The notes beneath the pieces are model-generated. The model had not been told where the DNA came from. It saw only the letters and a list, made by a program, of their open reading frames with translations, and did no database searches. From Jiella avicenniae (GTDB lineage Bacteria > Pseudomonadota > Alphaproteobacteria > Rhizobiales > Rhizobiaceae), in NCBI RefSeq assembly GCF_021390325.1, contig NZ_JAJUWU010000019.1, positions 62,001 through 126,000 on the forward strand: 64,000 nt of DNA, written 5' to 3'. Shown here one piece after another: positions 1 through 64,000 of the stretch. The position numbers and the translations under genes are program-made. Within the stretch, counting starts at the first letter, position 1. The number at the start of each line of letters is the position of its first letter.

Positions 1-2
1 CG

Positions 3-137
3 GTCAAGCTCATGGAGGGGGCGGCGGCCCTCGGCCTGAAGACCGCCAAGCGCGGCGGCTACGGCGCGCCACGCGAAAAGCACCAGGGATTCGCCTATCC
101 GGAAGGCATGGTCGCGCAGGCGAGGGAGCCCGCATGA
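3..137 (+). CDS. C-terminal fragment of an unidentified protein
   Basis: The window opens inside a reading frame whose last 44 codons are visible and which stops with a TGA overlapping the ATG of the next gene (ATGA overlap at 134-137). The overlap says it is co-transcribed and probably translationally coupled with the GNAT, amidohydrolase and amidase genes downstream, so it is likely part of the same catabolic unit. The visible tail ends in FAYPEGMVAQAREPA. It holds no motif that I recognise, and I give no function. Confidence 0.55.
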   Translation, partial: VKLMEGAAALGLKTAKRGGYGAPREKHQGFAYPEGMVAQAREPA

Positions 138-1003
138 GAGCGGTCGAAGCGGGCTCGCCCCGCCTCGACGTCCGCGTCATGAGCGAGGCCGAGGTGGCGC
201 TCGCGGTGGAATGGGCCGCCGCCGAGGGATGGAACCCCGGCCTCTGCGACGCCGAAGCCTTCCGCGCCGCCGATCCCGACGGGTTCCTGATGGCTTTCCT
301 CGACGGCCAGCCGACCGCCGCGATCTCCGTCGTGGCCTATGGCGAAACCCATGGCTTCCTCGGCTTTTTCATCGTCCGTCCGGAGCTACGCGGTCGCGGC
401 ATCGGCTTTTCGCTCTGGCAGGCGGGCATGGCGCGGCTGGCCGGACGCTCCGTCGGTCTCGACGGCGTCGTCGACCAGCAGGCGAATTACGCAAGATCGG
501 GCTTCGTCTTCCGGCATCGGAACGTCCGATACGAAGGCCCGGTGCCGCGTGCCGTCGAGGCGCCCGATGATACGCGGCCGGTGACGCAGGACGATTTCGA
601 GCGACTGGCGCACTTCGACGCCGCTCGTTTCGGCACCGAGCGCCCGCAGTTTCTGGCGGCCTGGCTCGCCGCTCCCGGCCACGTCGCCAGGATCGTCGAG
701 CGACCGGATGGCGCGTCGGCCGGCTATGGCGTCATCCGTCCATGCCGTGTGGGTTTCAAGATCGGGCCGCTCTTCGCAGAGACGCCCGAAATCGCCTCCA
801 GCCTCTTCGATGCGCTGGTGCGCAGCGTCCCGCCCGACGAGGCGGTCGTCCTCGACGTTCCCGAGCCGAACGGCGCCGCCGTCGCCTTGGCGGAGACACG
901 CGGCCTTGCACCGGTCTTCGAGACGGCCCGCATGGTCAGGGGCGCGGCGCCGTCCCTGCCGCTCGACGAGATCTTCGGCGTCACCAGTTTTGAGCTCGGC
1001 TGA
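134..1003 (+). CDS. GNAT family N-acetyltransferase, two-domain
   Basis: A 289-residue protein. The N-terminal half is a GNAT fold, with the acetyl-CoA pyrophosphate loop RGRGIG at residues 86-91 after the strand FLGFFIVRPEL. The C-terminal half (about 150-285) resembles the second domain seen in YitH/HolE-like acetyltransferases: it contains GYGVIRPCRVGFKIGPLFAE and ends in a PEPNGAA...RGL segment. The acceptor is unknown. The gene starts at an ATGA overlap with the preceding frame and ends 25 bases before the amidohydrolase, so it probably belongs to one operon with the two amide-hydrolysing enzymes. The family assignment is firm; the substrate is not. Confidence 0.85.
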   Translation: MRAVEAGSPRLDVRVMSEAEVALAVEWAAAEGWNPGLCDAEAFRAADPDGFLMAFLDGQPTAAISVVAYGETHGFLGFFIVRPELRGRGIGFSLWQAGMARLAGRSVGLDGVVDQQANYARSGFVFRHRNVRYEGPVPRAVEAPDDTRPVTQDDFERLAHFDAARFGTERPQFLAAWLAAPGHVARIVERPDGASAGYGVIRPCRVGFKIGPLFAETPEIASSLFDALVRSVPPDEAVVLDVPEPNGAAVALAETRGLAPVFETARMVRGAAPSLPLDEIFGVTSFELG

Positions 1004-1028
1004 GCGTCCGGCGGGCCAGGCGGAGAGA

Positions 1029-2276
1029 ATGGCGACGTTCGACTTCATCCTCAGAAAGGCCCGGATCGGCGGACGCGACGAGCCGGTCGACATCGGCGTC
1101 GCGAAAGGCCGGATCGCCGCGATCGAGACGGCCCTGCCGCAGGGCGCGCCGGAGCGCCCGGCGAACGGACGGTTCGTCTGCACGGGCCTCGTCGACGCCC
1201 ACATCCATCTCGACAAGGCCGGGATTCTCGGCCGCTGCCCGATCTGCGACGGGACGCTGAAGGAGGCGGTGTCGCTCACCGCCGAAGCCAAGGCCGATTT
1301 CACGCCGCAGGACGTCTACGCGCGGGCCGAGACGGTCCTCGAAGCGGCGATCGTCAACGGCACCGTGGCGATGCGCAGCTTCGTCGAGACCGATCCGCGC
1401 GTCGGCCTCGCCTCCTTCGAAGCGCTCGTCCAGCTGAAGCGCGACCATGCCGCGATGATCGACCTCGACCTCTGTGCCTTCGCGCAGGAGGGGCTCACCC
1501 AGGAGATGGCGACCCACGACCTGCTGATCGCCGCGCTGGAGCAAGGGGCGTCGAGCGTCGGCGGCTGCCCCTATACCGATCCCGATCCGGTCCGGCACAT
1601 CGATCTGATCCTCGACCTCGCCGAGCGGTTCGACGTGCCGGCGGACTTTCACATCGACTTCGATCTCGATCCGGACGGTTCGGACCTTCCGAGCCTGATC
1701 GCGGCGACCCGCCGGCGAGGTCTTCAGGGCCGCGTCTCGATCGGCCATGCCAGCAAGCTGTCGGCGATGGCGCCGGACGAGTTCCAAGACCTCGCGGAGC
1801 AACTCGCCGGGGCGGATATCGGCGTCGTCGTCCTGCCGGCGACGGATCTCTATCTGATGGGTCGCGGCGCCGACCGCCTCGCCCCCCGGGGCATGGCGCG
1901 CGCGGATCTCCTCGCCGCCGCAGGCGTCCGCACCGCGGTCGCCACCAACAACGTCCTCAACCCCTTCACGCCCTTCGGCGACGCCTCGCTGATCCGCATG
2001 GCCAATCTCTTCGCCAACGTCGCGCAGATCGGCGCCGACGAGGAGATCGCCCGGAGCTTTGCCATGGTGAGCGACGGCGCCGCGTCGGTGGTCGGCCTAT
2101 CGCGGCCGTCGGCACCGGCGGTCGGCGCCCCGGCCGATCTCCTCATCCTCGACGCGGCGAGTGCGGTCGATGCGGTCCGCCGCATCGCCCAGCCCGTCGC
2201 CGGCTGGAAGGCCGGCCGGCAGACCTTCGAACGGCCGCTGCCGCGACTGTTTCGCGGCGACGCCGACGGTGGGTGA
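1029..2276 (+). CDS. amidohydrolase family protein, cytosine-deaminase-like
   Basis: A 415-residue metal-dependent hydrolase of the amidohydrolase superfamily. The metal-binding HxH is at residues 58-60 in VDAHIHLDK, and the later metal and catalytic positions lie in ADFHIDFDLD and IGHASKLS. The order and spacing resemble cytosine deaminase and N-isopropylammelide-type enzymes, which deaminate or hydrolyse N-heterocycles. The ATG at 1029 follows GGAGAGA; the open frame extends further upstream, but that stretch is the shadow of the GNAT gene. With the AMI1-like amidase downstream and a TRAP transporter nearby, a role in catabolism of a nitrogen-containing amide or heterocycle is plausible, but the substrate is inferred only from family. 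Confidence 0.82.
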   Translation: MATFDFILRKARIGGRDEPVDIGVAKGRIAAIETALPQGAPERPANGRFVCTGLVDAHIHLDKAGILGRCPICDGTLKEAVSLTAEAKADFTPQDVYARAETVLEAAIVNGTVAMRSFVETDPRVGLASFEALVQLKRDHAAMIDLDLCAFAQEGLTQEMATHDLLIAALEQGASSVGGCPYTDPDPVRHIDLILDLAERFDVPADFHIDFDLDPDGSDLPSLIAATRRRGLQGRVSIGHASKLSAMAPDEFQDLAEQLAGADIGVVVLPATDLYLMGRGADRLAPRGMARADLLAAAGVRTAVATNNVLNPFTPFGDASLIRMANLFANVAQIGADEEIARSFAMVSDGAASVVGLSRPSAPAVGAPADLLILDAASAVDAVRRIAQPVAGWKAGRQTFERPLPRLFRGDADGG

Positions 2277-2360
2277 CGGCCGGCCACGGCGGCGGTCCGA
2301 CGTCCTTCCCGCCGCCACTTCCCATCCTCGTCTTCCATCCCCATGAAAGGTTGCCCTCAG

Positions 2361-3533
2361 ATGCTCATCGACGCCGATCCGGTCCGTGCCTTCATGCCCT
2401 ATCCGGCGGTCGCCGTGCCGTCCGCCGAAGCCGGGCCGCTGGCTGGGCTGCGACTGGCGGTCAAGGATCTCTTCGCGGTCGCGGGCTACCGGACGAGCTG
2501 GGGCTGCCCGACGAAGCTCGCCATGAGCGAGGCCGAGAGCGGGACGGCTCCGGCCGTGCAGGCGCTGCTCGATGCCGGCGCGAACTTCGTCGGCAAGACC
2601 CATACCGACGAACTCGCCTGGGCGCTCTACGGGCTGAACGCCCATTTCGGCGCGCCGATCAATCCGGCGGCGCCGGACCGCATTCCCGGCGGCTCGTCGT
2701 CGGGTTCGGCCGCGGCCGTCGCCGCGGGCCTCGCGGACATCGGCATCGGCACGGACACCGGCGGTTCGGTGCGGGCGCCGGCGAGCTTCTGCGGTCTGTG
2801 GGGCATCCGGCCGACCCACGGGCGGGCGTCGCTCGCGGGCTGCATGGAACTCGCCGCGAGCTTCGACACCGCCGGGCTCTTCGCCAGGGATGCCGGGACG
2901 CTGGAGCGCGCGGCGGCGGTTCTGCTCGGGCCGGACGTTGCCGACGCGCCGGCCGAGCCGCGCTGGCTGATGCCCGTCGACATGGTGGCGCGACTGGGTC
3001 CCGAACAGCGTGCGATCTACGACGCGTCCTTCGGGTCCCTCGTGGCCGAGCCGGTCTCGGTCTATCCCGACGGCGGAGCCGAGGCGCTCTACGACGGCTT
3101 CCGCGTCCTGCAGAGCTGCGATGCCAAGCGCTCCATCCTGCCCTTCATCGATGCGACGGGGATGCCGCTCGCCGCCGGCCTCGACGAACGCGTCGCTTTC
3201 GCGCGGGGGCTGACCGAGGCCGACGAGGCGGCCGCCAATGCCGTGCGGGAGCCCTTCGCCGCCGCCATGGACGCGATTCTCGGTGCCGACGGCGTGTTGC
3301 TGGCGCCGGTGGTGCACGACGCGCCGTTCCGGCGCGACGCCGGGCGGGCGGTGTTCGATGCCTTCCGGCACGAGGCGATGAAACTCCTTGCCGTCGCCGG
3401 CATGGCCCGGCTGCCGCAGGTCGTCTTCCCGGCCGGCACCCTCGACGGGGCGCCGTTCGGCCTGTCGCTGATCGGGCCGCGCGGCTCCGATCGCCGGCTG
3501 CTGGAAATTGCCGGTCGCTTCTTCCGGCGGTAG
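2361..3533 (+). CDS. amidase-signature hydrolase, AMI1-like
   Basis: About 390 residues. The amidase-signature triad is visible: Lys35 in RLAVKDLF, the cis-Ser in GGSSSGS (about residue 112) and the nucleophile Ser in TDTGGSVR (about residue 135). The wording GKTHTDELAWALYGLN and GIRPTHGR resembles plant AMI1 (indole-3-acetamide hydrolase) and its bacterial relatives. An ATG at 2343 would add six residues; 2361 is preferred because AAAGG lies about 10 bases upstream. It would release ammonia and a carboxylate from an amide. It lies 66-84 bases after the amidohydrolase gene on the same strand and probably works in the same pathway. Confidence 0.85.
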   Translation: MLIDADPVRAFMPYPAVAVPSAEAGPLAGLRLAVKDLFAVAGYRTSWGCPTKLAMSEAESGTAPAVQALLDAGANFVGKTHTDELAWALYGLNAHFGAPINPAAPDRIPGGSSSGSAAAVAAGLADIGIGTDTGGSVRAPASFCGLWGIRPTHGRASLAGCMELAASFDTAGLFARDAGTLERAAAVLLGPDVADAPAEPRWLMPVDMVARLGPEQRAIYDASFGSLVAEPVSVYPDGGAEALYDGFRVLQSCDAKRSILPFIDATGMPLAAGLDERVAFARGLTEADEAAANAVREPFAAAMDAILGADGVLLAPVVHDAPFRRDAGRAVFDAFRHEAMKLLAVAGMARLPQVVFPAGTLDGAPFGLSLIGPRGSDRRLLEIAGRFFRR

Positions 3534-3602
3534 ATCACCGAGGGCCTGTGTCGGAGCGGCGTTCTTCGCTAGGATCGCGCGCAGAACGACGATCGAGACG
3601 AG

Positions 3603-5360
3603 ATGGCGAGCAGGCGAGGGATCAGAGAGCGGTTTCGGCGCGTCCGGCTGGGCGCGGCGCTGGTGGTGACAGGCCTGTCTCTCGCCGCGATCTGGCTGGT
3701 CGCCGGCATCCAGGCCGATGCCGCGCGGATCGCGGTCGGCCGCGAGGCCGCCGAGACGCTCGCCGTGCAGCGCGAGACGCTGACCGGCGTTCTGGACAAA
3801 TACCGGCTGCTGCCGCCGCTCCTGTCCCGTCAGCACGACGTCGCCGCGCTGTTTCGCCAGGAGCCCGACACCGGCGAGCGCATGCGCGCACGGGCAAAGG
3901 CGCGGGAGGTGGCGAGCCTGTCCGGCGCCAAGGACGTCGCCTTCCTCTATCCCGACGGCGAGGTTCTCGCCTCCGCCCACGGTTTCTTCCTCGACCGCTC
4001 GCCCGACCGGGAAGCGCTGATCGAGGCCGTCCGCCAGGGCCGGCTCGGCCGCGCCGCCATCGCGATCGACAGCGACGAGCGCGCCTACGCCTTCGCGTCG
4101 GGCGTCCGCGACGACTTGAGGCTGACCGGGATCGTCGTCGTCTATGTCGGTTTCGACGAAATCGAGGCGACGTGGTCGTTGTCGACCAATCCGATCTTCG
4201 TCACCGATCCGGCGGGGACGATCTTTCTCACCAACCAGCCGCAATGGCGGCTGCGGCCCCTGCATGAGATCGCCGACGACGGGCTGCCAGAGCGGCGCTT
4301 CAAGGTCGGGGCGATGGCCGTTCCCTATCTCGATCTCGTTCGCGATCTGCCGCTTCTCGACTGGCGGCTGCACGTCCTCGCCGACGCCCGGCCGGTGATG
4401 GAGGCGCAGCTGACCGGCGGTCTGATGGCGGCGCTGGCGGCGCTGCTGGCCGCAGCCCTCGTCGCCCTCGTCGTCTGGCGGCGGGAGCGCGCCGTGCTCG
4501 GCCGGCGGGCCGAGCGGGTGGCGGCGCTGCGGCTCGAACGGTTGGTGCGCGACCGCACCCGGGCCCTCAATGCCACCAACCGCTCGCTGTCGTCGGAAAT
4601 CGCCGAGCGGCGCCAGGCCGAGGAAAGGCTGCGCAAGGCCCAGGCCGATCTCGTCCAGGCCGCCAAGCTCGCCGCGCTCGGCCAGATGTCGGCGGCGCTC
4701 AGCCACGAGTTCAACCAGCCGCTGGCGGCGATCGCCACCTATGCGGAGAATGCCGGCGAGTTTCTCGCCCGCGGCCGGGACGACCTCGCGGGCGACAATC
4801 TGAAGCGCATCGGCCAGATGGTGGAGCGCATGGCCGAGCTGTCGCGCACGCTCCTGTCCTTCGCGCGCAAGCCGGGGACGAGCACCATGCCGGTGCCGCT
4901 CGCGGCGGTGCTCGACGAGGCGATGATCCTCGTCGGCCCCCGCGCCCGCAAGGAAGGCGTCGCGCTCGTCGTCGACGAGCGGCTGCGGGCGATCGACGTC
5001 GTCGGCGGGCGGACTCGGCTGTCGCAGATCTTCGTCAACCTCGCGAACAACGCCATCGACGCGCTGGCCGGGCGACCGGGCGCCGAGATCCGCGTCGAAC
5101 TGGAGGGGGCCGGCGACGTCGTCGTCGTGCTGGTGTCTGACAACGGCCCCGGAATTCCGGCGGAGATCGGCGGCACGGTGTTCGAGCCGTTCTTCACCAC
5201 CAAGGAGGTGGGATCGGGTATCGGCATCGGCCTGTCGATCGCCTACAGCATCGCCAGGGATTTTGGCGGCAGCATCGCGCTGCGCGACGGCCCGCAGGGC
5301 GGCTGCGTCTTCGCCGTCTCGCTGCGGGCCGCCGCGGCCGGGCGCCAGGCGGCGGAGTGA
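3603..5360 (+). CDS. dctB: DctB-type sensor histidine kinase
   Basis: A 585-residue membrane kinase. TM1 is at about 16-36, followed by a roughly 230-residue periplasmic sensor of the double-PAS DctB type, TM2 at about 270-292, and a coiled coil rich in RLVRDRTRALN / AERRQAEERL. The H-box ALSHEFNQPLAAI has its phospho-accepting His near residue 368. The N box (NLANNAID) and G boxes (DNGPGIP, GIGIGLSIAY) make up the ATPase domain. DctB kinases sense C4-dicarboxylates or other TRAP substrates and phosphorylate DctD-like regulators. The next gene is such a regulator, 7 bases downstream. The ligand is unknown; the nearby TRAP operon suggests its substrate. Confidence 0.85.
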   Translation: MASRRGIRERFRRVRLGAALVVTGLSLAAIWLVAGIQADAARIAVGREAAETLAVQRETLTGVLDKYRLLPPLLSRQHDVAALFRQEPDTGERMRARAKAREVASLSGAKDVAFLYPDGEVLASAHGFFLDRSPDREALIEAVRQGRLGRAAIAIDSDERAYAFASGVRDDLRLTGIVVVYVGFDEIEATWSLSTNPIFVTDPAGTIFLTNQPQWRLRPLHEIADDGLPERRFKVGAMAVPYLDLVRDLPLLDWRLHVLADARPVMEAQLTGGLMAALAALLAAALVALVVWRRERAVLGRRAERVAALRLERLVRDRTRALNATNRSLSSEIAERRQAEERLRKAQADLVQAAKLAALGQMSAALSHEFNQPLAAIATYAENAGEFLARGRDDLAGDNLKRIGQMVERMAELSRTLLSFARKPGTSTMPVPLAAVLDEAMILVGPRARKEGVALVVDERLRAIDVVGGRTRLSQIFVNLANNAIDALAGRPGAEIRVELEGAGDVVVVLVSDNGPGIPAEIGGTVFEPFFTTKEVGSGIGIGLSIAYSIARDFGGSIALRDGPQGGCVFAVSLRAAAAGRQAAE

Positions 5361-5367
5361 GGGTTTC

Positions 5368-6759
5368 GTGGCAGAGGATTTCGAACGGGCGGTCGTTCAC
5401 CTGATCGAGGACGACGAGGATCTGCGCCATGCCCTGGAGCAGGGGCTGGAACTCGGCGGCTTTTCCGTCTCGCCCCATCGCACGACCGAGGAGGTGCTGA
5501 CGCGGATCGGCACCGAATCCTATGCGGTGATCGTCAGCGATATCCGCATGCCCGGCATGGACGGGCTGTCCTTTCTCAAGGCGGCGCTTTCGATCGACCC
5601 GACGATGCCGGTCATCCTCATCACCGGCCATGGCGACGTGCAGATGGCGGTCGATGCGATGCGCGCCGGCGCCTACGACTTCATCGAGAAGCCGTTTTCG
5701 GTCTCGCGGCTGATGGCGGTGGCCGAGCGGGCGCTGGAAAAACGCCGGCTCGTCCTCGAAAACCGCATCCTGCGCTCGACACTCGACGGGGGCGACGAAC
5801 TCGCCGGGCGCCTCGTCGGGCGCACGCCCGGCATCCAGCGGCTGCGCCAGCAGATCCAGGCGCTCGCCGACACCGACGTGGACGTCCTCGTCCTCGGCGA
5901 GACCGGCACGGGCAAGGAGGTCGTGGCCCGGGCGCTGCATGATTGCGGCGGCCGGGCGAAGGGCAATTTCGTCGCCATCAACTGCGCGGCGCTGCCGGCC
6001 GACATCATCGAATCGGAGCTGTTCGGCCACGAACCCGGCGCCTTCACCGGTGCGGCGAAGCAGCGGATCGGCAAGCTCGAACACGCCAATCGCGGCACGA
6101 TCTTTCTCGACGAGATCGAATCCATGCCGCTCGACCTGCAGGCCAAGCTCCTGCGCGCCATCGAGACCCGTTCCGTGGAGCGCCTCGGCTCCAACCGGCC
6201 GATCCCGCTCGACGTCCGCTTCGTCGCCGCGACCAAGACCGACCTCGCCGAGGCGGGGCTCCGCGGGCGCTTCCGCCTCGATCTCTATTACCGCCTCAAC
6301 GTCGTCACCCTGACCATCCCGCCTTTGCGGGAGCGCCGCGAGGACGTGCCGCTGCTGTTCTTCCATCTCGCCCGCGAAGCCCGGGCACGCTTTCGCCGCG
6401 AGATCCCGGCGGTCGGCCACGCGCTGGAGATGCAGCTGATGGGCAGAGACTGGCCCGGCAACGTCCGCGAACTCAGGAACTATGCCGACCGCTTCGTCCT
6501 CGGCATGTGGCCGGGCTTCGAAGAGGACGAAGGGCAGGGGCCGCGGCAAGCCGCCGGGCCGGCGACAGGCGGGAACGGCGCCTCCGGATCGCTGTCCGAT
6601 CGCCTCGCGGCCTACGAGCGCTCCGTCATCGAGGCCGAACTCGCCCGCAATGGCGGCGCCCTGAAGCCGACCTACGAGGCGCTGCAGATCTCCCGCAAGG
6701 GCCTCTACGACAAGATCAGGAGGCTCGGGATCGAAGGCGGCGACGGGTTGGAGGATTGA
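5368..6759 (+). CDS. dctD: DctD-type sigma-54-dependent response regulator
   Basis: A 463-residue three-domain activator. The receiver (1-125) has its phosphorylation site at Asp58 in SDIRMPGMDG. The AAA+ domain (about 140-370) has Walker A GETGTGKE, the sigma-54-contacting loop GAFTGA and Walker B IFLDEIE. A Fis-type helix-turn-helix sits at about 420-460 (ALKPTYEALQISRKGLYDKI). The start is taken as GTG 5368, since GGAGTGAGGG lies just upstream and a longer frame would run through the kinase gene. It should remodel RNA polymerase-sigma54 at -24/-12 promoters. A textbook promoter of that kind precedes the TRAP operon at 8158-8173. Confidence 0.9.
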   Translation: MAEDFERAVVHLIEDDEDLRHALEQGLELGGFSVSPHRTTEEVLTRIGTESYAVIVSDIRMPGMDGLSFLKAALSIDPTMPVILITGHGDVQMAVDAMRAGAYDFIEKPFSVSRLMAVAERALEKRRLVLENRILRSTLDGGDELAGRLVGRTPGIQRLRQQIQALADTDVDVLVLGETGTGKEVVARALHDCGGRAKGNFVAINCAALPADIIESELFGHEPGAFTGAAKQRIGKLEHANRGTIFLDEIESMPLDLQAKLLRAIETRSVERLGSNRPIPLDVRFVAATKTDLAEAGLRGRFRLDLYYRLNVVTLTIPPLRERREDVPLLFFHLAREARARFRREIPAVGHALEMQLMGRDWPGNVRELRNYADRFVLGMWPGFEEDEGQGPRQAAGPATGGNGASGSLSDRLAAYERSVIEAELARNGGALKPTYEALQISRKGLYDKIRRLGIEGGDGLED

Positions 6760-6931
6760 GGTGGAGGTCATGCAGAGCGTGAGAGAGGATGCGGTGAAGG
6801 TGTTTCGAGCGTTCGGTAAACGGCAACTGGGACCGCTTGCCCGTCTCGGAGCGAAAACACTCGCGTTGAACGCCAAGAAAGAGTCTTTATGTTAAACGAA
6901 ATCCGAAACGGTTGAACAAGGAGGCTGTGAA

Positions 6932-7327
6932 ATGACGAAGAGCCACCGGACGTCCGGTTCGGGCATGGCATCCGGGGGAATTGGGAAGCGCGGCCGTCCC
7001 GCCGAGACCGAGGTCAGTGGCCATCGAGTCATCGGCGAGCCGGTTGTCGATGAAGACCGTCTCGTTCGGCCAATCAGGAGCGGCAAAATGGTCGAGGCCG
7101 TCATGCAAGCCGCGACTGACGAAGGTCTTACCGTGGCCAAGGACGGACGCATCGCGGGCCGCATTAGCAGCGAACTGATCGCGAAGGCGAAGGCCAAGAC
7201 GGGGCTTACCTCCGACACCGAGCTTCTGGAATTCGCGCTGGCGACCGTCGCGATCGAGGACGACTTCGCCGAAGCCTTCCATGCCGTGCGCGGAACGATC
7301 GATCCCACCATCGACTTCGGATCCTGA
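6932..7327 (+). CDS. putative antitoxin of a PIN-type toxin-antitoxin pair
   Basis: A 131-residue protein with a disordered basic N-terminus and a compact helical middle (RISSELIAKAKAKTGLTSDTELLEFALATVAIED). That middle looks like a ribbon-helix-helix-like segment, followed by an acidic tail that could wrap a toxin. AAGGAGG at 6917-6923 is a strong ribosome site for ATG 6932. It is followed after 4 bases by a PIN-domain gene, the usual antitoxin-toxin arrangement. I recognise no named antitoxin family, so the call rests on size, fold hints and neighbour. The pair sits between the DctBD genes and the TRAP operon they probably regulate, which suggests a later insertion. Confidence 0.6.
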   Translation: MTKSHRTSGSGMASGGIGKRGRPAETEVSGHRVIGEPVVDEDRLVRPIRSGKMVEAVMQAATDEGLTVAKDGRIAGRISSELIAKAKAKTGLTSDTELLEFALATVAIEDDFAEAFHAVRGTIDPTIDFGS

Positions 7328-7331
7328 CTTC

Positions 7332-7901
7332 GTGGGCTTCGACTTCGGCACGGCGGAGCGTGTCAAGAAGATCGACCCGGGCCGGACGCTTGCCCGACGC
7401 CCGGACGACCGGTTGCCTTACCTTGGAGACGAGGCCGTCGCCGGCGGTCCGCTGCTCCTCGATACCTGTGTCTACGTCGACCAGATGAAGGGCATCGCCC
7501 CCGACGCTGTCGACAGGCTGATGGACATCCGGATCGTCAACCATTCCATGGTCGCGATAGGGGAGTTGATGTTCGGCCTCGGGCAACTCCGTGAGGACGA
7601 TCGGCGCACTCCGGTGGTGAAGGCCGCGGTCGAGCGGCTCGTTCGGGGGATGCCGGAGCACCGCCAGCTCTTGCCGGACGCCGATGTGATGGGCCGGGCC
7701 GCGGTCCTCGCCGGTATTCTCGCGCGCACCCAGAGCTATGCCAATGACGACAAGATGAAAGCGTGGAACGACTGCATCTTGTGCCTTCAGGCGGAGAAGT
7801 TCGGACTTACGCTGTTGACGGCCAACGTAGCCGAGTTCGACATCCTGCTCCAACTCCGCCCCCAGTGCCGGGTGCTTCTGTACCGTTCCGCCGCATCATG
7901 A
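7332..7901 (+). CDS. PIN-domain protein, VapC-like toxin
   Basis: About 189 residues from GTG 7332. An ATG at 7281 inside the upstream gene would give 206 residues and is also possible. PIN-domain acidic residues are visible: Asp in PLLLDTCVYVDQ, Glu in AIGELMFGLG, Asp in KAWNDCILCLQAEK, and the closing strand LLTANVAEFDIL. VapC-type PIN proteins are Mg2+-dependent RNases held inactive by their antitoxin. The preceding gene has the right size and spacing for that partner. The protein is longer than a typical 130-residue VapC, with extra N-terminal residues before the first catalytic Asp. The target RNA is unknown. Confidence 0.72.
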   Translation: MGFDFGTAERVKKIDPGRTLARRPDDRLPYLGDEAVAGGPLLLDTCVYVDQMKGIAPDAVDRLMDIRIVNHSMVAIGELMFGLGQLREDDRRTPVVKAAVERLVRGMPEHRQLLPDADVMGRAAVLAGILARTQSYANDDKMKAWNDCILCLQAEKFGLTLLTANVAEFDILLQLRPQCRVLLYRSAAS

Positions 7902-8157
7902 CGGGCCACGTCGCAAACCCGGCCGGCTCCGCGCGAGATCATCGCGTGGATGGGCGGGCGCCTTGGGGATCCAAGCGCCGGTTCGCTATTTCATAACAGT
8001 GACGGACCATGTCACCGCCGGCACCCATCCGCATCTCGATGATGGGTAGCTGACGATACGCCGTGTCGGTTTCCCGTACATGTGCTCTCGGCCCTCGGCT
8101 GGTCGCCACGCCCCGTGGCCAGCGGGTCGCGGCATTTTCGCTGCGTTTCGTCCGGGC
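7902..8157 (+). other. intergenic region upstream of the TRAP promoter
   Basis: No convincing gene. The stretch holds an inverted repeat GTGAC-N7-GTCAC at 7999-8015, about 150 bases upstream of the sigma-54 promoter. That distance suits an enhancer site for a DctD-like activator, though the repeat is short and single, so this is only a suggestion. Small open frames here on both strands lack ribosome sites. Confidence 0.35.
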
Positions 8158-8173
8158 TGGCACGCCGCTTGCT
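8158..8173 (+). promoter_or_regulatory. sigma-54 (RpoN) promoter of the TRAP operon
   Basis: TGGCACGCCGCTTGCT matches the -24/-12 consensus TGGCAC-N5-TTGCW exactly, with the invariant GG at 8159-8160 and GC at 8171-8172. Transcription would start near 8184 and leave a leader of almost 200 bases before dctP (ATG 8381). A DctD-type activator is encoded 1.4 kb upstream, which gives the site a ready regulator. Confidence 0.8.
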
Positions 8174-8380
8174 CATCATGCGTCGTCGCGACGGCGGGAG
8201 GCGCTGCGGCGGAGGACGTGTCCGTCACGGACCCGTCGAACGGGCGTGCCCGAGGCATGTCGGCAGTTCGCTCCCGCAAACCGGAGCATTCCGGCGCCGC
8301 GTCGCGGTCCGCCATTCGGCGGATTGCAGCATCGTCCAATTCACGCGGGCCGAAACGGTCCGCCGCGGAGGAGAACACGC

Positions 8381-9394
8381 ATGAATAAGCTTTTGCTCGG
8401 TAGCGTCTCGCTGATCGCTTTCGGCCTCGCCTCGGGCGCAGCCAGCGCCGATCCGACGGGGTGCGACGACGGCGAGATGGTCATCAAGTTCAGCCATGTC
8501 GTCGCCGCCACCGGCCATCCGAAGGGCGATGCGGCGACGCTGTTCGCCGAGCGCGTCAACAAGGAGATGGACGGCAAGGCCTGCATGCAGGTCTTCGCGA
8601 ACTCGACGCTGTTCGACGACGACAAGGTGATGGAGGCGCTGCTGCTCGGCGACGTCCAGCTCGCCGCGCCGTCGCTGTCGAAATTCGAGGCCTATACGCT
8701 GAAGTACCGGCTGTTCGATCTGCCCTTCCTGTTCGAGAGCCTCGACGCCGTCGACAACTTCACCCAGTCCGACGCCGGCAAGGGCATGCTCACCCTGATG
8801 GAGGATGTCGGCTACACCGGCCTCGGCTACTGGTCGTCCGGACTGAAGCAGTTCTCCGCCGACAAGCCGCTGCTCGTTCCCGAGGACGCCAATGGCCTGA
8901 AGTTCCGCATCCAGACCTCCGACGTCGCCGAGGCGATGATCGAGGCGATGGGCGGCTCGGCCCAGAAGCTGGCCTTCAAGGAGGTCTACGGCGCCCTGCA
9001 GACCGGCGTCGTCGACGGCCAGGAGAACACCTGGTCGAACATTTACACCCAGAAGTTCTTCGAGGTGCAGGACGGCGTCACCGAGACCAACCATCAGCTG
9101 CTCGCCTATCTCCTCGTCACCTCCACCGAATGGCTGAACGGCCTCGACCCGGAGATCCGCGACCAGTTCGTCAAGATCGCCGACGAGGTGACGCAGTCGG
9201 CCAATGCCAGCGTCGCCGAAACCGAGCAGAAGAACCGTCAGAACATCATCGACGCCGGCGGTACGGTGCGCGAGCTTTCGCCCGAGCAGCGCAAGCAGTG
9301 GGTCGATACGATGAAGCCGGTCTGGGAGAAATTCACGGACGACATCGGTCAGGACCTCATCGACGCCGCGGTGGCCTCGAACTCGGGCAACTGA
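8381..9394 (+). CDS. dctP: TRAP transporter substrate-binding protein DctP
   Basis: A 337-residue periplasmic binding protein of the DctP family. The signal peptide is residues 1-24 (hydrophobic LLLGSVSLIAFGLASGA, cleavage after ASA). The mature protein begins with an IKFSHVVAATGHPKGDAA strand-loop typical of DctP. The ligand-coordinating region contains the family arginine (GLKFRIQTSDV) and the GALQTGVVDGQEN segment. GGAGGAG lies just before ATG 8381. It captures an organic acid and delivers it to the DctQM membrane pair that follows. A perfect hairpin separates it from dctQ, which would favour excess binding protein. The substrate is not deducible from sequence. Confidence 0.9.
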   Translation: MNKLLLGSVSLIAFGLASGAASADPTGCDDGEMVIKFSHVVAATGHPKGDAATLFAERVNKEMDGKACMQVFANSTLFDDDKVMEALLLGDVQLAAPSLSKFEAYTLKYRLFDLPFLFESLDAVDNFTQSDAGKGMLTLMEDVGYTGLGYWSSGLKQFSADKPLLVPEDANGLKFRIQTSDVAEAMIEAMGGSAQKLAFKEVYGALQTGVVDGQENTWSNIYTQKFFEVQDGVTETNHQLLAYLLVTSTEWLNGLDPEIRDQFVKIADEVTQSANASVAETEQKNRQNIIDAGGTVRELSPEQRKQWVDTMKPVWEKFTDDIGQDLIDAAVASNSGN

Positions 9395-9420
9395 TCGCCT
9401 CCTTTCCCGCCCCTGCAACC

Positions 9421-9443
9421 GGCCCTCGCGCGTCGCGAGGGCC
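9421..9443 (+). repeat. intercistronic hairpin between dctP and dctQ
   Basis: GGCCCTCGCG-CGT-CGCGAGGGCC is a perfect 10-bp stem with a 3-base loop, 27 bases after the dctP stop. No T-tract follows, so full termination is unlikely. A 3'-end stabiliser or partial attenuator that raises DctP relative to DctQM is the usual reading of such hairpins. Confidence 0.6.
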
Positions 9444-9542
9444 GTCATGCGGCCGCTATCCCGCGGCCGTGGACGATTTCCCGACCCGCATTCTTCCGTC
9501 GCCCGAAGGCGCATTCGTTTCGCCGCTCGAAAGGTCCCGTCC

Positions 9543-10223
9543 GTGTTGAGCCTGTGGCCGTATTTCGCGATCCTCGGCCTGATCGCGCTACTGTTTCTCA
9601 TCGAGCGCCGCTGGCCGGACGCCGTCACCCGCTTCGAGGAAAACGTCCTCGCCATCCTCCTGGCGACGATCACCCTCGTCTCGTTCTTCCAGGTGATCGC
9701 CCGCTACGGCTTCTCGACCGGCTGGGGCGGGGCGCTGGAATTCAACCGCATCCTGTTCGCCTGGCTGATCCTCTTCGGCATGGGCTACGGCCTGAAGACC
9801 GGCCTTCATCTCGGCGTCGATGCGGCGATCCGAACCTTTCCGAAGCCGCTGTTCCGCGTGGCGGCGATCTTCGGTGCCTTCGCGACGCTCCTCTACGCCG
9901 CGATCCTCCTCTCGGCCGACTGGCTGCAGATCTTCGGCGCCCACACCTCCGGTGGCGCCGTCTTTTACTGGGAGCGCTTCTTCAAGGTCGGCATCGGGCT
10001 CGACGACCTGCGCTATCCCGAATGGTTCCAGGAGGCCTTCGGGGTGCAGGAGCGGGTGCAGCGCTGGATCGCCTATCTGATGCTGCCCGTCGGCCTCGCG
10101 CTTCTCGGCTTCCGCGCCATCGAGGCGATGGTGGCGATCGCCACGCGCCGGCGCGAACTCGTCATCGCCGGGCACGAGGCGGAAGACCTCGTGGCGGAAA
10201 ACAAAGACGTCCTGAAGGACTGA
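9543..10223 (+). CDS. dctQ: TRAP transporter small permease DctQ
   Basis: A 226-residue membrane protein with four predicted transmembrane helices (LWPYFAILGLIALLFLIE; AILLATITLVSFFQVIARYG; ILFAWLILFGMGYGLK; and the C-terminal IAYLMLPVGLALLGFRAIEA). It carries the DctQ family motif region around GGALEFNRILFAW. GTG 9543 is preferred, with AAAGG 8 bases upstream; the frame is open back to an ATG at 9447, but that stretch is proline/arginine-rich and non-membranous. A loop of about 50 residues between the third and fourth helices makes it longer than many DctQ proteins. It pairs with DctM 7 bases downstream. Confidence 0.85.
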   Translation: MLSLWPYFAILGLIALLFLIERRWPDAVTRFEENVLAILLATITLVSFFQVIARYGFSTGWGGALEFNRILFAWLILFGMGYGLKTGLHLGVDAAIRTFPKPLFRVAAIFGAFATLLYAAILLSADWLQIFGAHTSGGAVFYWERFFKVGIGLDDLRYPEWFQEAFGVQERVQRWIAYLMLPVGLALLGFRAIEAMVAIATRRRELVIAGHEAEDLVAENKDVLKD

Positions 10224-10230
10224 CGCCACG

Positions 10231-11856
10231 ATGGAAGCCCTCATTCTCCTCCTTCTCGTCCTCGGGCTGTTGTTCCTGGGCGTTCCCGTGGCGATCTCGC
10301 TCGGCCTTTCGGCCGTCATCATGATCGCCTTCTTCTCCACCGATTCGATGTCCTCGGTGGCGATCCAGCTGTTCACCGCGGCCCAGAACTACACGCTGCT
10401 CGCGATCCCGTTCTTCGTCCTCGCTTCGGCCTTCATGTCGACGGGCGGCGTCGCCAGGCGGCTGATCGATTTCGCCATCGCCACCGTCGGCCACTTCCGC
10501 GGCGGTCTCGCCATGGCCTCGGTGCTGGCCTGCATGCTGTTCGCCGCGCTCTCCGGCTCCTCGCCGGCGACCGTCGTCGCCATCGGCACCATCGCGATCG
10601 CCGGCATGCGCAAGGTGGGTTACACCAAGGAGTTCTCGGCCGGCATCATCGCCAATGCCGGCACCCTCGGCATTCTCATTCCGCCGTCGATCGTCATGGT
10701 CGTCTATTCGGCGGCGACGAACGTCTCGGTCGGGCGGATGTTCCTCGCCGGCGTCATTCCCGGACTTCTCGCCGGGCTGATGCTGATGGGGGCGATCTAC
10801 GTCGTCGCCCGGTGGAAGAACCTTCCCTCGGAGCCGTGGCACGGCTTCCTGCCGCTCTTGCGAAGCGGCAAGGCCGCCGGCTTCGGCCTGTTCCTGATCG
10901 TCATCATTCTCGGCGGCATCTATGGCGGCGTCTTCACGCCGACGGAGGCAGCGGCCGCGGCGGCGGTCTATGCCTTCCTCGTCGCCGTCTTCGTCTATCG
11001 CGACATGGGCCCGCTGAAGGGCCGGCCATGGGTGGCGGACACCGACGCGCCGCGCGCCCGCACCGGCTTCTCGGCGCTCGCCTACGGCATCTCCTTCTTC
11101 GTCGTCGCGCTGATCCTCGTCTATTTCGTCACCGCCGGACCGGGCGGCGAGTCCACCCTGTCCTTCGCCGAGCGCAGCGTCATCTGCGGCGTGCCGGCGA
11201 TCCTCCTCGCCATCGCCTACGGCCTGTGGCGGGGCGAGGGCGGCCTTGCCGCGCTGCCGGCGACGTTTGCCGCCGGCCTGCCGATCTTCGGGCGGAACTT
11301 CGCGGCGATCGGCCGGGCATTCTTCCCCGCCTGCTTCCACGGCGAGACGCGCAAGGTCCTGGTCGATGCGGCGCGGACCACGGTGATGCTGATGTTCATC
11401 ATCGTCAACGCGCTGCTCTTCGCCCATGTCCTGACGTCCGAGCGCATTCCCGACGCGATCACCGCACTGATGCTCGACTACGGCTTCAACTGGTTCACCT
11501 TCCTGATCGCCGTCAACGTGCTGCTCTTGATCGGCGGCCAGTTCATGGAGCCGTCGGGCCTGCTCCTCATCGTCGCGCCGGTGGTCTTCCCGATCGCGAT
11601 CGAACTCGGCGTCGATCCGATCCATCTCGGCATCATCATGGTGGTGAACATGGAGATTGGCATGATCACGCCGCCGATCGGGCTGAACCTCTTCGTCACC
11701 TCGGGCATCACCGGGATGAGCCTCGTCAAGGTGGTGAAGGCGGCGATGCCCTTCGTCGGGGTGCTGTTCGTGTTCCTGATCCTGGTCACCTACGTGCCCT
11801 GGCTGTCCACCTGGCTGCCCTATGGCCTGATGGGGCCGGAAATCGTCACGCGATAG
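10231..11856 (+). CDS. dctM: TRAP transporter large permease DctM
   Basis: A 541-residue polytopic permease, the Na+-coupled translocation subunit of the TRAP system. Family landmarks are visible: the N-terminal LLFLGVPVAISLGLSAV, the first half motif FAALSGSSPATVVAIGTI, GTLGILIPPSIVMVVYS, and the C-terminal half GMITPPIGLNLFVTSGI. It is about 110 residues longer than a usual DctM of roughly 430. The extra length is an internal stretch around residues 260-380 (ARTGFSALAYGISFFVVALI and following) that adds membrane segments between the two repeats. It closes the sigma-54-driven dctPQM operon. Confidence 0.88.
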   Translation: MEALILLLLVLGLLFLGVPVAISLGLSAVIMIAFFSTDSMSSVAIQLFTAAQNYTLLAIPFFVLASAFMSTGGVARRLIDFAIATVGHFRGGLAMASVLACMLFAALSGSSPATVVAIGTIAIAGMRKVGYTKEFSAGIIANAGTLGILIPPSIVMVVYSAATNVSVGRMFLAGVIPGLLAGLMLMGAIYVVARWKNLPSEPWHGFLPLLRSGKAAGFGLFLIVIILGGIYGGVFTPTEAAAAAAVYAFLVAVFVYRDMGPLKGRPWVADTDAPRARTGFSALAYGISFFVVALILVYFVTAGPGGESTLSFAERSVICGVPAILLAIAYGLWRGEGGLAALPATFAAGLPIFGRNFAAIGRAFFPACFHGETRKVLVDAARTTVMLMFIIVNALLFAHVLTSERIPDAITALMLDYGFNWFTFLIAVNVLLLIGGQFMEPSGLLLIVAPVVFPIAIELGVDPIHLGIIMVVNMEIGMITPPIGLNLFVTSGITGMSLVKVVKAAMPFVGVLFVFLILVTYVPWLSTWLPYGLMGPEIVTR

Positions 11857-12105
11857 TGACGCGGTCCGAGGGGCGAGGACGGCCCCCCGGACGCTTCCAT
11901 CTGTCCTCCATGCGACCTTCGGGGCGCCCGCACCGTGCCGGGAGACCCCGGCGAGCGGGCTTGCCGATCGCATGCCGGCATCGGCCGGCCACCTGCTTCA
12001 AATCCGCCGCGGCCTATGCCACCATGACGCGCGACAAAGACGTCCGCCTCGATGCAGACGTCCTGACGGCCGGGACGAAGGTGGCCGCCAGACCGGGAGG
12101 AAAGC

Positions 12106-13164
12106 ATGAAGACGATGAAGGGGCCGGGGATCTTCCTCGCCCAGTTCGCGGGCGATTCCGCGCCGTTCGACGATCTGAAGTCGATCGCCGCGTGGGCGGC
12201 TGGCCACGGCTACAAGGGCGTGCAGATCCCGACCTGGGACGCCCGGCTGTTCGACCTCAAGAAGGCTGCCGAATCGAAGGACTATTGCGACGAGGTCTCC
12301 GGCATCTGCCGGGAGGCCGGTGTCGAGATCACCGACCTGTCGACCCATCTCCAGGGCCAGCTCGTCGCCGTCCATCCGGCCTTCGACGAGGCTTTCGACG
12401 GCTTCGCGGCGCCCGAGGTGCGCGGCAATCCCAAGGCGCGGCAGGAATGGGCGGTCGAGCAGCTGAAGATGGCGGCGAAGGCGTCCGGCCATTTCGGCTT
12501 CGGGAGCCACGTGACCTTCCCCGGCGCGCTCGCCTGGCCGTTCCTCTATCCCTGGCCGCAGCGCCCGGCCGGGCTGATCGACACCGCCTTCGAGGAACTG
12601 GCGAAGCGCTGGGTGCCGATCCTCGACGCCTTTGACGCGGTGGGCTGCGATGTCGGCTACGAGATCCACCCGGGCGAAGACGTCTTCGACGGCGCGACCT
12701 TCGAGATGTTCCTCGAAGCCTGCAAAGACCACCCGCGCTGCCAGATCAATTACGACCCCTCGCATTTCGTCCTGCAGCAGCTCGATTACGTCGAATTCAT
12801 CGACATCTATCACGAGCGGATCTGCGCCTTTCACGTCAAGGACGCCGAGTTCAACCCGACCGGCCGGCAGGGCGTCTATTCCGGCTACCAGCCCTGGCTG
12901 AAGCGGGCCGGCCGCTTCCGCTCGCTCGGCGACGGGCAGGTCGACTTCGCGGCGATCTTCTCGAAACTCGCCGAATACGACTACGATTCCTGGGCCGTCC
13001 TCGAATGGGAATGCGCCATCAAGGATGCCGAGCAGGGCGCCGCCGAGGGCGCGCCCTTCATCGCCAGCCACATGATCACCGTGACCGAAAAGGCCTTCGA
13101 CGACTTCGCGAGCGGTGGCACGGACGAGGCGGCGAACAAGCGCATGCTCGGCATCGACGGCTGA
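12106..13164 (+). CDS. sugar phosphate isomerase/epimerase family protein (TIM barrel)
   Basis: A 352-residue protein of the xylose-isomerase-like TIM-barrel superfamily. Metal-site acidic and histidine residues lie in DVGYEIHPGEDVFDG, CQINYDPSHFVLQQ and CAFHVKDAEFNPTG, and the barrel closes with WAVLEWECAIKDAEQGAAEG. Such proteins isomerise or epimerise keto/aldo sugars or inositol derivatives. The ATG at 12106 follows GGGAGGAAAGC. It starts the sugar locus: a Gfo/Idh/MocA dehydrogenase follows 14 bases later, then a sugar ABC importer. This set is typical for oxidation-isomerisation of an imported sugar or cyclitol. Confidence 0.83.
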   Translation: MKTMKGPGIFLAQFAGDSAPFDDLKSIAAWAAGHGYKGVQIPTWDARLFDLKKAAESKDYCDEVSGICREAGVEITDLSTHLQGQLVAVHPAFDEAFDGFAAPEVRGNPKARQEWAVEQLKMAAKASGHFGFGSHVTFPGALAWPFLYPWPQRPAGLIDTAFEELAKRWVPILDAFDAVGCDVGYEIHPGEDVFDGATFEMFLEACKDHPRCQINYDPSHFVLQQLDYVEFIDIYHERICAFHVKDAEFNPTGRQGVYSGYQPWLKRAGRFRSLGDGQVDFAAIFSKLAEYDYDSWAVLEWECAIKDAEQGAAEGAPFIASHMITVTEKAFDDFASGGTDEAANKRMLGIDG

Positions 13165-13178
13165 GAGAGGGGCGAGAG

Positions 13179-14348
13179 ATGGCTATCGAAGGACGCGACG
13201 AGAGACACGCTGGCCGCATCCGCCTCGGCATGGTCGGCGGCGGCGAGGGGGCCTTCATCGGCGGCGTGCACCGCATTGCGGCGCGGATCGACGACAAGTT
13301 CCAGCTCGTGGCCGGCGCCCTGTCGTCGACGCCGGAGAAGGCGGCCCGCTCGGCCGCCGCGATCGGCCTCGACCCCGAGCGCAGCTATGGCTCCTACGAA
13401 GAGATGGCCGCGAAGGAGAAGGCGCGGGACGACGGCATCGAGGCGGTTTCGATCGTCACGCCCAACCACATGCACTTTCCGGTGGCGAAGACTTTCCTCG
13501 AGGCGGGCTTTCACGTCATCTGCGACAAGCCGATGACGACGACGCTGGCCGAGGCCAGGGATCTGGCAGCAATCGCAAAGACTTCCGGAAAAGTTTTCGT
13601 CCTCACTCACAACTATACCGGCTATCCCATGATCCGCCAGGCGCAGGCCATGGTGGCGAATGGCGACCTCGGCGCGATCCGCGTCGTCGTCGCGGAATAC
13701 GCCCAGGACTGGCTGGCGGAGAGGGCGGAGGACGCCGGCTCCAAGCAGGCCGGCTGGCGGGTCGATCCGGCCAAGGCCGGAGCCGGCGGGGCGATCGGCG
13801 ACATCGGCACCCATGCCCACAATCTCGCCTGCTATGTCACCGGGCTGAAGGTGGAAAAGCTGTCCGCCGACCTGTCGGCCTTCGTTTCCGGACGCCAGCT
13901 CGACGACAACGCCTCGATGCTCCTGCGCTTCGAAGGCGGCGCCAAGGGGATGCTGTGGGCGAGCCAGGTGGCCGTCGGCAACGAGAACGGCCTGAGCTTG
14001 CGGATCTACGGAGAAAAGGCCGGGCTGGAATGGCGGCAGGAGGAGCCGAACCGGCTGTGGTTCACGCCGCTCGGCGAGCCGAAGCGCCTGTTGACCCGCA
14101 ACGGCGCCGGCGCGACCGCCCCGTCGACGTCGGTGAGCCGCATCCCGGCGGGCCATCCGGAGGGCTATCTGGAAGGCTTCGCGACCATCTACGCGGAGGC
14201 GGCCGAGCTGATCCGCGCCGCCGGCGAAGGCCGGGAGCCGCCGGCCGGCATCGCCCTTCCGACGATCGAGGACGGTATCGACGGCCTCGCCTTCATCGAA
14301 GCCTGCGTGAAGTCGTCGAAAGAGGATGGCGCTTGGGTGACGCTCTGA
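13179..14348 (+). CDS. Gfo/Idh/MocA family NAD(P)-dependent oxidoreductase
   Basis: A 389-residue dehydrogenase. The N-terminal Rossmann fold begins RIRLGMVGGGEGAFIGGVH, and the EKP-like motif reads VICDKPMTTTL. The C-terminal domain has GAGGAIGDIGTHAHNLACY, with the active-site His and Asp typical of the family. ATG 13179 follows GAGAGGGGCGAG; the frame continues upstream through the previous gene, where it is a shadow. It probably oxidises a hydroxyl of the sugar or polyol handled by the neighbouring isomerase and importer. Exact substrate and cofactor preference cannot be read from sequence. Confidence 0.87.
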   Translation: MAIEGRDERHAGRIRLGMVGGGEGAFIGGVHRIAARIDDKFQLVAGALSSTPEKAARSAAAIGLDPERSYGSYEEMAAKEKARDDGIEAVSIVTPNHMHFPVAKTFLEAGFHVICDKPMTTTLAEARDLAAIAKTSGKVFVLTHNYTGYPMIRQAQAMVANGDLGAIRVVVAEYAQDWLAERAEDAGSKQAGWRVDPAKAGAGGAIGDIGTHAHNLACYVTGLKVEKLSADLSAFVSGRQLDDNASMLLRFEGGAKGMLWASQVAVGNENGLSLRIYGEKAGLEWRQEEPNRLWFTPLGEPKRLLTRNGAGATAPSTSVSRIPAGHPEGYLEGFATIYAEAAELIRAAGEGREPPAGIALPTIEDGIDGLAFIEACVKSSKEDGAWVTL

Positions 14349-14438
14349 TTTCCATCGGCGACGTGTGCCGGGGTTTGCGGGGGCTCGACGGAAAATGTCT
14401 TGCGTTGGCGCCGGGTAACCCCGCTCTGCTCGGCCGGG

Positions 14439-14590
14439 CATCTCCCCCTCGAGGGGGGAGATCGGCCGCTGGCATGGCTCACCCCAGCGGGCAACCGCCG
14501 CAGGACATGCTCCCGTCGCCGGGCATGGGTGCCCGTCGATCTCCCCCCTCGAGTGGGAGATGTCGCCGAAGGCGACAGAGGGGGGTGAGC
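14439..14590. repeat. palindromic intergenic repeat element, copy 1
   Basis: Two palindromes face each other: CATCTCCCCCTCGAGGGG... at 14439-14463 and GATCTCCCCCCTCGAGTGGG... at 14538-14562. A small hairpin TGTCGCCGAAGGCGACA follows at 14561-14577, then a run of G. A related element lies at 63342-63460. Such CTCCCCC/GGGGGAG mosaic elements are scattered between genes in rhizobial relatives. It separates the dehydrogenase gene from the ABC transporter genes. Confidence 0.7.
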
Positions 14591-14648
14591 GGCGGGTCTC
14601 GTCGAACATCTGCGTGGACAGGCGGGCGAGAGCACTGCCACATCGTCG

Positions 14649-14825
14649 TTCTCGGGCCCCGTCCCGAGAATCCAGGAGCCCCAGCCGGAGCTTCGGCGGC
14701 TCGCGCCGAGAACGCCGAAGGAAGACGTCCGCTCGCGTCACTGTCCGGTAGACGTCCTTACCTGTCGATCTCCAGCACACGTTCTCGCCCTGCGATCCCT
14801 GCACTCTCGGGACGGGGCCCGAGAA
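14649..14825. repeat. 21-bp inverted repeat pair flanking about 135 bases
   Basis: TTCTCGGGCCCCGTCCCGAGA at 14649-14669 returns as its exact reverse complement at 14805-14825. Each arm is itself a near palindrome (CTCGGG...CCCGAG). The pair lies in the 541-base gap between the dehydrogenase and ABC ATPase genes, immediately after the CTCCCCC element, so the whole gap is filled by repeat DNA. No coding sequence is seen in it. Confidence 0.65.
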
Positions 14826-14889
14826 TGACGGCCGCGTGTGTAGCGGTCTTTGCGGCTCCTGCCGATACGCTCGGAAGGAACGTCGCCGC

Positions 14890-16431
14890 ATGACGACTTC
14901 CCGTCCCGCCCCCATTCTCGAAGCCCGCCGCGTCACCAAGTCCTTCGGCCCCATCGAAGTGCTGCATGGCGTCGATTTCGCGCTCCGGCCCGGCGAGGTG
15001 CATGCCCTCGTCGGCGAGAACGGCGCGGGCAAGTCGACGCTGATGAAGTGCCTCGCCGGCTATCAGCCGGTCTCGGGCGGGGAAATCGCCCTGAAGGGCG
15101 AGCCGGTGGTCTTTGCCGACAGCGAGGCGGCGGAAAACGCCGGGGTCGTCCTCATCCATCAGGAATTCAACCTCGCCGAACAATTGTCGGCCGAGGAGAA
15201 CGTCTTCCTCGGCCGCGAGCTGAAGCGCGGGCTGTTCCTCGACCGCAATGCGATGCGCGCGAAGGCCGAGAGCCTCTTGAAGGAGCTCGCGACGCCGATC
15301 GACACGCGGCTGCCGGTCTCGAAGCTCTCGGTGTCGCAGAAACAGATGGTGGAGATCGCCAAGGCGCTGGTGCGCAACGCCCGCGTCCTGATCATGGACG
15401 AGCCGACGGCGGTTCTGACCGGCCGCGAGGCGGAAGTGTTGTTCGCTCAGATCGCGCGGCTGAAGGCCGAGGGCGTCGCCATCCTCTACACCTCCCACAA
15501 GCTCGACGAGATCGCCCGGATCGCCGACGAGGTGACGGTGCTGCGCGACGGATCGCTGGTCGAAAGCGCCCCGGCCGCGACGATGAACCCGAACCGGATG
15601 GCCGAACTGATGGTCGGGCGGGAACTGAGCGATCTGTTTCCCGAAAAGCTCGGCGCCGGGGATCGCGACGTCGTGCTGGCGGTGCGGGACTTCTCCGTGC
15701 CGGGCCATGTCGAAACGGCGAGCTTCGAACTCCATCGCGGCGAGATCCTCGGCTTTGCCGGGCTCGTCGGCGCCGGGCGCACCGAGCTGATGGAAGGGAT
15801 CATGGGGCTGCGCCCGGCATCGGGCATGATCAGCCGCAATGGCGAGACGGTGCGCATCCGCGACCCGAAGGAGGCGACGCGCCAAGGTCTCGCCTATCTG
15901 ACCGAAGACCGGAAGGGCCGGGGGCTGCTCTTGAGATACGGGCTCAGGGAGAACCTGACGCTACTCGGCCTCGATCGCTTTTCCGGCATCTTCGTCGACG
16001 AAAAGGCCGAGGAGGAAGCGCTCGACGCGGCGATCTGCCGCTTCGACATCCGTGCCGGTTCGCGGACGATGCCGGTCGGCAATCTGTCCGGCGGCAACCA
16101 GCAGAAGCTGCTTCTCGCCAAGACCATGCTGGTCGAACCGGAGATCGTCATTCTCGACGAGCCGACGCGGGGCATCGACATCGGCACCAAGCAGCAGATC
16201 TACGCCTTCATCAACGAGTTGGCGCGCGAGGGGCGGTCGGTGATCGTCATCTCCTCGGAGATGACCGAGGTGATCGGGCTCTCGGACCGGGTGATCGTCA
16301 TGCGCTCCGGCCGGATCGCCGGCGAGGTGTCGGGTGCGGATATCACGGAAGAGGCGATCGTCCGGCGGGCTATGGGACTGGAAGTGGGAGAGAGGACGGA
16401 AATGGCGGGGCAGGCGGTTCATGTCGGCTGA
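14890..16431 (+). CDS. sugar ABC transporter ATP-binding protein (RbsA/MglA type)
   Basis: A 513-residue tandem ATPase. The first half has Walker A GENGAGKST (about residue 40), signature LSVSQKQMVEIAKAL and Walker B VLIMDEPTAVL. In the second half Walker A is degenerate (GLVGAGRTELMEG), while signature NLSGGNQQKLLLAKT and Walker B VILDEPTRGIDIG are intact. One strong and one weak site is the norm for CUT2 importers of ribose, galactose or inositol. ATG 14890 has GGAAGGA upstream. Its stop overlaps the permease start by 11 bases, so the two are coupled. The energy from ATP drives uptake of a monosaccharide-like solute. Confidence 0.9.
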   Translation: MTTSRPAPILEARRVTKSFGPIEVLHGVDFALRPGEVHALVGENGAGKSTLMKCLAGYQPVSGGEIALKGEPVVFADSEAAENAGVVLIHQEFNLAEQLSAEENVFLGRELKRGLFLDRNAMRAKAESLLKELATPIDTRLPVSKLSVSQKQMVEIAKALVRNARVLIMDEPTAVLTGREAEVLFAQIARLKAEGVAILYTSHKLDEIARIADEVTVLRDGSLVESAPAATMNPNRMAELMVGRELSDLFPEKLGAGDRDVVLAVRDFSVPGHVETASFELHRGEILGFAGLVGAGRTELMEGIMGLRPASGMISRNGETVRIRDPKEATRQGLAYLTEDRKGRGLLLRYGLRENLTLLGLDRFSGIFVDEKAEEEALDAAICRFDIRAGSRTMPVGNLSGGNQQKLLLAKTMLVEPEIVILDEPTRGIDIGTKQQIYAFINELAREGRSVIVISSEMTEVIGLSDRVIVMRSGRIAGEVSGADITEEAIVRRAMGLEVGERTEMAGQAVHVG

Positions 16432-17419
16432 GACCAGGGTCGAGCCGCAGCGGCGGCGCTTTGCCGTCGACCTTCACGTCGTCGGGCCGCTGCTCGCCCT
16501 GCTGGCGCTCGTTGTGCTGGGCATGTCCCTGAACGACCAGTTCCTGTCCGCCGGCAACGTCACCAACGTGCTGGCCCGCTCGGCCTTCATCGGCGTCATC
16601 GCGGTGGGCGCGACCTTCGTCATCACCATCGGCGGGCTGGATCTGTCGGTCGGCTCGATGTCGGCCTTCCTCGCCGGGGTGACGATCATCGTGCTCAACG
16701 CATTGATCCCGAACACCGGCGGCGGCTGGGGAACGATCGTCATCGGCATGGTCGCCTGCCTGGCGCTCGGCCTCGCCGCCGGATTTCTGAACGGCATCCT
16801 GATCACCAAGGGCCGGATCGAGGCCTTCATCGTCACCCTCGGCACGCTCGGCATCTTCCGCTCGCTGGTCGTCTGGCTGGCGAATGGCGGCACGCTGTCG
16901 CTAGACTTCAACCTGCGGGAGGTCTATCGGCCGGTCTATTACGGCGGCGTCGCCGGCATCGCCTGGCCGATCGTCGTCTTCGCTCTCGTCGCCATCATCG
17001 GCGAGATCGTCATGCGCCGCACGGCCTATGGCCGGCACTGTGCGGCGATCGGCTCCAACGAGCAGGTGGCGCGCTATTCGGCGATCCATGTCGACCGGGT
17101 CCGGCTCGCCACCTACATGCTGCAGGGCCTGCTCGTCGGCGTCGCCACCGTCATGTACGTGCCGCGCCTCGGCTCGGCCTCCTCGACCACGGGCATCTTG
17201 TGGGAGCTCGAGGCGATCGCCGCGGTGATCATCGGCGGAACGGTGTTGAAGGGCGGCTTCGGCCGGGTCTGGGGGACCGTCGTCGGCGTCGTCATCCTCA
17301 GCCTCATCGACAACATTCTCAATCTGACGGACCTCGTCAGCCCCTATCTCAACGGGGCGATTCAGGGCGTCATCATCATCCTGGCCGTCGTTCTGCAACG
17401 CGGCCGGAAAGGCGCATGA
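16421..17419 (+). CDS. sugar ABC transporter permease (RbsC type)
   Basis: A 332-residue inner-membrane permease with about 9-10 hydrophobic helices. The CUT2 landmarks are present: FVITIGGLDLSVGSMSAF near residue 65-85, ILITKGRIEAFIVTLGTLG, and the cytoplasmic coupling-loop region RRTAYGRHCAAIGSNEQVAR near 195-215. It overlaps the end of the ATPase gene and precedes the binding-protein gene by 25 bases. The unusual order here is ATPase, permease, binding protein. It forms the homodimeric channel of the importer. Confidence 0.9.
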   Translation: MSAETRVEPQRRRFAVDLHVVGPLLALLALVVLGMSLNDQFLSAGNVTNVLARSAFIGVIAVGATFVITIGGLDLSVGSMSAFLAGVTIIVLNALIPNTGGGWGTIVIGMVACLALGLAAGFLNGILITKGRIEAFIVTLGTLGIFRSLVVWLANGGTLSLDFNLREVYRPVYYGGVAGIAWPIVVFALVAIIGEIVMRRTAYGRHCAAIGSNEQVARYSAIHVDRVRLATYMLQGLLVGVATVMYVPRLGSASSTTGILWELEAIAAVIIGGTVLKGGFGRVWGTVVGVVILSLIDNILNLTDLVSPYLNGAIQGVIIILAVVLQRGRKGA

Positions 17420-17444
17420 CGCGCCATCATTCGGGAGGAGTGAC

Positions 17445-18410
17445 ATGAAGAAACTAATGACGATCGCGGCCGGCGCGCTGTTCGCCGCAGCGCTCGCGCT
17501 GCCGGGCCAGGCGTCCGCGCAGGACGGCGAGGCGAAGGCGACCATCGGCGTCTCGATCCCCTCGGCGACCCATGGCTGGACGGGCGGGGTGAACTTTCAT
17601 GCCCAGCAGGCGATCGACGAGCTGAAGACCGCCTATCCGAACCTCACCTTCGTGCTCGCCACCGCCGGTGATCCGGGCAAGCAGGTCTCCGACATCGAGG
17701 ACATGATGGCGACCCGCAACATCGACGCGCTGGTCGTCCTGCCCTTCGAATCCGATCCGCTGACCGGCCCGGTCAAGCGCGTCGCCGATGCCGGCAAGTT
17801 CGTCACCGTCGTCGACCGCGGCCTGTCGCAGCCGGGCATCCAGGATCTCTACGTCGCCGGCGACAATGCCGCTTTCGGCCGCGTGGCGGGCGAGTACTTC
17901 AAGGAGAAGATGCCCGACGGCGGCAAGATCGTCGTCCTGCGCGGCATTCCGACGACCATCGACAACGAGCGCGTCGAGGCCTTCCAGGCAGCGCTCGAAG
18001 GCTCGAACATCGAGATCGTCGGCATGGAACACGGCGATTGGAACCGCGACAAGGCCTTCGAGGTGATGCAGGACTTCCTGTCGAAATATTCCGAGATCGA
18101 CGCGGTCTGGGCCTCCGACGACGACATGGCGCTCGGCGTCATCGAGGCGATCAAGCAGGCCGGCCGGGAGGACCAGATGTGGGTGCTCGGCGGCGCCGGC
18201 ATGAAGCAGATGATCGAGCGCGTGAAGGCCGGCGACGAGATGGTTCCGGCCGACGTCACCTATCCGCCGTCGATGATCGCGACGGCGATCCGGCTGACCG
18301 CCGACCGCTTCGTCTCGCGGGCGCCGATGGCCGGCCGCTTCGTCATCGACTCGGTGCTGGTGACGCCGGAGAATGCCGACGAGCACTATTTCCCCGACTC
18401 GCCGTTCTGA
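17445..18410 (+). CDS. sugar ABC transporter periplasmic binding protein (RbsB type)
   Basis: A 321-residue periplasmic protein with signal peptide MKKLMTIAAGALFAAALALP and cleavage near QASAQ. The mature fold is the RbsB/LacI periplasmic type: ATIGVSIPSATHGWTGGV, then IDALVVLPFES, VVDRGLSQPG and a hinge-crossing region VWASDDDMALGVIEAI. A ribose, xylose, inositol or similar ligand is likely. GGAGGAG sits 6-12 bases before ATG 17445. It is the last gene of the importer, and two hairpins follow at 18420-18482. Confidence 0.9.
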   Translation: MKKLMTIAAGALFAAALALPGQASAQDGEAKATIGVSIPSATHGWTGGVNFHAQQAIDELKTAYPNLTFVLATAGDPGKQVSDIEDMMATRNIDALVVLPFESDPLTGPVKRVADAGKFVTVVDRGLSQPGIQDLYVAGDNAAFGRVAGEYFKEKMPDGGKIVVLRGIPTTIDNERVEAFQAALEGSNIEIVGMEHGDWNRDKAFEVMQDFLSKYSEIDAVWASDDDMALGVIEAIKQAGREDQMWVLGGAGMKQMIERVKAGDEMVPADVTYPPSMIATAIRLTADRFVSRAPMAGRFVIDSVLVTPENADEHYFPDSPF

Positions 18411-18419
18411 GCCGTTCCG

Positions 18420-18482
18420 GCCACCCGATCTTCGGGTGGCGTCATCGGATGGGGCTCGCGCGCTCATCGCGCGCGAGCCTTT
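18420..18482 (+). terminator. double hairpin terminator after the sugar ABC operon
   Basis: The first hairpin is GCCACCCGA-TCT-TCGGGTGGC at 18420-18440. The second is GGCTCGCGCG (18453-18462) pairing with CGCGCGAGCC (18470-18479), followed by TTT. The pair sits 9 bases after the binding-protein stop. The T-tract is short, so termination may be partial. Confidence 0.6.
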
Positions 18483-18573
18483 CGAAACGGAAATGCCGCG
18501 GCTGTGCCGGGGGTTGTCTTCATCCGCGATCGATCTTGCGGCGTCAGCCGTAGCGAGAAGGGAGGTGGACCCC

Positions 18574-19212
18574 ATGACGAGCGACTTCCAGCAGAGCCGC
18601 GAACGGATGGTCGACCTCATCGCCTCCCGCGGCGTCGGCGACGAGCGCGTTCTCGCGGCGATGCGCGAGGTGCCGCGGGAGAACTTCGTGCCACCGCACA
18701 TGCAGGATCTCGCCCATGAGGACGCGCCCTTGTCGATCGGGGAAGGGCAGACGATCTCCCAGCCGACGATCGTCGCCATGATGATCGAAGCGGCCGGGCT
18801 CGGCCCCGCGTCCAAGGTGCTGGAGGTCGGCGCCGGCTCGGGATACGTGGTGGCCGTCCTCAGCCGCATCGCGGGAAAGGTCTACGGCATCGAGCGCCAT
18901 CGCTCGCTGGGCGAGGCGGCGGCCGAGCGGCTGGAGCGGCTCGGCTACGGGAATGCCCAGATCCGCGTCGGCGACGGGTCGAAGGGTTGGGCGGAGGCAG
19001 CGCCCTTCGATGCGATCGTCGTCTCGGCCGCCGCGGCCAGGGTGCCGGAGGTGCTCCGGCGGCAGCTCGCCATCGGCGGCCGGCTGATCGTTCCCGTCGA
19101 CGAAAGCATGGCCGGTCAGGCACTGAAGCGGATCACCCGCCGGGGCGAGGACGATTTCGAGGTCGAAATCCTCGCGAAAGTGCAATTCGTCCCGCTGATC
19201 GCCGAGGGATGA
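18574..19212 (+). CDS. pcm: protein-L-isoaspartate O-methyltransferase family protein
   Basis: A 212-residue SAM-dependent methyltransferase of the Pcm family, with the family opening RERMVDLIASRGVGDERVLAAMREVPRE, the substrate loop ISQPTIVAMM and SAM motif I VLEVGAGSGYV. Pcm repairs isoaspartyl residues in aged proteins. GGGAGGTGG at 18560-18568 supports ATG 18574; the frame is open upstream, but that region is the terminator of the previous operon. Some Pcm-like proteins have diverged in activity, so repair is the likely but not certain role. Confidence 0.85.
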   Translation: MTSDFQQSRERMVDLIASRGVGDERVLAAMREVPRENFVPPHMQDLAHEDAPLSIGEGQTISQPTIVAMMIEAAGLGPASKVLEVGAGSGYVVAVLSRIAGKVYGIERHRSLGEAAAERLERLGYGNAQIRVGDGSKGWAEAAPFDAIVVSAAAARVPEVLRRQLAIGGRLIVPVDESMAGQALKRITRRGEDDFEVEILAKVQFVPLIAEG

Positions 19213-19414
19213 GGGGCGATCGGTTCGAAGTTCCGGTTCGGGACACCGGCTCCCGTCGTCCGAGACGAACCCAGCGTCTTTTCGGCCGGACGTGCCGTTC
19301 GAACGCGAAGAGACCGTCCGATACCGGTTGATCGGATGAGAAGACGTTTGCAAGGCCGTGGTCGCGATGCGAAAACGGGCGCCCGAATTTCTTGCCGACC
19401 TACGGTCGGTCCCG

Positions 19415-19903
19415 TCAGGCGGCCTCTTCTTCCAGGGAGAAGCCCGCGAACATCTTGCCGAGATCGAGGAAGCAGATCATGCCCTGGCCGGTGGCCAGCA
19501 CGCCGGTGACGTAGCCGCCGGTGAAGCTGCCCCGCATTTCCGGCGTCGGCTGAACCATCTTCGCCTCGACCGTCAGAATGTCGGCGACCCGGTCGACGAG
19601 CAGGCCGATCACCGCGCTCTGCACCTCGGCGACGATGACGGCGCTGCGGGCATCCGGCTCCGACGGCGGCATACCGAGCTTGGAGGCCATGTTGACGATG
19701 GGAATGATCGAGCCGCGCAGATTCATCATTCCCATGATCTCGTGCGGCGAGCCGGGCAGGGGCGTCGACTTGCTCCAGCCCCGGATTTCGCGGACGGCCG
19801 TCGTGCGCACGCAGAACTGCTGGCCGCCGATTTCGAAGGCGATGATCTCGATGGCGGCGTCGCCGAGATCCGTTTGAAGTGCATCGAGGGTCTGAGCCAG
19901 CAT
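19415..19903 (-). CDS. cheW: chemotaxis coupling protein CheW
   Basis: A 162-residue CheW-domain protein: IIAFEIGGQQFCVRTTAVREIRGW opens the first beta barrel, MGMMNLRGSIIPIVNMASKLGM is the receptor-facing strand set, and VIGLLVDRVADILTV closes the fold. Its ATG shares one base with the stop of the upstream chemoreceptor gene (TGATG), so the two are translationally coupled. CheW bridges receptor and CheA kinase. No cheA, cheY or cheR lies in the window, so this pair must use a system encoded elsewhere. Confidence 0.9.
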   Translation of the reverse strand: MLAQTLDALQTDLGDAAIEIIAFEIGGQQFCVRTTAVREIRGWSKSTPLPGSPHEIMGMMNLRGSIIPIVNMASKLGMPPSEPDARSAVIVAEVQSAVIGLLVDRVADILTVEAKMVQPTPEMRGSFTGGYVTGVLATGQGMICFLDLGKMFAGFSLEEEAA

Positions 19904-21690
19904 CAGAAGTCTTCCCAGTTGTCCTGCTTGCGCGCAGCGTTTCCGTCGGTCGAAAATGCCAGATTGAGGTTGCTTTGAAGTTTACGAGCCGGCGAAGCCT
20001 TCGGCGCGGGGTTCCGGGCCGGGGTCGATGCGGACTTCGAAGAACGGCCGAGCGAAAACTGCGAGAGGAGGCGATCGAGTTCGACCGTCTGCGCTTCGAG
20101 GTTGTGGCAGGCGGCGGTCGATTCCTCGACCATGGTGGCGTTCTGCTGGGTGCCTTCGTCGATCGAGGCCACCGCCTTGTTGATCTCGGCGAGAGCGATG
20201 GACTGATTGCGGGCGCCCTCGACGATGGCGCGGACGTTCTCGTCGATCGTCTGGACCTCGGCGACGATCGTCCGCAGCGCCTTGCCGGTCTCGCCGACGA
20301 GCAAGACGCCCTCTTCGACCTGCGAGGTCGACCTCTGAATCAGACCCTTGATCTCCTTTGCCGCTTCCGCCGAGCGCTGGGCCAGCGCCCGCACTTCCTG
20401 GGCGACGACGGCAAAGCCCTTGCCGGCCTCGCCGGCGCGTGCCGCCTCGACGCCGGCGTTGAGGGCGAGGAGGTTGGTCTGGAAGGCGATCTCGTCGATG
20501 ACGCCGATGATCTGCGAAATCTGGGTCGACGAGGCCTCGATCTGGCCCATCGCCGCAACGGCGCGCTGCACGACTTCACCGGACGTCTCGGCGCCGGTCT
20601 TGGTCCGGGCGACGAGCATTCCCGCCTCTTCGGCTCTGGCGGCCGATCCGCGGACGGTATCGGTCAGTTCGCCGAGAGCGGCAGAGGTTTCTTCGACCGA
20701 GGCGGCCTGCTGTTCGGTGCGCCGGGCGAGATCGTCCGAAGCCACCCGGATTTCCTCGGTCGCGAACGAGATCGTCGAAGCGGTCTCGCCGACGGCCTCC
20801 AGCGTTTCGCGCAGCACGGTCACCGCGGCGTTGAAGTCGGTCCGCAGTTTGTCGAGCGTCGGAATGAACGGCTTGGTCAGCTCCAGGGAGACGTCTCCGC
20901 CGGCAAGGCGGTCGAGGCCGTTTGCGATGGCGTTCACGGCTTCGACGCGGCCGGTGACGTCGGTGGCGAACTTCACCACCTTCAGGAGCTTGCCGTTCAT
21001 GTCGAAGATCGGGTTGTAGGAGGCCTGAATGTAGACCTCCTTGCCGCCCTTGCCGATCCGCTTGAATTCGTCGGCGATAAACTCGCCGCGGCCGAGCCTG
21101 GCCCAGAACTCGCGATAGTCGGCGCTGGCGGCATGGGCGGGCTCGACGAACATCGAATGATGCCGTCCCTTGATTTCGTCGAGGCCGTAGCCGATCGCGT
21201 TGCAGAAATTGGCGTTGGCCGCGAGGATCGTGCCGTCCGGGGTGAATTCGATGATCGCCTGGGCGCGGCAGATTGCATCGAGCTTGCCGGCGTTTTCGGC
21301 GCCCTGCAGCTTGGCGGCCGTGACCTCGGTCGCGACCTTGACGACCCTGACCACCTCGTTGCCGGAAAATACCGGGTTGTAGGAAGCCTCGATCCAGATC
21401 TCCTTGCCCCCCTTGCCGAGGCGCTTGTACTGTCTGGCGTCGAATTCGCCGCGGCAGAGTTTGGCCCAGAACTCGCGATAGGCGACGGACTGGGCTTCTA
21501 CGGGATCGACGAACATCGAATGGTGCTTGCCGGCGATCTCGCCGAGTTCGTATCCCATCGCCGAACAGAAATTCGCATTGGCCTTGATGATCGTGCCGTC
21601 GGGCTTGAACTCGATGATCGCCAGCGACTTGTCGAGCGCTCGCAGGATCGCCGTGGAACTCGCGCTGGCCTTGCTCTGTATTCCGAACAT
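19903..21690 (-). CDS. soluble PAS-PAS methyl-accepting chemotaxis protein with C-terminal CheR-tether
   Basis: A 595-residue receptor with no transmembrane segment. Two similar PAS domains (about 15-120 and 135-245) each contain an F(K/T)PDGTI..ANANFC and GKGGKE motif set. A HAMP-like linker follows, then the signalling domain with the hairpin tip [24 protein letters not shown]. The last residues are DNWEDF: the terminal pentapeptide NWEDF fits the xWxxF tether that recruits CheR/CheB. Start 21690 is chosen because GGAGGAG lies 5 bases before it; the ATG at 21702 has its purine run too close. It overlaps and is coupled to cheW. The two repeated PAS domains suggest a cytoplasmic redox, oxygen or ligand sensor. 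Confidence 0.88.
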
Positions 21691-21702
21691 GCTCTCCTCC
21701 AT

Positions 21703-22200
21703 CCCTCCGCGGGCTGTTTTTTCTTTGGCTGCTCAGACGCGCCGACGAGCGGAGCCGTGCCGGCCGTCGCGGCCGATTTCACGGCGCCGGCCGGGATCTG
21801 CGCAAACTTAGTCATTCGGTCTGAATTACGTGATGAATTTATAGGCTGCGGCTGATTAACGATTTGCGAATGGTTCAGTCATGATCGGTTTTAAGTCTAT
21901 GATTGTGTTATGGTTTGAACACGACTTTATAAATCACCGCGGATTAGGTTTCCGCGCTTCGGAAAACCATGCCGTAACGGCCTCCGGTCTCGATCTACGG
22001 CATATAGCTAAAGCGCTAATTCAACTGCTAATTCCGACCTCATGAACTTGGATCTTCGCGGTCACGGTTCGAGAGATGATCAGTAATTCCATAACGCTTA
22101 CCTTCCCCGGGCATTACGTCACGATACGATCAAGGGGTGTGCATGAGGTGCGTTTGCGTGCTGCTTGGCGTGGGCAGATCGATGCGATTTACGCGTGCCG
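21703..22200. other. AT-richer intergenic region upstream of the chemoreceptor
   Basis: About 500 bases with clearly lower GC than the flanks, especially 21820-22080. It must carry the promoter of the minus-strand receptor-cheW pair. An imperfect hairpin GGTTTCCG...GGAAAACC spans about 21947-21967. Short plus-strand frames here have no ribosome site or recognisable product, and I see no gene. Confidence 0.4.
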
Positions 22201-22232
22201 CACAACCTTCGAAACCGTTTTCGAGGGTTGTG
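22201..22232 (-). terminator. hairpin downstream of the DUF1127 gene
   Basis: CACAACCTTCGAAA at 22201-22214 pairs with TTTCGAGGGTTGTG at 22219-22232 (14 bp, one G-T wobble) around a 4-base loop. It lies 30 bases past the stop of the minus-strand DUF1127 gene. No T-run follows on either strand, so it may stabilise the 3' end rather than terminate on its own. Confidence 0.5.
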
Positions 22233-22261
22233 TGGCCGCCCGGCATTCGCGTCTCACCGGC

Positions 22262-22537
22262 TCATGGCCGTGACTGGGCCTCCTGCAGCCGCCGCAGCCG
22301 TTCGAGGGCATCCACGTCGAGAGGCAGCCGCGCCGCGGCCTCGACCTGGTGCCGCTCGAGCCCGGTGACGTCTCTGAGAATGTCGTCGTCGACCCGCAGG
22401 AGCGTCGCGATCGCCTCGCGCCGCAGCTTCTGGCGCCTGCGCTCCCGTGTCCACGAGCGAAGCCATCCCGTCCATCCACTTCGAACGCTCGTGATCGCGG
22501 TCTCCCCGACGCGCGGCAAGTAAACCCACTGAAGCAT
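22262..22537 (-). CDS. DUF1127-type small protein
   Basis: A 91-residue protein. The C-terminal half (RREAIATLLRVDDDILRDVTGLERHQVEAAARLPL) fits the DUF1127/YjiS pattern of a short basic helix, L-x-x-(L/V)-D-D-x-x-L-x-D-(I/V)-G/T-L-x-R. GAAGGAGA lies 6-13 bases before the ATG at 22537 on the minus strand. DUF1127 proteins are small, basic, often stress-induced, and in Rhodobacter one (CcaF1) binds RNA. Here it is divergent from a LysR regulator gene 121 bases away, and the shared intergenic region suggests control by that regulator. Confidence 0.7.
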   Translation of the reverse strand: MLQWVYLPRVGETAITSVRSGWTGWLRSWTRERRRQKLRREAIATLLRVDDDILRDVTGLERHQVEAAARLPLDVDALERLRRLQEAQSRP

Positions 22538-22658
22538 CACGCTCTCCTTCGTTTTGCGTGTCTGCATCATGAGTGGCCTTGCGCTATTGATGAGTCCAAC
22601 GAAATGCACTAATCTGATTGTTGAGATTGGCTCAAATATAACGGGAAAGGTTAGCGAT

Positions 22659-23561
22659 ATGAACCAGATGGCGCCGGTGGTGACCAATCTCGACGTCGAT
22701 CTCGCACGAACCTTCGTGGCGATCTGCGAGACCGGCAATTTCAGCCGAGCCGCCGAACGGGTGTTCCGCTCCCCCTCGGCGGTCAGCCTGCAGGTGAAGA
22801 AGCTGGAGGAGATTCTCGGCCGTCCGCTGTTTCGCCGCGAGACGCGGCTCGTCGAGCTGACGAGCGACGGCGAGCATCTGCTCGGCTTCGCCCGCAAGAT
22901 GCTGAAGCTCAACGACGACGCGCTGGCCTATTTTCGCCGGCCGGTGATGGAGGGCCGGGTTCGCTTCGGGGCGCCGAACGATTCCGGCGTCTTTGCCGTC
23001 CCGGAGATCCTCAAGCGCTTTGCTTCGACCCATCCCCATGTCGAGGTGGAAGTCCGCCTCGACACCAGCGCCGAACTGAGACGCCGGTGTCTCGCGCGCG
23101 AACTCGACGTGGCGCTGTTCACGGGTGGGGAGGGCGGGGGCCTTCCGGTCCGCGAGGTGCACACGGAGATGCTCGTCTGGGTCGGGCTGAAGAACGGCTG
23201 TGCGGTCACGCGCGATCCCCTGCCGCTGGCGCTGGCCGAGCAGGGCTGCTTCTGGCGGTCTCTGGCACTGGAAGCTCTCGACCGTGCCGGGCTGGATTAT
23301 CGCATCGCCTATTCGAGCGAGCAGTGCCAGGCACAGATCGCCGCCGTCGAGGCCGATCTCGCCATCGCCGCCTTGCCGGCGAGCGTTCTTTCGCCCCGCC
23401 TGGTGAGGCTCGACGGGCCCGGCGGGTTGCCGCCGATCGGCTCTTACCGGGTCGATATGATGACGCGGGAGGAGGCCGGTCCGGTCGCCGCGGCGCTCGC
23501 CGAACACGTCGCCGAGAGCTTCCGGGAACACGCGGGGCAGGGGATGCGGCTCTTCGCCTGA
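22659..23561 (+). CDS. LysR-family transcriptional regulator (LrhA/VtlR-like)
   Basis: A 300-residue regulator. The winged HTH is at residues 9-70 (DLARTFVAICETGNFSRAAE, then the recognition helix SPSAVSLQVKKLEE). The LysR effector-binding domain starts near 95 (GRVRFGAPNDSGVFAVPEIL). The sequence style is that of the LrhA-like group. In Brucella, the LysR regulator VtlR directly activates small genes that include DUF1127 proteins; the DUF1127 gene divergent from this one makes a similar link plausible but unproven. ATG 22659 is chosen over 22554 because the extra N-terminal residues do not fit the family. Confidence 0.82.
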   Translation: MNQMAPVVTNLDVDLARTFVAICETGNFSRAAERVFRSPSAVSLQVKKLEEILGRPLFRRETRLVELTSDGEHLLGFARKMLKLNDDALAYFRRPVMEGRVRFGAPNDSGVFAVPEILKRFASTHPHVEVEVRLDTSAELRRRCLARELDVALFTGGEGGGLPVREVHTEMLVWVGLKNGCAVTRDPLPLALAEQGCFWRSLALEALDRAGLDYRIAYSSEQCQAQIAAVEADLAIAALPASVLSPRLVRLDGPGGLPPIGSYRVDMMTREEAGPVAAALAEHVAESFREHAGQGMRLFA

Positions 23562-23633
23562 CGGCGAGCCGCTCTCACGCGGCCGGAGGCCTCGGCGGCA
23601 TCCGGCGATCGCCGCAGGGCATGGCGGCTGCGG

Positions 23634-24419
23634 TCAGAAGCCGCCATTGGCGGCGATGACGTCGTCGAGGCTGATCGGCTCCATCATGGCGTCGCCGGCG
23701 CTGGGCGGAGCGGAAGCGGCATAGCTGTCCTCGCCGGCCGGCGGGGTCGCGGGCAGCGGAACGGCCTGCGGCTGCCGGGGGGCGACGGGCGCCAGCCGCT
23801 GCGGCGCCCGGGCCTGGATCGCCTCGACGGGTGCGGAAGCGTAGCCGCCTTGCGCCGGCGTGGTCTGATAGCCCATCAGCATCACCCGGGCCGCCCGGTT
23901 CGCCGCTTCGAGGCCCGGCGGGTTGACGAAGGCCGGGTCGCTCTTGCGGCGGGCGTTCTTGCGCTTCTCGTAGAAGACGTTGCCGCCCGCTTCGACGAGG
24001 TAGTGCATGTTCGTATAGGGAAACGTCATGCCGGCGGTGTGGAAGAACTTGGCATCGCGCACGTAGCTGTGGCGGCCGCCTTTCAGCACCTTCGTGGCCA
24101 TCTGCGCCGCGAGCCTGCTTCCCTTGCCCATTTCACGGGTGAGGACGCCCGGTGCGAACTGGCTCTTCTGGCCGACGACGGCGCAGACGCTGTTGGGATA
24201 CTGCTTGCTCTCGACCCGGTTCATCACGACCGTGCCGACGGCGAGCATGCCCTCGGGGCTCGACCGGTTGGACTCGAAATACATCACCCGCGTCATGCAC
24301 TCGTGTTCGCTCATGACGCGGCGGCCGAACAGCGACGACGAGGCGCAGCCGGACAGGCTGGCGACGAGGAGAAGGAGCGTGGTGGTTCTGAGAACGCGAA
24401 CTGGCTTCGATGACGACAT
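23634..24419 (-). CDS. SleB-type cell wall hydrolase, lipoprotein
   Basis: A 261-residue protein. The lipoprotein signal peptide ends at the lipobox LSGC (Cys25). The hydrolase_2/SleB domain spans about 38-150: it has the catalytic Glu region MTRVMYFESNRSSPEG, then AVGTVVMNRV, QFAPG and the FHTAGMTFPY segment. A proline- and alanine-rich tail follows. SleB-domain enzymes cleave peptidoglycan glycan strands. No peptidoglycan-binding repeat is present, so membrane anchoring replaces wall binding. It is monocistronic and convergent with the LysR gene. Confidence 0.8.
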   Translation of the reverse strand: MSSSKPVRVLRTTTLLLLVASLSGCASSSLFGRRVMSEHECMTRVMYFESNRSSPEGMLAVGTVVMNRVESKQYPNSVCAVVGQKSQFAPGVLTREMGKGSRLAAQMATKVLKGGRHSYVRDAKFFHTAGMTFPYTNMHYLVEAGGNVFYEKRKNARRKSDPAFVNPPGLEAANRAARVMLMGYQTTPAQGGYASAPVEAIQARAPQRLAPVAPRQPQAVPLPATPPAGEDSYAASAPPSAGDAMMEPISLDDVIAANGGF

Positions 24420-24677
24420 TGCAGAACTCGGATGGTTGTATCCATTCGGGCATTTCGAACCTGCAATATCCTCCGCGCGAGCTTAACGGGTGGTGCCGAT
24501 CCGCCATGAATCGCGGTTTATTGGCAAACACGGTTAACATTTTCGCCAAAGTCGAACGACTTCTCCGCCCGGCGCCGGCGCTTTCCGGATTCGAGGAAAC
24601 GCAAGTGGCCCGGTCGGCGTTGTGGGTCGAGGCCGGCCGATCGAAGCCGGTCGCGGACAGACTGAAAGGGCAATGTC

Positions 24678-25124
24678 ATGTTGGACAAGCCGATCGACTA
24701 CAAGACCTGGATCCTCGTCGCCGACGGCGAGAAGGCGCTGTTTCTGGAAAACGTCGGCGATGGCGAACTGCCGAATTTCGAGATCCGCCGCGTCGAGGAG
24801 CACGAAAATCCGCCGGCTCGCGAGCAGGGCGCCAACAAGCCGGGTCGGATGTCCGATGCCGGCTCGGGCCATCGCTCCGCCGTCGAGGACACCGACTGGC
24901 ATCGTCTCGAAAAGGAGCGCTTCGCGGCCGAGATCGCCGACATCCTCTATCGCATGGCCCATCGCGGCCGGTTCGAGAAGATCGTCATCGCCGCGCCGCC
25001 GCGGATCCTCGGCGAGATGCGCCAGCACTACCACAAAGAAGTCGTGGCGAGGATCGTCGGCGAGGTCGACAAGGACTTCACCAACCATCCTCTCGACCAG
25101 ATCGAGAAGCGTCTGGCGGCCTGA
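24678..25124 (+). CDS. host attachment family protein
   Basis: A 148-residue protein of the host-attachment family (PF10116-like), named after an Agrobacterium attachment gene. Characteristic features are the N-terminal WILVADGEKALFLEN strand, the central variable DTDWHRLEKERFAAEIADIL helix, and the C-terminal IVIAAPPRILGEMRQHYHKEV with KDFTNHPLDQIEKRL. The fold resembles a release-factor eRF1-like domain; the biochemical role is unknown. GAAAGGG precedes ATG 24678. A perfect bidirectional terminator follows at 25141-25173. Confidence 0.85.
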   Translation: MLDKPIDYKTWILVADGEKALFLENVGDGELPNFEIRRVEEHENPPAREQGANKPGRMSDAGSGHRSAVEDTDWHRLEKERFAAEIADILYRMAHRGRFEKIVIAAPPRILGEMRQHYHKEVVARIVGEVDKDFTNHPLDQIEKRLAA

Positions 25125-25140
25125 GCCGCGACGCGAACGC

Positions 25141-25173
25141 AAGGGTGCGCGCCGGCGTCCGGCGCGCACCCTT
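25141..25173. terminator. bidirectional terminator, perfect 15-bp stem
   Basis: AAGGGTGCGCGCCGG (25141-25155), loop CGT, then CCGGCGCGCACCCTT (25159-25173). It sits between the convergent host-attachment gene and the GNAT gene, 16 and 14 bases from their stops, and can serve both strands. Confidence 0.8.
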
Positions 25174-25187
25174 CCCGGGCCCTCGCG

Positions 25188-25646
25188 TCACCCTGCGGGG
25201 CGCTGATATTTGATGAAGGGCGTCTTTTCGCCGACGCGGTCGTAGAGCATGCGGCCGGCATAGTTGAATTCCTGGGTCATCCAGTAGACCGTCGGGCAGC
25301 CCGCGTCCTCGGCGACACGGTAGACCGCCTCGATCAGCGCGCGGCCGATACCCTGGCCGCGAAGGTCCTGATCCGCGAAGAGATCCTGCAGGTAGCAGAC
25401 GTTCTCGATCCGCGAGCAGTGACGATGGAAGAGATAATGGACGAGGCCGACGGGCCGGCCGTCCAGCACGGCGAGCAGACCGCCCGGATCAAAGGGCTCG
25501 TCCCCCAGCAGCCGCGCGAAGGTCGAGGCATAGACGGGTTCCGGCACCTTCGTCCCGTAGAACGTCAGATAGGCGGTCCACAACCGCCGCCATTCGGGCT
25601 CGTCGGCGGCGACGATCGGACGGACTTCGAGGGCGGGACGGGACAT
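25188..25646 (-). CDS. GNAT family N-acetyltransferase
   Basis: A 152-residue single-domain GNAT protein. Motif A is QDLFADQDLRGQGIGRALIEAVYR with the acetyl-CoA loop RGQGIG, and motif B contains YWMTQEFNYAGRMLYDRVGEKTPFIKYQ. The sequence resembles the common bacterial GNATs whose targets are amines or peptide N-termini. The start at 25646 (MSRPALEVRPI) begins the domain; the longer open frame upstream overlaps the NUDIX gene. It is the last gene of a minus-strand set moxR-nudix-GNAT, 8 bases after the NUDIX stop. Confidence 0.82.
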   Translation of the reverse strand: MSRPALEVRPIVAADEPEWRRLWTAYLTFYGTKVPEPVYASTFARLLGDEPFDPGGLLAVLDGRPVGLVHYLFHRHCSRIENVCYLQDLFADQDLRGQGIGRALIEAVYRVAEDAGCPTVYWMTQEFNYAGRMLYDRVGEKTPFIKYQRPAG

Positions 25647-25654
25647 GGGTGCCT

Positions 25655-26119
25655 TCAAGGTTCGAGCCGCGATGGTCGCGAGGAAAAGAATGGAGCCGAC
25701 AGCGTTTCGGCCATGCCGTAGCCGAGGCGCGTTTTCGCCTCCTCGATCGAAATCCAGAACAGTCGGAAGAGGACCGGCTCGCCCTGGCTCGGCTGTCCCT
25801 CCAGATGGGTCCATTCGTCCGGCAGATCGCTCGGAGCCTCGAAGGCGAAGCAGTGGCGCTCATGGTGGATGACGCGGTCGTCGACGCGGTAGCGATAGCC
25901 CTGAATGCCGAGTTCCTCGATCGGTGCGGTGATCTCGAAACCCGTTTCCTCGGCAAACTCCCGGTGGGCCGCGGAGCGTGGGCTTTCGCCCGGCTCGACC
26001 GACCCGCCCGGGACCTGAGTCAGCACCTCGGGATAATCCGGCTCCTCGAAGACGAGCAGTTCCAGGCCACGGCGGGCGTAGACCAGGACTTTGGTCTCGT
26101 CGAAATGGAAATGCATCAT
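25655..26119 (-). CDS. NUDIX hydrolase
   Basis: A 154-residue protein with a complete NUDIX box starting GGSVEPGESPRSAAH and continuing to REFAEETGF (about residues 37-60), where the REFAEE glutamates bind Mg2+. It should hydrolyse a nucleoside diphosphate linked to some other moiety, or act as a house-cleaning enzyme; specificity is not visible. It lies between the MoxR ATPase (5-base gap) and the GNAT gene (8-base gap). The long frame extending upstream overlaps the ATPase gene and is a shadow. Confidence 0.85.
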   Translation of the reverse strand: MMHFHFDETKVLVYARRGLELLVFEEPDYPEVLTQVPGGSVEPGESPRSAAHREFAEETGFEITAPIEELGIQGYRYRVDDRVIHHERHCFAFEAPSDLPDEWTHLEGQPSQGEPVLFRLFWISIEEAKTRLGYGMAETLSAPFFSSRPSRLEP

Positions 26120-26124
26120 CGCGG

Positions 26125-26961
<837 letters not shown>

Positions 26962-27314
26962 CGAAGGTCCTGAAGATCTGTGTCTCGCGAGGGGAGATGG
27001 GCCGGTCCCGGCGAAGGCGCTCCCGCCGGCCTCGTCGACGCCGACGCCGTCACCCGCCAACGATAGGCATCGGCGGCGGGCTTGCAAGGCCGAAGGGGGA
27101 GCGGGAGTTGACTGTGTGTCGCCGCTTTCGGCGTTTTCGCTCTCTGGATTCTTTCGCACCTGCGAATAGATACCGCTGGCGCCGCTGGCGGCCCTCCCAT
27201 GCCGGCGCGCACCGTTCCAAGCGGTCCCTCTCGATGGCCCTTCGGAAAGATGGCAGGCAGGCGCTCGCGCCCCGCCGCCTCGAACGGCCGATTCTAAGAC
27301 GGAAACGGACATCG
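26962..27314. other. divergent promoter region between moxR and the MFS gene
   Basis: A 353-base region separating the divergent ATPase and transporter genes. Open frames run through it on both strands but have no ribosome site or recognisable product. I see no RNA gene, repeat or clear promoter box. Confidence 0.4.
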
Positions 27315-28511
27315 ATGAGCCAATCCGCGACCAAAGCCGCGCCGGCAAGCGACACTGCCGGCCTCGGGCCGACGCTGACCTTCCTCTTCGCCCTGTCCTG
27401 CGGGGCGCTGGCGGCGAATCTCTACTACGCGCAGCCGCTGGTCTCGATGATGGGATCGGACATCGGCCTGCCCGTCGCGGCGGAGAGTTCGATCGTCACC
27501 CTCGGCCAGATCGGCTATGCCGTCGGGCTGGTCTTTCTCGTCCCGCTCGGCGATCTTCTGGAAAACCGGACGCTCATCCTCGCGACCATGGCGGCGAACG
27601 TCGTCAGCCTGGCGGGACTCGCCCTCGCGCCGGGGCTTGCCACACTGTTCGCCGGGATGCTGGTCGTCGGTGCGACGTCCTGCGTGGCGCAGATGCTCGT
27701 TCCGCTCGCCGCCAATCTGGCGCCGGAGGATCAGCGCGGCGCCGTCGTCGGCAATGTCGTGAGCGGTCTTCTCGGCGGCATCCTCCTCGCCCGCCCGATC
27801 TCGAGCTTTCTCGCCGATTACGTGGGATGGCGGGGTGTCTTCGGCCTGTCGGCCGGGCTGATCGCCCTTCTGGCGCTGGTCTCGGTGGCTCTGTTGCCGC
27901 GGCGCGTTCCCGGCGGCGAGCGCGGCTATTGGAGCCTCATTCGCTCGCTCGGCAAGCTGTTCCTCTCGGAACCGGTTCTGCGTCGACGCGGCCTCTATCA
28001 CGCCGCGATGTTCGCCGCCTTCTCGCTGTTCTGGACGGCGACGCCGATCGTCCTCTTGCACGATCCGTTCGACTTCACGCCGAGCGGCGTCGCGCTTTTC
28101 GCACTTGCCGGGGTTCTCGGGGTCTTCGCCGCACCGGTCTCGGGCCGGCTTGCCGATCGCGGCCATTCGCGGATCGGTACGGCCGCGGCGCTGTCGATGG
28201 TGATCGTCGCCTTTCTCCTCGCCACCGACGGCACGTCGCTCATCGCCCTGGTCGTCGCCGCCGTAGCCATCGACCTCGGCGTTCAGGCGAATCTGGTGTT
28301 CGGCCAGCGCGAGATATTCCGGCTGGCGCCGGACATCCGCAATCGCCTCAACGCCGTGTACATGACCACGTTCTTCCTCGGCGGCGCGATCGGATCGGCG
28401 CTGGCGAGCCCCGTTCTGACGCATTTCGGCTGGCTCGGCGTCTGCGTGATCGGCATGGCTCTGCCGGCAGCGGCGCTCGTCTATTTCGCGTTGGCCGAAT
28501 CGGGAGACTGA
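27315..28511 (+). CDS. MFS transporter
   Basis: A 398-residue major facilitator protein with 12 predicted helices. The N-terminal half carries the A-like motif GDLLENRTLI between helices 2 and 3, and its mirror GRLADRGHSRIG is between helices 8 and 9. The opening LFALSCGALAANLYYAQPL resembles the YnfM/Bcr-like drug exporter group in bacteria. It probably exports a small molecule, with substrate unknown. ATG 27315 is chosen because the longer frame upstream is arginine-rich and non-membranous. Its last 31 bases overlap the convergent acetyltransferase gene. Confidence 0.83.
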   Translation: MSQSATKAAPASDTAGLGPTLTFLFALSCGALAANLYYAQPLVSMMGSDIGLPVAAESSIVTLGQIGYAVGLVFLVPLGDLLENRTLILATMAANVVSLAGLALAPGLATLFAGMLVVGATSCVAQMLVPLAANLAPEDQRGAVVGNVVSGLLGGILLARPISSFLADYVGWRGVFGLSAGLIALLALVSVALLPRRVPGGERGYWSLIRSLGKLFLSEPVLRRRGLYHAAMFAAFSLFWTATPIVLLHDPFDFTPSGVALFALAGVLGVFAAPVSGRLADRGHSRIGTAAALSMVIVAFLLATDGTSLIALVVAAVAIDLGVQANLVFGQREIFRLAPDIRNRLNAVYMTTFFLGGAIGSALASPVLTHFGWLGVCVIGMALPAAALVYFALAESGD

Positions 28512-29161
28512 CCTTCCCATTTGTCGAGAAACGCCTCGATCGGCAGCGCCTGCATGTCGGGGATTGCGTCGAACAGCGTCTCCAGCGGCCAGTCCCACCA
28601 CGAAAGCCCCGCGATCCGCGCGGCGATCGGGCCGGGAAACCGGTCGCGGATCGGCCTCGCCGGCACGCCGGCGACGATCGTATAGGCCGGTACGTTGCCG
28701 GTGACGACGGAACCGCCGCCGATCACCGCCCCGTCGCCGACCGAAACGCCCGGCATGAGGATCGCCCCGTGGCCGATCCACACGTCGTTGCCGATCGTCA
28801 CCGTGCTCGCCCTGCGGCTCTCGGCGACGCTCTGATCGACGGGAAGCCAGCGGAAATATTCGTTGGGCCGATAGCTGATCTTGTGGGTCGTCAGCCGTTC
28901 CATCGGGTGGGCGAGGGCGTTGATGCGAACGTTCGCCGCGATCGAGCAGAACTTGCCGATTCGCGTATGGGCCGCCTCGCCGCCGCGCTCGAAATAGGAA
29001 AAGTCGCCGACCTCGACGTCGCGCAGCACGACGCGCGGTCCGATTTCGGCATAACGGCCGAGCCTGGTCTTCTTCAATTCCGCCGTCGTCGCGATCCGCG
29101 GCTCGGACGGCCGAAAGCGCAGTTCCTCGAAATTTTCAGGTCGCGGGGTCTCTGGCGGCAT
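28481..29161 (-). CDS. hexapeptide-repeat acetyltransferase
   Basis: A 226-residue left-handed beta-helix protein with hexapeptide turns such as VTIGNDVWIGHGAILMPGVSVGDGAVIGGGSVV, and an active-site His in ALAHPMERLTTHK. The flanking NEYFRWLPVDQSV insertion and C-terminal ISWWDWPLE-type segment (here LSWWDWPLETL) resemble the xenobiotic and chloramphenicol (Vat/CatB-like) acetyltransferases. The real acceptor is uncertain. Its start overlaps the end of opgC by 26 bases on the same strand, suggesting coupling. Its 3' end overlaps the convergent MFS gene. Confidence 0.8.
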   Translation of the reverse strand: MPPETPRPENFEELRFRPSEPRIATTAELKKTRLGRYAEIGPRVVLRDVEVGDFSYFERGGEAAHTRIGKFCSIAANVRINALAHPMERLTTHKISYRPNEYFRWLPVDQSVAESRRASTVTIGNDVWIGHGAILMPGVSVGDGAVIGGGSVVTGNVPAYTIVAGVPARPIRDRFPGPIAARIAGLSWWDWPLETLFDAIPDMQALPIEAFLDKWEGQSPDSANAK

Positions 29162-30326
29162 CGCTCATCGGGTTCAGAACGCTCGGCTGCTGCCAATCGT
29201 AGTCTCGATCGCCCGACGACGCCACCAGCAGCGACCGGTTCGGGACCGTCGCCGATCTGCGCTTGCGGCGGTCCAGCCGGAAGGCCAGGGCGAGCTGAAT
29301 TGTGATGCCGAGCACGACGAGCATGACCTCCAGCGGCAGCCCGAGGCCGCCCGACCCGATGACGGACGCCGCAACGACGTCGGACAGGATCGTGCCGGTA
29401 ACGAAGACCGGCAGACTGTTCCGGCCGGCGGCAAACACGGGCCCCAGCCAGCCTTTGGGGTCGATCCGCTTCAGGGCGTCGAGATTGAAGACGACGTAGA
29501 CCACCGCCAGCGCGTTGATCAGCCGCAAGGGGCCCTCGCTCGTCTTCGACACCAGCGACCGCAGCGGCCCTTCGGTGGCATGGCCGCCGAAATGGCTGAG
29601 GAGATTGGCCGGCACGGCGATGGCGCAGAAGGCGAGGGCAGCAAGGAACAGCCAACGCCGGTAGGGGAACGGCACCAGTCCCTGCCGGACCCGGAGACCG
29701 GCGAGAATTCCGACGAGAAAGACGATCTGCCAAGAGAAGGGGTTGAAATACCAGACGCCCTTCGGCTGGGAGAAGTCCGTCGGATCGAGGTGGAAAAACC
29801 CTGCCGCGAGCCACAGCAGGGTCGACGCCGCAACGGCCAGGCGGGGCGATCGGCCGATCAGGGCGAACCAGAGCGGCACGGTGGGAATGAGGACGATATA
29901 CAGCGGCAGGATGTCGAGTTCGGCGGGCAGATAGCGCAGAAGAAGCACCTCCATGGCAAAGCGCGTCGGATCCTCCGCAAGCGGGCGCAACGACCAGTTC
30001 GACACGAGCGCGTCGCGGTTGGGAAGCGGCAGGACGAAGACGGCTGTCGCCAGCACCAGGAGCAGGGTAAGGTGGATCCGGTAGAGCTTGAAGCTTCGCG
30101 CCAGCGTGCGGGCGGCGACGGTGACGAAGTCGGCACGGCCGGTGGCGGGGTGATAGGCGAGCGCCGCCGACATCCCCGCCATCATCACGAAGAGTTCGGC
30201 GGCGTCGGAAAAGCCGCGGCTTTGCTGGAGCGCTTCGGAAAACGAGACACCGGCATGATCGACGAAGATCAGCAGCAGCGAGATGCCGCGGACGAGATCG
30301 ATGCGATTTTCGCGCAGGGGCGACAT
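29136..30326 (-). CDS. opgC: OpgC-family membrane acyltransferase
   Basis: A 396-residue integral membrane protein with about ten helices. It opens with RENRIDLVRGISLLLIFVDHAG and contains ELFVMMAGMSAALAY, as in OpgC proteins that succinylate or otherwise substitute osmoregulated periplasmic glucans. The central GVWYFNPFSWQIVFLVGI is a family marker. It is the first gene of a minus-strand pair with the hexapeptide acetyltransferase. No opgG/opgH or cyclic-glucan synthase gene is in the window, so the substrate polymer is inferred from family. Confidence 0.85.
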   Translation of the reverse strand: MSPLRENRIDLVRGISLLLIFVDHAGVSFSEALQQSRGFSDAAELFVMMAGMSAALAYHPATGRADFVTVAARTLARSFKLYRIHLTLLLVLATAVFVLPLPNRDALVSNWSLRPLAEDPTRFAMEVLLLRYLPAELDILPLYIVLIPTVPLWFALIGRSPRLAVAASTLLWLAAGFFHLDPTDFSQPKGVWYFNPFSWQIVFLVGILAGLRVRQGLVPFPYRRWLFLAALAFCAIAVPANLLSHFGGHATEGPLRSLVSKTSEGPLRLINALAVVYVVFNLDALKRIDPKGWLGPVFAAGRNSLPVFVTGTILSDVVAASVIGSGGLGLPLEVMLVVLGITIQLALAFRLDRRKRRSATVPNRSLLVASSGDRDYDWQQPSVLNPMSDAARDPAT

Positions 30327-30450
30327 CGGGTTTGGTCCGGATCAGACGATGACGTAACGTCGCTTCGCGTTACGCCGGCGTTCGCGCGAGAGACATCCTC
30401 GTCAGGTTGCACGGGCCGCGAAAATTGCTGGCAGCTTTAACGGATCGCAA

Positions 30451-30669
30451 ATGCCGTTCGTCGATTTTTACGGAGTTTCTCGTCGCGATGACGCCATCGA
30501 AACCGTTTCCGGGACGGTGACGACCAAACCCTCCCTTCCACGCCTCGGTGCCGTTGCCGGCGTCGCCGCGCTGCTTTCGCTGGCGGCGCTCGGTTTCACG
30601 CTGTGGCTTGATCAGGGCGAGGCACTTTTCGTAAGGCTGGCGGCGGACGCCTGGGCGAGCTGCTTCTGA
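30451..30669 (+). CDS. small single-span membrane protein
   Basis: A 72-residue frame with one hydrophobic helix (GAVAGVAALLSLAALGFTLW, about 33-52) followed by a short tail ending FVRLAADAWASCF. Small one-helix proteins with a similar ending (tryptophan, cysteine, phenylalanine at the C-terminus) are common upstream of other genes in Hyphomicrobiales. No clear ribosome site precedes the ATG, and a GTG inside the frame is an alternative start. It lies 79 bases before the SCO gene on the same strand. Function unknown. Confidence 0.5.
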   Translation: MPFVDFYGVSRRDDAIETVSGTVTTKPSLPRLGAVAGVAALLSLAALGFTLWLDQGEALFVRLAADAWASCF

Positions 30670-30748
30670 CGCAGGCGCGGCATCGCGCCGACGGCCCGCA
30701 AGAGGCCGGTCCGCCTGGCTCATGCGAAGGATTTCCGGAGTGGCGAAG

Positions 30749-31339
30749 ATGAAGACCGGCACGATCATCCAGGCCGGCCTCTGGGCCATGGTGGCGCTCG
30801 TCGCGGGGGCGCTCGCCTTCACCTACCTGTCGATTTCGCGGCAAGGCGGGGCGGCCGATGCGCCCTACGGGACGCCCTTCACCCTCGTCGATCAGAACGG
30901 CGAGCCCTTCGCGTCGTCGAAGCTTTCGGGCAAGCCCTTCGCCCTGTTCTTCGGCTACACCCATTGCCCCGACGTCTGTCCGACGACGCTCTACGAACTC
31001 GCTTCCCATCAGCAGGCGATCGAGGCGGAGGGCGGCGACTTCAGAATCGTCTTCGTCACCGTCGATCCCGCCCGCGATACCCCCGGCGTCCTGAAGGAAT
31101 ATGTCGAGGCGGTGTCGCCGCAGATCGTCGCCCTGACCGGCGATCAGGCCGACGTCGCCAAGATGGCGAAAGGCTGGGGCGCCTTCTTTCGCAAGTCGGG
31201 CGAGGGCGAGGACTATCTGATGGACCATACGGCGACGACGTTCCTGATCGACGAAGACGGTCGGCTCGCGGGCACCATCGCCTATGGCGAGGATCCCGAG
31301 ACCGTGACGGCCAAGCTCGAGCGGCTGGCCGGCGTCTGA
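30749..31339 (+). CDS. SCO1/SenC-family copper chaperone
   Basis: About 196 residues. An N-terminal membrane anchor (IQAGLWAMVALVAGALAFTYL) precedes a thioredoxin-like domain with copper ligands in GYTHCPDVCPTTLYE (CxxxC) and the distal His in YLMDHTATTFLID. SCO proteins deliver copper to the CuA site of cytochrome c oxidase or act as thiol reductases. GGAG 8 bases upstream favours ATG 30749 over 30722. The monomeric protein would face the periplasm. Confidence 0.88.
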   Translation: MKTGTIIQAGLWAMVALVAGALAFTYLSISRQGGAADAPYGTPFTLVDQNGEPFASSKLSGKPFALFFGYTHCPDVCPTTLYELASHQQAIEAEGGDFRIVFVTVDPARDTPGVLKEYVEAVSPQIVALTGDQADVAKMAKGWGAFFRKSGEGEDYLMDHTATTFLIDEDGRLAGTIAYGEDPETVTAKLERLAGV

Positions 31340-31488
31340 GGCGGTCAGGGGCCACCGGCCGGATCGCCCGTCGAAGACCGGAACGAGGGCAGACCATGGG
31401 CGGGTGCGGTTTCCGCCATATCTTCCGTCTTGCCGAATGACTCTGCCGGGACGAAACTTCCGCGCGTAACCGACAGGATCAGACATCC

Positions 31489-33399
31489 ATGCACGATCTT
31501 GCCATGCAGCTCGCCGTCATCGGCGTGGCCGGCATCGCTTCGCAATGGCTGGCGTGGCGTTTCCAGATTCCCGCCATCGTCATGCTGCTCGGCGTCGGCC
31601 TCCTCTTCGGCCCGATCACCGGCCTGATGAATCCCCGCGAGGACTTCGGCGACCTCTACACCCCGCTCGTATCGACCGCGGTCGCCATCATCCTGTTCGA
31701 GGGCGGGCTGACGCTGAACTTTCGCGAGATCCGCGAGACCTCGACGGCGGTGCGACGCGTGGTCCTGGTATCGGGGCCGATGGTCTGGTTCATGACGGCG
31801 CTCGCCGCCCACTATGTGGGCGCCATGTCATGGCCCGTGTCGATCATTCTCGGCGCGCTTCTCATCGTCACCGGCCCGACCGTCATCATGCCGCTTCTGC
31901 GTCACGCGCGGCTGCGCAGCCGGCCGGGATCGATCCTGCGATGGGAGGCGATTCTCAACGATCCCGTCGGCGCGCTCTTCGCCGTCGTCGCCTTCGAAGC
32001 CTACCTGGTGCTTCGCGGCGCCCACGACGCCGAGCACCTGATCTTCACGACCGTCCTCGCTCTCGTCGTCGCGGTCGCCGGGGGCATCGTCGCGGGGCGG
32101 GCTCTGGCGCGGTTCTTCACCCATGGCCATGCGCCGGAATACCTCAAGGCGCCCATTCTCCTCGCCGTCGTCGTGGCGATGAACGCCCTGACCAACCTTC
32201 TGCTCGAGGAGGCCGGTCTCCTGACCGTCACGGTCATGGGCGTCACCATGGCCAACACCCGGCTTGCCAGCCTCACCGAGCTGCGGCGCTTCAAGGAGAC
32301 GATCACCGTCCTGCTCGTTTCGGGCCTGTTCATCATCCTGACGGCTTCGCTGCAGCGCTCGGTCATCCTCAGTCTCGAATGGCGGGTGGTGGCTTTCCTC
32401 GCCCTGGTCCTCTTGGTCATCCGGCCGATCGCCATCTTCCTCTCGACCATCGGCGCGGGGCTCGGCTTCCGGGAAAGGCTGCTCGTCTCCTGGATCGCGC
32501 CGCGCGGCATCGTCGCCGTGGCGGTGGCGGGGCTGTTCGGGGCGACGCTGTCGCGCTTCGGCCTGCCGGACGCCGACCGGATGGTCGCCTACACCTTCGC
32601 CGTCGTGGCGGCGACGATCATCCTGCACGGCTTCACGCTGCAGCCGCTCGCCCGCCTCCTCGACCTGCGCGTCACCAACCGTCCGGGCATTCTCATCGTC
32701 GGGGCCTCGCGCTTCTCGATCGCCCTGGCGCAGCGGCTGAAGGCGCAGAGCGTTCCGGTGCTGATCGCCGACTCCAACTGGTCGCACGTTTCGGAGGCGA
32801 GGCTCGCGGAGGTCGAGGTCTGGTTCGGCGAGATCCTGTCGGAGGAGGCGCATCACTCGCTGGATCTATCGCGATTCGACCACATGATCGCCGCCACCGA
32901 CAACGATGCCTACAATGCTCTCGTCTGCACGGATTTCGGTGCCGAGATCGGCCGGTCGGAAGTCTTCCAGATCGGCTCGGCGACCGGCAGCCCGCAGACG
33001 AGCAGCGCACGGCACACCATGCATTTCGCCCTCGGCGGCACGCCCCTGTTCAAGCCGCCGCGATCCTACAACCAGGTACGCGACCACATCATCGACGGCT
33101 GGGCCTTCCAGGCGACGCGCCTGTCCGAGGAGTTCGGCATCGCGGAGTTTCACGAGACGCGTCCGGACGGCACCCAGCCGATCCTGTGGATCCGCCCCTC
33201 GCAGGAAATCGTCTTCGCCGCCGGGGAGGGGGTCGGCGAGCCCCTCGCCGGCGACGTGATCGTCTCCTTCGGCCCGCCGCGCGCCGAGCGCGAACAGGAG
33301 AAGATCGTCCGCGGCACCCTGACCGAGCGCGAAGCACGGCGTGAAAGGGCCCGCAAGACGAGCGAAGAAGTGTCCAGACAGGCTGAAGGGACGAGTTGA
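31489..33399 (+). CDS. CPA1-type cation/proton antiporter with TrkA-N-like tail
   Basis: A 636-residue protein. The N-terminal membrane domain (about 1-395) has some 12-13 helices, including LIVTGPTVIMPLLRHARL and WEAILNDPVGALFAVV; the ND pair is the ion-binding signature of NhaP-like antiporters. The C-terminal cytoplasmic domain (about 400-530) starts RPGILIVGASRFSIALAQ, a nucleotide-binding TrkA-N fold in which the usual second and third glycines are replaced. A charged tail follows. It exchanges Na+ or K+ for H+ across the inner membrane. Its TGA overlaps the TTG start of prmA. Confidence 0.85.
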   Translation: MHDLAMQLAVIGVAGIASQWLAWRFQIPAIVMLLGVGLLFGPITGLMNPREDFGDLYTPLVSTAVAIILFEGGLTLNFREIRETSTAVRRVVLVSGPMVWFMTALAAHYVGAMSWPVSIILGALLIVTGPTVIMPLLRHARLRSRPGSILRWEAILNDPVGALFAVVAFEAYLVLRGAHDAEHLIFTTVLALVVAVAGGIVAGRALARFFTHGHAPEYLKAPILLAVVVAMNALTNLLLEEAGLLTVTVMGVTMANTRLASLTELRRFKETITVLLVSGLFIILTASLQRSVILSLEWRVVAFLALVLLVIRPIAIFLSTIGAGLGFRERLLVSWIAPRGIVAVAVAGLFGATLSRFGLPDADRMVAYTFAVVAATIILHGFTLQPLARLLDLRVTNRPGILIVGASRFSIALAQRLKAQSVPVLIADSNWSHVSEARLAEVEVWFGEILSEEAHHSLDLSRFDHMIAATDNDAYNALVCTDFGAEIGRSEVFQIGSATGSPQTSSARHTMHFALGGTPLFKPPRSYNQVRDHIIDGWAFQATRLSEEFGIAEFHETRPDGTQPILWIRPSQEIVFAAGEGVGEPLAGDVIVSFGPPRAEREQEKIVRGTLTEREARRERARKTSEEVSRQAEGTS

Positions 33400-34289
33400 C
33401 CGTGCAGGTTCGATACTTCGCGACGGTGTCGCGCAGCGAGGCCGAGAGCGCATATTCCCGGTTGGAGGTCGCGTTCGAGGAGGACGGTTCGCCGGTCGCC
33501 ATCACCGAGATCGACGAGGCGACGGACCGTTGGGAGATCGCGGCCTATCTCGGGGGTGGCGACGACGCCGAAGAGAGCTTCGACCGGCGAGAGGAGTTTC
33601 GCGCCGCCGCAGGGCTTGCGGCGGACGTCGAGATCGGCCGCGAGGAACTGCCGGACCAGGACTGGATGGCCTCGGTGCTCGCCGAGCTGAAGCCCGTGCG
33701 GGCGGGCCGCTTCGTCGTCCACGGGGCCCACGATCGCGACAAGATCGGCGCCCACGAACTTTCGATCGAGATCGAGGCGGGTCTCGCCTTCGGCACGGGC
33801 CATCACGGCACGACGGCCGGATGCCTGACGATGCTGGGTCGCGTCGTCCGGCTGAGAAGGCCGCGCTCGGCGCTGGATCTGGGGACCGGCAGCGCGGTGC
33901 TCGCCATCGCGCTGGCCAAGCTGGCGCGGGTCGGCGTCGTCGCCACCGACGTCGATTCGGTCGCCGTCGCCGTTGCGGCGGGAAATGTCGGCGCGAACGG
34001 CGTCTCGGCTCGGGTCGAGACCGCGCGCGCCGACGGCTTCGCGGCGGTCGCCATCCGGCGACGCGCGCCTTACGACCTGATCGTCGCCAACATTCTCGCC
34101 GGGCCCCTGATCGCTCTCGCGCCGGGCTTTCGCCGCCATGCCACGGACCGTGCGGACGTCATTTTGTCCGGAATTCTGACCGGTCAGGCCGCAGCCGTCC
34201 GGGCGGCATTCCGCTCCCAGGGCTTCGTCCATGTGGAGACCCTGACGCGCGGCGACTGGGTGACACTGCATCTGCGCCGCGCCTCCTGA
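33396..34289 (+). CDS. prmA: ribosomal protein L11 methyltransferase
   Basis: A 297-residue SAM-dependent methyltransferase that trimethylates ribosomal protein L11. A small N-terminal substrate domain (about 1-100) is followed by the catalytic domain with AFGTGHHGTTAGCLTML, SAM motif I ALDLGTGSAVLAIALAKL and the NPPY-like YDLIVANILAGPL. A TTG at 33396 overlapping the antiporter stop is the probable start (GAAGGGA just upstream); GTG 33402 is an alternative. The ATG-less start and overlap point to translational coupling. Confidence 0.9.
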   Translation: MTVQVRYFATVSRSEAESAYSRLEVAFEEDGSPVAITEIDEATDRWEIAAYLGGGDDAEESFDRREEFRAAAGLAADVEIGREELPDQDWMASVLAELKPVRAGRFVVHGAHDRDKIGAHELSIEIEAGLAFGTGHHGTTAGCLTMLGRVVRLRRPRSALDLGTGSAVLAIALAKLARVGVVATDVDSVAVAVAAGNVGANGVSARVETARADGFAAVAIRRRAPYDLIVANILAGPLIALAPGFRRHATDRADVILSGILTGQAAAVRAAFRSQGFVHVETLTRGDWVTLHLRRAS

Positions 34290-34307
34290 GCCCCGCTGAA
34301 CGACGAA

Positions 34308-34345
34308 CGGCCCGGCCGCTCGCAAAGAGCCGCCGGGCCGCCGTT
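34308..34345 (+). terminator. imperfect hairpin after prmA
   Basis: ACGGCCCGGC (from 34307) pairs imperfectly with GCCGGGCCGCCGTT ending at 34345, around a loop of about 15 bases. It lies 18 bases after the prmA stop and 70 bases before the convergent small gene, and could serve both. No T-run follows. Confidence 0.45.
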
Positions 34346-34412
34346 GAAAGAGTCGTTCCTGCCGCGGTGGGCGCGGCCCTGCGTCGTCGGCGCGTCGGGG
34401 CGCGCGGCCGGC

Positions 34413-34616
34413 TCAGGCGCGCCGCGGCGCGCTGCTCTCGAACTGCGACGGCATCTCGCCGTCGAACAGCTCCGGTCCGAAGCGCTTGCCGTAGTGGGTG
34501 GTGATGTAGCGGCGCGCCTCGCGCTCCCGGGCTTCCATCATCCGGTTGAGGACGTTGCGCATGATGCCGACGCTCTGCTGGCGCGGGCGGGTGGTGTTGG
34601 TCTCGTTGCTGGCCAT
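34413..34616 (-). CDS. small basic conserved-type hypothetical protein
   Basis: A 67-residue protein with a disordered N-terminus and a helical core SVGIMRNVLNRMMEAREREARRYITTHY. GAAGGAGA lies 5-12 bases before its ATG, good evidence that it is translated. I do not recognise a named family. Similar short proteins with an (M/L)xEAR(E/Q)RxAxRY helix occur in Hyphomicrobiales. It is monocistronic. A 12-base motif upstream (34724-34735) is shared with the region upstream of the DUF1127/sRNA locus at 48.5 kb. Confidence 0.65.
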   Translation of the reverse strand: MASNETNTTRPRQQSVGIMRNVLNRMMEAREREARRYITTHYGKRFGPELFDGEMPSQFESSAPRRA

Positions 34617-34869
34617 TTGCTATCTCCTTCGGAAAGCTGCTTCAGGCCTCCCCTTGCATCGCAATATGCCCTTGCCGCCCGCAGGCCGGTAGCCCGTTGG
34701 CCGCATAGGACCTTTCCACTTATTGCAATGCAGCATGAGCGCCTCGTTCATCGAACGGTAAGGACCGGCTCCTGAACGTCTGCCGGCAGACAAAGGCCGC
34801 TCTTGCGATGCGGGGGAAAATGCCGGACACAGGCGGAAAGGGGCGCGGCGAGCCCCGGGAAGAGGCGGC

Positions 34870-36690
34870 ATGTTCCAGAATTTCGACGGTTCCAGCGATT
34901 TTTCGAAAAGCGCCGAGCGCGTCGCGGCATTGCGCGCGCGCCTGAAAGACGCGGGCGTCGACGGGTTCGTGGTGCCGCGCGCCGACGAGCACCAGGGCGA
35001 ATACATTCCACCCTCCGCCGCGCGGCTCGAATGGCTGACCGGCTTTTCCGGCTCGGCCGGCGTTGCCGTGGTGCTTCGGGATAGGGCGGCGATCCTGGTC
35101 GACGGGCGCTATACGCTGCAGGTGCGCGAGCAGGTCGATCTCGCCGTCATCGAACCGCTCTCGTCGATCGAGACGCCACTGTCGGCCTATCTCGAACGCG
35201 AGGCCGCCGGTCGGCGGATCGCCTACGATCCGTGGCTTCACACCATCGCCGAGGTCGAACGGCTGCGCGGCGTCATGGCGGCGACGGGCGGCGAACTCGT
35301 CGCCCTCGACCACAATCCGATCGACGCGGTCTGGCCGGAGCGTCCGGCGCCGCCGAAGGGCCGGGCCTTCCTGCATGGCGACAATCTCGCCGGCCGCGCG
35401 TCGCGGGACAAGCTCGACGCGATGCGGGCGGAGATCGGCAAGGCGAAGGCGGACTTCACGGTTCTCACCGATCCGTCCTCGATCGCCTGGACCTTCAACA
35501 TCCGCGGCGCGGACGTCGAACACACGCCGCTCGTGCTCGCCTTCGCCATCGTGCCCACGGAGGGAAAGCCGCGCCTCTACGTCGATCCCGACAAGCTGGA
35601 CGAGGGCGTCGCCGGGCATCTTTCGACCCTCGCCGAGATTCGCGAGCCGGGGGCCTTCGAAAGCGATCTCGGCGCCATGGCGAAGGATCGTGCCGCCGCC
35701 CTCGATCCCGGCCTTGCCGCTGCGCGGCTCGCGGAGATCGTCGAGGCGGCCGGCGGCAGGCTGGTCACGCTCGCCGACCCCGCCCGGCTGCCGCGCGCGA
35801 TCAAGAACGAAGGCGAACTCGCCGGCAGCCGGGCGGCTCACCGCCGCGACGGCATCGCCATGGTCCGGTTTCTCGCCTGGCTCGACCGCCAGGCGCCGGG
35901 ATCGACGGACGAGATCACCGCCGCCGAACGGCTCGAGGCCTTCCGGGCCGAGGCCGGCAAGGCCGCCGACATGGCGCTGATGGACATCTCCTTCGACACG
36001 ATCTCCGGTGCCGGGCCGAACGGCGCGATCGTCCACTACCGGGTCAATCGGCAGACCAATCGGACGCTCGGCGCGGGCGAACTCTTCCTGGTCGACTCGG
36101 GCGCCCAGTATCTCGACGGGACGACGGACATCACCCGCACGGTCCCGGTCGGCGAACCGGAGCCGCTGATGCGCACCCGCTTCACCCAGGTGCTGAAGGG
36201 CATGATCGCGATCTCGCTGGCGCGGTTTCCGAAGGGAACCCGCGGCGTCGACATCGACGTCCTCGCCCGCATCGCCCTGTGGAAGGCCGGCTGCGACTAT
36301 GCCCACGGCACAGGCCACGGCGTCGGCGCGTTCCTGGCCGTCCACGAGGGCCCCCAGTCGATCTCGCGGCGCGGCATGGCGGTGTTGCAGCCGGGCATGA
36401 TCGTCTCCAACGAGCCCGGATATTACAAGGAAGGCGCCTTCGGCATTCGCATCGAGAATCTCCTCGTCGTCACCGAGACCGAAGCGATCGACGGCGGCGA
36501 TGTGCCGATGCATGGCTTCGAGACGCTGACCCTGGCGCCGATCGACCGCCGGCTGATCGACCGGACGCTGCTCGGCGAAGACGAGCGCGACTGGCTGAAC
36601 GCCTATCACGCCAGGGTTCGCGAAACCCTGTCCGCCGATCTGCCGGCCGAAGATGCACTGTGGCTGGAGGCGGCGACCCGGCCCGTCTGA
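34870..36690 (+). CDS. pepP: Xaa-Pro aminopeptidase, M24B family
   Basis: A 606-residue three-domain aminopeptidase P. Two creatinase-type N-terminal domains (about 1-300) precede the pita-bread metallopeptidase domain. Metal ligands are visible in LVDSGAQYLDGTTDITRT (the two Asp), GTGHGVGAFLAVHEGP (His) and the later Glu in SNEPGYYKEGAFGIRIEN. It removes N-terminal residues preceding proline from peptides. About 600 residues is the usual size of the eukaryote-like/alphaproteobacterial form, longer than the 440-residue E. coli PepP. Confidence 0.88.
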   Translation: MFQNFDGSSDFSKSAERVAALRARLKDAGVDGFVVPRADEHQGEYIPPSAARLEWLTGFSGSAGVAVVLRDRAAILVDGRYTLQVREQVDLAVIEPLSSIETPLSAYLEREAAGRRIAYDPWLHTIAEVERLRGVMAATGGELVALDHNPIDAVWPERPAPPKGRAFLHGDNLAGRASRDKLDAMRAEIGKAKADFTVLTDPSSIAWTFNIRGADVEHTPLVLAFAIVPTEGKPRLYVDPDKLDEGVAGHLSTLAEIREPGAFESDLGAMAKDRAAALDPGLAAARLAEIVEAAGGRLVTLADPARLPRAIKNEGELAGSRAAHRRDGIAMVRFLAWLDRQAPGSTDEITAAERLEAFRAEAGKAADMALMDISFDTISGAGPNGAIVHYRVNRQTNRTLGAGELFLVDSGAQYLDGTTDITRTVPVGEPEPLMRTRFTQVLKGMIAISLARFPKGTRGVDIDVLARIALWKAGCDYAHGTGHGVGAFLAVHEGPQSISRRGMAVLQPGMIVSNEPGYYKEGAFGIRIENLLVVTETEAIDGGDVPMHGFETLTLAPIDRRLIDRTLLGEDERDWLNAYHARVRETLSADLPAEDALWLEAATRPV

Positions 36691-36824
36691 CGCGAGCCCG
36701 CGCAGGCAAGCCGGCCGGCCCGGGCGGCGCTCCAGCCGTCGCCGCCGTCAAGCCGGTGGCAGGTCGTTCCGTTGCCCCGGTCGGCTCCGGGCTTGCTCCG
36801 TCTCCTGTCGTCAGGGGCAACCCG

Positions 36825-37250
36825 TCAGCGGCAGAGGCGCCGGCGGCCGTGATGGGGCTGATAGGTTCCCGTGCGCGCGTCGAAGGAGCGGTATTTCGCG
36901 TGGCAGTAGCGGTACCACGCCCGCGTGTGGGGCCGGGGGGCGAAGCGAACCCGGTGAGGGTGGACCCGGTAGAGCGGCCGGGGGCCGTAATCGTAATACG
37001 GGTCATAATACGGCGGTTCGGCGACGGAAAGTCCGAGGCCGAGCCCGATGATGCCGCCGATCAGTGCCGCCGCCCCGGCGTCGAAGCCGCGATGATGATG
37101 GCGATGGCGCCAATGCCCGGCCTCGGCCGGGGTCGCGCCGATCATCGGCGTCCCGACTGGAAGCGTCACCGGCGCGACGGTAAGGGCGACGGCTGTCGCG
37201 AGCACCATTGCCGAAAGCCTCGACAAGAAGTGCTTCGGGGCGAATGCCAT
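36825..37250 (-). CDS. BA14K-family exported protein
   Basis: A 141-residue protein. After a signal peptide (FLSRLSAMVLATAVALTVAP, cleavage near AEA) comes a His-rich stretch, a glycine-zipper-like segment GAAALIGGIIGLGLGL, a Tyr/Pro-rich segment, and a C-terminal BA14K signature WYRYCHAKYRSFDARTGTY with a final RRRLCR. BA14K proteins are Brucella immunoreactive exported proteins with lectin-like activity reported. GGGAG precedes ATG 37250. It is probably monocistronic; the longer frame upstream is not used. Confidence 0.78.
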   Translation of the reverse strand: MAFAPKHFLSRLSAMVLATAVALTVAPVTLPVGTPMIGATPAEAGHWRHRHHHRGFDAGAAALIGGIIGLGLGLSVAEPPYYDPYYDYGPRPLYRVHPHRVRFAPRPHTRAWYRYCHAKYRSFDARTGTYQPHHGRRRLCR

Positions 37251-37522
37251 GGCGATTTTCTCCCGGTTGTTCGAGACCGGCCGCACGGTGTGCGGCGCCC
37301 GGCGATGCGGATGTCTTGCTCCCCGCGCGTGCCGGTCGCCGTTTCCAGGGCCGAAATCTCTCGAATTTTGACTGAAACGAACCTGCCGGTGCATCATGAC
37401 CCATCAGATCGCCATGCGCAACCTGAGGTAGATCATTTGGCAGCTTTGCATCTCGCTCCCTTCGCCCGCGCCGCCGAGGCGCCGCGCGCCCGGTCTGGCC
37501 GGGTCCGGCGTGACGGTCGTCG

Positions 37523-38161
37523 ATGATCCCGCATCTCGTCTACTTCGCCGATCCGATGTGCTCGTGGTGCTGGGGCTTTGCGCCGGTGATCGACGCGATC
37601 GCGGCGCGCCATCCCGATCTGCCGGTCCGCCTCGTGCTCGGCGGGCTGCGCCCCTTCACCGAGACGCCGATGGACGAGCAGGCGAAGGCGAAGACGCAGG
37701 AGCATTGGCGGCATGTCGAGGCGGCGAGCGGCCAGCCCTTCGACTACGGCTTCTTCGACCGCGAAGGCTTCGTCTACGACACCGAACCGGCGGCCCGCGC
37801 GGTCGTCGCCGCGCGGCGGCTGGATGCCGGCCACGCCTTTCCGCTGAACCGACGCATCGCCGAAGCCTTCTATGCCGGGAACCGGGACGTCACCGATCCG
37901 GACGTCCTGATCGCGCTCGCCGCCGACGAGGGGCTCGAAGCCGAGGCTTTCGCCGAGGTCCTGCACGACGATGCGACGCGAGAAGAGACCCTGGCGGATT
38001 TCGCGGTCACCCAGGCCTCCGGCGTCACCGGATTTCCGACGCTGGTCGCCGGTCCCGCCGGAAAGGACGATGCCGGCTACCTCGCCATCGCCGTCGGGTT
38101 TCGCCCGGCCGCGGCCGTGCTCGATTCGGTCGGGCAATTCCTCCGCCGCAGTGGTTCATGA
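37523..38161 (+). CDS. DsbA-family protein, FrnE-like
   Basis: A 212-residue thioredoxin-fold protein with the active-site CxxC in YFADPMCSWCWGF (Cys12 and Cys15) and the cis-Pro region GVTGFPTLV. The helical insertion between them is that of the DsbA/FrnE group. There is no signal peptide, so it is cytoplasmic, as in FrnE, which acts in oxidative stress. No other redox gene is adjacent. The natural substrate is unknown. Confidence 0.82.
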   Translation: MIPHLVYFADPMCSWCWGFAPVIDAIAARHPDLPVRLVLGGLRPFTETPMDEQAKAKTQEHWRHVEAASGQPFDYGFFDREGFVYDTEPAARAVVAARRLDAGHAFPLNRRIAEAFYAGNRDVTDPDVLIALAADEGLEAEAFAEVLHDDATREETLADFAVTQASGVTGFPTLVAGPAGKDDAGYLAIAVGFRPAAAVLDSVGQFLRRSGS

Positions 38162-38764
38162 AGCCGGTCGATGCAATTACAAACTATGCCATGCGGCGAA
38201 ATCGACCCTCGACATGCTCGATGAACTATGCTGTCCTTACGTCAGGGCGGCTGGATGTCTGCCGCCCCCCTCCAGTCGTCGCGTCTTCTCGCGCCCCCGT
38301 CCGGCCTTGGCCGTCGAGGGCGGTGTGACCGATATCGGCCGGGCGAAAGGTCGGTTCCGGCATGTCGCGCTCGGGTCGGCGGCTTCCTGTTCGGCTCGTC
38401 GGCCCGGTGACACGACCGGGCGCGCGTCTTCAGATCCGGCGTTGGGTCAGCGGCCATTGCGGAACCCATCGTCATCGTCCGCCGGCTCCTCGGACCACCG
38501 GCGTGCCGAAGGGCTTGGCCGGCAGGTGGGGCGCCTGCCGGCCAAGCCTCCGACCGGTTGCCCGAAGAGCAAGCGCGGGGAAGCGGACTCGACGGGGCGG
38601 CCGATCCCTACCGTCCGGCACCGGTCGGGGAGCGATCGCGGTTCTGACGCGCTCCAATGCGTCCACTCATTCCCGTCGATCGAGCGGTCGAACATCTCCG
38701 GCCGATCGTTCCCGGCGTGCGGAACCTCGAGGCCGCCCGTCACGGTCGCCGCACGAAGGGATCG
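38162..38764. other. 603-base region without a convincing gene
   Basis: Several frames of 60-290 codons run through this stretch on both strands, but all are arginine/proline/serine-rich. None has a ribosome site or a recognisable product, and they overlap one another. No tRNA, terminator or clear repeat was found. It may be decayed coding sequence or spacer DNA. Confidence 0.4.
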
Positions 38765-39670
38765 TCAGCCGCCGGCACCGTCCGCGATCCGCAGCGGCCG
38801 GCCGAAGCGGCCGGCGAGATCCATGATGAACTGATGGGCGACACGGCCCGAGCGGCTGCCGCGCGTGGTCGCCCATTCCAGCGCCTCGCGGCGAAGCTCC
38901 CCGTCCGCGACCATGTCCTTCAGGCCGTAGGCTTCGACATAGCCCTCTATCATCGCGAGGAATTGATCCTGGCTGCAGTTGTGAAAGCCGAGCCATAGTC
39001 CGAAGCGGTCCGAGAGAGACACCTTTTCCTCGACCGCTTCGCTGGGATTGATCGCCGTCGAGCGCTCGTTCTCGATCATGTCCCGCGGCAGCAGGTGGCG
39101 CCTGTTCGACGTCGCGTAGAACAGGACGTTCTCCGGGCGCCCCTCGACGCCGCCTTCGAGCGCCGCCTTCAGCGACTTGTAGGCCGTATCGTCGTGATCG
39201 AAGGAAAGATCGTCGCAAAACAGCAAAATCGGGTAGGGCGCCTCCACCAGGAGATGCATGAGGTCCGGCAGATGGGCGATGTCCTCGCGCGGTATCTCGA
39301 CGAGCTTCAGCGCCGCACGCCCGGTCTGCCCGATCTCGGCGTTCACCGCCGCATGGACGGCCTTGACCAGCGACGACTTCCCCATGCCGCGCGCGCCCCA
39401 CAGGAGCGCGTTGTTGGCGGGAAGGCCGTTGGCGAAGCGCGCGGTGTTGTCGAACAGCGTGTCGCGCGAGCGATCGATCCCCTTGAGAAGCACGATCGGC
39501 ACGCGGTTGACCCGGGGCACCGGTTTCAGACCCGTCTGCGGTTCGAAGACGAAACAGTCGGCCGCGGCGAAGTCCGGCTCGGGCATCAGGCGGGGGGCCA
39601 GTCGGCCGAGCGCCGCCGCGACGGCCTCAAGGCTCGCGGCAATGCGGGCAAGTTCGCTCTCGTTGGTCAT
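38765..39670 (-). CDS. DUF815-family P-loop ATPase
   Basis: A 301-residue AAA+-like protein. After a helical N-terminal region comes PNNALLWGARGMGKSSLVKA (Walker A GARGMGKS, about residue 100) and FCDDLSFDHDD (Walker B). Then come NVLFYATSNRRHLLP (sensor 1) and a lid ending HQFIMDLAGRFGRP. DUF815 ATPases are widespread, with unknown function. Start 39670 (MTNESELARIA) fits the family N-terminus. It stands alone, divergent from the yajC-secDF operon. Confidence 0.82.
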   Translation of the reverse strand: MTNESELARIAASLEAVAAALGRLAPRLMPEPDFAAADCFVFEPQTGLKPVPRVNRVPIVLLKGIDRSRDTLFDNTARFANGLPANNALLWGARGMGKSSLVKAVHAAVNAEIGQTGRAALKLVEIPREDIAHLPDLMHLLVEAPYPILLFCDDLSFDHDDTAYKSLKAALEGGVEGRPENVLFYATSNRRHLLPRDMIENERSTAINPSEAVEEKVSLSDRFGLWLGFHNCSQDQFLAMIEGYVEAYGLKDMVADGELRREALEWATTRGSRSGRVAHQFIMDLAGRFGRPLRIADGAGG

Positions 39671-39804
39671 CACTCGTTCCGTCTCTTCGGGATATGGCGG
39701 GAAAAGTTGTCGGTGCCCTCGACCAGCCGGCCGGCAACGGGCGAGGGGGCGATGGGGCGATACTGATAGGCGCTCGGGCATCGCGCCGCAAATGCCGCGC
39801 CTTG

Positions 39805-39832
39805 TTGCAATGAGGGGGGGCGTTCGTATATT
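39805..39832 (+). promoter_or_regulatory. sigma-70-type promoter of yajC
   Basis: TTGCAA at 39805-39810 and TATATT at 39827-39832 are separated by 16 bases. Both hexamers are close to consensus, and the site lies about 100 bases upstream of yajC in the divergent intergenic region. Confidence 0.5.
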
Positions 39833-39934
39833 GCGGCCACGTCCGGCGGGCCTGTCGAAAGGCCATCGGGCGCCTTCCGATGGCCGTGTCCTGCCATTGC
39901 GCCCTTTGCCGAAGAACTCTTTCTAGCGAGGTTG

Positions 39935-40282
39935 ATGATGTTCGTGTCCGAGGCTTTCGCCCAGACCCCCGGTGGTATTGCCGGCGGCGGAAGCGAATTG
40001 TTGATCAGCATTCTTCCGTTCATCGCGGTCTTCGCGATCATGTATTTTCTCATAATCCGCCCGCAGCGGACCCAGATGAAGAAGCGCGAGGAGATGCTGA
40101 AGAACATCCGGCGCGGCGATACCGTCGTCACGGGCGGCGGCATCGTCGGCAAGGTGACGAAAGTCCTCGACAACGGCGAATTGGAGGTCCAGATCTCCGA
40201 ACAGGTTCGTATTCGCGTGGTGCAAGGCACGGTGAGCGACGTCCGCGTCAAGGGCGAGCCGACGGCGGCGAACAACAAATAG
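39935..40282 (+). CDS. yajC: Sec translocase accessory subunit YajC
   Basis: A 115-residue protein. A short N-terminal segment (SEAFAQTPGG) precedes one transmembrane helix (LLISILPFIAVFAIMYFLIIRPQ) and a cytoplasmic beta-rich domain starting QMKKREEMLKNIRRGDTVVTGGGIVG. YajC associates with SecDF and the insertase in the inner membrane. ATG codons at 39935 and 39938 are both possible; spacing from GCGAGG slightly favours the second. secDF follows at 40408, the conserved order in Hyphomicrobiales. Confidence 0.9.
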   Translation: MMFVSEAFAQTPGGIAGGGSELLISILPFIAVFAIMYFLIIRPQRTQMKKREEMLKNIRRGDTVVTGGGIVGKVTKVLDNGELEVQISEQVRIRVVQGTVSDVRVKGEPTAANNK

Positions 40283-40407
40283 TCAATTGCTTGAATGAAC
40301 GTCACTTCGTGGCGTAATCTTGCCGGGTCCGCCTCATCGCGGCACTCGGCACATATGCTGAAATCGGACCCGGGCACGGCGCGAGGTCCGCCACTTCCGA
40401 GACCGCC

Positions 40408-43005
40408 ATGCTGTATTTTTCGCGCTGGAAGACGATTCTCATCTGGCTGACGGTCCTCGTCGGGCTGGTCTACGCCGCACCGAACGTGCTTCCGCGCAAC
40501 GTCACCGATTCCATGCCCGGCTTCTGGCCGAAGGACTCGGTGACCCTCGGTCTCGACCTTCAGGGCGGATCCTACATTCTCCTGCAGATCGATCGGGAAT
40601 CCCTGATCCAGGAGCGGCAGCAGGCCGTGCAGGACGAGGTGCGCCAGCTGCTGCGCAACGAGCGGATCGGCTATTCGGCGATCTCCGCCAACGACCGGAC
40701 GGTGACCGTCCGGCTGCGCGATCCCGCCCAGGCCGATGCCGCGCGCGAGGCGCTGAGCCCGCTGACCCAGTCGATCTCGAGCGGCCTGATCTCGGGCGGT
40801 TCGGTGGCCGAAGTCGCTCTCGCCGAGCCGCAACCGGGCGTCCTCACCGCGTCGCTGACCGACGAAGGCGTTCAGTACCGGGTGTCGACCGCCGTGACCC
40901 AGTCGATCGAGGTGGTCCGCCGGCGCGTCGACGAACTCGGCACCACCGAACCGGTGATCCAGCGCCAGGGCGACGACCGGATCATGGTGCAGGTTCCCGG
41001 TCTCGGCGATCCGCAGCGGCTGAAGGAACTGCTCAACCAGACGGCCAAGCTGACCTTCCAGCTCGTCGATCAGAGCGAAAATGCCGAGCAGGTCGCCAGG
41101 GGCGGTCGCGTGCCGCCGGGCTCGCAGCTGCTCTACACCACCGATGCCACGCCGCAGCCGATCCTCGTTCGCAACCAGGTCATGGTCTCGGGCGAAAATC
41201 TCACCGACGCCCAGGCCGGATTCGATCCCCAGACCAACGAGCCGGTGGTCAACATCCGCTTCGATTCCCAGGGCGCCCAGCGCTTCGGCCGCGTGACCCA
41301 GGCGAATGTCGGCAAACCCTTCGCCATCGTTCTCGACGACAAGGTCCTGTCCGCTCCGGTGATCCGCACCGCCATTCTCGGCGGCCAGGCACAGATCTCC
41401 GGCTCCTTCACCGTCCAGAGCGCCAACGACCTCGCCGTCCTGCTCAGGGCCGGCGCCCTGCCGGCGACCCTCGACATCATCGAGGAGCGGACCGTCGGAC
41501 CGGGCCTCGGCGCCGACTCGATCGCCGCCGGCGAGATCGCCGGCATCATCGGCGCGATCGCCGTCGTCGTGTTCATGCTGGCGGCCTACGGCTTCCTCGG
41601 CATCATTGCCAACATCGCGCTTGCCGTGAACGTCATTCTTCTGTTCGCGATCCTCACCGTGATCGGCGCCACGCTGACGCTGCCCGGCATCGCCGGCATC
41701 GTGCTGACCCTCGGCATGGCGGTCGATTCCAACGTCCTCATCTACGAGCGCATCCGCGACGAGCGACGACAGGGCCGGTCCTTGGTGCAGGCGATCGATT
41801 CCGGTTTCACCAAGGCGTTGGCGACGATCCTCGACGCCAACATCACCACGCTGATCGCCGCCGTCGTCCTGTTCTTCCTCGGCTCCGGCCCCGTCCGCGG
41901 CTTTGCCGTGACGCTGGCGATCGGCATCGTCACGACGATCTTCACCGCCTTCACGCTGACCCGCTGGCTGGTCGCCGCATGGGTCCGCAGCCGCCGCCCG
42001 CGCGAACTGCCGAAGGGCTGGCTCCGTCTCGTGCCGGACGTCACCCGCATCCCCTTCATGAAGGTGCGGCTCAAGATCTTCGCCCTGTCGATGGCGCTCT
42101 GCGCCGCCTCGATCGTCTCCTTGTTCGCCATCGGTCCGAATTTCGGCATCGACTTCACCGGCGGTACGCTGATCGAGGTTCAGGCGAAGCAGGGCGAGGC
42201 CGACATCGGCGACATTCGCGAGCGGCTGTCCGCCGCCGGGATCGCCGATCCGCAGGTTCAGGAATTTGGAACCAACCGCGAGGCGCTGATCCGCATCGGC
42301 TCGGCGGGTGAGGTGTCCGATGCCTCCCAGCAGGCGCTGGTCGACACCGCCAGCCAGGCCGTCGCCGCCGATTACGACGTGCGGCGGACGGAGGTCGTCG
42401 GCCCGACCGTTTCGGGCGAACTCGCCTGGGCGGCGATCCTCGGCGTCTTCGCCTCGCTGGTCGCGATCATGGTCTATGTCTGGCTGCGCTTCGAATGGCA
42501 GTTCGCCATGGGGGCGATCATCGCGACGGTCAACGACGTCATCCTGACGCTCGGCTTCATCACGGTCACGCAGCTCGACGTCAGTCTGTCGACCGTCGCG
42601 GCGATCCTGACCATCGTCGGCTACTCGCTGAACGATACGGTCGTCATTTACGATCGCGTGCGCGAAAATCTCCGGCGCTACAAGAAGATGCCGCTCGGGC
42701 AGCTGCTCGATCTCTCCGACAACGAAATGCTGTCGCGGACGACCATGACATCGGCGACGACGCTGCTGGCGCTGGCCGCCCTGTTCGTCTTCGGCGGAGA
42801 GGTGATTCGCTCCTTCGTCGCATCGATGCTGTTCGGCGTCGCCATCGGCACCTTCTCGTCGATCTTCGTCGCCGCGCCGATCCTGATCTTCTTCAAGCTG
42901 CGGCCGACCGATGCGGCGGAGGCGGCCAGAGCCGCCGAGGAGAGGGAGAAGGCCGAGGCGGAGGACCCGACCGAGCGCGTCACGGTCAATCCGGGCCGAG
43001 CCTGA
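40408..43005 (+). CDS. secDF: fused protein-export membrane protein SecDF
   Basis: An 865-residue fusion of SecD (about 1-540) and SecF (about 560-865), which are separate genes in E. coli. SecD part: SVTLGLDLQGGSYILLQ, the P1 periplasmic domain, then GMAVDSNVLIYERIRDE in TM4. SecF part: GPNFGIDFTGGTLIEVQ and GYSLNDTVVIYDRVREN. The paired Asp residues in the two TM4 segments (DSNV and NDTV) are the proton-coupled sites. The protein uses the proton gradient to pull secreted proteins through the translocon. Fusion of secD and secF is common in Hyphomicrobiales. Confidence 0.93.
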   Translation: MLYFSRWKTILIWLTVLVGLVYAAPNVLPRNVTDSMPGFWPKDSVTLGLDLQGGSYILLQIDRESLIQERQQAVQDEVRQLLRNERIGYSAISANDRTVTVRLRDPAQADAAREALSPLTQSISSGLISGGSVAEVALAEPQPGVLTASLTDEGVQYRVSTAVTQSIEVVRRRVDELGTTEPVIQRQGDDRIMVQVPGLGDPQRLKELLNQTAKLTFQLVDQSENAEQVARGGRVPPGSQLLYTTDATPQPILVRNQVMVSGENLTDAQAGFDPQTNEPVVNIRFDSQGAQRFGRVTQANVGKPFAIVLDDKVLSAPVIRTAILGGQAQISGSFTVQSANDLAVLLRAGALPATLDIIEERTVGPGLGADSIAAGEIAGIIGAIAVVVFMLAAYGFLGIIANIALAVNVILLFAILTVIGATLTLPGIAGIVLTLGMAVDSNVLIYERIRDERRQGRSLVQAIDSGFTKALATILDANITTLIAAVVLFFLGSGPVRGFAVTLAIGIVTTIFTAFTLTRWLVAAWVRSRRPRELPKGWLRLVPDVTRIPFMKVRLKIFALSMALCAASIVSLFAIGPNFGIDFTGGTLIEVQAKQGEADIGDIRERLSAAGIADPQVQEFGTNREALIRIGSAGEVSDASQQALVDTASQAVAADYDVRRTEVVGPTVSGELAWAAILGVFASLVAIMVYVWLRFEWQFAMGAIIATVNDVILTLGFITVTQLDVSLSTVAAILTIVGYSLNDTVVIYDRVRENLRRYKKMPLGQLLDLSDNEMLSRTTMTSATTLLALAALFVFGGEVIRSFVASMLFGVAIGTFSSIFVAAPILIFFKLRPTDAAEAARAAEEREKAEAEDPTERVTVNPGRA

Positions 43006-43008
43006 CCG

Positions 43009-43392
43009 ATGCCGAAGGGAATCGAGATCCGCGAGGCTCATTTTCCGGGCCGGGCGCCGATCGAAGCCTACGGCAACGGCGGCTTCCGCTTTGCCGCCAT
43101 GTCGCATCGCGGCTCGATCCTCTGCCTGCCGTCCGGGATCTACGGCTGGACTGGGACCGAAGGCGAGCCGTTCACCGGCGAGAGGCTCGACCTCGTCTTC
43201 AAGGAGGAGATCAAGTTCCTCCTCTTCGGAACCGGCAGGGATATCCGGCGCCTGCCGCCGGGGCTCGCCGAGCGGCTGAAGCGGGCGGGAATTTCCTGCG
43301 ATCCGATGTCGACCGGGGCAGCGGTGCGGACCTTCAACATCATGCTGTCGGAAGGCCGGCCGGTCGGCGCCGCCCTCGTCGCCGTCGACTGA
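43009..43392 (+). CDS. Mth938-domain protein, NDUFAF3-like
   Basis: A 127-residue Mth938/DUF498 fold protein: IEIREAHFPGRAPIEAYGNGGFRF, then SILCLPSGIYGW, FLLFGTGRDIRRLPP and a C-terminal MSTGAAVRTFNIMLSEGRPVGAALV. The mitochondrial homologue NDUFAF3 is an assembly factor for respiratory complex I. It starts 3 bases after the secDF stop and is followed by an NDUFAF6-like gene, so a role in membrane assembly of NADH dehydrogenase is reasonable by family and context, though not shown here. Confidence 0.85.
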   Translation: MPKGIEIREAHFPGRAPIEAYGNGGFRFAAMSHRGSILCLPSGIYGWTGTEGEPFTGERLDLVFKEEIKFLLFGTGRDIRRLPPGLAERLKRAGISCDPMSTGAAVRTFNIMLSEGRPVGAALVAVD

Positions 43393-43393
43393 C

Positions 43394-43420
43394 GGTCCCG
43401 CTCGGCCTGCGGGGCCTTTT
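43394..43420 (+). terminator. rho-independent terminator after the Mth938-domain gene
   Basis: GGTCCCGC (43394-43401) pairs with GCGGGGCC (43409-43416) around a 7-base loop and is followed by TTTT. It begins 2 bases after the stop codon. It probably ends much of the yajC-secDF-Mth938 transcript. Confidence 0.65.
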
Positions 43421-43516
43421 CCGTGGCAGATCGAGGCGTCGTGCGATCTGGGTAGCCGTCTGTGGCCGGGCGTCTCCTGTCGCCGGCCGAGATCAATGTG
43501 TCCGCGAGGAGCTCAA

Positions 43517-44371
43517 ATGGCTCGCATCGAGAGCGACCCCTGCCGTGACCTCGTCGAAGAGGGCGATCGCGACCGTGCGCTCTCCCTGGCCTTCGCGCCC
43601 GAGGATTGTCGGGCCGATCTCGCCGCGCTCTACGCCTTCAACGTCGAGGTCGCGCGGGTCCGCGACCAGATCAGCCAGCCGCTGCCGGGCGAGATCCGGC
43701 TGCAATGGTGGCGGGACGTGATTGCGGGCGGCGCCACCGAAGACGCCGCGGCGGGCGGCGGCGAAGCGGGTCACCCCGTCGCGAGCCGGCTCGTCGACGC
43801 GATCGCCCGGCACCAGTTGCCCGTCGCGGCCTTCGATCGGATGCTGGAGGCGCGGATCTTCGACCTCTACGACGATCCGATGCCGTCTCGGGAAAACTTC
43901 GAAGCCTATGCCGGCGAGACGGCTTCGACGCTGATCATGCTGGCCGCCACCATTCTTTCGCCGCGGGACGCGGACGCCATCGCCGACGCCGCCGGCCATG
44001 CCGGTGTCGCCCAGACGGCGGCGGGCGTGCTGCGGCTGTTGCCGATTCACCGGGCGCGGCGCCAGGTCTTTCTTCCCGCCGACATTCTGGCTGCGGCCGG
44101 ATGCTCGACCGAGGAACTGATCGCCGGCGAAAGCGAGGCGGCGGCGCGGGCGGTCGCGGCCATGGTCGCTTTCGGCCGGGAACATGTGGAGAAGGCGCGC
44201 CGACACTTTGCCGACATTCCGAAGCCTGTGCGCGCGGCCTTTCTGCCGGCGCTTCTCGCCACGCCATATTTGAACCGTATCGAACGCTCAGGAGCGGAGG
44301 TGTTGCGACATCCGCCGGACGTCTCGGCTCCCCGCAAGGCATTTCACTATTGGCGGTCGATGCGCAGGTGA
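43517..44371 (+). CDS. squalene/phytoene-synthase-like protein, NDUFAF6-like
   Basis: A 284-residue all-helical protein of the squalene/phytoene synthase superfamily. The two aspartate-rich motifs of active enzymes are degraded. Where DxxxD should lie the sequence reads ALYAFNVEVARVRDQ, and where the second should lie it reads GVLRLLPIHRARRQVFLPAD. It is therefore more likely a non-catalytic relative like mitochondrial NDUFAF6, a complex I assembly factor, than a carotenoid or hopanoid enzyme. GAGGAG 5 bases before ATG 43517 favours this start over 43496. No carotenoid genes are near. Confidence 0.8.
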   Translation: MARIESDPCRDLVEEGDRDRALSLAFAPEDCRADLAALYAFNVEVARVRDQISQPLPGEIRLQWWRDVIAGGATEDAAAGGGEAGHPVASRLVDAIARHQLPVAAFDRMLEARIFDLYDDPMPSRENFEAYAGETASTLIMLAATILSPRDADAIADAAGHAGVAQTAAGVLRLLPIHRARRQVFLPADILAAAGCSTEELIAGESEAAARAVAAMVAFGREHVEKARRHFADIPKPVRAAFLPALLATPYLNRIERSGAEVLRHPPDVSAPRKAFHYWRSMRR

Positions 44372-44451
44372 GACCGCGTGCAGGCGGGCTTCCGTCGGCG
44401 TGAGGCGCCGCTGTGCCTGCCTTCGGACCGACTTCTCGCAGGGACGGGCGA

Positions 44452-46284
44452 ATGGACGGCGACATGAAGACCGACACCGAACCGGGCCGTCCGCCGCGCT
44501 GGCGGGGCCGAGCCGGCCGGCTCGTCGGATCGCTCGCACAGGGCACGGAAACGGCGCTGACGCGCTTTCCCGTGGCCTGCCTCGGCGTGTGTCTGTTCGC
44601 GCTCTTCAGCAACATGGCCGTCGCCGGCGTCGAGCTTCCCGATCCGCGGCGGCTCGTCTGGCTCCTCGCCGCGCTCTACGGTGCCTCCGCGGCGGCCGTC
44701 GCGACGACCCTGGCGGCGGAATCGCGCGGCTGGCGGCGCCCGGCGTCGCAGGTTCTGTCGCTGGGGGTGGCGCTTGTCGCGGGCGCGGCTCTCTACTGGG
44801 GCGGACGGGCCGACAGCCATCTGCCGGCGCTCACCGCGGCGCTGACACTCGCCATTCCACTCGCGCCCTATGTCCGGCACGGCGGGTCCGACCGCTTCTG
44901 GACGTTCGCCTTGTGGGCGGCGGTCGGCGCAACGCTTGCCTTTCTGTCCGTGCTCCTCTTCGTCCTCGGCCTTTCGGCGATCCTCGAGATGATCCGCTTC
45001 CTGTTCGAAGCGGGTCTGAGCTCACGCGACTACGAGCACATCTACACGACGGCCTTCACCCTCGTCGGGCCGCTCTTCGCGCTCGGTCGGCTGCCGCGCG
45101 ACTTCCAGGAGCGCGCGGAAATCGCCGAAGACCGTCTCGTCGGCGGCGTCCGTCTCCTGGTCGACTGGGTGGCCGCGCCGCTGGCCCTGGCGACTGCCTC
45201 CATCCTGCATCTCTACGCCGCGAAGATCGCGCTGACCGGAACGCTGCCGAAGAACGAGATCGGCTGGATCGTGACGTTCTACGCCCTCCTCGTGCTGGCG
45301 CTCAGAATTGCCGCCGAGCCGTTCCTGGCCGGTGGAGCGATGCCGACCCGGCTGTTTTCGCGGCTCTGGCACGTCAGCCTGATCGTCCCTCTGGCCCTCG
45401 GAGCGCTCGGCATTGCCATCCGGATCGGCGCCGAGGGGGTGACGCTGGAGCGCTATTACGTCGCCCTCGCCATCCTCGCGGCCGCGCTCGTCATCCTCGT
45501 CCAGTTGCTGCCCGGCCTTCGCCGGGACGTTCGCGTCATGGCGGCGATTCCCGTCGTTCTCCTGGCGCTTTCCGCCTTCGGACCCTGGGGCGCGTCGAGC
45601 CTCGTCGGCCGCAGCCAGACGGGGCGGATCGTCGCCGAATTCGGAGAGCGCGTGCCCGGCACGGAGACCATCGCCGTCAGGTCCGGCGCCCGACGCCCGG
45701 AGGCGCAGATCCGGCTTCGATCGCGGCTTTTTGCCCTCGAAGCGGCGGATCGTCTCGGTGCGCTGGCACCCCATCTCGAACCCGAACTGGCCGAACGGCT
45801 CGAGACGGCGCTGCGCAGCGAGCCGGAGCAGGCGATCACGATCGTCAACGAAGGCCTCGGGGCGGACGTGTCCGCCTGGGCGCAGGCCCGGCCGCGCGGT
45901 TTCGCGGCGCTGAAGCCGGGCGAGATCGACATCGGCGGCTACGACCGCGTCGCCATTGCCCGCATCGCGACGGCGGATACGCCGTCCGGTGACGCTTCGT
46001 CGCCGGCGCGGGTCGAAGGGATGAGCTTCATGCTCGAGGGGGACGATCTGGTCGCGGCGCAGGCGGGAGCGCAGGACCGGTTCCCGCTCGTCGCTGCGAT
46101 CGGAGAACTTCCGCAGGAACTCTTCACGGCCGACGCGCGGGAAACCGTGCCACCGGTCGTCGATCTCCGCAGCGAGGCGGGCCGCAGCCTGCGGCTCGCC
46201 ATCCGCCGTCTCGCCCGGGATGACGACGGCGCCGTCACCTTCCTGGAGTTCGACGCGTGCTACCGCCGGTCGGAATGGCCGTGA
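44452..46284 (+). CDS. DUF4153 membrane protein
   Basis: About 610 residues. The N-terminal 400 contain roughly 11-12 hydrophobic helices (for example FPVACLGVCLFALFSNMAV, WVAAPLALATASILHLYAAKI with the family signature LYAAKIALTG, and VSLIVPLALGALGIAIRIG). A soluble, probably periplasmic C-terminal domain of about 200 residues follows. The family's function is unknown. ATG 44452 is chosen; ATG 44464 and 44413 are alternatives. It lies between the phytoene-synthase-like gene and convergent trmFO. Confidence 0.78.
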   Translation: MDGDMKTDTEPGRPPRWRGRAGRLVGSLAQGTETALTRFPVACLGVCLFALFSNMAVAGVELPDPRRLVWLLAALYGASAAAVATTLAAESRGWRRPASQVLSLGVALVAGAALYWGGRADSHLPALTAALTLAIPLAPYVRHGGSDRFWTFALWAAVGATLAFLSVLLFVLGLSAILEMIRFLFEAGLSSRDYEHIYTTAFTLVGPLFALGRLPRDFQERAEIAEDRLVGGVRLLVDWVAAPLALATASILHLYAAKIALTGTLPKNEIGWIVTFYALLVLALRIAAEPFLAGGAMPTRLFSRLWHVSLIVPLALGALGIAIRIGAEGVTLERYYVALAILAAALVILVQLLPGLRRDVRVMAAIPVVLLALSAFGPWGASSLVGRSQTGRIVAEFGERVPGTETIAVRSGARRPEAQIRLRSRLFALEAADRLGALAPHLEPELAERLETALRSEPEQAITIVNEGLGADVSAWAQARPRGFAALKPGEIDIGGYDRVAIARIATADTPSGDASSPARVEGMSFMLEGDDLVAAQAGAQDRFPLVAAIGELPQELFTADARETVPPVVDLRSEAGRSLRLAIRRLARDDDGAVTFLEFDACYRRSEWP

Positions 46285-46348
46285 AGGGGCAGCGAAGACG
46301 CCGCCGTTCATGCCCGCAAACCGGACGACGTGAGCGGCGCGGCGAAGC

Positions 46349-47770
46349 CTACTCCGCCGCCTGCCGCGTCTCGGCGCCCGCGAGCCAGGCGGCAAAGTCG
46401 GCCAGCGCCCGGCGCGAAAGGGCGTTCTTCTTGGCTATGGCCTTTTCCTTGCCGCGGAAGCGTTTCTGGCCTTCCGGCTTCTGGATGGCGCCGGGCTCCA
46501 GCGGGGCGAACAGGCCGAAATTGACGTTCATCGGCTGAAAGGAGCGCTTGCCTCCTTCTTCCTGGTGGGCGAGGTGGCCGCCGGTGATGTGGGCGAGCAG
46601 CGCCCCCATGGCGGTGGTCTGCGGCGGCGCCGGGATCGCCTCGCCGCGCCGCTCGGCGGCGGTGAACCGCCCGGCCATCAGACCGACGGCAGCCGATTCG
46701 ACATAGCCCTCGCAGCCGGTGATCTGACCGGCAAAACGGACATGCGGCCGCGCCTTCAGCCTGAGGAAGCCATCGAGCAGCACCGGCGAGTTCAGGTAGG
46801 TGTTGCGGTGCAGGCCGCCGAGACGGGCGAATTCGGCATTTTGGAGCCCCGGGATCATCCGGAAGATCTCCGCCTGCGCGCCGTATTTCAGCTTCGTCTG
46901 GAAGCCGACCATGTTGTAGAGCGTGCCGAGCGCATTGTCCTGCCGAAGCTGGACGACGGCATAAGGCTTCACTTCGGGATCGTGGGCGTTGGTGAGCCCC
47001 ATCGGCTTCATCGGGCCGTGCCGCAGCGTTTCGGGCCCCCGCTCGGCCATCACCTCGATCGGCAGGCAGCCGTCGAAATAGGGCGTTCCCTCCCAGGACT
47101 TGAACTCGGCGCGGTCGCCCTCGACGAGAGCGGCGACGAAGCGCTCGTAGGTCTCCCTGTCGAGCGGGCAGTTGACGTAGTCCTTGCCGGTGCCGCCCGG
47201 CCCGACCTTGTCGTAGCGCGACTGGAACCAGGCCTTGTCCATGTCGATCGAATCGAAATGGACGATCGGCGCGATGGCATCGAAGAAGGCCAGCGCGTCC
47301 TCGCCCGTGGCCTTGCGGATCGATTCGGCGAGCGAAGGGGCGGTGAGCGGTCCGGTGGCGACGATGGTCGTGCCCCAGTCTTCCGGCGGCAGTCCGTCGA
47401 TTTCGCCGCGCTCGATCGTGACGCGCGGATGCTCGCCCAGGGCCTGGGTCACGGCAGCCGAAAAGCCTTCCCGGTCGACCGCGAGCGCACCACCCGCCGG
47501 AACCTGATGCTTGTCGGCCGTCGCCATGATCAGCGAGCCGGCGAGCCGCATCTCCGCGTGGATGACGCCGACGGCGTTGGCCGTGGCGTCGTCCGACCGG
47601 AAGGAGTTCGAGCAGACCAGTTCGGCAAGGCCGTCGGTCTTGTGCGCCTCGGTGCCGCGCACCGGGCGCATCTCGTGCAGGATGACGGGAATCCCGGCCT
47701 CGGCGATCTGCCAGGCGGCTTCGGAGCCGGCGAGACCGCCGCCGACGACGTGAATGGGTTCGTTGCTCAT
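46349..47770 (-). CDS. trmFO: methylenetetrahydrofolate-tRNA-(uracil-5-)-methyltransferase
   Basis: A 473-residue FAD enzyme that makes ribothymidine-54 in tRNA using methylenetetrahydrofolate. The FAD-binding Rossmann motif [19 protein letters not shown] is at the N-terminus (about 5-23), followed by [15 protein letters not shown] with the family cysteine. The C-terminal insertion domain contains [29 protein letters not shown] and MNVNFGLF. The gene is convergent with the DUF4153 gene and lies downstream of the sRNA array on the same strand. Confidence 0.93.
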
Positions 47771-47860
47771 CAGCGGTATTTAGGCGATGCGCCGGCGAAG
47801 CGAAACCGGGCCGTTTCCCCCTGGAAGGCTTCGGGTGCCGATTTCGATCCCGAGAACGAC

Positions 47861-47968
47861 AAAGCCCGTCGGGGGAGGACCGACGGGCTTTGCTTTTCTG
47901 ACCTGCATTTGGGAGGAGGATCTGCAGGTCGTATCCGCTCCGGCCCGGGAGGAGGTGGGCCTTTGCGA
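47861..47968 (-). ncRNA. CcsR/cuckoo-type sRNA unit 4 (last transcribed)
   Basis: Read on the minus strand, three hairpins follow in order. The first has stem GGGCC/GGCCC (47942-47961) around ACCTCCTCCC. The second has stem GACCTGCA/TGCAGGTC (47900-47930) with a CCTCCTCCC loop. The third has a 12-bp stem AAAGCCCGTCGG/CCGACGGGCTTT (47861-47891) with loop TCCTCCC. The last stem carries flanking A and T runs not present in the other units and looks like the array's terminator. The middle stem uses different bases from units 1-3, yet pairs perfectly, so the structure is conserved by compensatory change. Confidence 0.75.
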
Positions 47969-47996
47969 AACCTTGAAACTTTCGGGTTCCGGATGA

Positions 47997-48098
47997 GCCC
48001 GCCGGGGGAGGACCGGCGGGCTGCATCGGATGGTCTGCCAGTTGGGAGGAGGTCGGCAGACCGCTTTCGCCTCGGCCCGGGAGGAGGTGGGCTTCGGC
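47997..48098 (-). ncRNA. CcsR/cuckoo-type sRNA unit 3
   Basis: Three hairpins on the minus strand: GCCGAAGCCC/GGGCCGAGGC at 48069-48098 with a CCTCCTCCC loop; GGTCTGCC/GGCAGACC at 48032-48062 with a CCTCCTCCC loop; GCCCGCCGG/CCGGCGGGC at 47997-48021 with loop TCCTCCC. Nearly identical to units 1 and 2. Each pair of units is joined by a short linker with an internal GGAAC...GTTCC or similar stem. Confidence 0.78.
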
Positions 48099-48125
48099 AA
48101 ACCTTGAAACTTGGGTTCCGGATGA

Positions 48126-48227
48126 GCCCGCCGGGGGAGGACCGGCGGGCTGCATCGGATGGTCTGCCAGTTGGGAGGAGGTCGGCAGACCGCTTTCGCC
48201 TCGGCCCGGGAGGAGGTGGGCTTCGGC
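48126..48227 (-). ncRNA. CcsR/cuckoo-type sRNA unit 2
   Basis: Minus-strand hairpins at 48198-48227, 48161-48191 (GGTCTGCC/GGCAGACC) and 48126-48150 (GCCCGCCGG/CCGGCGGGC), with the loops CCTCCTCCC, CCTCCTCCC and TCCTCCC. This is virtually a copy of unit 3, 129 bases further upstream in the transcript. Confidence 0.78.
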
Positions 48228-48256
48228 AAACCTTGGAACTTTCGGGTTCCGAATGA

Positions 48257-48358
48257 GCCCGCCGGGGGAGGACCGGCGGGCTGCATCGGATGGTCTGCCT
48301 ATTGGGAGGAGGTCGGCAGACCGTATTCGCCTTGGCCTGGGAGGAGGATGGCCTCGGC
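48257..48358 (-). ncRNA. CcsR/cuckoo-type sRNA unit 1 (first after DUF1127)
   Basis: Minus-strand hairpins at 48329-48358 (an imperfect GCCGAGGCC/GGCCAAGGC stem around ATCCTCCTCCCA), 48292-48322 (GGTCTGCC/GGCAGACC) and 48257-48281 (GCCCGCCGG/CCGGCGGGC). The first two loops carry CCTCCTCCC and the third TCCTCCC. It begins 20 bases after the DUF1127 stop codon, so it is most simply processed from the same transcript. The first stem is the most diverged of the four copies. Confidence 0.78.
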
Positions 48359-48378
48359 GAAACTTGGAAACTCTCGGA

Positions 48379-48522
48379 TTACATAACCGTCCGGCGAGCG
48401 ACGGTCGGGATGTCGGTGCGCGCGATGCCGAGATCGGCGAGCTCGCGCTGCGACAGACGGTTGAGCTCGTTGACGGTCTCGCGGTAGCGGCGCCAGCTCT
48501 GGTACGAACGAACAAGGTTCAT
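48379..48522 (-). CDS. DUF1127 small protein heading the sRNA array
   Basis: A 47-residue protein with a classic DUF1127 sequence: a basic N-terminal helix (SYQSWRRYRETVNELNRLS) followed by QRELADLGIARTDIP. AAAGGAGG lies about 7 bases before its ATG. In Rhodobacter sphaeroides the DUF1127 protein CcaF1 is encoded immediately upstream of the CcsR sRNAs, which are processed from the same mRNA, and CcaF1 binds RNA. The same order here, with four CCTCCTCCC-hairpin units beginning 20 bases after the stop, makes it a likely counterpart. The frame is too short for usual ORF cut-offs. Confidence 0.85.
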   Translation of the reverse strand: MNLVRSYQSWRRYRETVNELNRLSQRELADLGIARTDIPTVARRTVM

Positions 48523-48931
48523 GTCGGAACCTCCTTTCAGATTTCACTTCAGCCACTTCGGGAGAGCGTCTTGCCGCTCTGTCCCGTTTCGTTGAGAGCA
48601 AAATATGATGGCCGGGCGTCCCCCGCTAGACGGAAGTCTGCATGGCTGCTCTGCGCATTGTGCAATGCAGCAAAGCTCGGAGATCCTCCAGCAGTGCCAG
48701 ACACTTGCAGGCGGATTCTGAAATTCGGGAGGACGTTTCGATGAGGGGGTTGGTCAACAACAGTGCTTTATCCGCTTCGCCCCGATGGTGCGGAGCGGAG
48801 GCGGTCGCGTCGCGGCTTTGGGCGGGAGATCGGGGAATTCTGCGGTCCAACCCCGCGGTTTTGCCCTTTCGTGGCCGAATTCACGATGATATAGAGGCCC
48901 GCGCTCGAGACCTCGGCGGCCGACGCGCTCT
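48523..48931. other. intergenic region between DUF1127 and tRNA-Leu
   Basis: About 410 bases carrying the promoter of the minus-strand DUF1127-sRNA transcript and that of the plus-strand tRNA-Leu/tig side. An inverted repeat GCATTG-TG-CAATGC lies at about 48655-48668, overlapping the 12-base motif TGCAATGCAGCA (48661-48672), which also occurs upstream of the small gene at 34.6 kb. I could not fix a -35/-10 pair with confidence, and I see no gene. Confidence 0.4.
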
Positions 48932-49016
48932 GCGGGTGTGGCGGAATTGGCAGACGCACTTGGTTTAGGTCCAAGCGCCGAGAGGCTTGGGGGTTCAAGT
49001 CCCTCCACCCGCACCA
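48932..49016 (+). tRNA. tRNA-Leu (anticodon UAG)
   Basis: An 85-nt tRNA including encoded CCA. Acceptor GCGGGTG pairs with CACCCGC. The anticodon stem CTTGG/CCAAG holds loop TTTAGGT with anticodon TAG at 48966-48968, reading CUA-type codons. A long class II variable arm (CGCCGAGAGGCTTG region) and the T-loop GGTTCAAGTCC confirm leucine identity. It lies 86 bases upstream of tig on the same strand. Confidence 0.95.
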
Positions 49017-49102
49017 TTTGCCGAATTCAATGAGAATGCGCCTGGCCGGGACCCGAAAGTGGCCGGCGGGCGCATCGGACAGGATCGAAAAGGTAATTCA
49101 GA

Positions 49103-50464
49103 ATGCAGGTTACGGAAACCAAGGCCGAGGGCCTGAAGCGCGAGATCGAGATTGTCGTGCCCGCCTCGGACCTTGAGGCGCGCCTTCAGACCCGCCTCTT
49201 CGAGGCCAAGGACAAGGTGCAGCTGAAGGGTTTCCGGCCCGGCAAGGTGCCCGTCGCCCATCTTCGCAAGATGTACGGCAAGTCGCTGATGGCCGAGATC
49301 GTCAACGAGATCCTCAACCAGACGCCGGGCTCGGTCATTTCCGACCGCAAGGAGCGGGCGGCGATGCGCCCCGAAATCGCGATGACCGAGGACGAGGGTG
49401 AGGCCGACAAGGTCCTCGCCGGCCAGAGCGACTTCAAGTTCACCCTGTCCTACGAGACCCTGCCGGACTTCGAGCTCAAGGATTCGAGCGGCATCAAGAT
49501 CGAGCGGCCGATCGTCGAGGTGTCCGAGGAGGAGGTCGACGAGCAGGTCGAGCGGATCGCCGAGAACGCCCGCACGTACGAGGACAAGGACGGCGCCGCC
49601 GAGAAGGGCGACAAGGTCACCGTCGACTTCGTCGGCAAGATCGACGGCGAAGCCTTCGAGGGCGGTTCGGCCGAGGACAGCGATCTCGTCATCGGCTCCG
49701 GCCGATTCATCCCCGGCTTCGAGGAGCAGTTGATCGGCACGGAGAAGGGCGGCGAGAAGGTCGTCGAGGTCACCTTCCCCGAGGATTACGGCGCCGCCCA
49801 TCTGGCCGGCAAGGCCGCGACCTTCGACGTCACGGTCAAGGCCGTCCAGGCGCCGACCGACACGGCCATCGACGACGAGATGGCGAAGAAGCTCGGCCTC
49901 GACTCCCTCGACAAGCTCAAGGAGATCGTCCGCGACCAGATCCAGAGCCAGTACGGCATGGCGACGCGTCAGAAGGTCAAGCGCCAGCTGCTCGATGCCC
50001 TCGACAAGGAGTACGACTTCGCGCTCCCCGAGAAGCTGGTCCAGGCCGAGTTCGACAACATCTGGAATCAGGTCCAGCGCGAGCTGACCGAGAGCGGCAA
50101 GTCCTTCGAGGACGAGGACACCACGGAGGAGAAGGCGCGCGAGGACTATCGCAAGCTCGCCGAGCGCCGCGTCCGTCTCGGACTGGTACTGTCGCAGATC
50201 GGCGAGAATGCCGGCGTCGAGGTCGGCGAGGAAGAGTTGCAGCGTGCCGTCTTCGAGCAGATGCGCCGCTATCCGGGCCAGGAGCAGGAAATCCTGAAGA
50301 TGTTCCAGGAAAATCCCGACGCCATCCAGAGCATTCGCGCGCCGCTCTACGAGGAGAAGGTCGTCGACCATCTGCTCGCCCAGGTCGAGGTCACCGACAA
50401 GACGGTCTCGAAGGAGGAATTGATGGCCGAGGACGAGATCGAGGAAAAGACCGTCGAGGCCTGA
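49103..50464 (+). CDS. tig: trigger factor
   Basis: A 453-residue ribosome-associated chaperone and prolyl isomerase. The N-terminal ribosome-binding domain carries the signature region [17 protein letters not shown] (about 46-62). The FKBP-type isomerase domain spans about 160-250 ([31 protein letters not shown]). The helical C-terminal chaperone arms complete it. It catches nascent chains at the ribosome exit. A strong terminator follows at 50496-50522. Confidence 0.94.
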
Positions 50465-50495
50465 TCGCCAGGACCTCCTCGACGCACAGGTTCTA

Positions 50496-50522
50496 AGGGC
50501 CGGCCCCGCGCCGGCCCTTTTT
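50496..50522 (+). terminator. rho-independent terminator of tig
   Basis: AAGGGCCGG (50496-50504) pairs with CCGGCCCTT (50511-50519) around CCCCGC-type loop bases and runs into TTTTT. It begins 32 bases after the tig stop. Confidence 0.85.
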
Positions 50523-50647
50523 CGTTGGCTGCCGCACTCTCGTCAAAGCCGTCGGCGATAGGCCCCGGATATCGCAGCCGAGCGGCCCTGGTGCCGTCAC
50601 GCCGGCCCACCGGCCGATCCGCCTTCCACGAGAGACTTCTCCAACCC

Positions 50648-53062
50648 ATGAATTCCCTCTGCCCGCGCCACGCCGCCGCGAAAATGCTGGGCCTTCTGGC
50701 CGCCGTCGTCCTGTTCCTGGCCGTGTCGCCGCCGGTCGTCTTCGCACAGTCGATCCCCGGGCTCACCGGCGGATCGAGTGGCGCGGCGGAGAGTGAGACG
50801 CAGGCCGCGCCCGGCGAGCCGTCGCTCGACGATCTAATCGAGATTTTGGAGAACGACGACACCCGCAAGAAGCTCGTCGAGTCGCTCAAGGCGGCGGCCT
50901 ACCAGGCGCCCGAGAACGCTCCGAAGGGTGCGGCGACGCCGGAAGACGCGGAGAAGCCGGCCGAGATCGTCCGCTCCTTGCCCGGCCGCATCGCGGAATA
51001 CACACGCATGCTGATCGGCATGGCGGTCGAGAGCGTCGAGGAAGTTCCCGAGTATGTCGACTTGTCGATCGACATGCTGTCGGGCGCCGAATCGATCGAC
51101 ATTCCGAACATTCTCCAGGCGATCCTGCCGGTCGCGCTCGTCGCGCTCGTCGTCTTCTTCATCCTCTTCCTCGGACGTTTTCTCGAACGGGGATTGTTCC
51201 GGCGCCTCGCCGAGCGCGCCGAGCATTCCGGCCCGATCCAGAAACTCGGCTGTCTCCTTCTCTCTGGGGCGATCGAGGCCTTCGTCGTCGTCGTCAGCTG
51301 GGCCTGCGGCTATCTCGTCGCGACGCTCTACAGCGGCACCCGGCCGGTATTCAGCCAGGCGCTGTTCCTCAACGCGTTCCTTTTGATCGAACTGATCAAG
51401 GTGGGGCTATCGGCCTTCGTTGCGCCGAACTATCCGGGGCTGCGGCTGACGCCGTTTTCCAACCGGCAGGCGAGCTACTGGTATTTCTGGATCTCGAGGC
51501 TCGTCTCGATCCTCGGCTACACCTTCCTGTTCGTCGCGCCGATCGTCCAGTGGTCGTCGACGCTCGCCGCCGCCGAGGCCACCCAGTTCATCGTCGCCTT
51601 CGGCTCGCTGTGTCTGACCATCGGGCTCATCCTGAAGAACCGCGGCACGGTGCGCGAACGCCTGAAGCGGGCGCGCAAGAGCGGTGACAACAGCTTCCGG
51701 GCGATGGTCCACTCGTTCATCGGCCAGATCTGGTGGGGACTGGCGATCGCGGCGGCCCTCGCGCTCTTCATCGTCTGGCTGCAGAGCCCGGAGGACGGCC
51801 TGAAATTCGTTGCGATGGCGGCCGGCAAGTCGATCGCGGCGATGGCGCTGGGCGGCCTCGTCTTCTCGATCCTGGCGCGAATGATCGCCCATGGCGTGAA
51901 GATCCCGCAGGAGCTGAAATACCGCCTGCCGCTGTTGGAGCGGCGGTTGAACGGTTTCGTCCCCAAGATCCTCACGGTGATCAGCTTCGTCGTGATCGTG
52001 ACGGTGATCATGTTCATCCTCGACAGCTGGGAGCTGACGAATTTCGACCTCTGGTTCGCTTCGGCCATCGGTCAGGATTTCGTCGCCGGCTTCCTCGGTG
52101 CGATGCTCATCGTCGTCGTCGCGGTGGCGATCTATCTCGGCGTCTCGTCCTGGATCGAATACCGTCTCAACCCGAACTACGGTACGGTGCCGACGGCCCG
52201 CGAGCGCACCCTCCTGTCGCTGTTCAGAAACGCCTTCACCATCACTCTGATCGTGGTCATCTCGATGCTGGTGCTCTCGCAGATCGGCATCGACATCGCG
52301 CCGCTTCTCGCCGGTGCCGGTGTCGTCGGCCTCGCCATCGGTTTCGGTGCGCAGAAGCTCGTGCAGGACATCATCACCGGCGCCTTCATCCAGATCCAGA
52401 ACGCCATGAACGAGGGCGACGTCGTCGAACTCAACGGCGTCTCCGGCGTCGTCGAACAATTGACGGTGCGCTCCGTCGGCCTGCGCAGCCTCGACGGCAC
52501 ATGGTATCTCATCCCGTTCTCTTCGGTCGATCAGGTGGCGAATTTCTCCAAGGACTTCGCCTATTACGTCGCAGATCTCGGCGTCGCATACCGCGAGAAC
52601 GTCGAGGACGTGAAGACGCTGATGATCGACGCGTTCGAGGAGCTGAAGACGACGAGCGTCGGCGAGAACCTGATCTCCGGCTTCGACATGTGGGGCGTGA
52701 ACGAACTCGGTGATTCGGCCGTCGTCGTCAGAGGCCGGGTGATGACCAAGCCGGGGACCCAGTGGGGCGTCGGCCGCGCCTATCGCGAGATCGTGAAGCG
52801 GATGGCCGACGAGCGCGGCATCGAGATCCCGTTCCCGCACATGACGGTCTGGTTCGGCGAGGACCGCGGCGGCAAGGCGCCGCCGATCCGCCTGCGCAAC
52901 GAGCCGCAGCCGCGGCCGAAGGTCGTGGACCAGAAGCCGGCGGAGCCGGGTCACGAGGGTTACGACCGGGACATGACGCAGCACGGCACCACCGAGCCGG
53001 ACGGCCGTCCGATCCCGCCCGACGCGACGGACATCGACAGTGCCGGCGGCGGTCGCGGCTGA
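50648..53062 (+). CDS. large mechanosensitive channel, MscS family
   Basis: An 804-residue membrane protein. The signal peptide MNSLCPRHAAAKMLGLLAAVV... ends near VFAQS. A periplasmic region of about 110 residues precedes eight or nine further helices. The conserved MscS pore and beta domain follows: DIAPLLAGAGVVGLAIGFGAQKLVQDIITG (pore helix) and NEGDVVELNGVSGVVEQLTVRSVGLRSLDG (beta domain). The tail is proline-, glycine- and acid-rich. It opens under membrane tension to release solutes in osmotic downshock. Extra N-terminal helices place it with the MscK/YbdG-like large forms. Confidence 0.87.
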   Translation: MNSLCPRHAAAKMLGLLAAVVLFLAVSPPVVFAQSIPGLTGGSSGAAESETQAAPGEPSLDDLIEILENDDTRKKLVESLKAAAYQAPENAPKGAATPEDAEKPAEIVRSLPGRIAEYTRMLIGMAVESVEEVPEYVDLSIDMLSGAESIDIPNILQAILPVALVALVVFFILFLGRFLERGLFRRLAERAEHSGPIQKLGCLLLSGAIEAFVVVVSWACGYLVATLYSGTRPVFSQALFLNAFLLIELIKVGLSAFVAPNYPGLRLTPFSNRQASYWYFWISRLVSILGYTFLFVAPIVQWSSTLAAAEATQFIVAFGSLCLTIGLILKNRGTVRERLKRARKSGDNSFRAMVHSFIGQIWWGLAIAAALALFIVWLQSPEDGLKFVAMAAGKSIAAMALGGLVFSILARMIAHGVKIPQELKYRLPLLERRLNGFVPKILTVISFVVIVTVIMFILDSWELTNFDLWFASAIGQDFVAGFLGAMLIVVVAVAIYLGVSSWIEYRLNPNYGTVPTARERTLLSLFRNAFTITLIVVISMLVLSQIGIDIAPLLAGAGVVGLAIGFGAQKLVQDIITGAFIQIQNAMNEGDVVELNGVSGVVEQLTVRSVGLRSLDGTWYLIPFSSVDQVANFSKDFAYYVADLGVAYRENVEDVKTLMIDAFEELKTTSVGENLISGFDMWGVNELGDSAVVVRGRVMTKPGTQWGVGRAYREIVKRMADERGIEIPFPHMTVWFGEDRGGKAPPIRLRNEPQPRPKVVDQKPAEPGHEGYDRDMTQHGTTEPDGRPIPPDATDIDSAGGGRG

Positions 53063-53276
53063 GGCTTCATCGACGATGGGCCGTCGCCGGCTCCCAGTCA
53101 TCGCGAGGGATGGTTCGCCTGCCTCGGAATTTACCGCGAATGGCGCCGGCGGGGCGCCGGCGCGCCCGGCGGGTTGCGGAGCCCGGCCGCTACGCCCTAT
53201 CTAGGACGAGCGGGCCCCTTGCTGATTCTCGGCGATGCGGGCCCACCCATTCTCTCGCGCGATTTGAGACACGATC

Positions 53277-53909
53277 ATGAAGCACCCGACCGAAACCGCG
53301 ATGAACCTCGTGCCGATGGTGGTCGAACAGACCAACCGGGGCGAGCGCGCCTACGACATCTTCTCGCGTCTCCTCAAGGAGCGGGTGATCTTCATCACCG
53401 GTCCCATCGAGGATTCGATGGCGACTCTCGTCTGCGCCCAGCTGCTCTTCCTCGAGGCCGAGAACCCGAAGAAGGAGATCGCGCTCTACATCAACTCGCC
53501 GGGCGGCGTGGTCACCTCCGGCATGGCGATCTACGACACCATGCAGTTCATCAAGCCGGCCGTCTCGACGCTGTGCATCGGACAGGCCGCGTCGATGGGC
53601 TCGCTGCTTCTGTGCGCCGGACACAAGGACATGCGCTTCGCCACGCCCAACGCGCGGATCATGGTGCACCAGCCGTCCGGCGGCTTTTCCGGCCAGGCCT
53701 CGGACATCGAGCGCCATGCCCAGGACATCATCAAGCTGAAGCGCCGCCTCAACGAGGTCTACGTCGAACACACCGGTCAGGACTACGAGACGATTGACCG
53801 GACGCTCGACCGTGACCATTTCATGACGGCAGGGGAAGCTCAGGCGTTCGGCCTGATCGACAAAGTCTACTCGTCCCGCGAAGCGCTGGAGAAGGAAATC
53901 TCCCGATAG
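53277..53909 (+). CDS. clpP: ATP-dependent Clp protease proteolytic subunit
   Basis: A 210-residue serine protease subunit. The catalytic Ser is in [14 protein letters not shown] (about residue 105), His in [11 protein letters not shown] (about 130), and Asp in [16 protein letters not shown] (about 180). ClpP forms the barrel that degrades proteins unfolded by ClpX or ClpA. clpX starts 234 bases downstream and has its own promoter-like element, so the two may be transcribed separately as well as together. Confidence 0.95.
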
Positions 53910-53934
53910 CGGCAATTCGGCGCGATCCGTCACT

Positions 53935-53962
53935 TGTCGGCCACAGTTGAACGCCGATAATG
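53935..53962 (+). promoter_or_regulatory. candidate sigma-70-type promoter of clpX
   Basis: TTGTCG at 53935-53940 and GATAAT at 53957-53962 with 16 bases between them. The -10 box matches five of six consensus bases. The leader to clpX (ATG 54143) would be about 175 bases. Judged by eye only. Confidence 0.45.
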
Positions 53963-54142
53963 AGGGACATCCTCGTTAAGGGCCGCATAAGCAATTGGCG
54001 ATATGCCCTATGGTGTGGATTGCTGTGCGGGTTCCGGGAGGGACCGGTCGCTTCCGAGGCAGGAGAGCCTGCCATCCCGGGGCACCGGTCTGCGGACGAG
54101 ACGTAAACGGGTGCGATACAACCCGATCGGAAGGAAAGACGA

Positions 54143-55411
54143 ATGAGCAAAACGAGCGGCGGCGATTCGAAGAACACGCTCTATTGTTCTTTCTGCGGAA
54201 AGAGCCAGCACGAAGTCCGCAAGCTGATCGCCGGGCCGACGGTCTTCATTTGCGACGAGTGTGTCGAGCTCTGCATGGACATCATCCGCGAGGAGAACAA
54301 ATCCTCGATGGTGAAGTCGCGCGAGGGTGTACCGACCCCGCAGGAAATCATCGCGGTGCTGGACGATTACGTCATCGGGCAGTCCTATGCGAAGAAGGTG
54401 CTCTCGGTTGCGGTCCACAACCACTACAAGCGCCTCGCCCATGCGGCGAAGAACAACGACGTCGAACTGGCGAAATCGAACATCCTGCTGATCGGGCCGA
54501 CCGGCTGCGGCAAGACGCTGCTCGCCCAGACGCTCGCCCGCATCCTCGACGTGCCGTTCACCATGGCCGATGCGACGACGCTGACCGAGGCCGGTTACGT
54601 CGGCGAGGACGTCGAGAACATCATCCTGAAGCTTCTGCAGTCGGCCGACTACAATGTCGAGCGGGCGCAACGCGGCATCGTCTACATCGACGAGATCGAC
54701 AAGATTTCCCGCAAGTCGGACAACCCCTCGATCACGAGGGACGTGTCGGGCGAGGGCGTCCAGCAGGCGCTGTTGAAGATCATGGAAGGGACCGTCGCGT
54801 CGGTGCCGCCGCAGGGTGGTCGCAAGCATCCCCAGCAGGAATTCCTGCAGGTCGATACGGCGAACATCCTGTTCATCTGCGGCGGCGCCTTCGCCGGCCT
54901 CGACAAGATCATCTCCGACCGCGGCCGCAAGACCTCGATCGGCTTTGCCGCCAATGTCGAGCGTCCGGAAGACCGGCGCACGGGTGATCTGCTCCGGCAG
55001 GTCGAGCCCGAGGATCTGCTCAAGTTCGGCCTCATTCCCGAATTCGTCGGCCGTCTGCCGGTCCTCGCCACCCTCGAGGATCTCGACGAGGTGGCGCTGG
55101 TGCAGATCCTGGAGCAGCCGAAGAATGCGCTGGTCAAGCAGTATCAGCGGCTGTTCGAAATGGAGAACGTCGAACTCAGCTTCCACGAGGACGCGCTGAA
55201 GGCCATCGCCCGCAAGGCGATCGAGCGCAAGACCGGCGCGCGCGGCCTGCGCTCGATCATGGAGGCGATGCTGCTCGACACCATGTTCGACCTGCCGACG
55301 CTGGACGGCGTGCAGGAGGTGGTGATCTCCGAAGAAGTGATCGATGGCAGCGCCCGGCCGCTCTACATCTACGCAGATCGGGCGGACGAGAAGGAAAACG
55401 TCTCGGCGTGA
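54143..55411 (+). CDS. clpX: ATP-dependent Clp protease ATP-binding subunit ClpX
   Basis: A 422-residue AAA+ unfoldase. The N-terminal zinc-binding domain has the four cysteines in [11 protein letters not shown]... and [10 protein letters not shown]. Walker A is [15 protein letters not shown] (about residue 120), Walker B is [10 protein letters not shown], and the pore and IGF-type loop segments follow, with [10 protein letters not shown]. It recognises tagged substrates and feeds them into ClpP. GGAAGGAAAGACG precedes ATG 54143. The order clpP-clpX-lon-hupB is conserved in Proteobacteria. Confidence 0.95.
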
Positions 55412-55447
55412 GCTGTCATTCCACACCCGAGCCGATGATTTGACGAG

Positions 55448-55479
55448 TGCCCGCTTCGGTCAGCCGAGGCGGGCATTTT
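55448..55479 (+). terminator. rho-independent terminator of clpX
   Basis: TGCCCGCTTCGG (55448-55459) pairs with CCGAGGCGGGCA (55464-55475), loop TCAG, followed by TTTT. It begins 36 bases after the clpX stop. Confidence 0.8.
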
Positions 55480-55527
55480 CGTATCTTGCATGGATCTGAT
55501 GCCGCATGCCGAAGCACGGCCCAAGCG

Positions 55528-55557
55528 CTTGAAAACGAGGGGCTGCGGGGCCAGATT
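55528..55557 (+). promoter_or_regulatory. candidate RpoH (sigma-32) promoter of lon
   Basis: CTTGAAA at 55528-55534 is the heat-shock -35 consensus. After 16 bases comes CCAGATT at 55551-55557, a moderate match to the CCYATNT-type -10. It lies about 95 bases upstream of the lon start, and heat-shock control of lon is common. Judged by eye only. Confidence 0.45.
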
Positions 55558-55650
55558 GAGCGGTGGAAGGTAGCCTCTCGCGCAAGCGCTTCCTGTTAAG
55601 GTTTGCGCCGGAGGGCTGTAGACGGCCCCGGCCGTAGAAAGGAAAATATC

Positions 55651-58071
55651 ATGTCCAACACGCCAGACCGCCCCGAGGTCGGAGAGACGGCCCTGTATCC
55701 GGTGCTGCCGCTTCGCGACATCGTCGTGTTTCCCCACATGATCGTGCCGCTTTTCGTCGGCCGCGAAAAGTCCATCAAGGCCCTCGAGGAGGTCATGGGC
55801 GCCGACAAGCAGATCCTGCTGGCGACCCAGAAGAACGCCGGCGACGCCGATCCGGCGCCGGACGGCATCTACCCCGTCGGCACGGTGGCGAACGTCCTGC
55901 AGCTTCTGAAGCTTCCGGACGGGACGGTGAAGGTCCTGGTCGAGGGCATGTCGCGCGCCCGCATCAATTCGTTCACACAGCGCGTCGACTGGCATGAGGC
56001 GGAAGCCGAGGTGCTCGGCGACGACGAGGACGATCCGGTCGAGGTCGAGGCGCTGGCGCGCTCGGTGGTCTCGGAGTTCGAGAACTACGTCAAGCTGAAC
56101 AAGAAGATCTCTCCGGAAGTGGTCGGTGCCGCCGGCCAGATCGAGGACTATTCCAAGCTCGCCGACACCGTCGCCTCGCATCTGGCGATCAAGATCCCCG
56201 AGAAGCAGGAGATGCTGGCGCTGTTCTCCGTCCGCGAGCGGCTGGAACGGGCGCTCGGCTTCATGGAATCGGAAATCTCCGTCCTGCAGGTGGAAAAGCG
56301 CATCCGCTCGCGCGTCAAGCGCCAGATGGAGAAGACCCAGCGCGAGTACTATCTCAACGAGCAGATGAAGGCGATCCAGAAGGAGCTCGGCGACGGCGAG
56401 GACGGCCGCGACGAAATGGCCGAGATCGAGGAGCGCATCAAGAAGACCAAGCTGTCGAAGGAAGCGCGCGAAAAGGCCAATGCCGAGTTCAAGAAGCTCC
56501 GGCAGATGTCGCCGATGTCCGCCGAGGCGACGGTGGTCCGCAACTATCTCGATTGGCTGCTCGGCCTGCCGTGGGGCATCAAGTCGAAGGTCAAGATCGA
56601 CCTGAAGAAGGCCGAGGAGGTCCTCGACGCCGACCACTTCGGGCTCGACAAGGTCAAGGAGCGGATCGTCGAATACCTCGCGGTGCAAAGCCGGCAGAAC
56701 AAGCTGAAGGGGCCGATCCTCTGCCTCGTCGGACCTCCCGGCGTCGGCAAGACCTCGCTCGCCAAGTCGATCGCCAAGGCGACCGGGCGCGAATACGTGC
56801 GCATGGCGCTCGGCGGCGTCCGCGACGAGGCGGAGATCCGCGGTCATCGGCGGACCTATATCGGCTCGATGCCGGGCAAGGTCATCCAGTCGATGAAGAA
56901 GGCGAAGAAGGCCAATCCGCTCTTCCTGCTGGACGAGATCGACAAGATGGGCCAGGACTTCCGCGGCGATCCTTCCTCGGCGCTGCTCGAGGTGCTCGAT
57001 CCGGAGCAGAACTCGACCTTCATGGATCACTATCTCGAGGTGGAATACGACCTCTCCTCGACGATGTTCGTGACGACCGCGAACACGCTGAATATCCCGG
57101 CCCCGCTGATGGACCGGATGGAGATCATCCGGATCGCCGGCTACACCGAGGACGAGAAGGTCCAGATCGCCCGCCGCCACCTGTTGCCCAAGGCGGTCCG
57201 CGACCACGCGCTCAAGGACGGGGAGTTCTCGGTTTCCGACGACGCCCTGCAGGAGATCGCGCGGCGCTACACCCGCGAGGCCGGCGTCCGCAACTTCGAG
57301 CGTGAGCTGATGACTCTCGCGCGCAAGGCGGTCACGACGATCCTCAAGGGCGAGACGACGACCGTCGAGGTGACGGCCGCCAACATCTCCGACTTCCTCG
57401 GCGTGCCGCGCTATCGCTTCGGCGAAGCCGAGCTCGACGATCAGGTCGGCGTGGTGACCGGGCTTGCCTGGACCGAGGTCGGCGGCGAACTGCTGACGAT
57501 CGAAGGCGTCATGATGCCCGGCAAGGGCAAGATGACGGTGACCGGCAATCTGAAGGACGTGATGAAGGAGTCGATCTCCGCGGCGGCCTCCTACGTCCGC
57601 TCCAGGGCGCTCGACTACGGCATCAAGCCGCCGCTCTTCGACAAGCGGGACATCCACGTCCACGTTCCCGAAGGCGCGACGCCGAAGGATGGTCCGTCCG
57701 CCGGCACGGCGATGGCAACGGCCATCGTCTCGGTGATGACCGGCATTCCCGTTCGGCGCGACATCGCCATGACCGGCGAGATCACGCTGAGGGGTCGGGT
57801 GCTGCCGATCGGCGGCCTGAAGGAGAAGCTGCTGGCGGCGCTGCGCGGCGGTATCAAGAAGGTTCTGATCCCGGAGGAAAACGCCAAGGATCTGGCGGAC
57901 ATTCCGGACAATGTGAAGAACCAGCTGGAGATCGTACCGGTCTCGCGCATGGGAGAAGTGCTCCAGCACGCTCTCGTGGAGCCGCTGAAGCCCGTCGAGT
58001 GGTCCGAGGCCGACGAGCCTCTCGCCGGACCCGAACCGGTCGAGGACGGCGCGACGGCTGTGGCGCACTGA
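55651..58071 (+). CDS. lon: ATP-dependent protease La
   Basis: An 806-residue Lon protease. The N-terminal substrate domain begins [20 protein letters not shown]. The AAA+ module has Walker [17 protein letters not shown] (about residue 360) and Walker [10 protein letters not shown]. The proteolytic domain has catalytic Ser in [12 protein letters not shown] (about 680) and Lys in [14 protein letters not shown] (about 725). It degrades misfolded and regulatory proteins. GAAAGGAA lies 6-13 bases before ATG 55651, and the upstream extension is discounted. A perfect terminator follows. Confidence 0.96.
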
Positions 58072-58096
58072 CCTCACTCGTCGAAAGATATGGGAA

Positions 58097-58126
58097 AATG
58101 CCGCCCCGTGGGGCGGCATTTTTTTT
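58097..58126 (+). terminator. rho-independent terminator of lon
   Basis: AATGCCGCCCC (58097-58107) pairs with GGGGCGGCATT (58110-58120) and continues into a run of eight T ending at 58126. The best terminator in the window, 25 bases after the lon stop. Confidence 0.9.
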
Positions 58127-58244
58127 ACCAATTAGCGATTCGTCACCCGCGGACATTGCTGAATTCCGGGCTTTCCGCAAAAGTGCGCAATGGTTCTTGA
58201 TTGGAATCAGATCGGCAACACGATCCCGCACAAGGAGGATGCCA

Positions 58245-58520
58245 ATGAATAAGAATGATCTCGTCGCTGCTGTCGCCGAACAGGCGGAGCTGTCGAAACA
58301 ACAGGCGGGTGCCGCCGTCGATGCAGTGTTCGATTCGATCGAAGCGGCCATGGCCAAGGGCGACGACGTTCGTCTCGTCGGCTTCGGCACGTTTTCCGTG
58401 TCGCACCGTGCCGCCTCGAAGGGACGCAACCCCTCGACCGGTGCCGAAGTGGACATCCCGGCTCGCAACGTTCCCAAGTTCGCTCCCGGGAAAGGTCTGA
58501 AGGACTCGGTCAACAAATAG
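58245..58520 (+). CDS. hupB: HU-family DNA-binding protein
   Basis: A 91-residue histone-like protein: [20 protein letters not shown], then [25 protein letters not shown] with the RNPxTG DNA-binding arm, and [22 protein letters not shown] compacts and bends DNA as a dimer. AAGGAGG at 58232-58238 is 6 bases before ATG 58245. An ATG at 58239 overlapping the ribosome site is rejected. A hairpin at 58542-58560 follows. Confidence 0.95.
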
Positions 58521-58541
58521 TCGCAACGCCGCCCGAGTCCT

Positions 58542-58560
58542 GCCAGCCGCATCGGCTGGC
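58542..58560 (+). terminator. hairpin after hupB
   Basis: GCCAGCCG-CAT-CGGCTGGC, a perfect 8-bp stem with a 3-base loop, 21 bases after the hupB stop. No T-run follows, so termination strength is uncertain. Confidence 0.5.
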
Positions 58561-58715
58561 GGACCGGACGCCGAGACACTGCGGCCTCTTCACGGCCGCA
58601 TCTGCGGATATTGCCACGTCCCCGGCCGTCGCGCTTTCGTCGCGATCAATCCCTCGGGCAGGCACACCGAAAAAAAGCGTGGCGGACCGCCGTGGCCCGC
58701 TCGCGCGGAGCGTTT

Positions 58716-58743
58716 CCATTGCGTTAATGACGTAACGTAATGG
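58716..58743. repeat. inverted repeat CCATTGCGTTA / TAACGTAATGG
   Basis: Two 11-base arms (58716-58726 and 58733-58743), one G-T mismatch, are separated by ATGACG. It contains TGACGTAACGT, which also occurs at 30350-30360 upstream of opgC. It may be an operator or a relic of repeat DNA. It lies in the gene-free 606-base stretch between hupB and tRNA-Val, which otherwise holds only unsupported frames. Confidence 0.4.
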
Positions 58744-59126
58744 TTTGGCTCGGTGACGTCAATGACCCTCCGCCCGGCGCATTCCCGTCGCTACGGCGGG
58801 TCTTGTCTGGCCGTCGATGGCCGTCGATGGCCGTCGTCGCTCGAGCGAACGACCGGCGGCTGCAGGCTAGCCGGTTCGCAGTCGGGAGTGGCCGGCGTCC
58901 GCGCCTCCGCAGCCGGTTTCCTCGGTCTTTTCGCGCGCGGAACCATTCGGGATTTCGCTGGCCTCCGTTCCCGGAGGTGGTCGCTGCCGTCGTCGGCGCA
59001 GCAAAGACGATCGACGCCAGCGCGATCTCACACTCGGCGAAACGCCGTCGTGCTCGCCCGCCAGGCTTGGTGGAGCCCACCAAAGAGCGGTCCCGTCCCG
59101 GTCTCCGCTCGGAATTCCGCAGGCAA

Positions 59127-59202
59127 TGGTGGGCAGTGACGGGCTCGAACCGCCGACATCCTCGGTGTAAACGAGGCGCTCTACCAACTGAGCTAACCGC
59201 CC
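59127..59202 (-). tRNA. tRNA-Val (anticodon UAC)
   Basis: A 76-nt tRNA on the minus strand with encoded CCA. Acceptor GGGCGGT pairs with ACTGCCC (one G-T). D-arm TAGCTCAGTTGGTAGAGC, anticodon stem CCTCG/CGAGG with loop TTTACAC (anticodon TAC), and T-loop GGTTCGAGCCC are all standard. It is a single tRNA, not part of an array. Confidence 0.95.
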
Positions 59203-59628
59203 CCTGCTCGTCCTGTAAGGGGTGGTGCCGATTCTCGTCAAGTCCGGTCTGGCCGTTCGTTCTCGGCCATTTTTCCGTGCCGGGCCAGGTCGGATGGCGC
59301 GAATTCATCTGCTCATGCCGGCCGGGGACCTTCGGGCACACGGGACCAGCGGCGTCGATGACCCGCCGGAAAGTCGGAGACGCAAAAGCTCTCCGTTCCG
59401 CGTTTGTCGACGGGCAAGGGCTCCGCGACGCAGTTCGCCATCCGATAGGGCGCGCGCGTCGTCAGGGCTGTGGCCCGAGAATGTCCGACCGTCAAACCAC
59501 ACAGGCGATTCCCGACAGTCCCCGCGGGAGTTCGTTCGTTCGGAAACCCATCGCGAGGCCGTTCGGACTCGGCCAAAGGCCACGACCGTCGAGTCCGGAG
59601 GCGCAATGTCCATCGGTCTTGCCGAAGC
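59203..59628. other. gene-free region between tRNA-Val and the phthalate-like operon
   Basis: About 430 bases. Overlapping frames exist on both strands, but none has a ribosome site or a recognisable product. It must contain the promoter of the minus-strand tRNA-Val. No repeat or RNA is visible. Confidence 0.4.
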
Positions 59629-59658
59629 TTGACATGATCTTAGCTTTCTAAGTATGTG
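59629..59658 (+). promoter_or_regulatory. promoter with operator-like repeat for the phthalate-like operon
   Basis: TTGACA at 59629-59634 is a perfect -35 box. A TATG-type -10 lies at about 59653-59658, 17-18 bases on. Between them is the inverted repeat CTTAG-CTTT-CTAAG (59639-59652), well placed for a repressor or activator. The reductase gene starts at 59715. The regulator is not in the window. Confidence 0.5.
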
Positions 59659-59714
59659 AGTGCCGAACGGTTTGGCACAAAAACCGGGCGACGGGAGGAG
59701 GTCGTTTCATTTCC

Positions 59715-60653
59715 ATGGAAAAGCTGAAGATGCGCGTCGAGAAGCGGCGTCCGCTGACCGAAGCGATCTGCGAATTCACGTTGAAGCCGGTGGACGGGGC
59801 GAGCCTGCCTTCGTTCGAGCCTGGCGCGCACGTCACCGTCGAAACGCCGTCCGGCGCGACGCGGCGGTATTCGCTGGTCAACGATGGTGCCAACCCCGAG
59901 AGCTACGTCATCGCCGTGAAGCGCGAGCGTGAATCGCGCGGCGGTTCGGCCTCGATGCATGACGAAGCCCAGGAGGGGACCGAGCTTCAGGTCGAGGTGC
60001 CGGAAAACACCTTCGCGCTGACGGACGTCGCCGAATACCTCCTGATTGCCGGCGGCATCGGCGTCACGCCGATCTATGCGATGGCGCAGGAGCTGGAGCG
60101 CCAGAACAAGCGCTTCAACATCATCTATTGCACGCGCTCGAAGGAAGAGACGGCCTATCTCGACGAATTCGTCGAGGCCTTCGGCGACCGGGTGCTGATC
60201 CATCACGACGACGGCGATCCGGAAAAGATCTACGATTTCTGGGACCACTTCGCCGAGCCCAGGAAGACCCATGTGTTCTGCTGTGGCCCGAAGCCGCTGA
60301 TGGAAGAGATCCAGGCTGTTTCCGGCCACTGGCCCGAGGGCCGCGTCCATTTCGAGGACTTCAAGCCGGTCGACGTGGTGCGTGCCGACGACGTGGAATT
60401 TGAAGTCGAGCTGAAGAAGTCCGGCGAGACCGTGACGGTGCCCGCCAACCGCTCCATCCTCGAAGCGATCCGCGATCGTGGCCACAAGACCGTCAGCTCC
60501 TGCGAGAGCGGCACCTGCGGGACGTGCAAGACGAAGCTCCTCGGCGGCGAGGTCGACCATCGCGACATGGTGCTGATGGACGAGGAGAAGGGCGAGTTCA
60601 TCATGATCTGCGTCTCGCGGGCGAAATCCGGGAACCTCGTTCTTGACCTCTGA
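59715..60653 (+). CDS. phthalate-dioxygenase-reductase-type oxidoreductase
   Basis: A 312-residue electron-transfer reductase. The FMN/FAD-binding barrel (1-100) contains ATRRYSLVND, and the NAD-binding domain (about 105-220) contains LLIAGGIGVTPIYAMA and CCGPKPLMEEI. A C-terminal plant-type 2Fe-2S ferredoxin domain has ligands in CESGTCGTCKT, and the final cysteine in MICVSR. This domain order is that of phthalate dioxygenase reductase and VanB-like proteins, which pass electrons from NADH to a Rieske oxygenase. No oxygenase subunit is in the window. Its end overlaps the next gene's TTG start. Confidence 0.87.
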   Translation: MEKLKMRVEKRRPLTEAICEFTLKPVDGASLPSFEPGAHVTVETPSGATRRYSLVNDGANPESYVIAVKRERESRGGSASMHDEAQEGTELQVEVPENTFALTDVAEYLLIAGGIGVTPIYAMAQELERQNKRFNIIYCTRSKEETAYLDEFVEAFGDRVLIHHDDGDPEKIYDFWDHFAEPRKTHVFCCGPKPLMEEIQAVSGHWPEGRVHFEDFKPVDVVRADDVEFEVELKKSGETVTVPANRSILEAIRDRGHKTVSSCESGTCGTCKTKLLGGEVDHRDMVLMDEEKGEFIMICVSRAKSGNLVLDL

Positions 60654-61833
60654 TCCCGTCCGCCTCGGCGTCGCCGGGCTCGGCCGGGCCTTCATGCTGA
60701 TGGTGCCGACCTTCAAGACGGACGACCGGGTGAAGCTGGTCGCCGCCGCAGCGCCGCGCGCGGAGAGCCGCACCGCGTTCGAGGCGGAATTCGGTGGGAA
60801 GGGGCACGAGGGCGTCGAGGCGCTGGCGAACGACCCCGATGTCGAGGCCATCTACATCGCGACGCCGCACCAGATGCATGTCGAGCACGTTCTGGCAGCG
60901 GCGAAGGGCGGCAAGCACGTCCTCGTCGACAAGCCGCTTTCGGTGACGATGGAGGACGCCGACCGGATGGTCGAGGCGGCGGAGGCCGCCGGCGTTCATC
61001 TGATCGTCGGTCCGAGCCACAGCTTCGACGCGCCGGTGGCGCTCGCCCGACAGATGATCGAGAGCGGGGAGTTCGGCCAGGTCCGGATGGTCCAGGCGCT
61101 GAACTACACCGACTTTCTCTATCGCCCGCGCCGGCCCGAGGAACTGCGGACCGAGGAGGGCGGCGGCGTCCTCTTCAGCCAGGGCGTCCATCAGATCGAC
61201 ATCGTGCGCCTTCTCTGCGGCGGCATGGCCGAGCGCGTGACTGCGATGACCGGGGCCTGGGACCCGGCGCGGCCGACGGAGGGCGCCTATTCGGCGCTCA
61301 TCTCCTTCGCCTCCGGAGCCTTCGCGACCATGACCTATTCGGGCTACGCCCATTTCGACAGCGACGTCTGGATGGGCGATATCGGCGAACTCGGCGCGCC
61401 GAAGGATCCCGCCGGCTACGGCAAGGCGCGCAAGGCGCTGGTCGGACTCGATGCGGAAGCCGAAGCCAAGCTCAAGACGACGCGGACCTTCGGCCAGGGC
61501 AGCGCGCCGGCGCCGGCGACCCGTCACGAGCATTTCGGTCCGATCGTCGTCCTTTGCGACCGTGCCGATCTGAGATTGACGCCCGAGGGCGTCGAGGTCT
61601 TCGCCGATACCGAGCGGCATTTCGTCGAGGCCCCAGTGCCCGCCGTTCCGCGCAAGACCGTGGTCGACGCGCTGGTCGCGGCGGTTCGCGAGAACCGCCC
61701 GCCGGCCCAGACCGGCGCCTGGGGGCGGGCGAGCCTCGAAGTCTGCCACGCGATCCTGCGCTCGGCCGAAAGCGGCGAGTCGGTGCGGCTCGAGCGGCAA
61801 TGTTCGACAACTGGAGAGGAGAAGCCGGCGTGA
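60643..61833 (+). CDS. Gfo/Idh/MocA-type oxidoreductase, Pht4-like
   Basis: A 396-residue dehydrogenase. The Rossmann fold opens PVRLGVAGLGRAFMLMVP, the EKP-like motif is HVLVDKPLSVTMEDADRM, and the C-terminal domain carries EEGGGVLFSQGVHQIDIVR with the catalytic His and Asp. In phthalate degraders the Pht4 product oxidises cis-4,5-dihydro-4,5-dihydroxyphthalate, and it sits with a decarboxylase as here. A TTG start overlaps the reductase stop by 11 bases, and the GTG of the next gene overlaps its own stop, so the three are coupled. Confidence 0.82.
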   Translation: MTSDPVRLGVAGLGRAFMLMVPTFKTDDRVKLVAAAAPRAESRTAFEAEFGGKGHEGVEALANDPDVEAIYIATPHQMHVEHVLAAAKGGKHVLVDKPLSVTMEDADRMVEAAEAAGVHLIVGPSHSFDAPVALARQMIESGEFGQVRMVQALNYTDFLYRPRRPEELRTEEGGGVLFSQGVHQIDIVRLLCGGMAERVTAMTGAWDPARPTEGAYSALISFASGAFATMTYSGYAHFDSDVWMGDIGELGAPKDPAGYGKARKALVGLDAEAEAKLKTTRTFGQGSAPAPATRHEHFGPIVVLCDRADLRLTPEGVEVFADTERHFVEAPVPAVPRKTVVDALVAAVRENRPPAQTGAWGRASLEVCHAILRSAESGESVRLERQCSTTGEEKPA

Positions 61834-62822
61834 CGGATCTGAAACTGTCGCTCGCAATGGGCAATTACGACCGGACGCGCGCGATCGTCGACGGGCGGGT
61901 GAAGATCGACGGCGTCGATCCGATCCCGATGCTTTTGTCGCCGGAGGAGATGTTCTTCCGCGCTTTCCGGCATCAGGCTTTCGACATCTCCGAATTGTCG
62001 CTGTCCTCCTATTCGATCTCCGTCGCGCGCGGCGAACCGCACTATGTGGCGGTGCCCGTCTTCCTCAGCCGCGCCTTCCGGCACACTTCGGTCTACATCC
62101 GCACCGATCGCGGCATCGACCGGCCGGAAGATCTGAAGGGCAAGCGGATCGGCATCGCCGAATATCAGTTGTCGGCGAATGTCTGGGTGCGCGGCATTCT
62201 GGAGGAGGACTTCGGCGTCAAGCCGTCCGACGTCACCTGGGTGCGCGGCGGCATGGACACGCCGGGGCGGCCGGAAAAGATCAAGGTGACGCTGCCCGAG
62301 GACGTGACGGTCGAAGCCGCGCCCGAAGGCGCTACGCTGAACGGCATGCTGATGGCGGGCGAGATCGACGGTTTCGTCGGCCCGCGCTGGCCGCGCTGCT
62401 TCGCCGAAGGCCATCCGAATGTGGGCCGGCTTTTTGCCGACAGCATCGGCGCGGCCTCGGAATACTATCAGCGCACGAAGATCTTCCCGATCATGCATGT
62501 GCTCGGCGTGCGCCGGTCCCTCGTCGAGCAGTACCCCTTTCTGCCTTCGGCGCTTCTCAAGGCCTTTTCTGAGGCCAAGGCCATCGCGCAGGACGCGCTG
62601 CAGGATACCTCCGCGACCAAGGTGACCATGCCGTTCGTCGAGGACACGCTCAACCGTGCGCAGGCCCTGATGGGCCGGGACCTCTGGACCTATGGCGTCG
62701 GGGCGAACGCCCATGTGCTCGACCGCTTCCTCGACTATCACGCCGCGCAGGGGCTTTCCCCGCGCCGGGTCGGGATCGAGGAGCTGTTCCACCCGTCCAC
62801 CCTCGAAGCCTACAGCCTGTGA
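61830..62822 (+). CDS. 4,5-dihydroxyphthalate decarboxylase-like protein
   Basis: A 330-residue protein with a periplasmic-binding-protein-like fold but no signal peptide, as in Pht5-type 4,5-dihydroxyphthalate decarboxylases. Typical segments are LSLAMGNYDRTRAIVDG near the start, FDISELSLSSYSISVARGE, and FLSRAFRHTSVYIRTD. The GTG at 61830 overlaps the preceding stop (GTGA), with GGAGAGGAG just upstream. In the known pathway it converts 4,5-dihydroxyphthalate to protocatechuate. Related proteins with other substrates exist, so the exact acid is uncertain. Confidence 0.84.
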   Translation: MTDLKLSLAMGNYDRTRAIVDGRVKIDGVDPIPMLLSPEEMFFRAFRHQAFDISELSLSSYSISVARGEPHYVAVPVFLSRAFRHTSVYIRTDRGIDRPEDLKGKRIGIAEYQLSANVWVRGILEEDFGVKPSDVTWVRGGMDTPGRPEKIKVTLPEDVTVEAAPEGATLNGMLMAGEIDGFVGPRWPRCFAEGHPNVGRLFADSIGAASEYYQRTKIFPIMHVLGVRRSLVEQYPFLPSALLKAFSEAKAIAQDALQDTSATKVTMPFVEDTLNRAQALMGRDLWTYGVGANAHVLDRFLDYHAAQGLSPRRVGIEELFHPSTLEAYSL

Positions 62823-62832
62823 GGACACGGCC

Positions 62833-63279
62833 ATGAGCGATCTCGAACCCGGCGACGTCGTCGAAATCGGCACGGCGAGGGGCCGCGTCTACGCCCAGGT
62901 CACGCACGACCATCCGAGCTACCCGTCCGTGGTCCGCGTCCTCGAAGGCCATTTCGACGCGCGGCCGGACGATCTGTCGGCGCTCGTATCGGGCGAAAGC
63001 CGCTTCACGGCGATGATCCCGCTCGAAAGCGCGCTGACGCGGCTCGGGCGAGAGTTCGAGAAGGTCGGGAGCTACGACGTCCCACCCGCGATCAGCCGCT
63101 TCCCCACCTTCCGCATGCCGATCCGCGATAAGGTGGGCCAGATCGTCTACTGGTGGCTGTGGGACGGGCAGGGGCTCAGCTATGAGACCGATCTCGACGA
63201 CGCGCAAAGCAAACTGCCGCTTCGCGAGGTGATGACGGCGAAGCGGTTCGGTGAGTTGCTGGACGGCGAGGGCGGTTGA
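62833..63279 (+). CDS. hypothetical protein in the phthalate-like operon
   Basis: A 148-residue soluble protein of unknown family. It opens with DLEPGDVVEIGTARGRVYAQVTHDHPSYP, a small beta-barrel-like segment, and has a C-terminal half with IRDKVGQIVYWWLWDGQGL. No motif identifies a function. It begins 10 bases after the decarboxylase stop and is probably in the same operon, so a helper role in the pathway is possible. It is followed by a repeat element. Confidence 0.65.
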   Translation: MSDLEPGDVVEIGTARGRVYAQVTHDHPSYPSVVRVLEGHFDARPDDLSALVSGESRFTAMIPLESALTRLGREFEKVGSYDVPPAISRFPTFRMPIRDKVGQIVYWWLWDGQGLSYETDLDDAQSKLPLREVMTAKRFGELLDGEGG

Positions 63280-63341
63280 GCGGGTGAAGCGCGAGGGGCC
63301 ATCGAGCGCTCGAAGCCGGGCCCAGGCTGGCGGTTGGCCTG

Positions 63342-63460
63342 ATCTCCCCCATTGCGGGGGAGATGCCGGCAGGCAGAGGGGGGTATCCATACGCCGAACC
63401 TTCGAACGATGGCGCCGGCCCCCCTCTGGATTTCCACCCATCTCCCCCGCAAGGGGGGAT
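63342..63460. repeat. palindromic intergenic repeat element, copy 2
   Basis: Palindromes ATCTCCCCC-attgc-GGGGGAGAT (63342-63364) and ATCTCCCCC...GGGGGGAT (63440-63460) surround an inner inverted pair CAGAGGGGGG (63374-63383) and CCCCCCTCTG (63419-63428). The whole can fold into one large cruciform. It is clearly related to the element at 14439-14590. It separates the phthalate-like operon from the aldehyde dehydrogenase gene. Confidence 0.7.
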
Positions 63461-63542
63461 AGAAGCGTCGATGTCGGCGCTTGATCGCGATCGATTGCGC
63501 CGCCGATTGCAATGCGCCTGATTTCGGGGAGGAGGACCGGAG

Positions 63543-64000
63543 ATGTCCAATAACGAAGTGCCAGAGCTGGAAACGGTCCTGCCGAGCCATCGCGACCTCT
63601 ATTACGCCGGCGGCTGGCATGCGCCGGCGGGCGGCACATACGAGGATACCGGCAATCCCGGAACCGGTGAGACGCTCGGCGCCGTGGCGTCCGCCGGATC
63701 GGCGGATGTCGATGCCGCCATCGCGGCCGCGCGAACGGGCTTTCGCGAATGGCGCGACGTCCTTCCGCTCGAACGGGCGCGCATCCTGAAGGAGATCGCC
63801 GCGCTTCTGAGGAAGCATGGCGACGAACTCGCCCTCATCGACGCCGCCAATTGCGGCAACCCCTACGGCGAGATGCGCGGCGACGCGGTGATCGCGGCCG
63901 CGCAGATGGACTTCTTCGCCGGTCTCGTCACCGAGATGAAGGGCGACACGATCCCCATGGGCCCGGACCGGCTGAACATGACGGTCCGCGAGCCGCTCGG
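63543..64000 (+). CDS. aldehyde dehydrogenase, N-terminal part (runs off the window)
   Basis: The first 152 or so residues of an NAD(P)-dependent aldehyde dehydrogenase. The N-terminal strands contain DLYYAGGWHAPAGG, EDTGNPGTGETLGAVASAGSADVDAAIAAARTGFREWRD, then the helix RARILKEIAALLRKHGDELALIDAANCG. The catalytic Cys and Glu lie beyond the window edge. GGGGAGGAGG lies upstream of ATG 63543. It may act with the preceding operon, but the repeat element between them suggests a separate transcript. Confidence 0.85.
   Translation, partial: MSNNEVPELETVLPSHRDLYYAGGWHAPAGGTYEDTGNPGTGETLGAVASAGSADVDAAIAAARTGFREWRDVLPLERARILKEIAALLRKHGDELALIDAANCGNPYGEMRGDAVIAAAQMDFFAGLVTEMKGDTIPMGPDRLNMTVREPL

Follow-up and report, generated by a model that had tools for sequence, protein, structure and literature searches.

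A DUF1127-linked locus with four tandem ar14 (NfeR1-type) units of anti-Shine-Dalgarno hairpins in Jiella avicenniae

We analyzed a 64,000-nucleotide stretch of the Jiella avicenniae genome (contig NZ_JAJUWU010000019.1; hereafter the window) that carries, on its minus strand, a DUF1127 gene followed by four tandem units, each folding into three hairpins with anti-Shine-Dalgarno (aSD) motifs in their loops. This locus is an expanded member of a known sRNA family rather than a new system, and we consider it quite probable that it is a DUF1127-ar14 operon (NfeR1-type, CIN1/cuckoo) whose sRNA part has expanded to four units. The evidence for this comprises a family match, a compensated structure, a conserved gene order, a conserved upstream box, one U-tailed end and a repeated linker.

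Results

Organization of the DUF1127 gene and hairpin array

Read directly, the minus strand from 48522 to 47857 holds the DUF1127 gene, a short gap and the four tandem units, in that order. The open reading frame (48379..48522, minus strand) encodes an arginine-rich small protein of 47 amino acids that matches PF06568 (DUF1127) with 55.2 bits, against a cut-off of 23.3, and is preceded by the Shine-Dalgarno sequence AGGAGG (48530..48535, minus strand). A gap of 13 nt separates its stop codon from the ar14 match that begins the array (48365), and 17 nt lie between the stop codon and the first stem (48361). The flanking genes are the divergent tig (trigger factor; 49103-50464, plus strand) and trmFO (47770-46349, minus strand), and both were within reach in nine of the 10 loci from nine other genomes of the genus; the exception is L058, one of the two G008 contigs, which stops at the contig end. 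A DUF1127 candidate preceded the array in the window and in 9 of these 10 genus loci. In locus L051 (genome G001) the DUF1127 frame near position 2197 seems broken, giving two tblastn pieces; this may be a sequencing error, G001 being listed as 84% complete.

The four units, of 116-117 nt each, occupy 48365-47857 of the minus strand. Unit 1 (48250..48365) has its hairpins at 48361-48326, 48322-48292 and 48282-48256, unit 2 (48119..48235) at 48230-48195, 48191-48161 and 48151-48125, unit 3 (47990..48106) at 48101-48066, 48062-48032 and 48022-47996, and unit 4 (47857..47973) at 47961-47942 (inner stem only), 47930-47900 and 47893-47859. Eight exact copies of CCTCCTCCC, out of 70 genome-wide, lie in the array (G000:C6:109911-110347), and the third loops read TCCTCCC, four in all with one per unit. 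Folded alone, each unit formed three hairpins whose loops display the aSD motif, with z-scores of -8.4, -4.8, -4.5 and -6.3 for units 1 to 4 and none of 200 dinucleotide shuffles equally stable in any of the four cases; the fold of the whole array had a z-score of -12.1, with 0 of 100 shuffles equally stable. The open reading frame, its PF06568 match, the eight plus four aSD loops and the folding together confirm the DUF1127-linked four-unit hairpin array that an earlier, sequence-only reading of this DNA had described.

Units 2 and 3 are identical across 117 aligned bases, so that compensation within the window is mainly that of units 1-3 against unit 4. The count of four is a minimum, as draft assemblies can merge units that are nearly the same. 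A run of N lies within the array of Jiella pacifica (L056:2136-2230); tandem units seem to defeat assembly, which would make unit counts minima. A small hairpin that is possible in the inter-unit spacer of the window was not kept in relatives and was rejected.

Fixed loops and compensating stems

We aligned 63 units from the 10 genus loci and from 14 of 20 further loci; the alignment omits L075, L078, L084, L085, L089 and L090, as well as contig L059, a duplicate, and the first unit of L056, which a run of N interrupts. Unconstrained folding gave exactly three aSD hairpins in all four window units and in 59 of the 63 units overall. In these 59 units the six loop-adjacent pairs were kept at 84%, 96% and 100% in hairpins 1, 2 and 3, a level raised by construction, since the closing pair predicted for each unit served as the anchor of its arms, compared with 55%, 47% and 61% in a control with 3' arms shuffled among units. 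The same 59 units contained 46, 34 and 15 distinct arm pairs for the three hairpins, and up to six standard pair types at a single stem position; related sequences inflate such covariation counts, but the gap to the shuffled control is still large.

The first loop was an invariant CTCCTCC in all 63 units, which come from 24 loci. The loops stay fixed while the stems change by compensation, both between units, where the stem pairs quoted in the sequence-only reading proved real, and in related genomes, where that reading had expected the same. RNAalifold, applied to the whole-unit alignment, recovered only hairpin 3, probably because stem lengths vary, and the loop-anchored count was used instead.

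Assignment to the ar14/NfeR1 family

At gathering level, Rfam gave two ar14 matches in the window. In a relaxed search all four units matched ar14 (RF02344) end to end, with 51.8-74.3 bits, against a gathering threshold of 58.8, and E-values between 3e-13 and 2.8e-8; units 4 (74.3 bits) and 1 (66.5 bits) lie above that threshold and units 2 and 3 (51.8 bits each, E 2.8e-8 in a 1.2-kb search) below it. CcsR1 (RF02791) matched the first two hairpins of each unit with 21.4-28.4 bits, below its gathering threshold of 65.3. Matches to 6C RNA, the rnk leader and hammerhead were rejected, being below their cut-offs.

The sequence-only reading had proposed a locus of the cuckoo/CcsR type. A DUF1127-linked array of CCUCCUCCC loops of the cuckoo/CIN1 kind, with signs of selected RNA structure, stands from that proposal; the CcsR1 score does not support its CcsR part, and by covariance model the units belong to ar14/NfeR1. 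The cuckoo RNA family and the CIN1 locus were reportedly described by Reinkensmeier and Giegerich in 2015. The third hairpin, which had been taken for an additional part, is standard in ar14/NfeR1, described with three aSD hairpins in the relevant passages of PMC10746234, and is additional only relative to CcsR. The third loop UCCUCCC is shorter than the CCUCCUCCC described for ar14.

The likeness of the window to ar14/NfeR1 (Smr14C2, SmelC397) extends from the three hairpins with aSD loops and their fast-changing stems to the place beside tig and the LsrB-type site upstream, which are found, according to published passages, in NfeR1 of Sinorhizobium meliloti. In the table of del Val 2007, as excerpted, candidate C14 is flanked by SMc02051/tig with strands '< >' (PMC2780559); C14 of S. 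meliloti is the later NfeR1, judged by the coordinates in a published passage, and, according to an excerpt of a later survey (PMC2573895), a second unit, sm7', is predicted for the C14/NfeR1 intergenic region. Comparing the tig side, we take the window array to be the positional counterpart of NfeR1. It differs from NfeR1, which in the passages at hand is one sRNA transcribed from a sigma-70 promoter of its own and ended by a U-run terminator (PMC10746234, PMC2780559), in having four units after a DUF1127 gene, one terminator-like end and the shorter third loop.

The gene order is that of the CcsR locus. In Rhodobacter sphaeroides, as far as the consulted sections of PMC10253847 go, the DUF1127 gene ccaF1 (RSP_6037) is followed by four homologous RNAs, CcsR1-4, in one operon with one 3' terminator, and the window likewise has a DUF1127 gene directly upstream, four units and a single terminator-like end, the latter with a negative terminator scan. 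It departs from CcsR in its score with the CcsR1 model and in its three hairpins per unit. The same sections apply the name CIN1 to short DUF1127 genes with CcsR-like sRNAs (PMC10253847), and this association of a short DUF1127 gene with aSD sRNAs is what we found here.

Distribution and linkage to DUF1127

Among the matches listed, ar14 was present at E<=0.01 in 46 of the 61 genomes searched (genus 10/10, rest of the family 26/27, other families of the order 10/24) and over the family cut-off in 34 of the 61, whereas none of 14 controls matched at E<=0.01. Arrays of the genus hold 2-6 aligned units (37 units in 10 loci), and most loci of Phyllobacterium, Brucella and Ochrobactrum have three or four hairpins, about one unit. 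The DUF1127-first order is not the rule in the wider family: ar14 units stand before the DUF1127 candidates in L072, L073 and L079, and the two alternate in L082, L086 and L087.

We also scanned named genomes with a DUF1127 profile and kept the best 80 of 543 confirmed relatives; the profile is silent on DUF1127 genes at large, since it was built from array-linked DUF1127 proteins. At least seven of the 80 named loci duplicate genomes of the other set (L091=G006, L092=G003, L093=G008, L094=G007, L102=G005, L095=G035, L097=G031), and the two sets are therefore kept unsummed. In every one of the best 80 of 543, the strand of the DUF1127 gene carried one or more aSD hairpins, with a mean of 4.8 per locus there and 0.05 on the other strand. 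In 71 of them at least two aSD hairpins followed DUF1127 in direct succession; the other nine comprise four with one hairpin, four where the hairpins follow a second DUF1127 gene and one where they lie further off. Neighboring genes in the best 80 of 543 were trmFO in 67, tig in 43 and either of them in 69. Two records, titled Bacillus subtilis SK6B4 (L141) and Xylophilus sp. (MAG; L145), show a DUF1127-array-trmFO locus like that of Pseudochrobactrum and Brucella and are probably mislabeled or contaminated.

The succession of at least two hairpins directly after the gene in 71 of the best 80 of 543 named loci, and the complementarity of the AGGAGG at the DUF1127 start to the CCUCCU of the array loops, would also fit hairpins that work mainly in cis, either by pairing with DUF1127's own AGGAGG or merely by stabilizing that mRNA through 3' structure, so that the array would be a feedback device and not a source of trans-acting sRNAs. 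We judge this to be unlikely, because NfeR1, which is of the ar14 family too, acts in trans on other mRNAs according to the published passages, because L071, L075 and L078 have ar14 but no adjacent DUF1127 by two screens (which can miss divergent genes), and because twelve loops seem more than a cis switch needs.

Possible exchange among units

Within a locus, inner units of the genus resembled each other more closely (0.926) than they did across loci (0.808). In six of 10 genus loci the last unit formed a separate line, with a similarity of 0.59-0.66 to its own inner units and of 0.85-0.97 to the best last unit elsewhere; in the other four it was not distinct. This pattern suggests that inner units may be exchanged among each other, with the terminator-bearing unit often, though not as a rule, held apart. 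Near-identical tandem copies that resemble each other more within than between loci would also be expected of a repetitive, REP-like DNA element that is not a functional RNA. This explanation has hardly any likelihood in our view, given that the genome outside the array contains no ar14 match better than E 0.008 and no dispersed copies were seen, that the tig/trmFO position is kept in 69 of the best 80 of 543 named loci, and that compensatory changes accompany fixed loops.

An LsrB/VtlR box upstream of the DUF1127 gene

A 35-nt block, TTGCTGCATTGC...CAGCCATGCA (48639..48673, minus strand), lies upstream of the gene and is recognizable in all ten aligned genus genomes, ending in CAGCCATGCA or TGCCATGCA. 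It includes the putative LsrB/VtlR box CAGAGCAGCCATGCA (48639..48653, minus strand), which agrees at 13 of 15 positions with the Brucella VtlR box CAATGCAGCCATGCA quoted from PMC12595884 and has, on the other strand, all fixed positions of the consensus GCAT-N3-TG-N3-T quoted from PMC8844928 and PMC7486931. A candidate -10-like element, CATATT (48602..48607, minus strand), appears as CATA or CTTA throughout the genus alignment.

The box recurs with at most three mismatches in 67 of 95 upstream regions, a set that includes repeated loci; the counts were 1 of 95 for shuffled regions and 3 of 221 for stretches from other parts of the loci. Counted once per named locus, it was found at this stringency in 52 of the best 80 of 543, in 51 of them at -150 to -95; the strict consensus was found in 49 of the best 80 of 543 (1 of 80 when shuffled) and was missing in 31.

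The J. avicenniae genome encodes a full-length LsrB-like protein (C18:16343-17236, L227) with 67% to our LsrB yardstick, the next best LysR protein having 34%; the yardstick is the LysR protein beside ar15 in a relative (G028), named LsrB by that neighborhood. The gene next to the lsrB-like gene is, by our reading, trxB-like (thioredoxin reductase). The box upstream and the lsrB orthologue in the same genome place the array in a predicted LsrB/VtlR regulon, in which binding and activation by LsrB would be expected; passages of PMC10746234 describe NfeR1 as bound by LsrB and NtrC. No match to ar15 (AbcR), an LsrB partner, was found at E<=0.1 in the J. avicenniae genome; it was present in six of seven family genomes searched, over the cut-off in four, and in each of the four loci read a LysR gene adjoined it. 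As to control, the sequence-only reading's view of a CcsR counterpart needs correction, for the window has an LsrB/VtlR box where the R. sphaeroides locus, according to sections of PMC10253847, has an RpoHI/RpoHII promoter.

In Brucella and Agrobacterium, the DUF1127 genes activated by VtlR have the same box upstream. Among the best 80 of 543, 17 loci have Brucella, Ochrobactrum or Falsochrobactrum in their titles; every one of them had the box, allowing up to three mismatches, together with three or more same-strand aSD hairpins, which lay directly downstream in 16. These loci come from non-classical species and may differ from the named VtlR targets. The published accounts, in the parts consulted, differ in that they speak of small proteins, and for atu1667 the passage in PMC7486931 leaves open whether a small protein or a regulatory RNA is involved.

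A single terminator-like end and a repeated linker

The last third-hairpin (47859..47893, minus strand) has a TCCTCCC loop, a stem extended by GCAAA/TTTGT and then a U-rich tail, features that make it the likely only terminator of the transcript. In 81 loci, which are related and hence non-independent, the T count of the nine bases after third-hairpin-like stems was 1.75 for inner (n=73) and 5.1 for last (n=64) hairpins; third hairpins were recognized with a simple rule on loop and stem, so that in single-unit loci some of the inner entries represent other hairpins. Within the window, the tails of the inner hairpins read TCATTCGGA or TCATCCGGA and that of the last TTTGTCGTT. The terminal tail UUUGUCGUUCU is no clean U-run. 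A terminator scan left the minus strand without a call; its one call, on the plus strand, fell on the last hairpin, and this number agrees with what shuffles give (1 found, mean 1.4).

The linker GTTT[TC] precedes hairpin 1 in 30 of 37 genus units and is missing in seven, compared with 0 of 370 control windows taken from within the structured units, a sequence of different make-up. It is present in three of the four window units (unit 2 is without it) and in six of nine true first units after DUF1127. The simplest reading of these features is one terminator and repeated sites at which the transcript may be cut.

Alternatively, the units could be separate sRNA genes, each having a promoter and a terminator to itself, which is how NfeR1 of S. 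meliloti is transcribed according to the published passages (PMC10746234, PMC2780559). We give this very little probability: a sigma-70 consensus scan of 47780-48850 found no promoter-like site (a weak argument, as the scan missed the candidate main promoter too), the inner third-hairpins are without U tails, and the inner spacers are short and share the linker motif.

Under the preferred reading of a single DUF1127-ar14 operon, an LsrB/VtlR-type LysR activator would switch on one promoter upstream of the DUF1127 gene, and a single transcript would span this gene and the four units and end at the last, U-tailed hairpin. An endonuclease would then cut at the A/U-rich linker ahead of the units to give RNAs of about 115-130 nt. 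The precedent is R. sphaeroides, in which RNase E and the DUF1127 protein CcaF1 mature the CcsR RNAs (PMC10253847, in part), and the DUF1127 protein of the window might have a comparable role; RNA binding by DUF1127 proteins is disputed, and those of Agrobacterium are reported to act through protein contacts with PhoR (both from passages of PMC12501420). Through their CCUCCUCCC and UCCUCCC loops these RNAs would base-pair with G-rich Shine-Dalgarno regions and keep several mRNAs from being translated, the mode of action shown for NfeR1. An array with more units would yield more RNA from every transcript, a gene-dosage effect.

Candidate targets

The three aSD motifs of NfeR1 are described, in passages of PMC10746234 and PMC8844928, as redundantly blocking mRNA translation, with many transporter mRNAs among the targets. 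The arrangement GGGAGGAGG-N2-10-ATG has 11 matches in the J. avicenniae genome and one in the reversed control, and by our reading of the frames three of the 11 are likely gene starts, those of an aldehyde dehydrogenase, a sugar ABC-transporter ATPase and a 275-aa universal-stress-protein-like protein with no NCBIfam family match. The first of these three sites, a Shine-Dalgarno-like GGGAGGAGG in the window (63527-63545, plus strand), is the full complement of the CCUCCUCCC loop and makes the gene behind it, betaine-aldehyde-dehydrogenase-like, a candidate target of the array. This aldehyde dehydrogenase was matched in one of eight congeners, and the sugar ABC ATPase had matches of 41-53% in five of eight, which may be paralogues.

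Among the matches listed, GGAGGAGG-N4-9-ATG was above control in all nine genomes, an excess that ordinary Shine-Dalgarno use predicts. The start region of ntrB, an NfeR1 target, contains only the 5-nt GGAGG in the J. avicenniae genome. Nine ntrC loci from eight genomes gave an ntrB-like start in five (four genomes), with GGAGG as the longest GGGAGGAGG match in three of these and GAGG in two.

Discussion

Earlier publications cover both DUF1127-CcsR-type loci (CIN1, cuckoo RNA) and the binding of LsrB at NfeR1. The less expected part is that LsrB/VtlR control, a DUF1127 gene and an aSD array appear to be joined in one operon. The literature that we searched gave no report tying VtlR/LsrB-activated DUF1127 genes to downstream aSD RNAs and no paper treating VtlR and cuckoo together, statements that hold for that search, and DUF1127 is not mentioned in the parts of PMC10746234 consulted. 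Place, partner gene and structure connect NfeR1 and CcsR, which have been studied separately. One prediction from the arrangement is that transcripts of LsrB/VtlR-activated DUF1127 genes also contain aSD sRNAs, in which case mutants of such genes would have to be read differently.

We offer, as a tentative proposal that has somewhat less than an even chance of being right, that NfeR1, CcsR1-4 and the VtlR/LsrB-activated DUF1127 genes all represent one ancestral redox-responsive operon, in which LsrB/VtlR would switch on DUF1127 together with a variable number of aSD RNAs, and copy number would be tuned by unequal exchange of inner units, the terminal, terminator-bearing unit often standing apart. 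If this were true, part of the effects of VtlR-activated DUF1127 proteins would be the work of co-transcribed RNAs, and the array would act as a brake of adjustable strength on translation that starts at strong Shine-Dalgarno sites. The 2-6 units present within one genus form a natural dosage series.

Other loci with aSD loops were seen in the genus. A second candidate sRNA lies between putA and the formate-tetrahydrofolate ligase gene (L061:1780-2010, plus strand; G000:C48:155779-156009); a search of L061, L064 and L066 against Rfam found no match for it at gathering level. Aligned from four genus genomes (that of J. avicenniae, G004, G007 and G001), it has TCCTCCC loops, a U-tailed terminator and a conserved upstream AACCTGTGCTA. 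A third kind, also without an Rfam match at gathering level in the three loci searched (L062, L063 and L068), occurs at five genus loci (L062, L063, L065, L067 and L068) and consists of two aSD hairpins, the second terminator-like; in L062 it adjoins an amidohydrolase gene.
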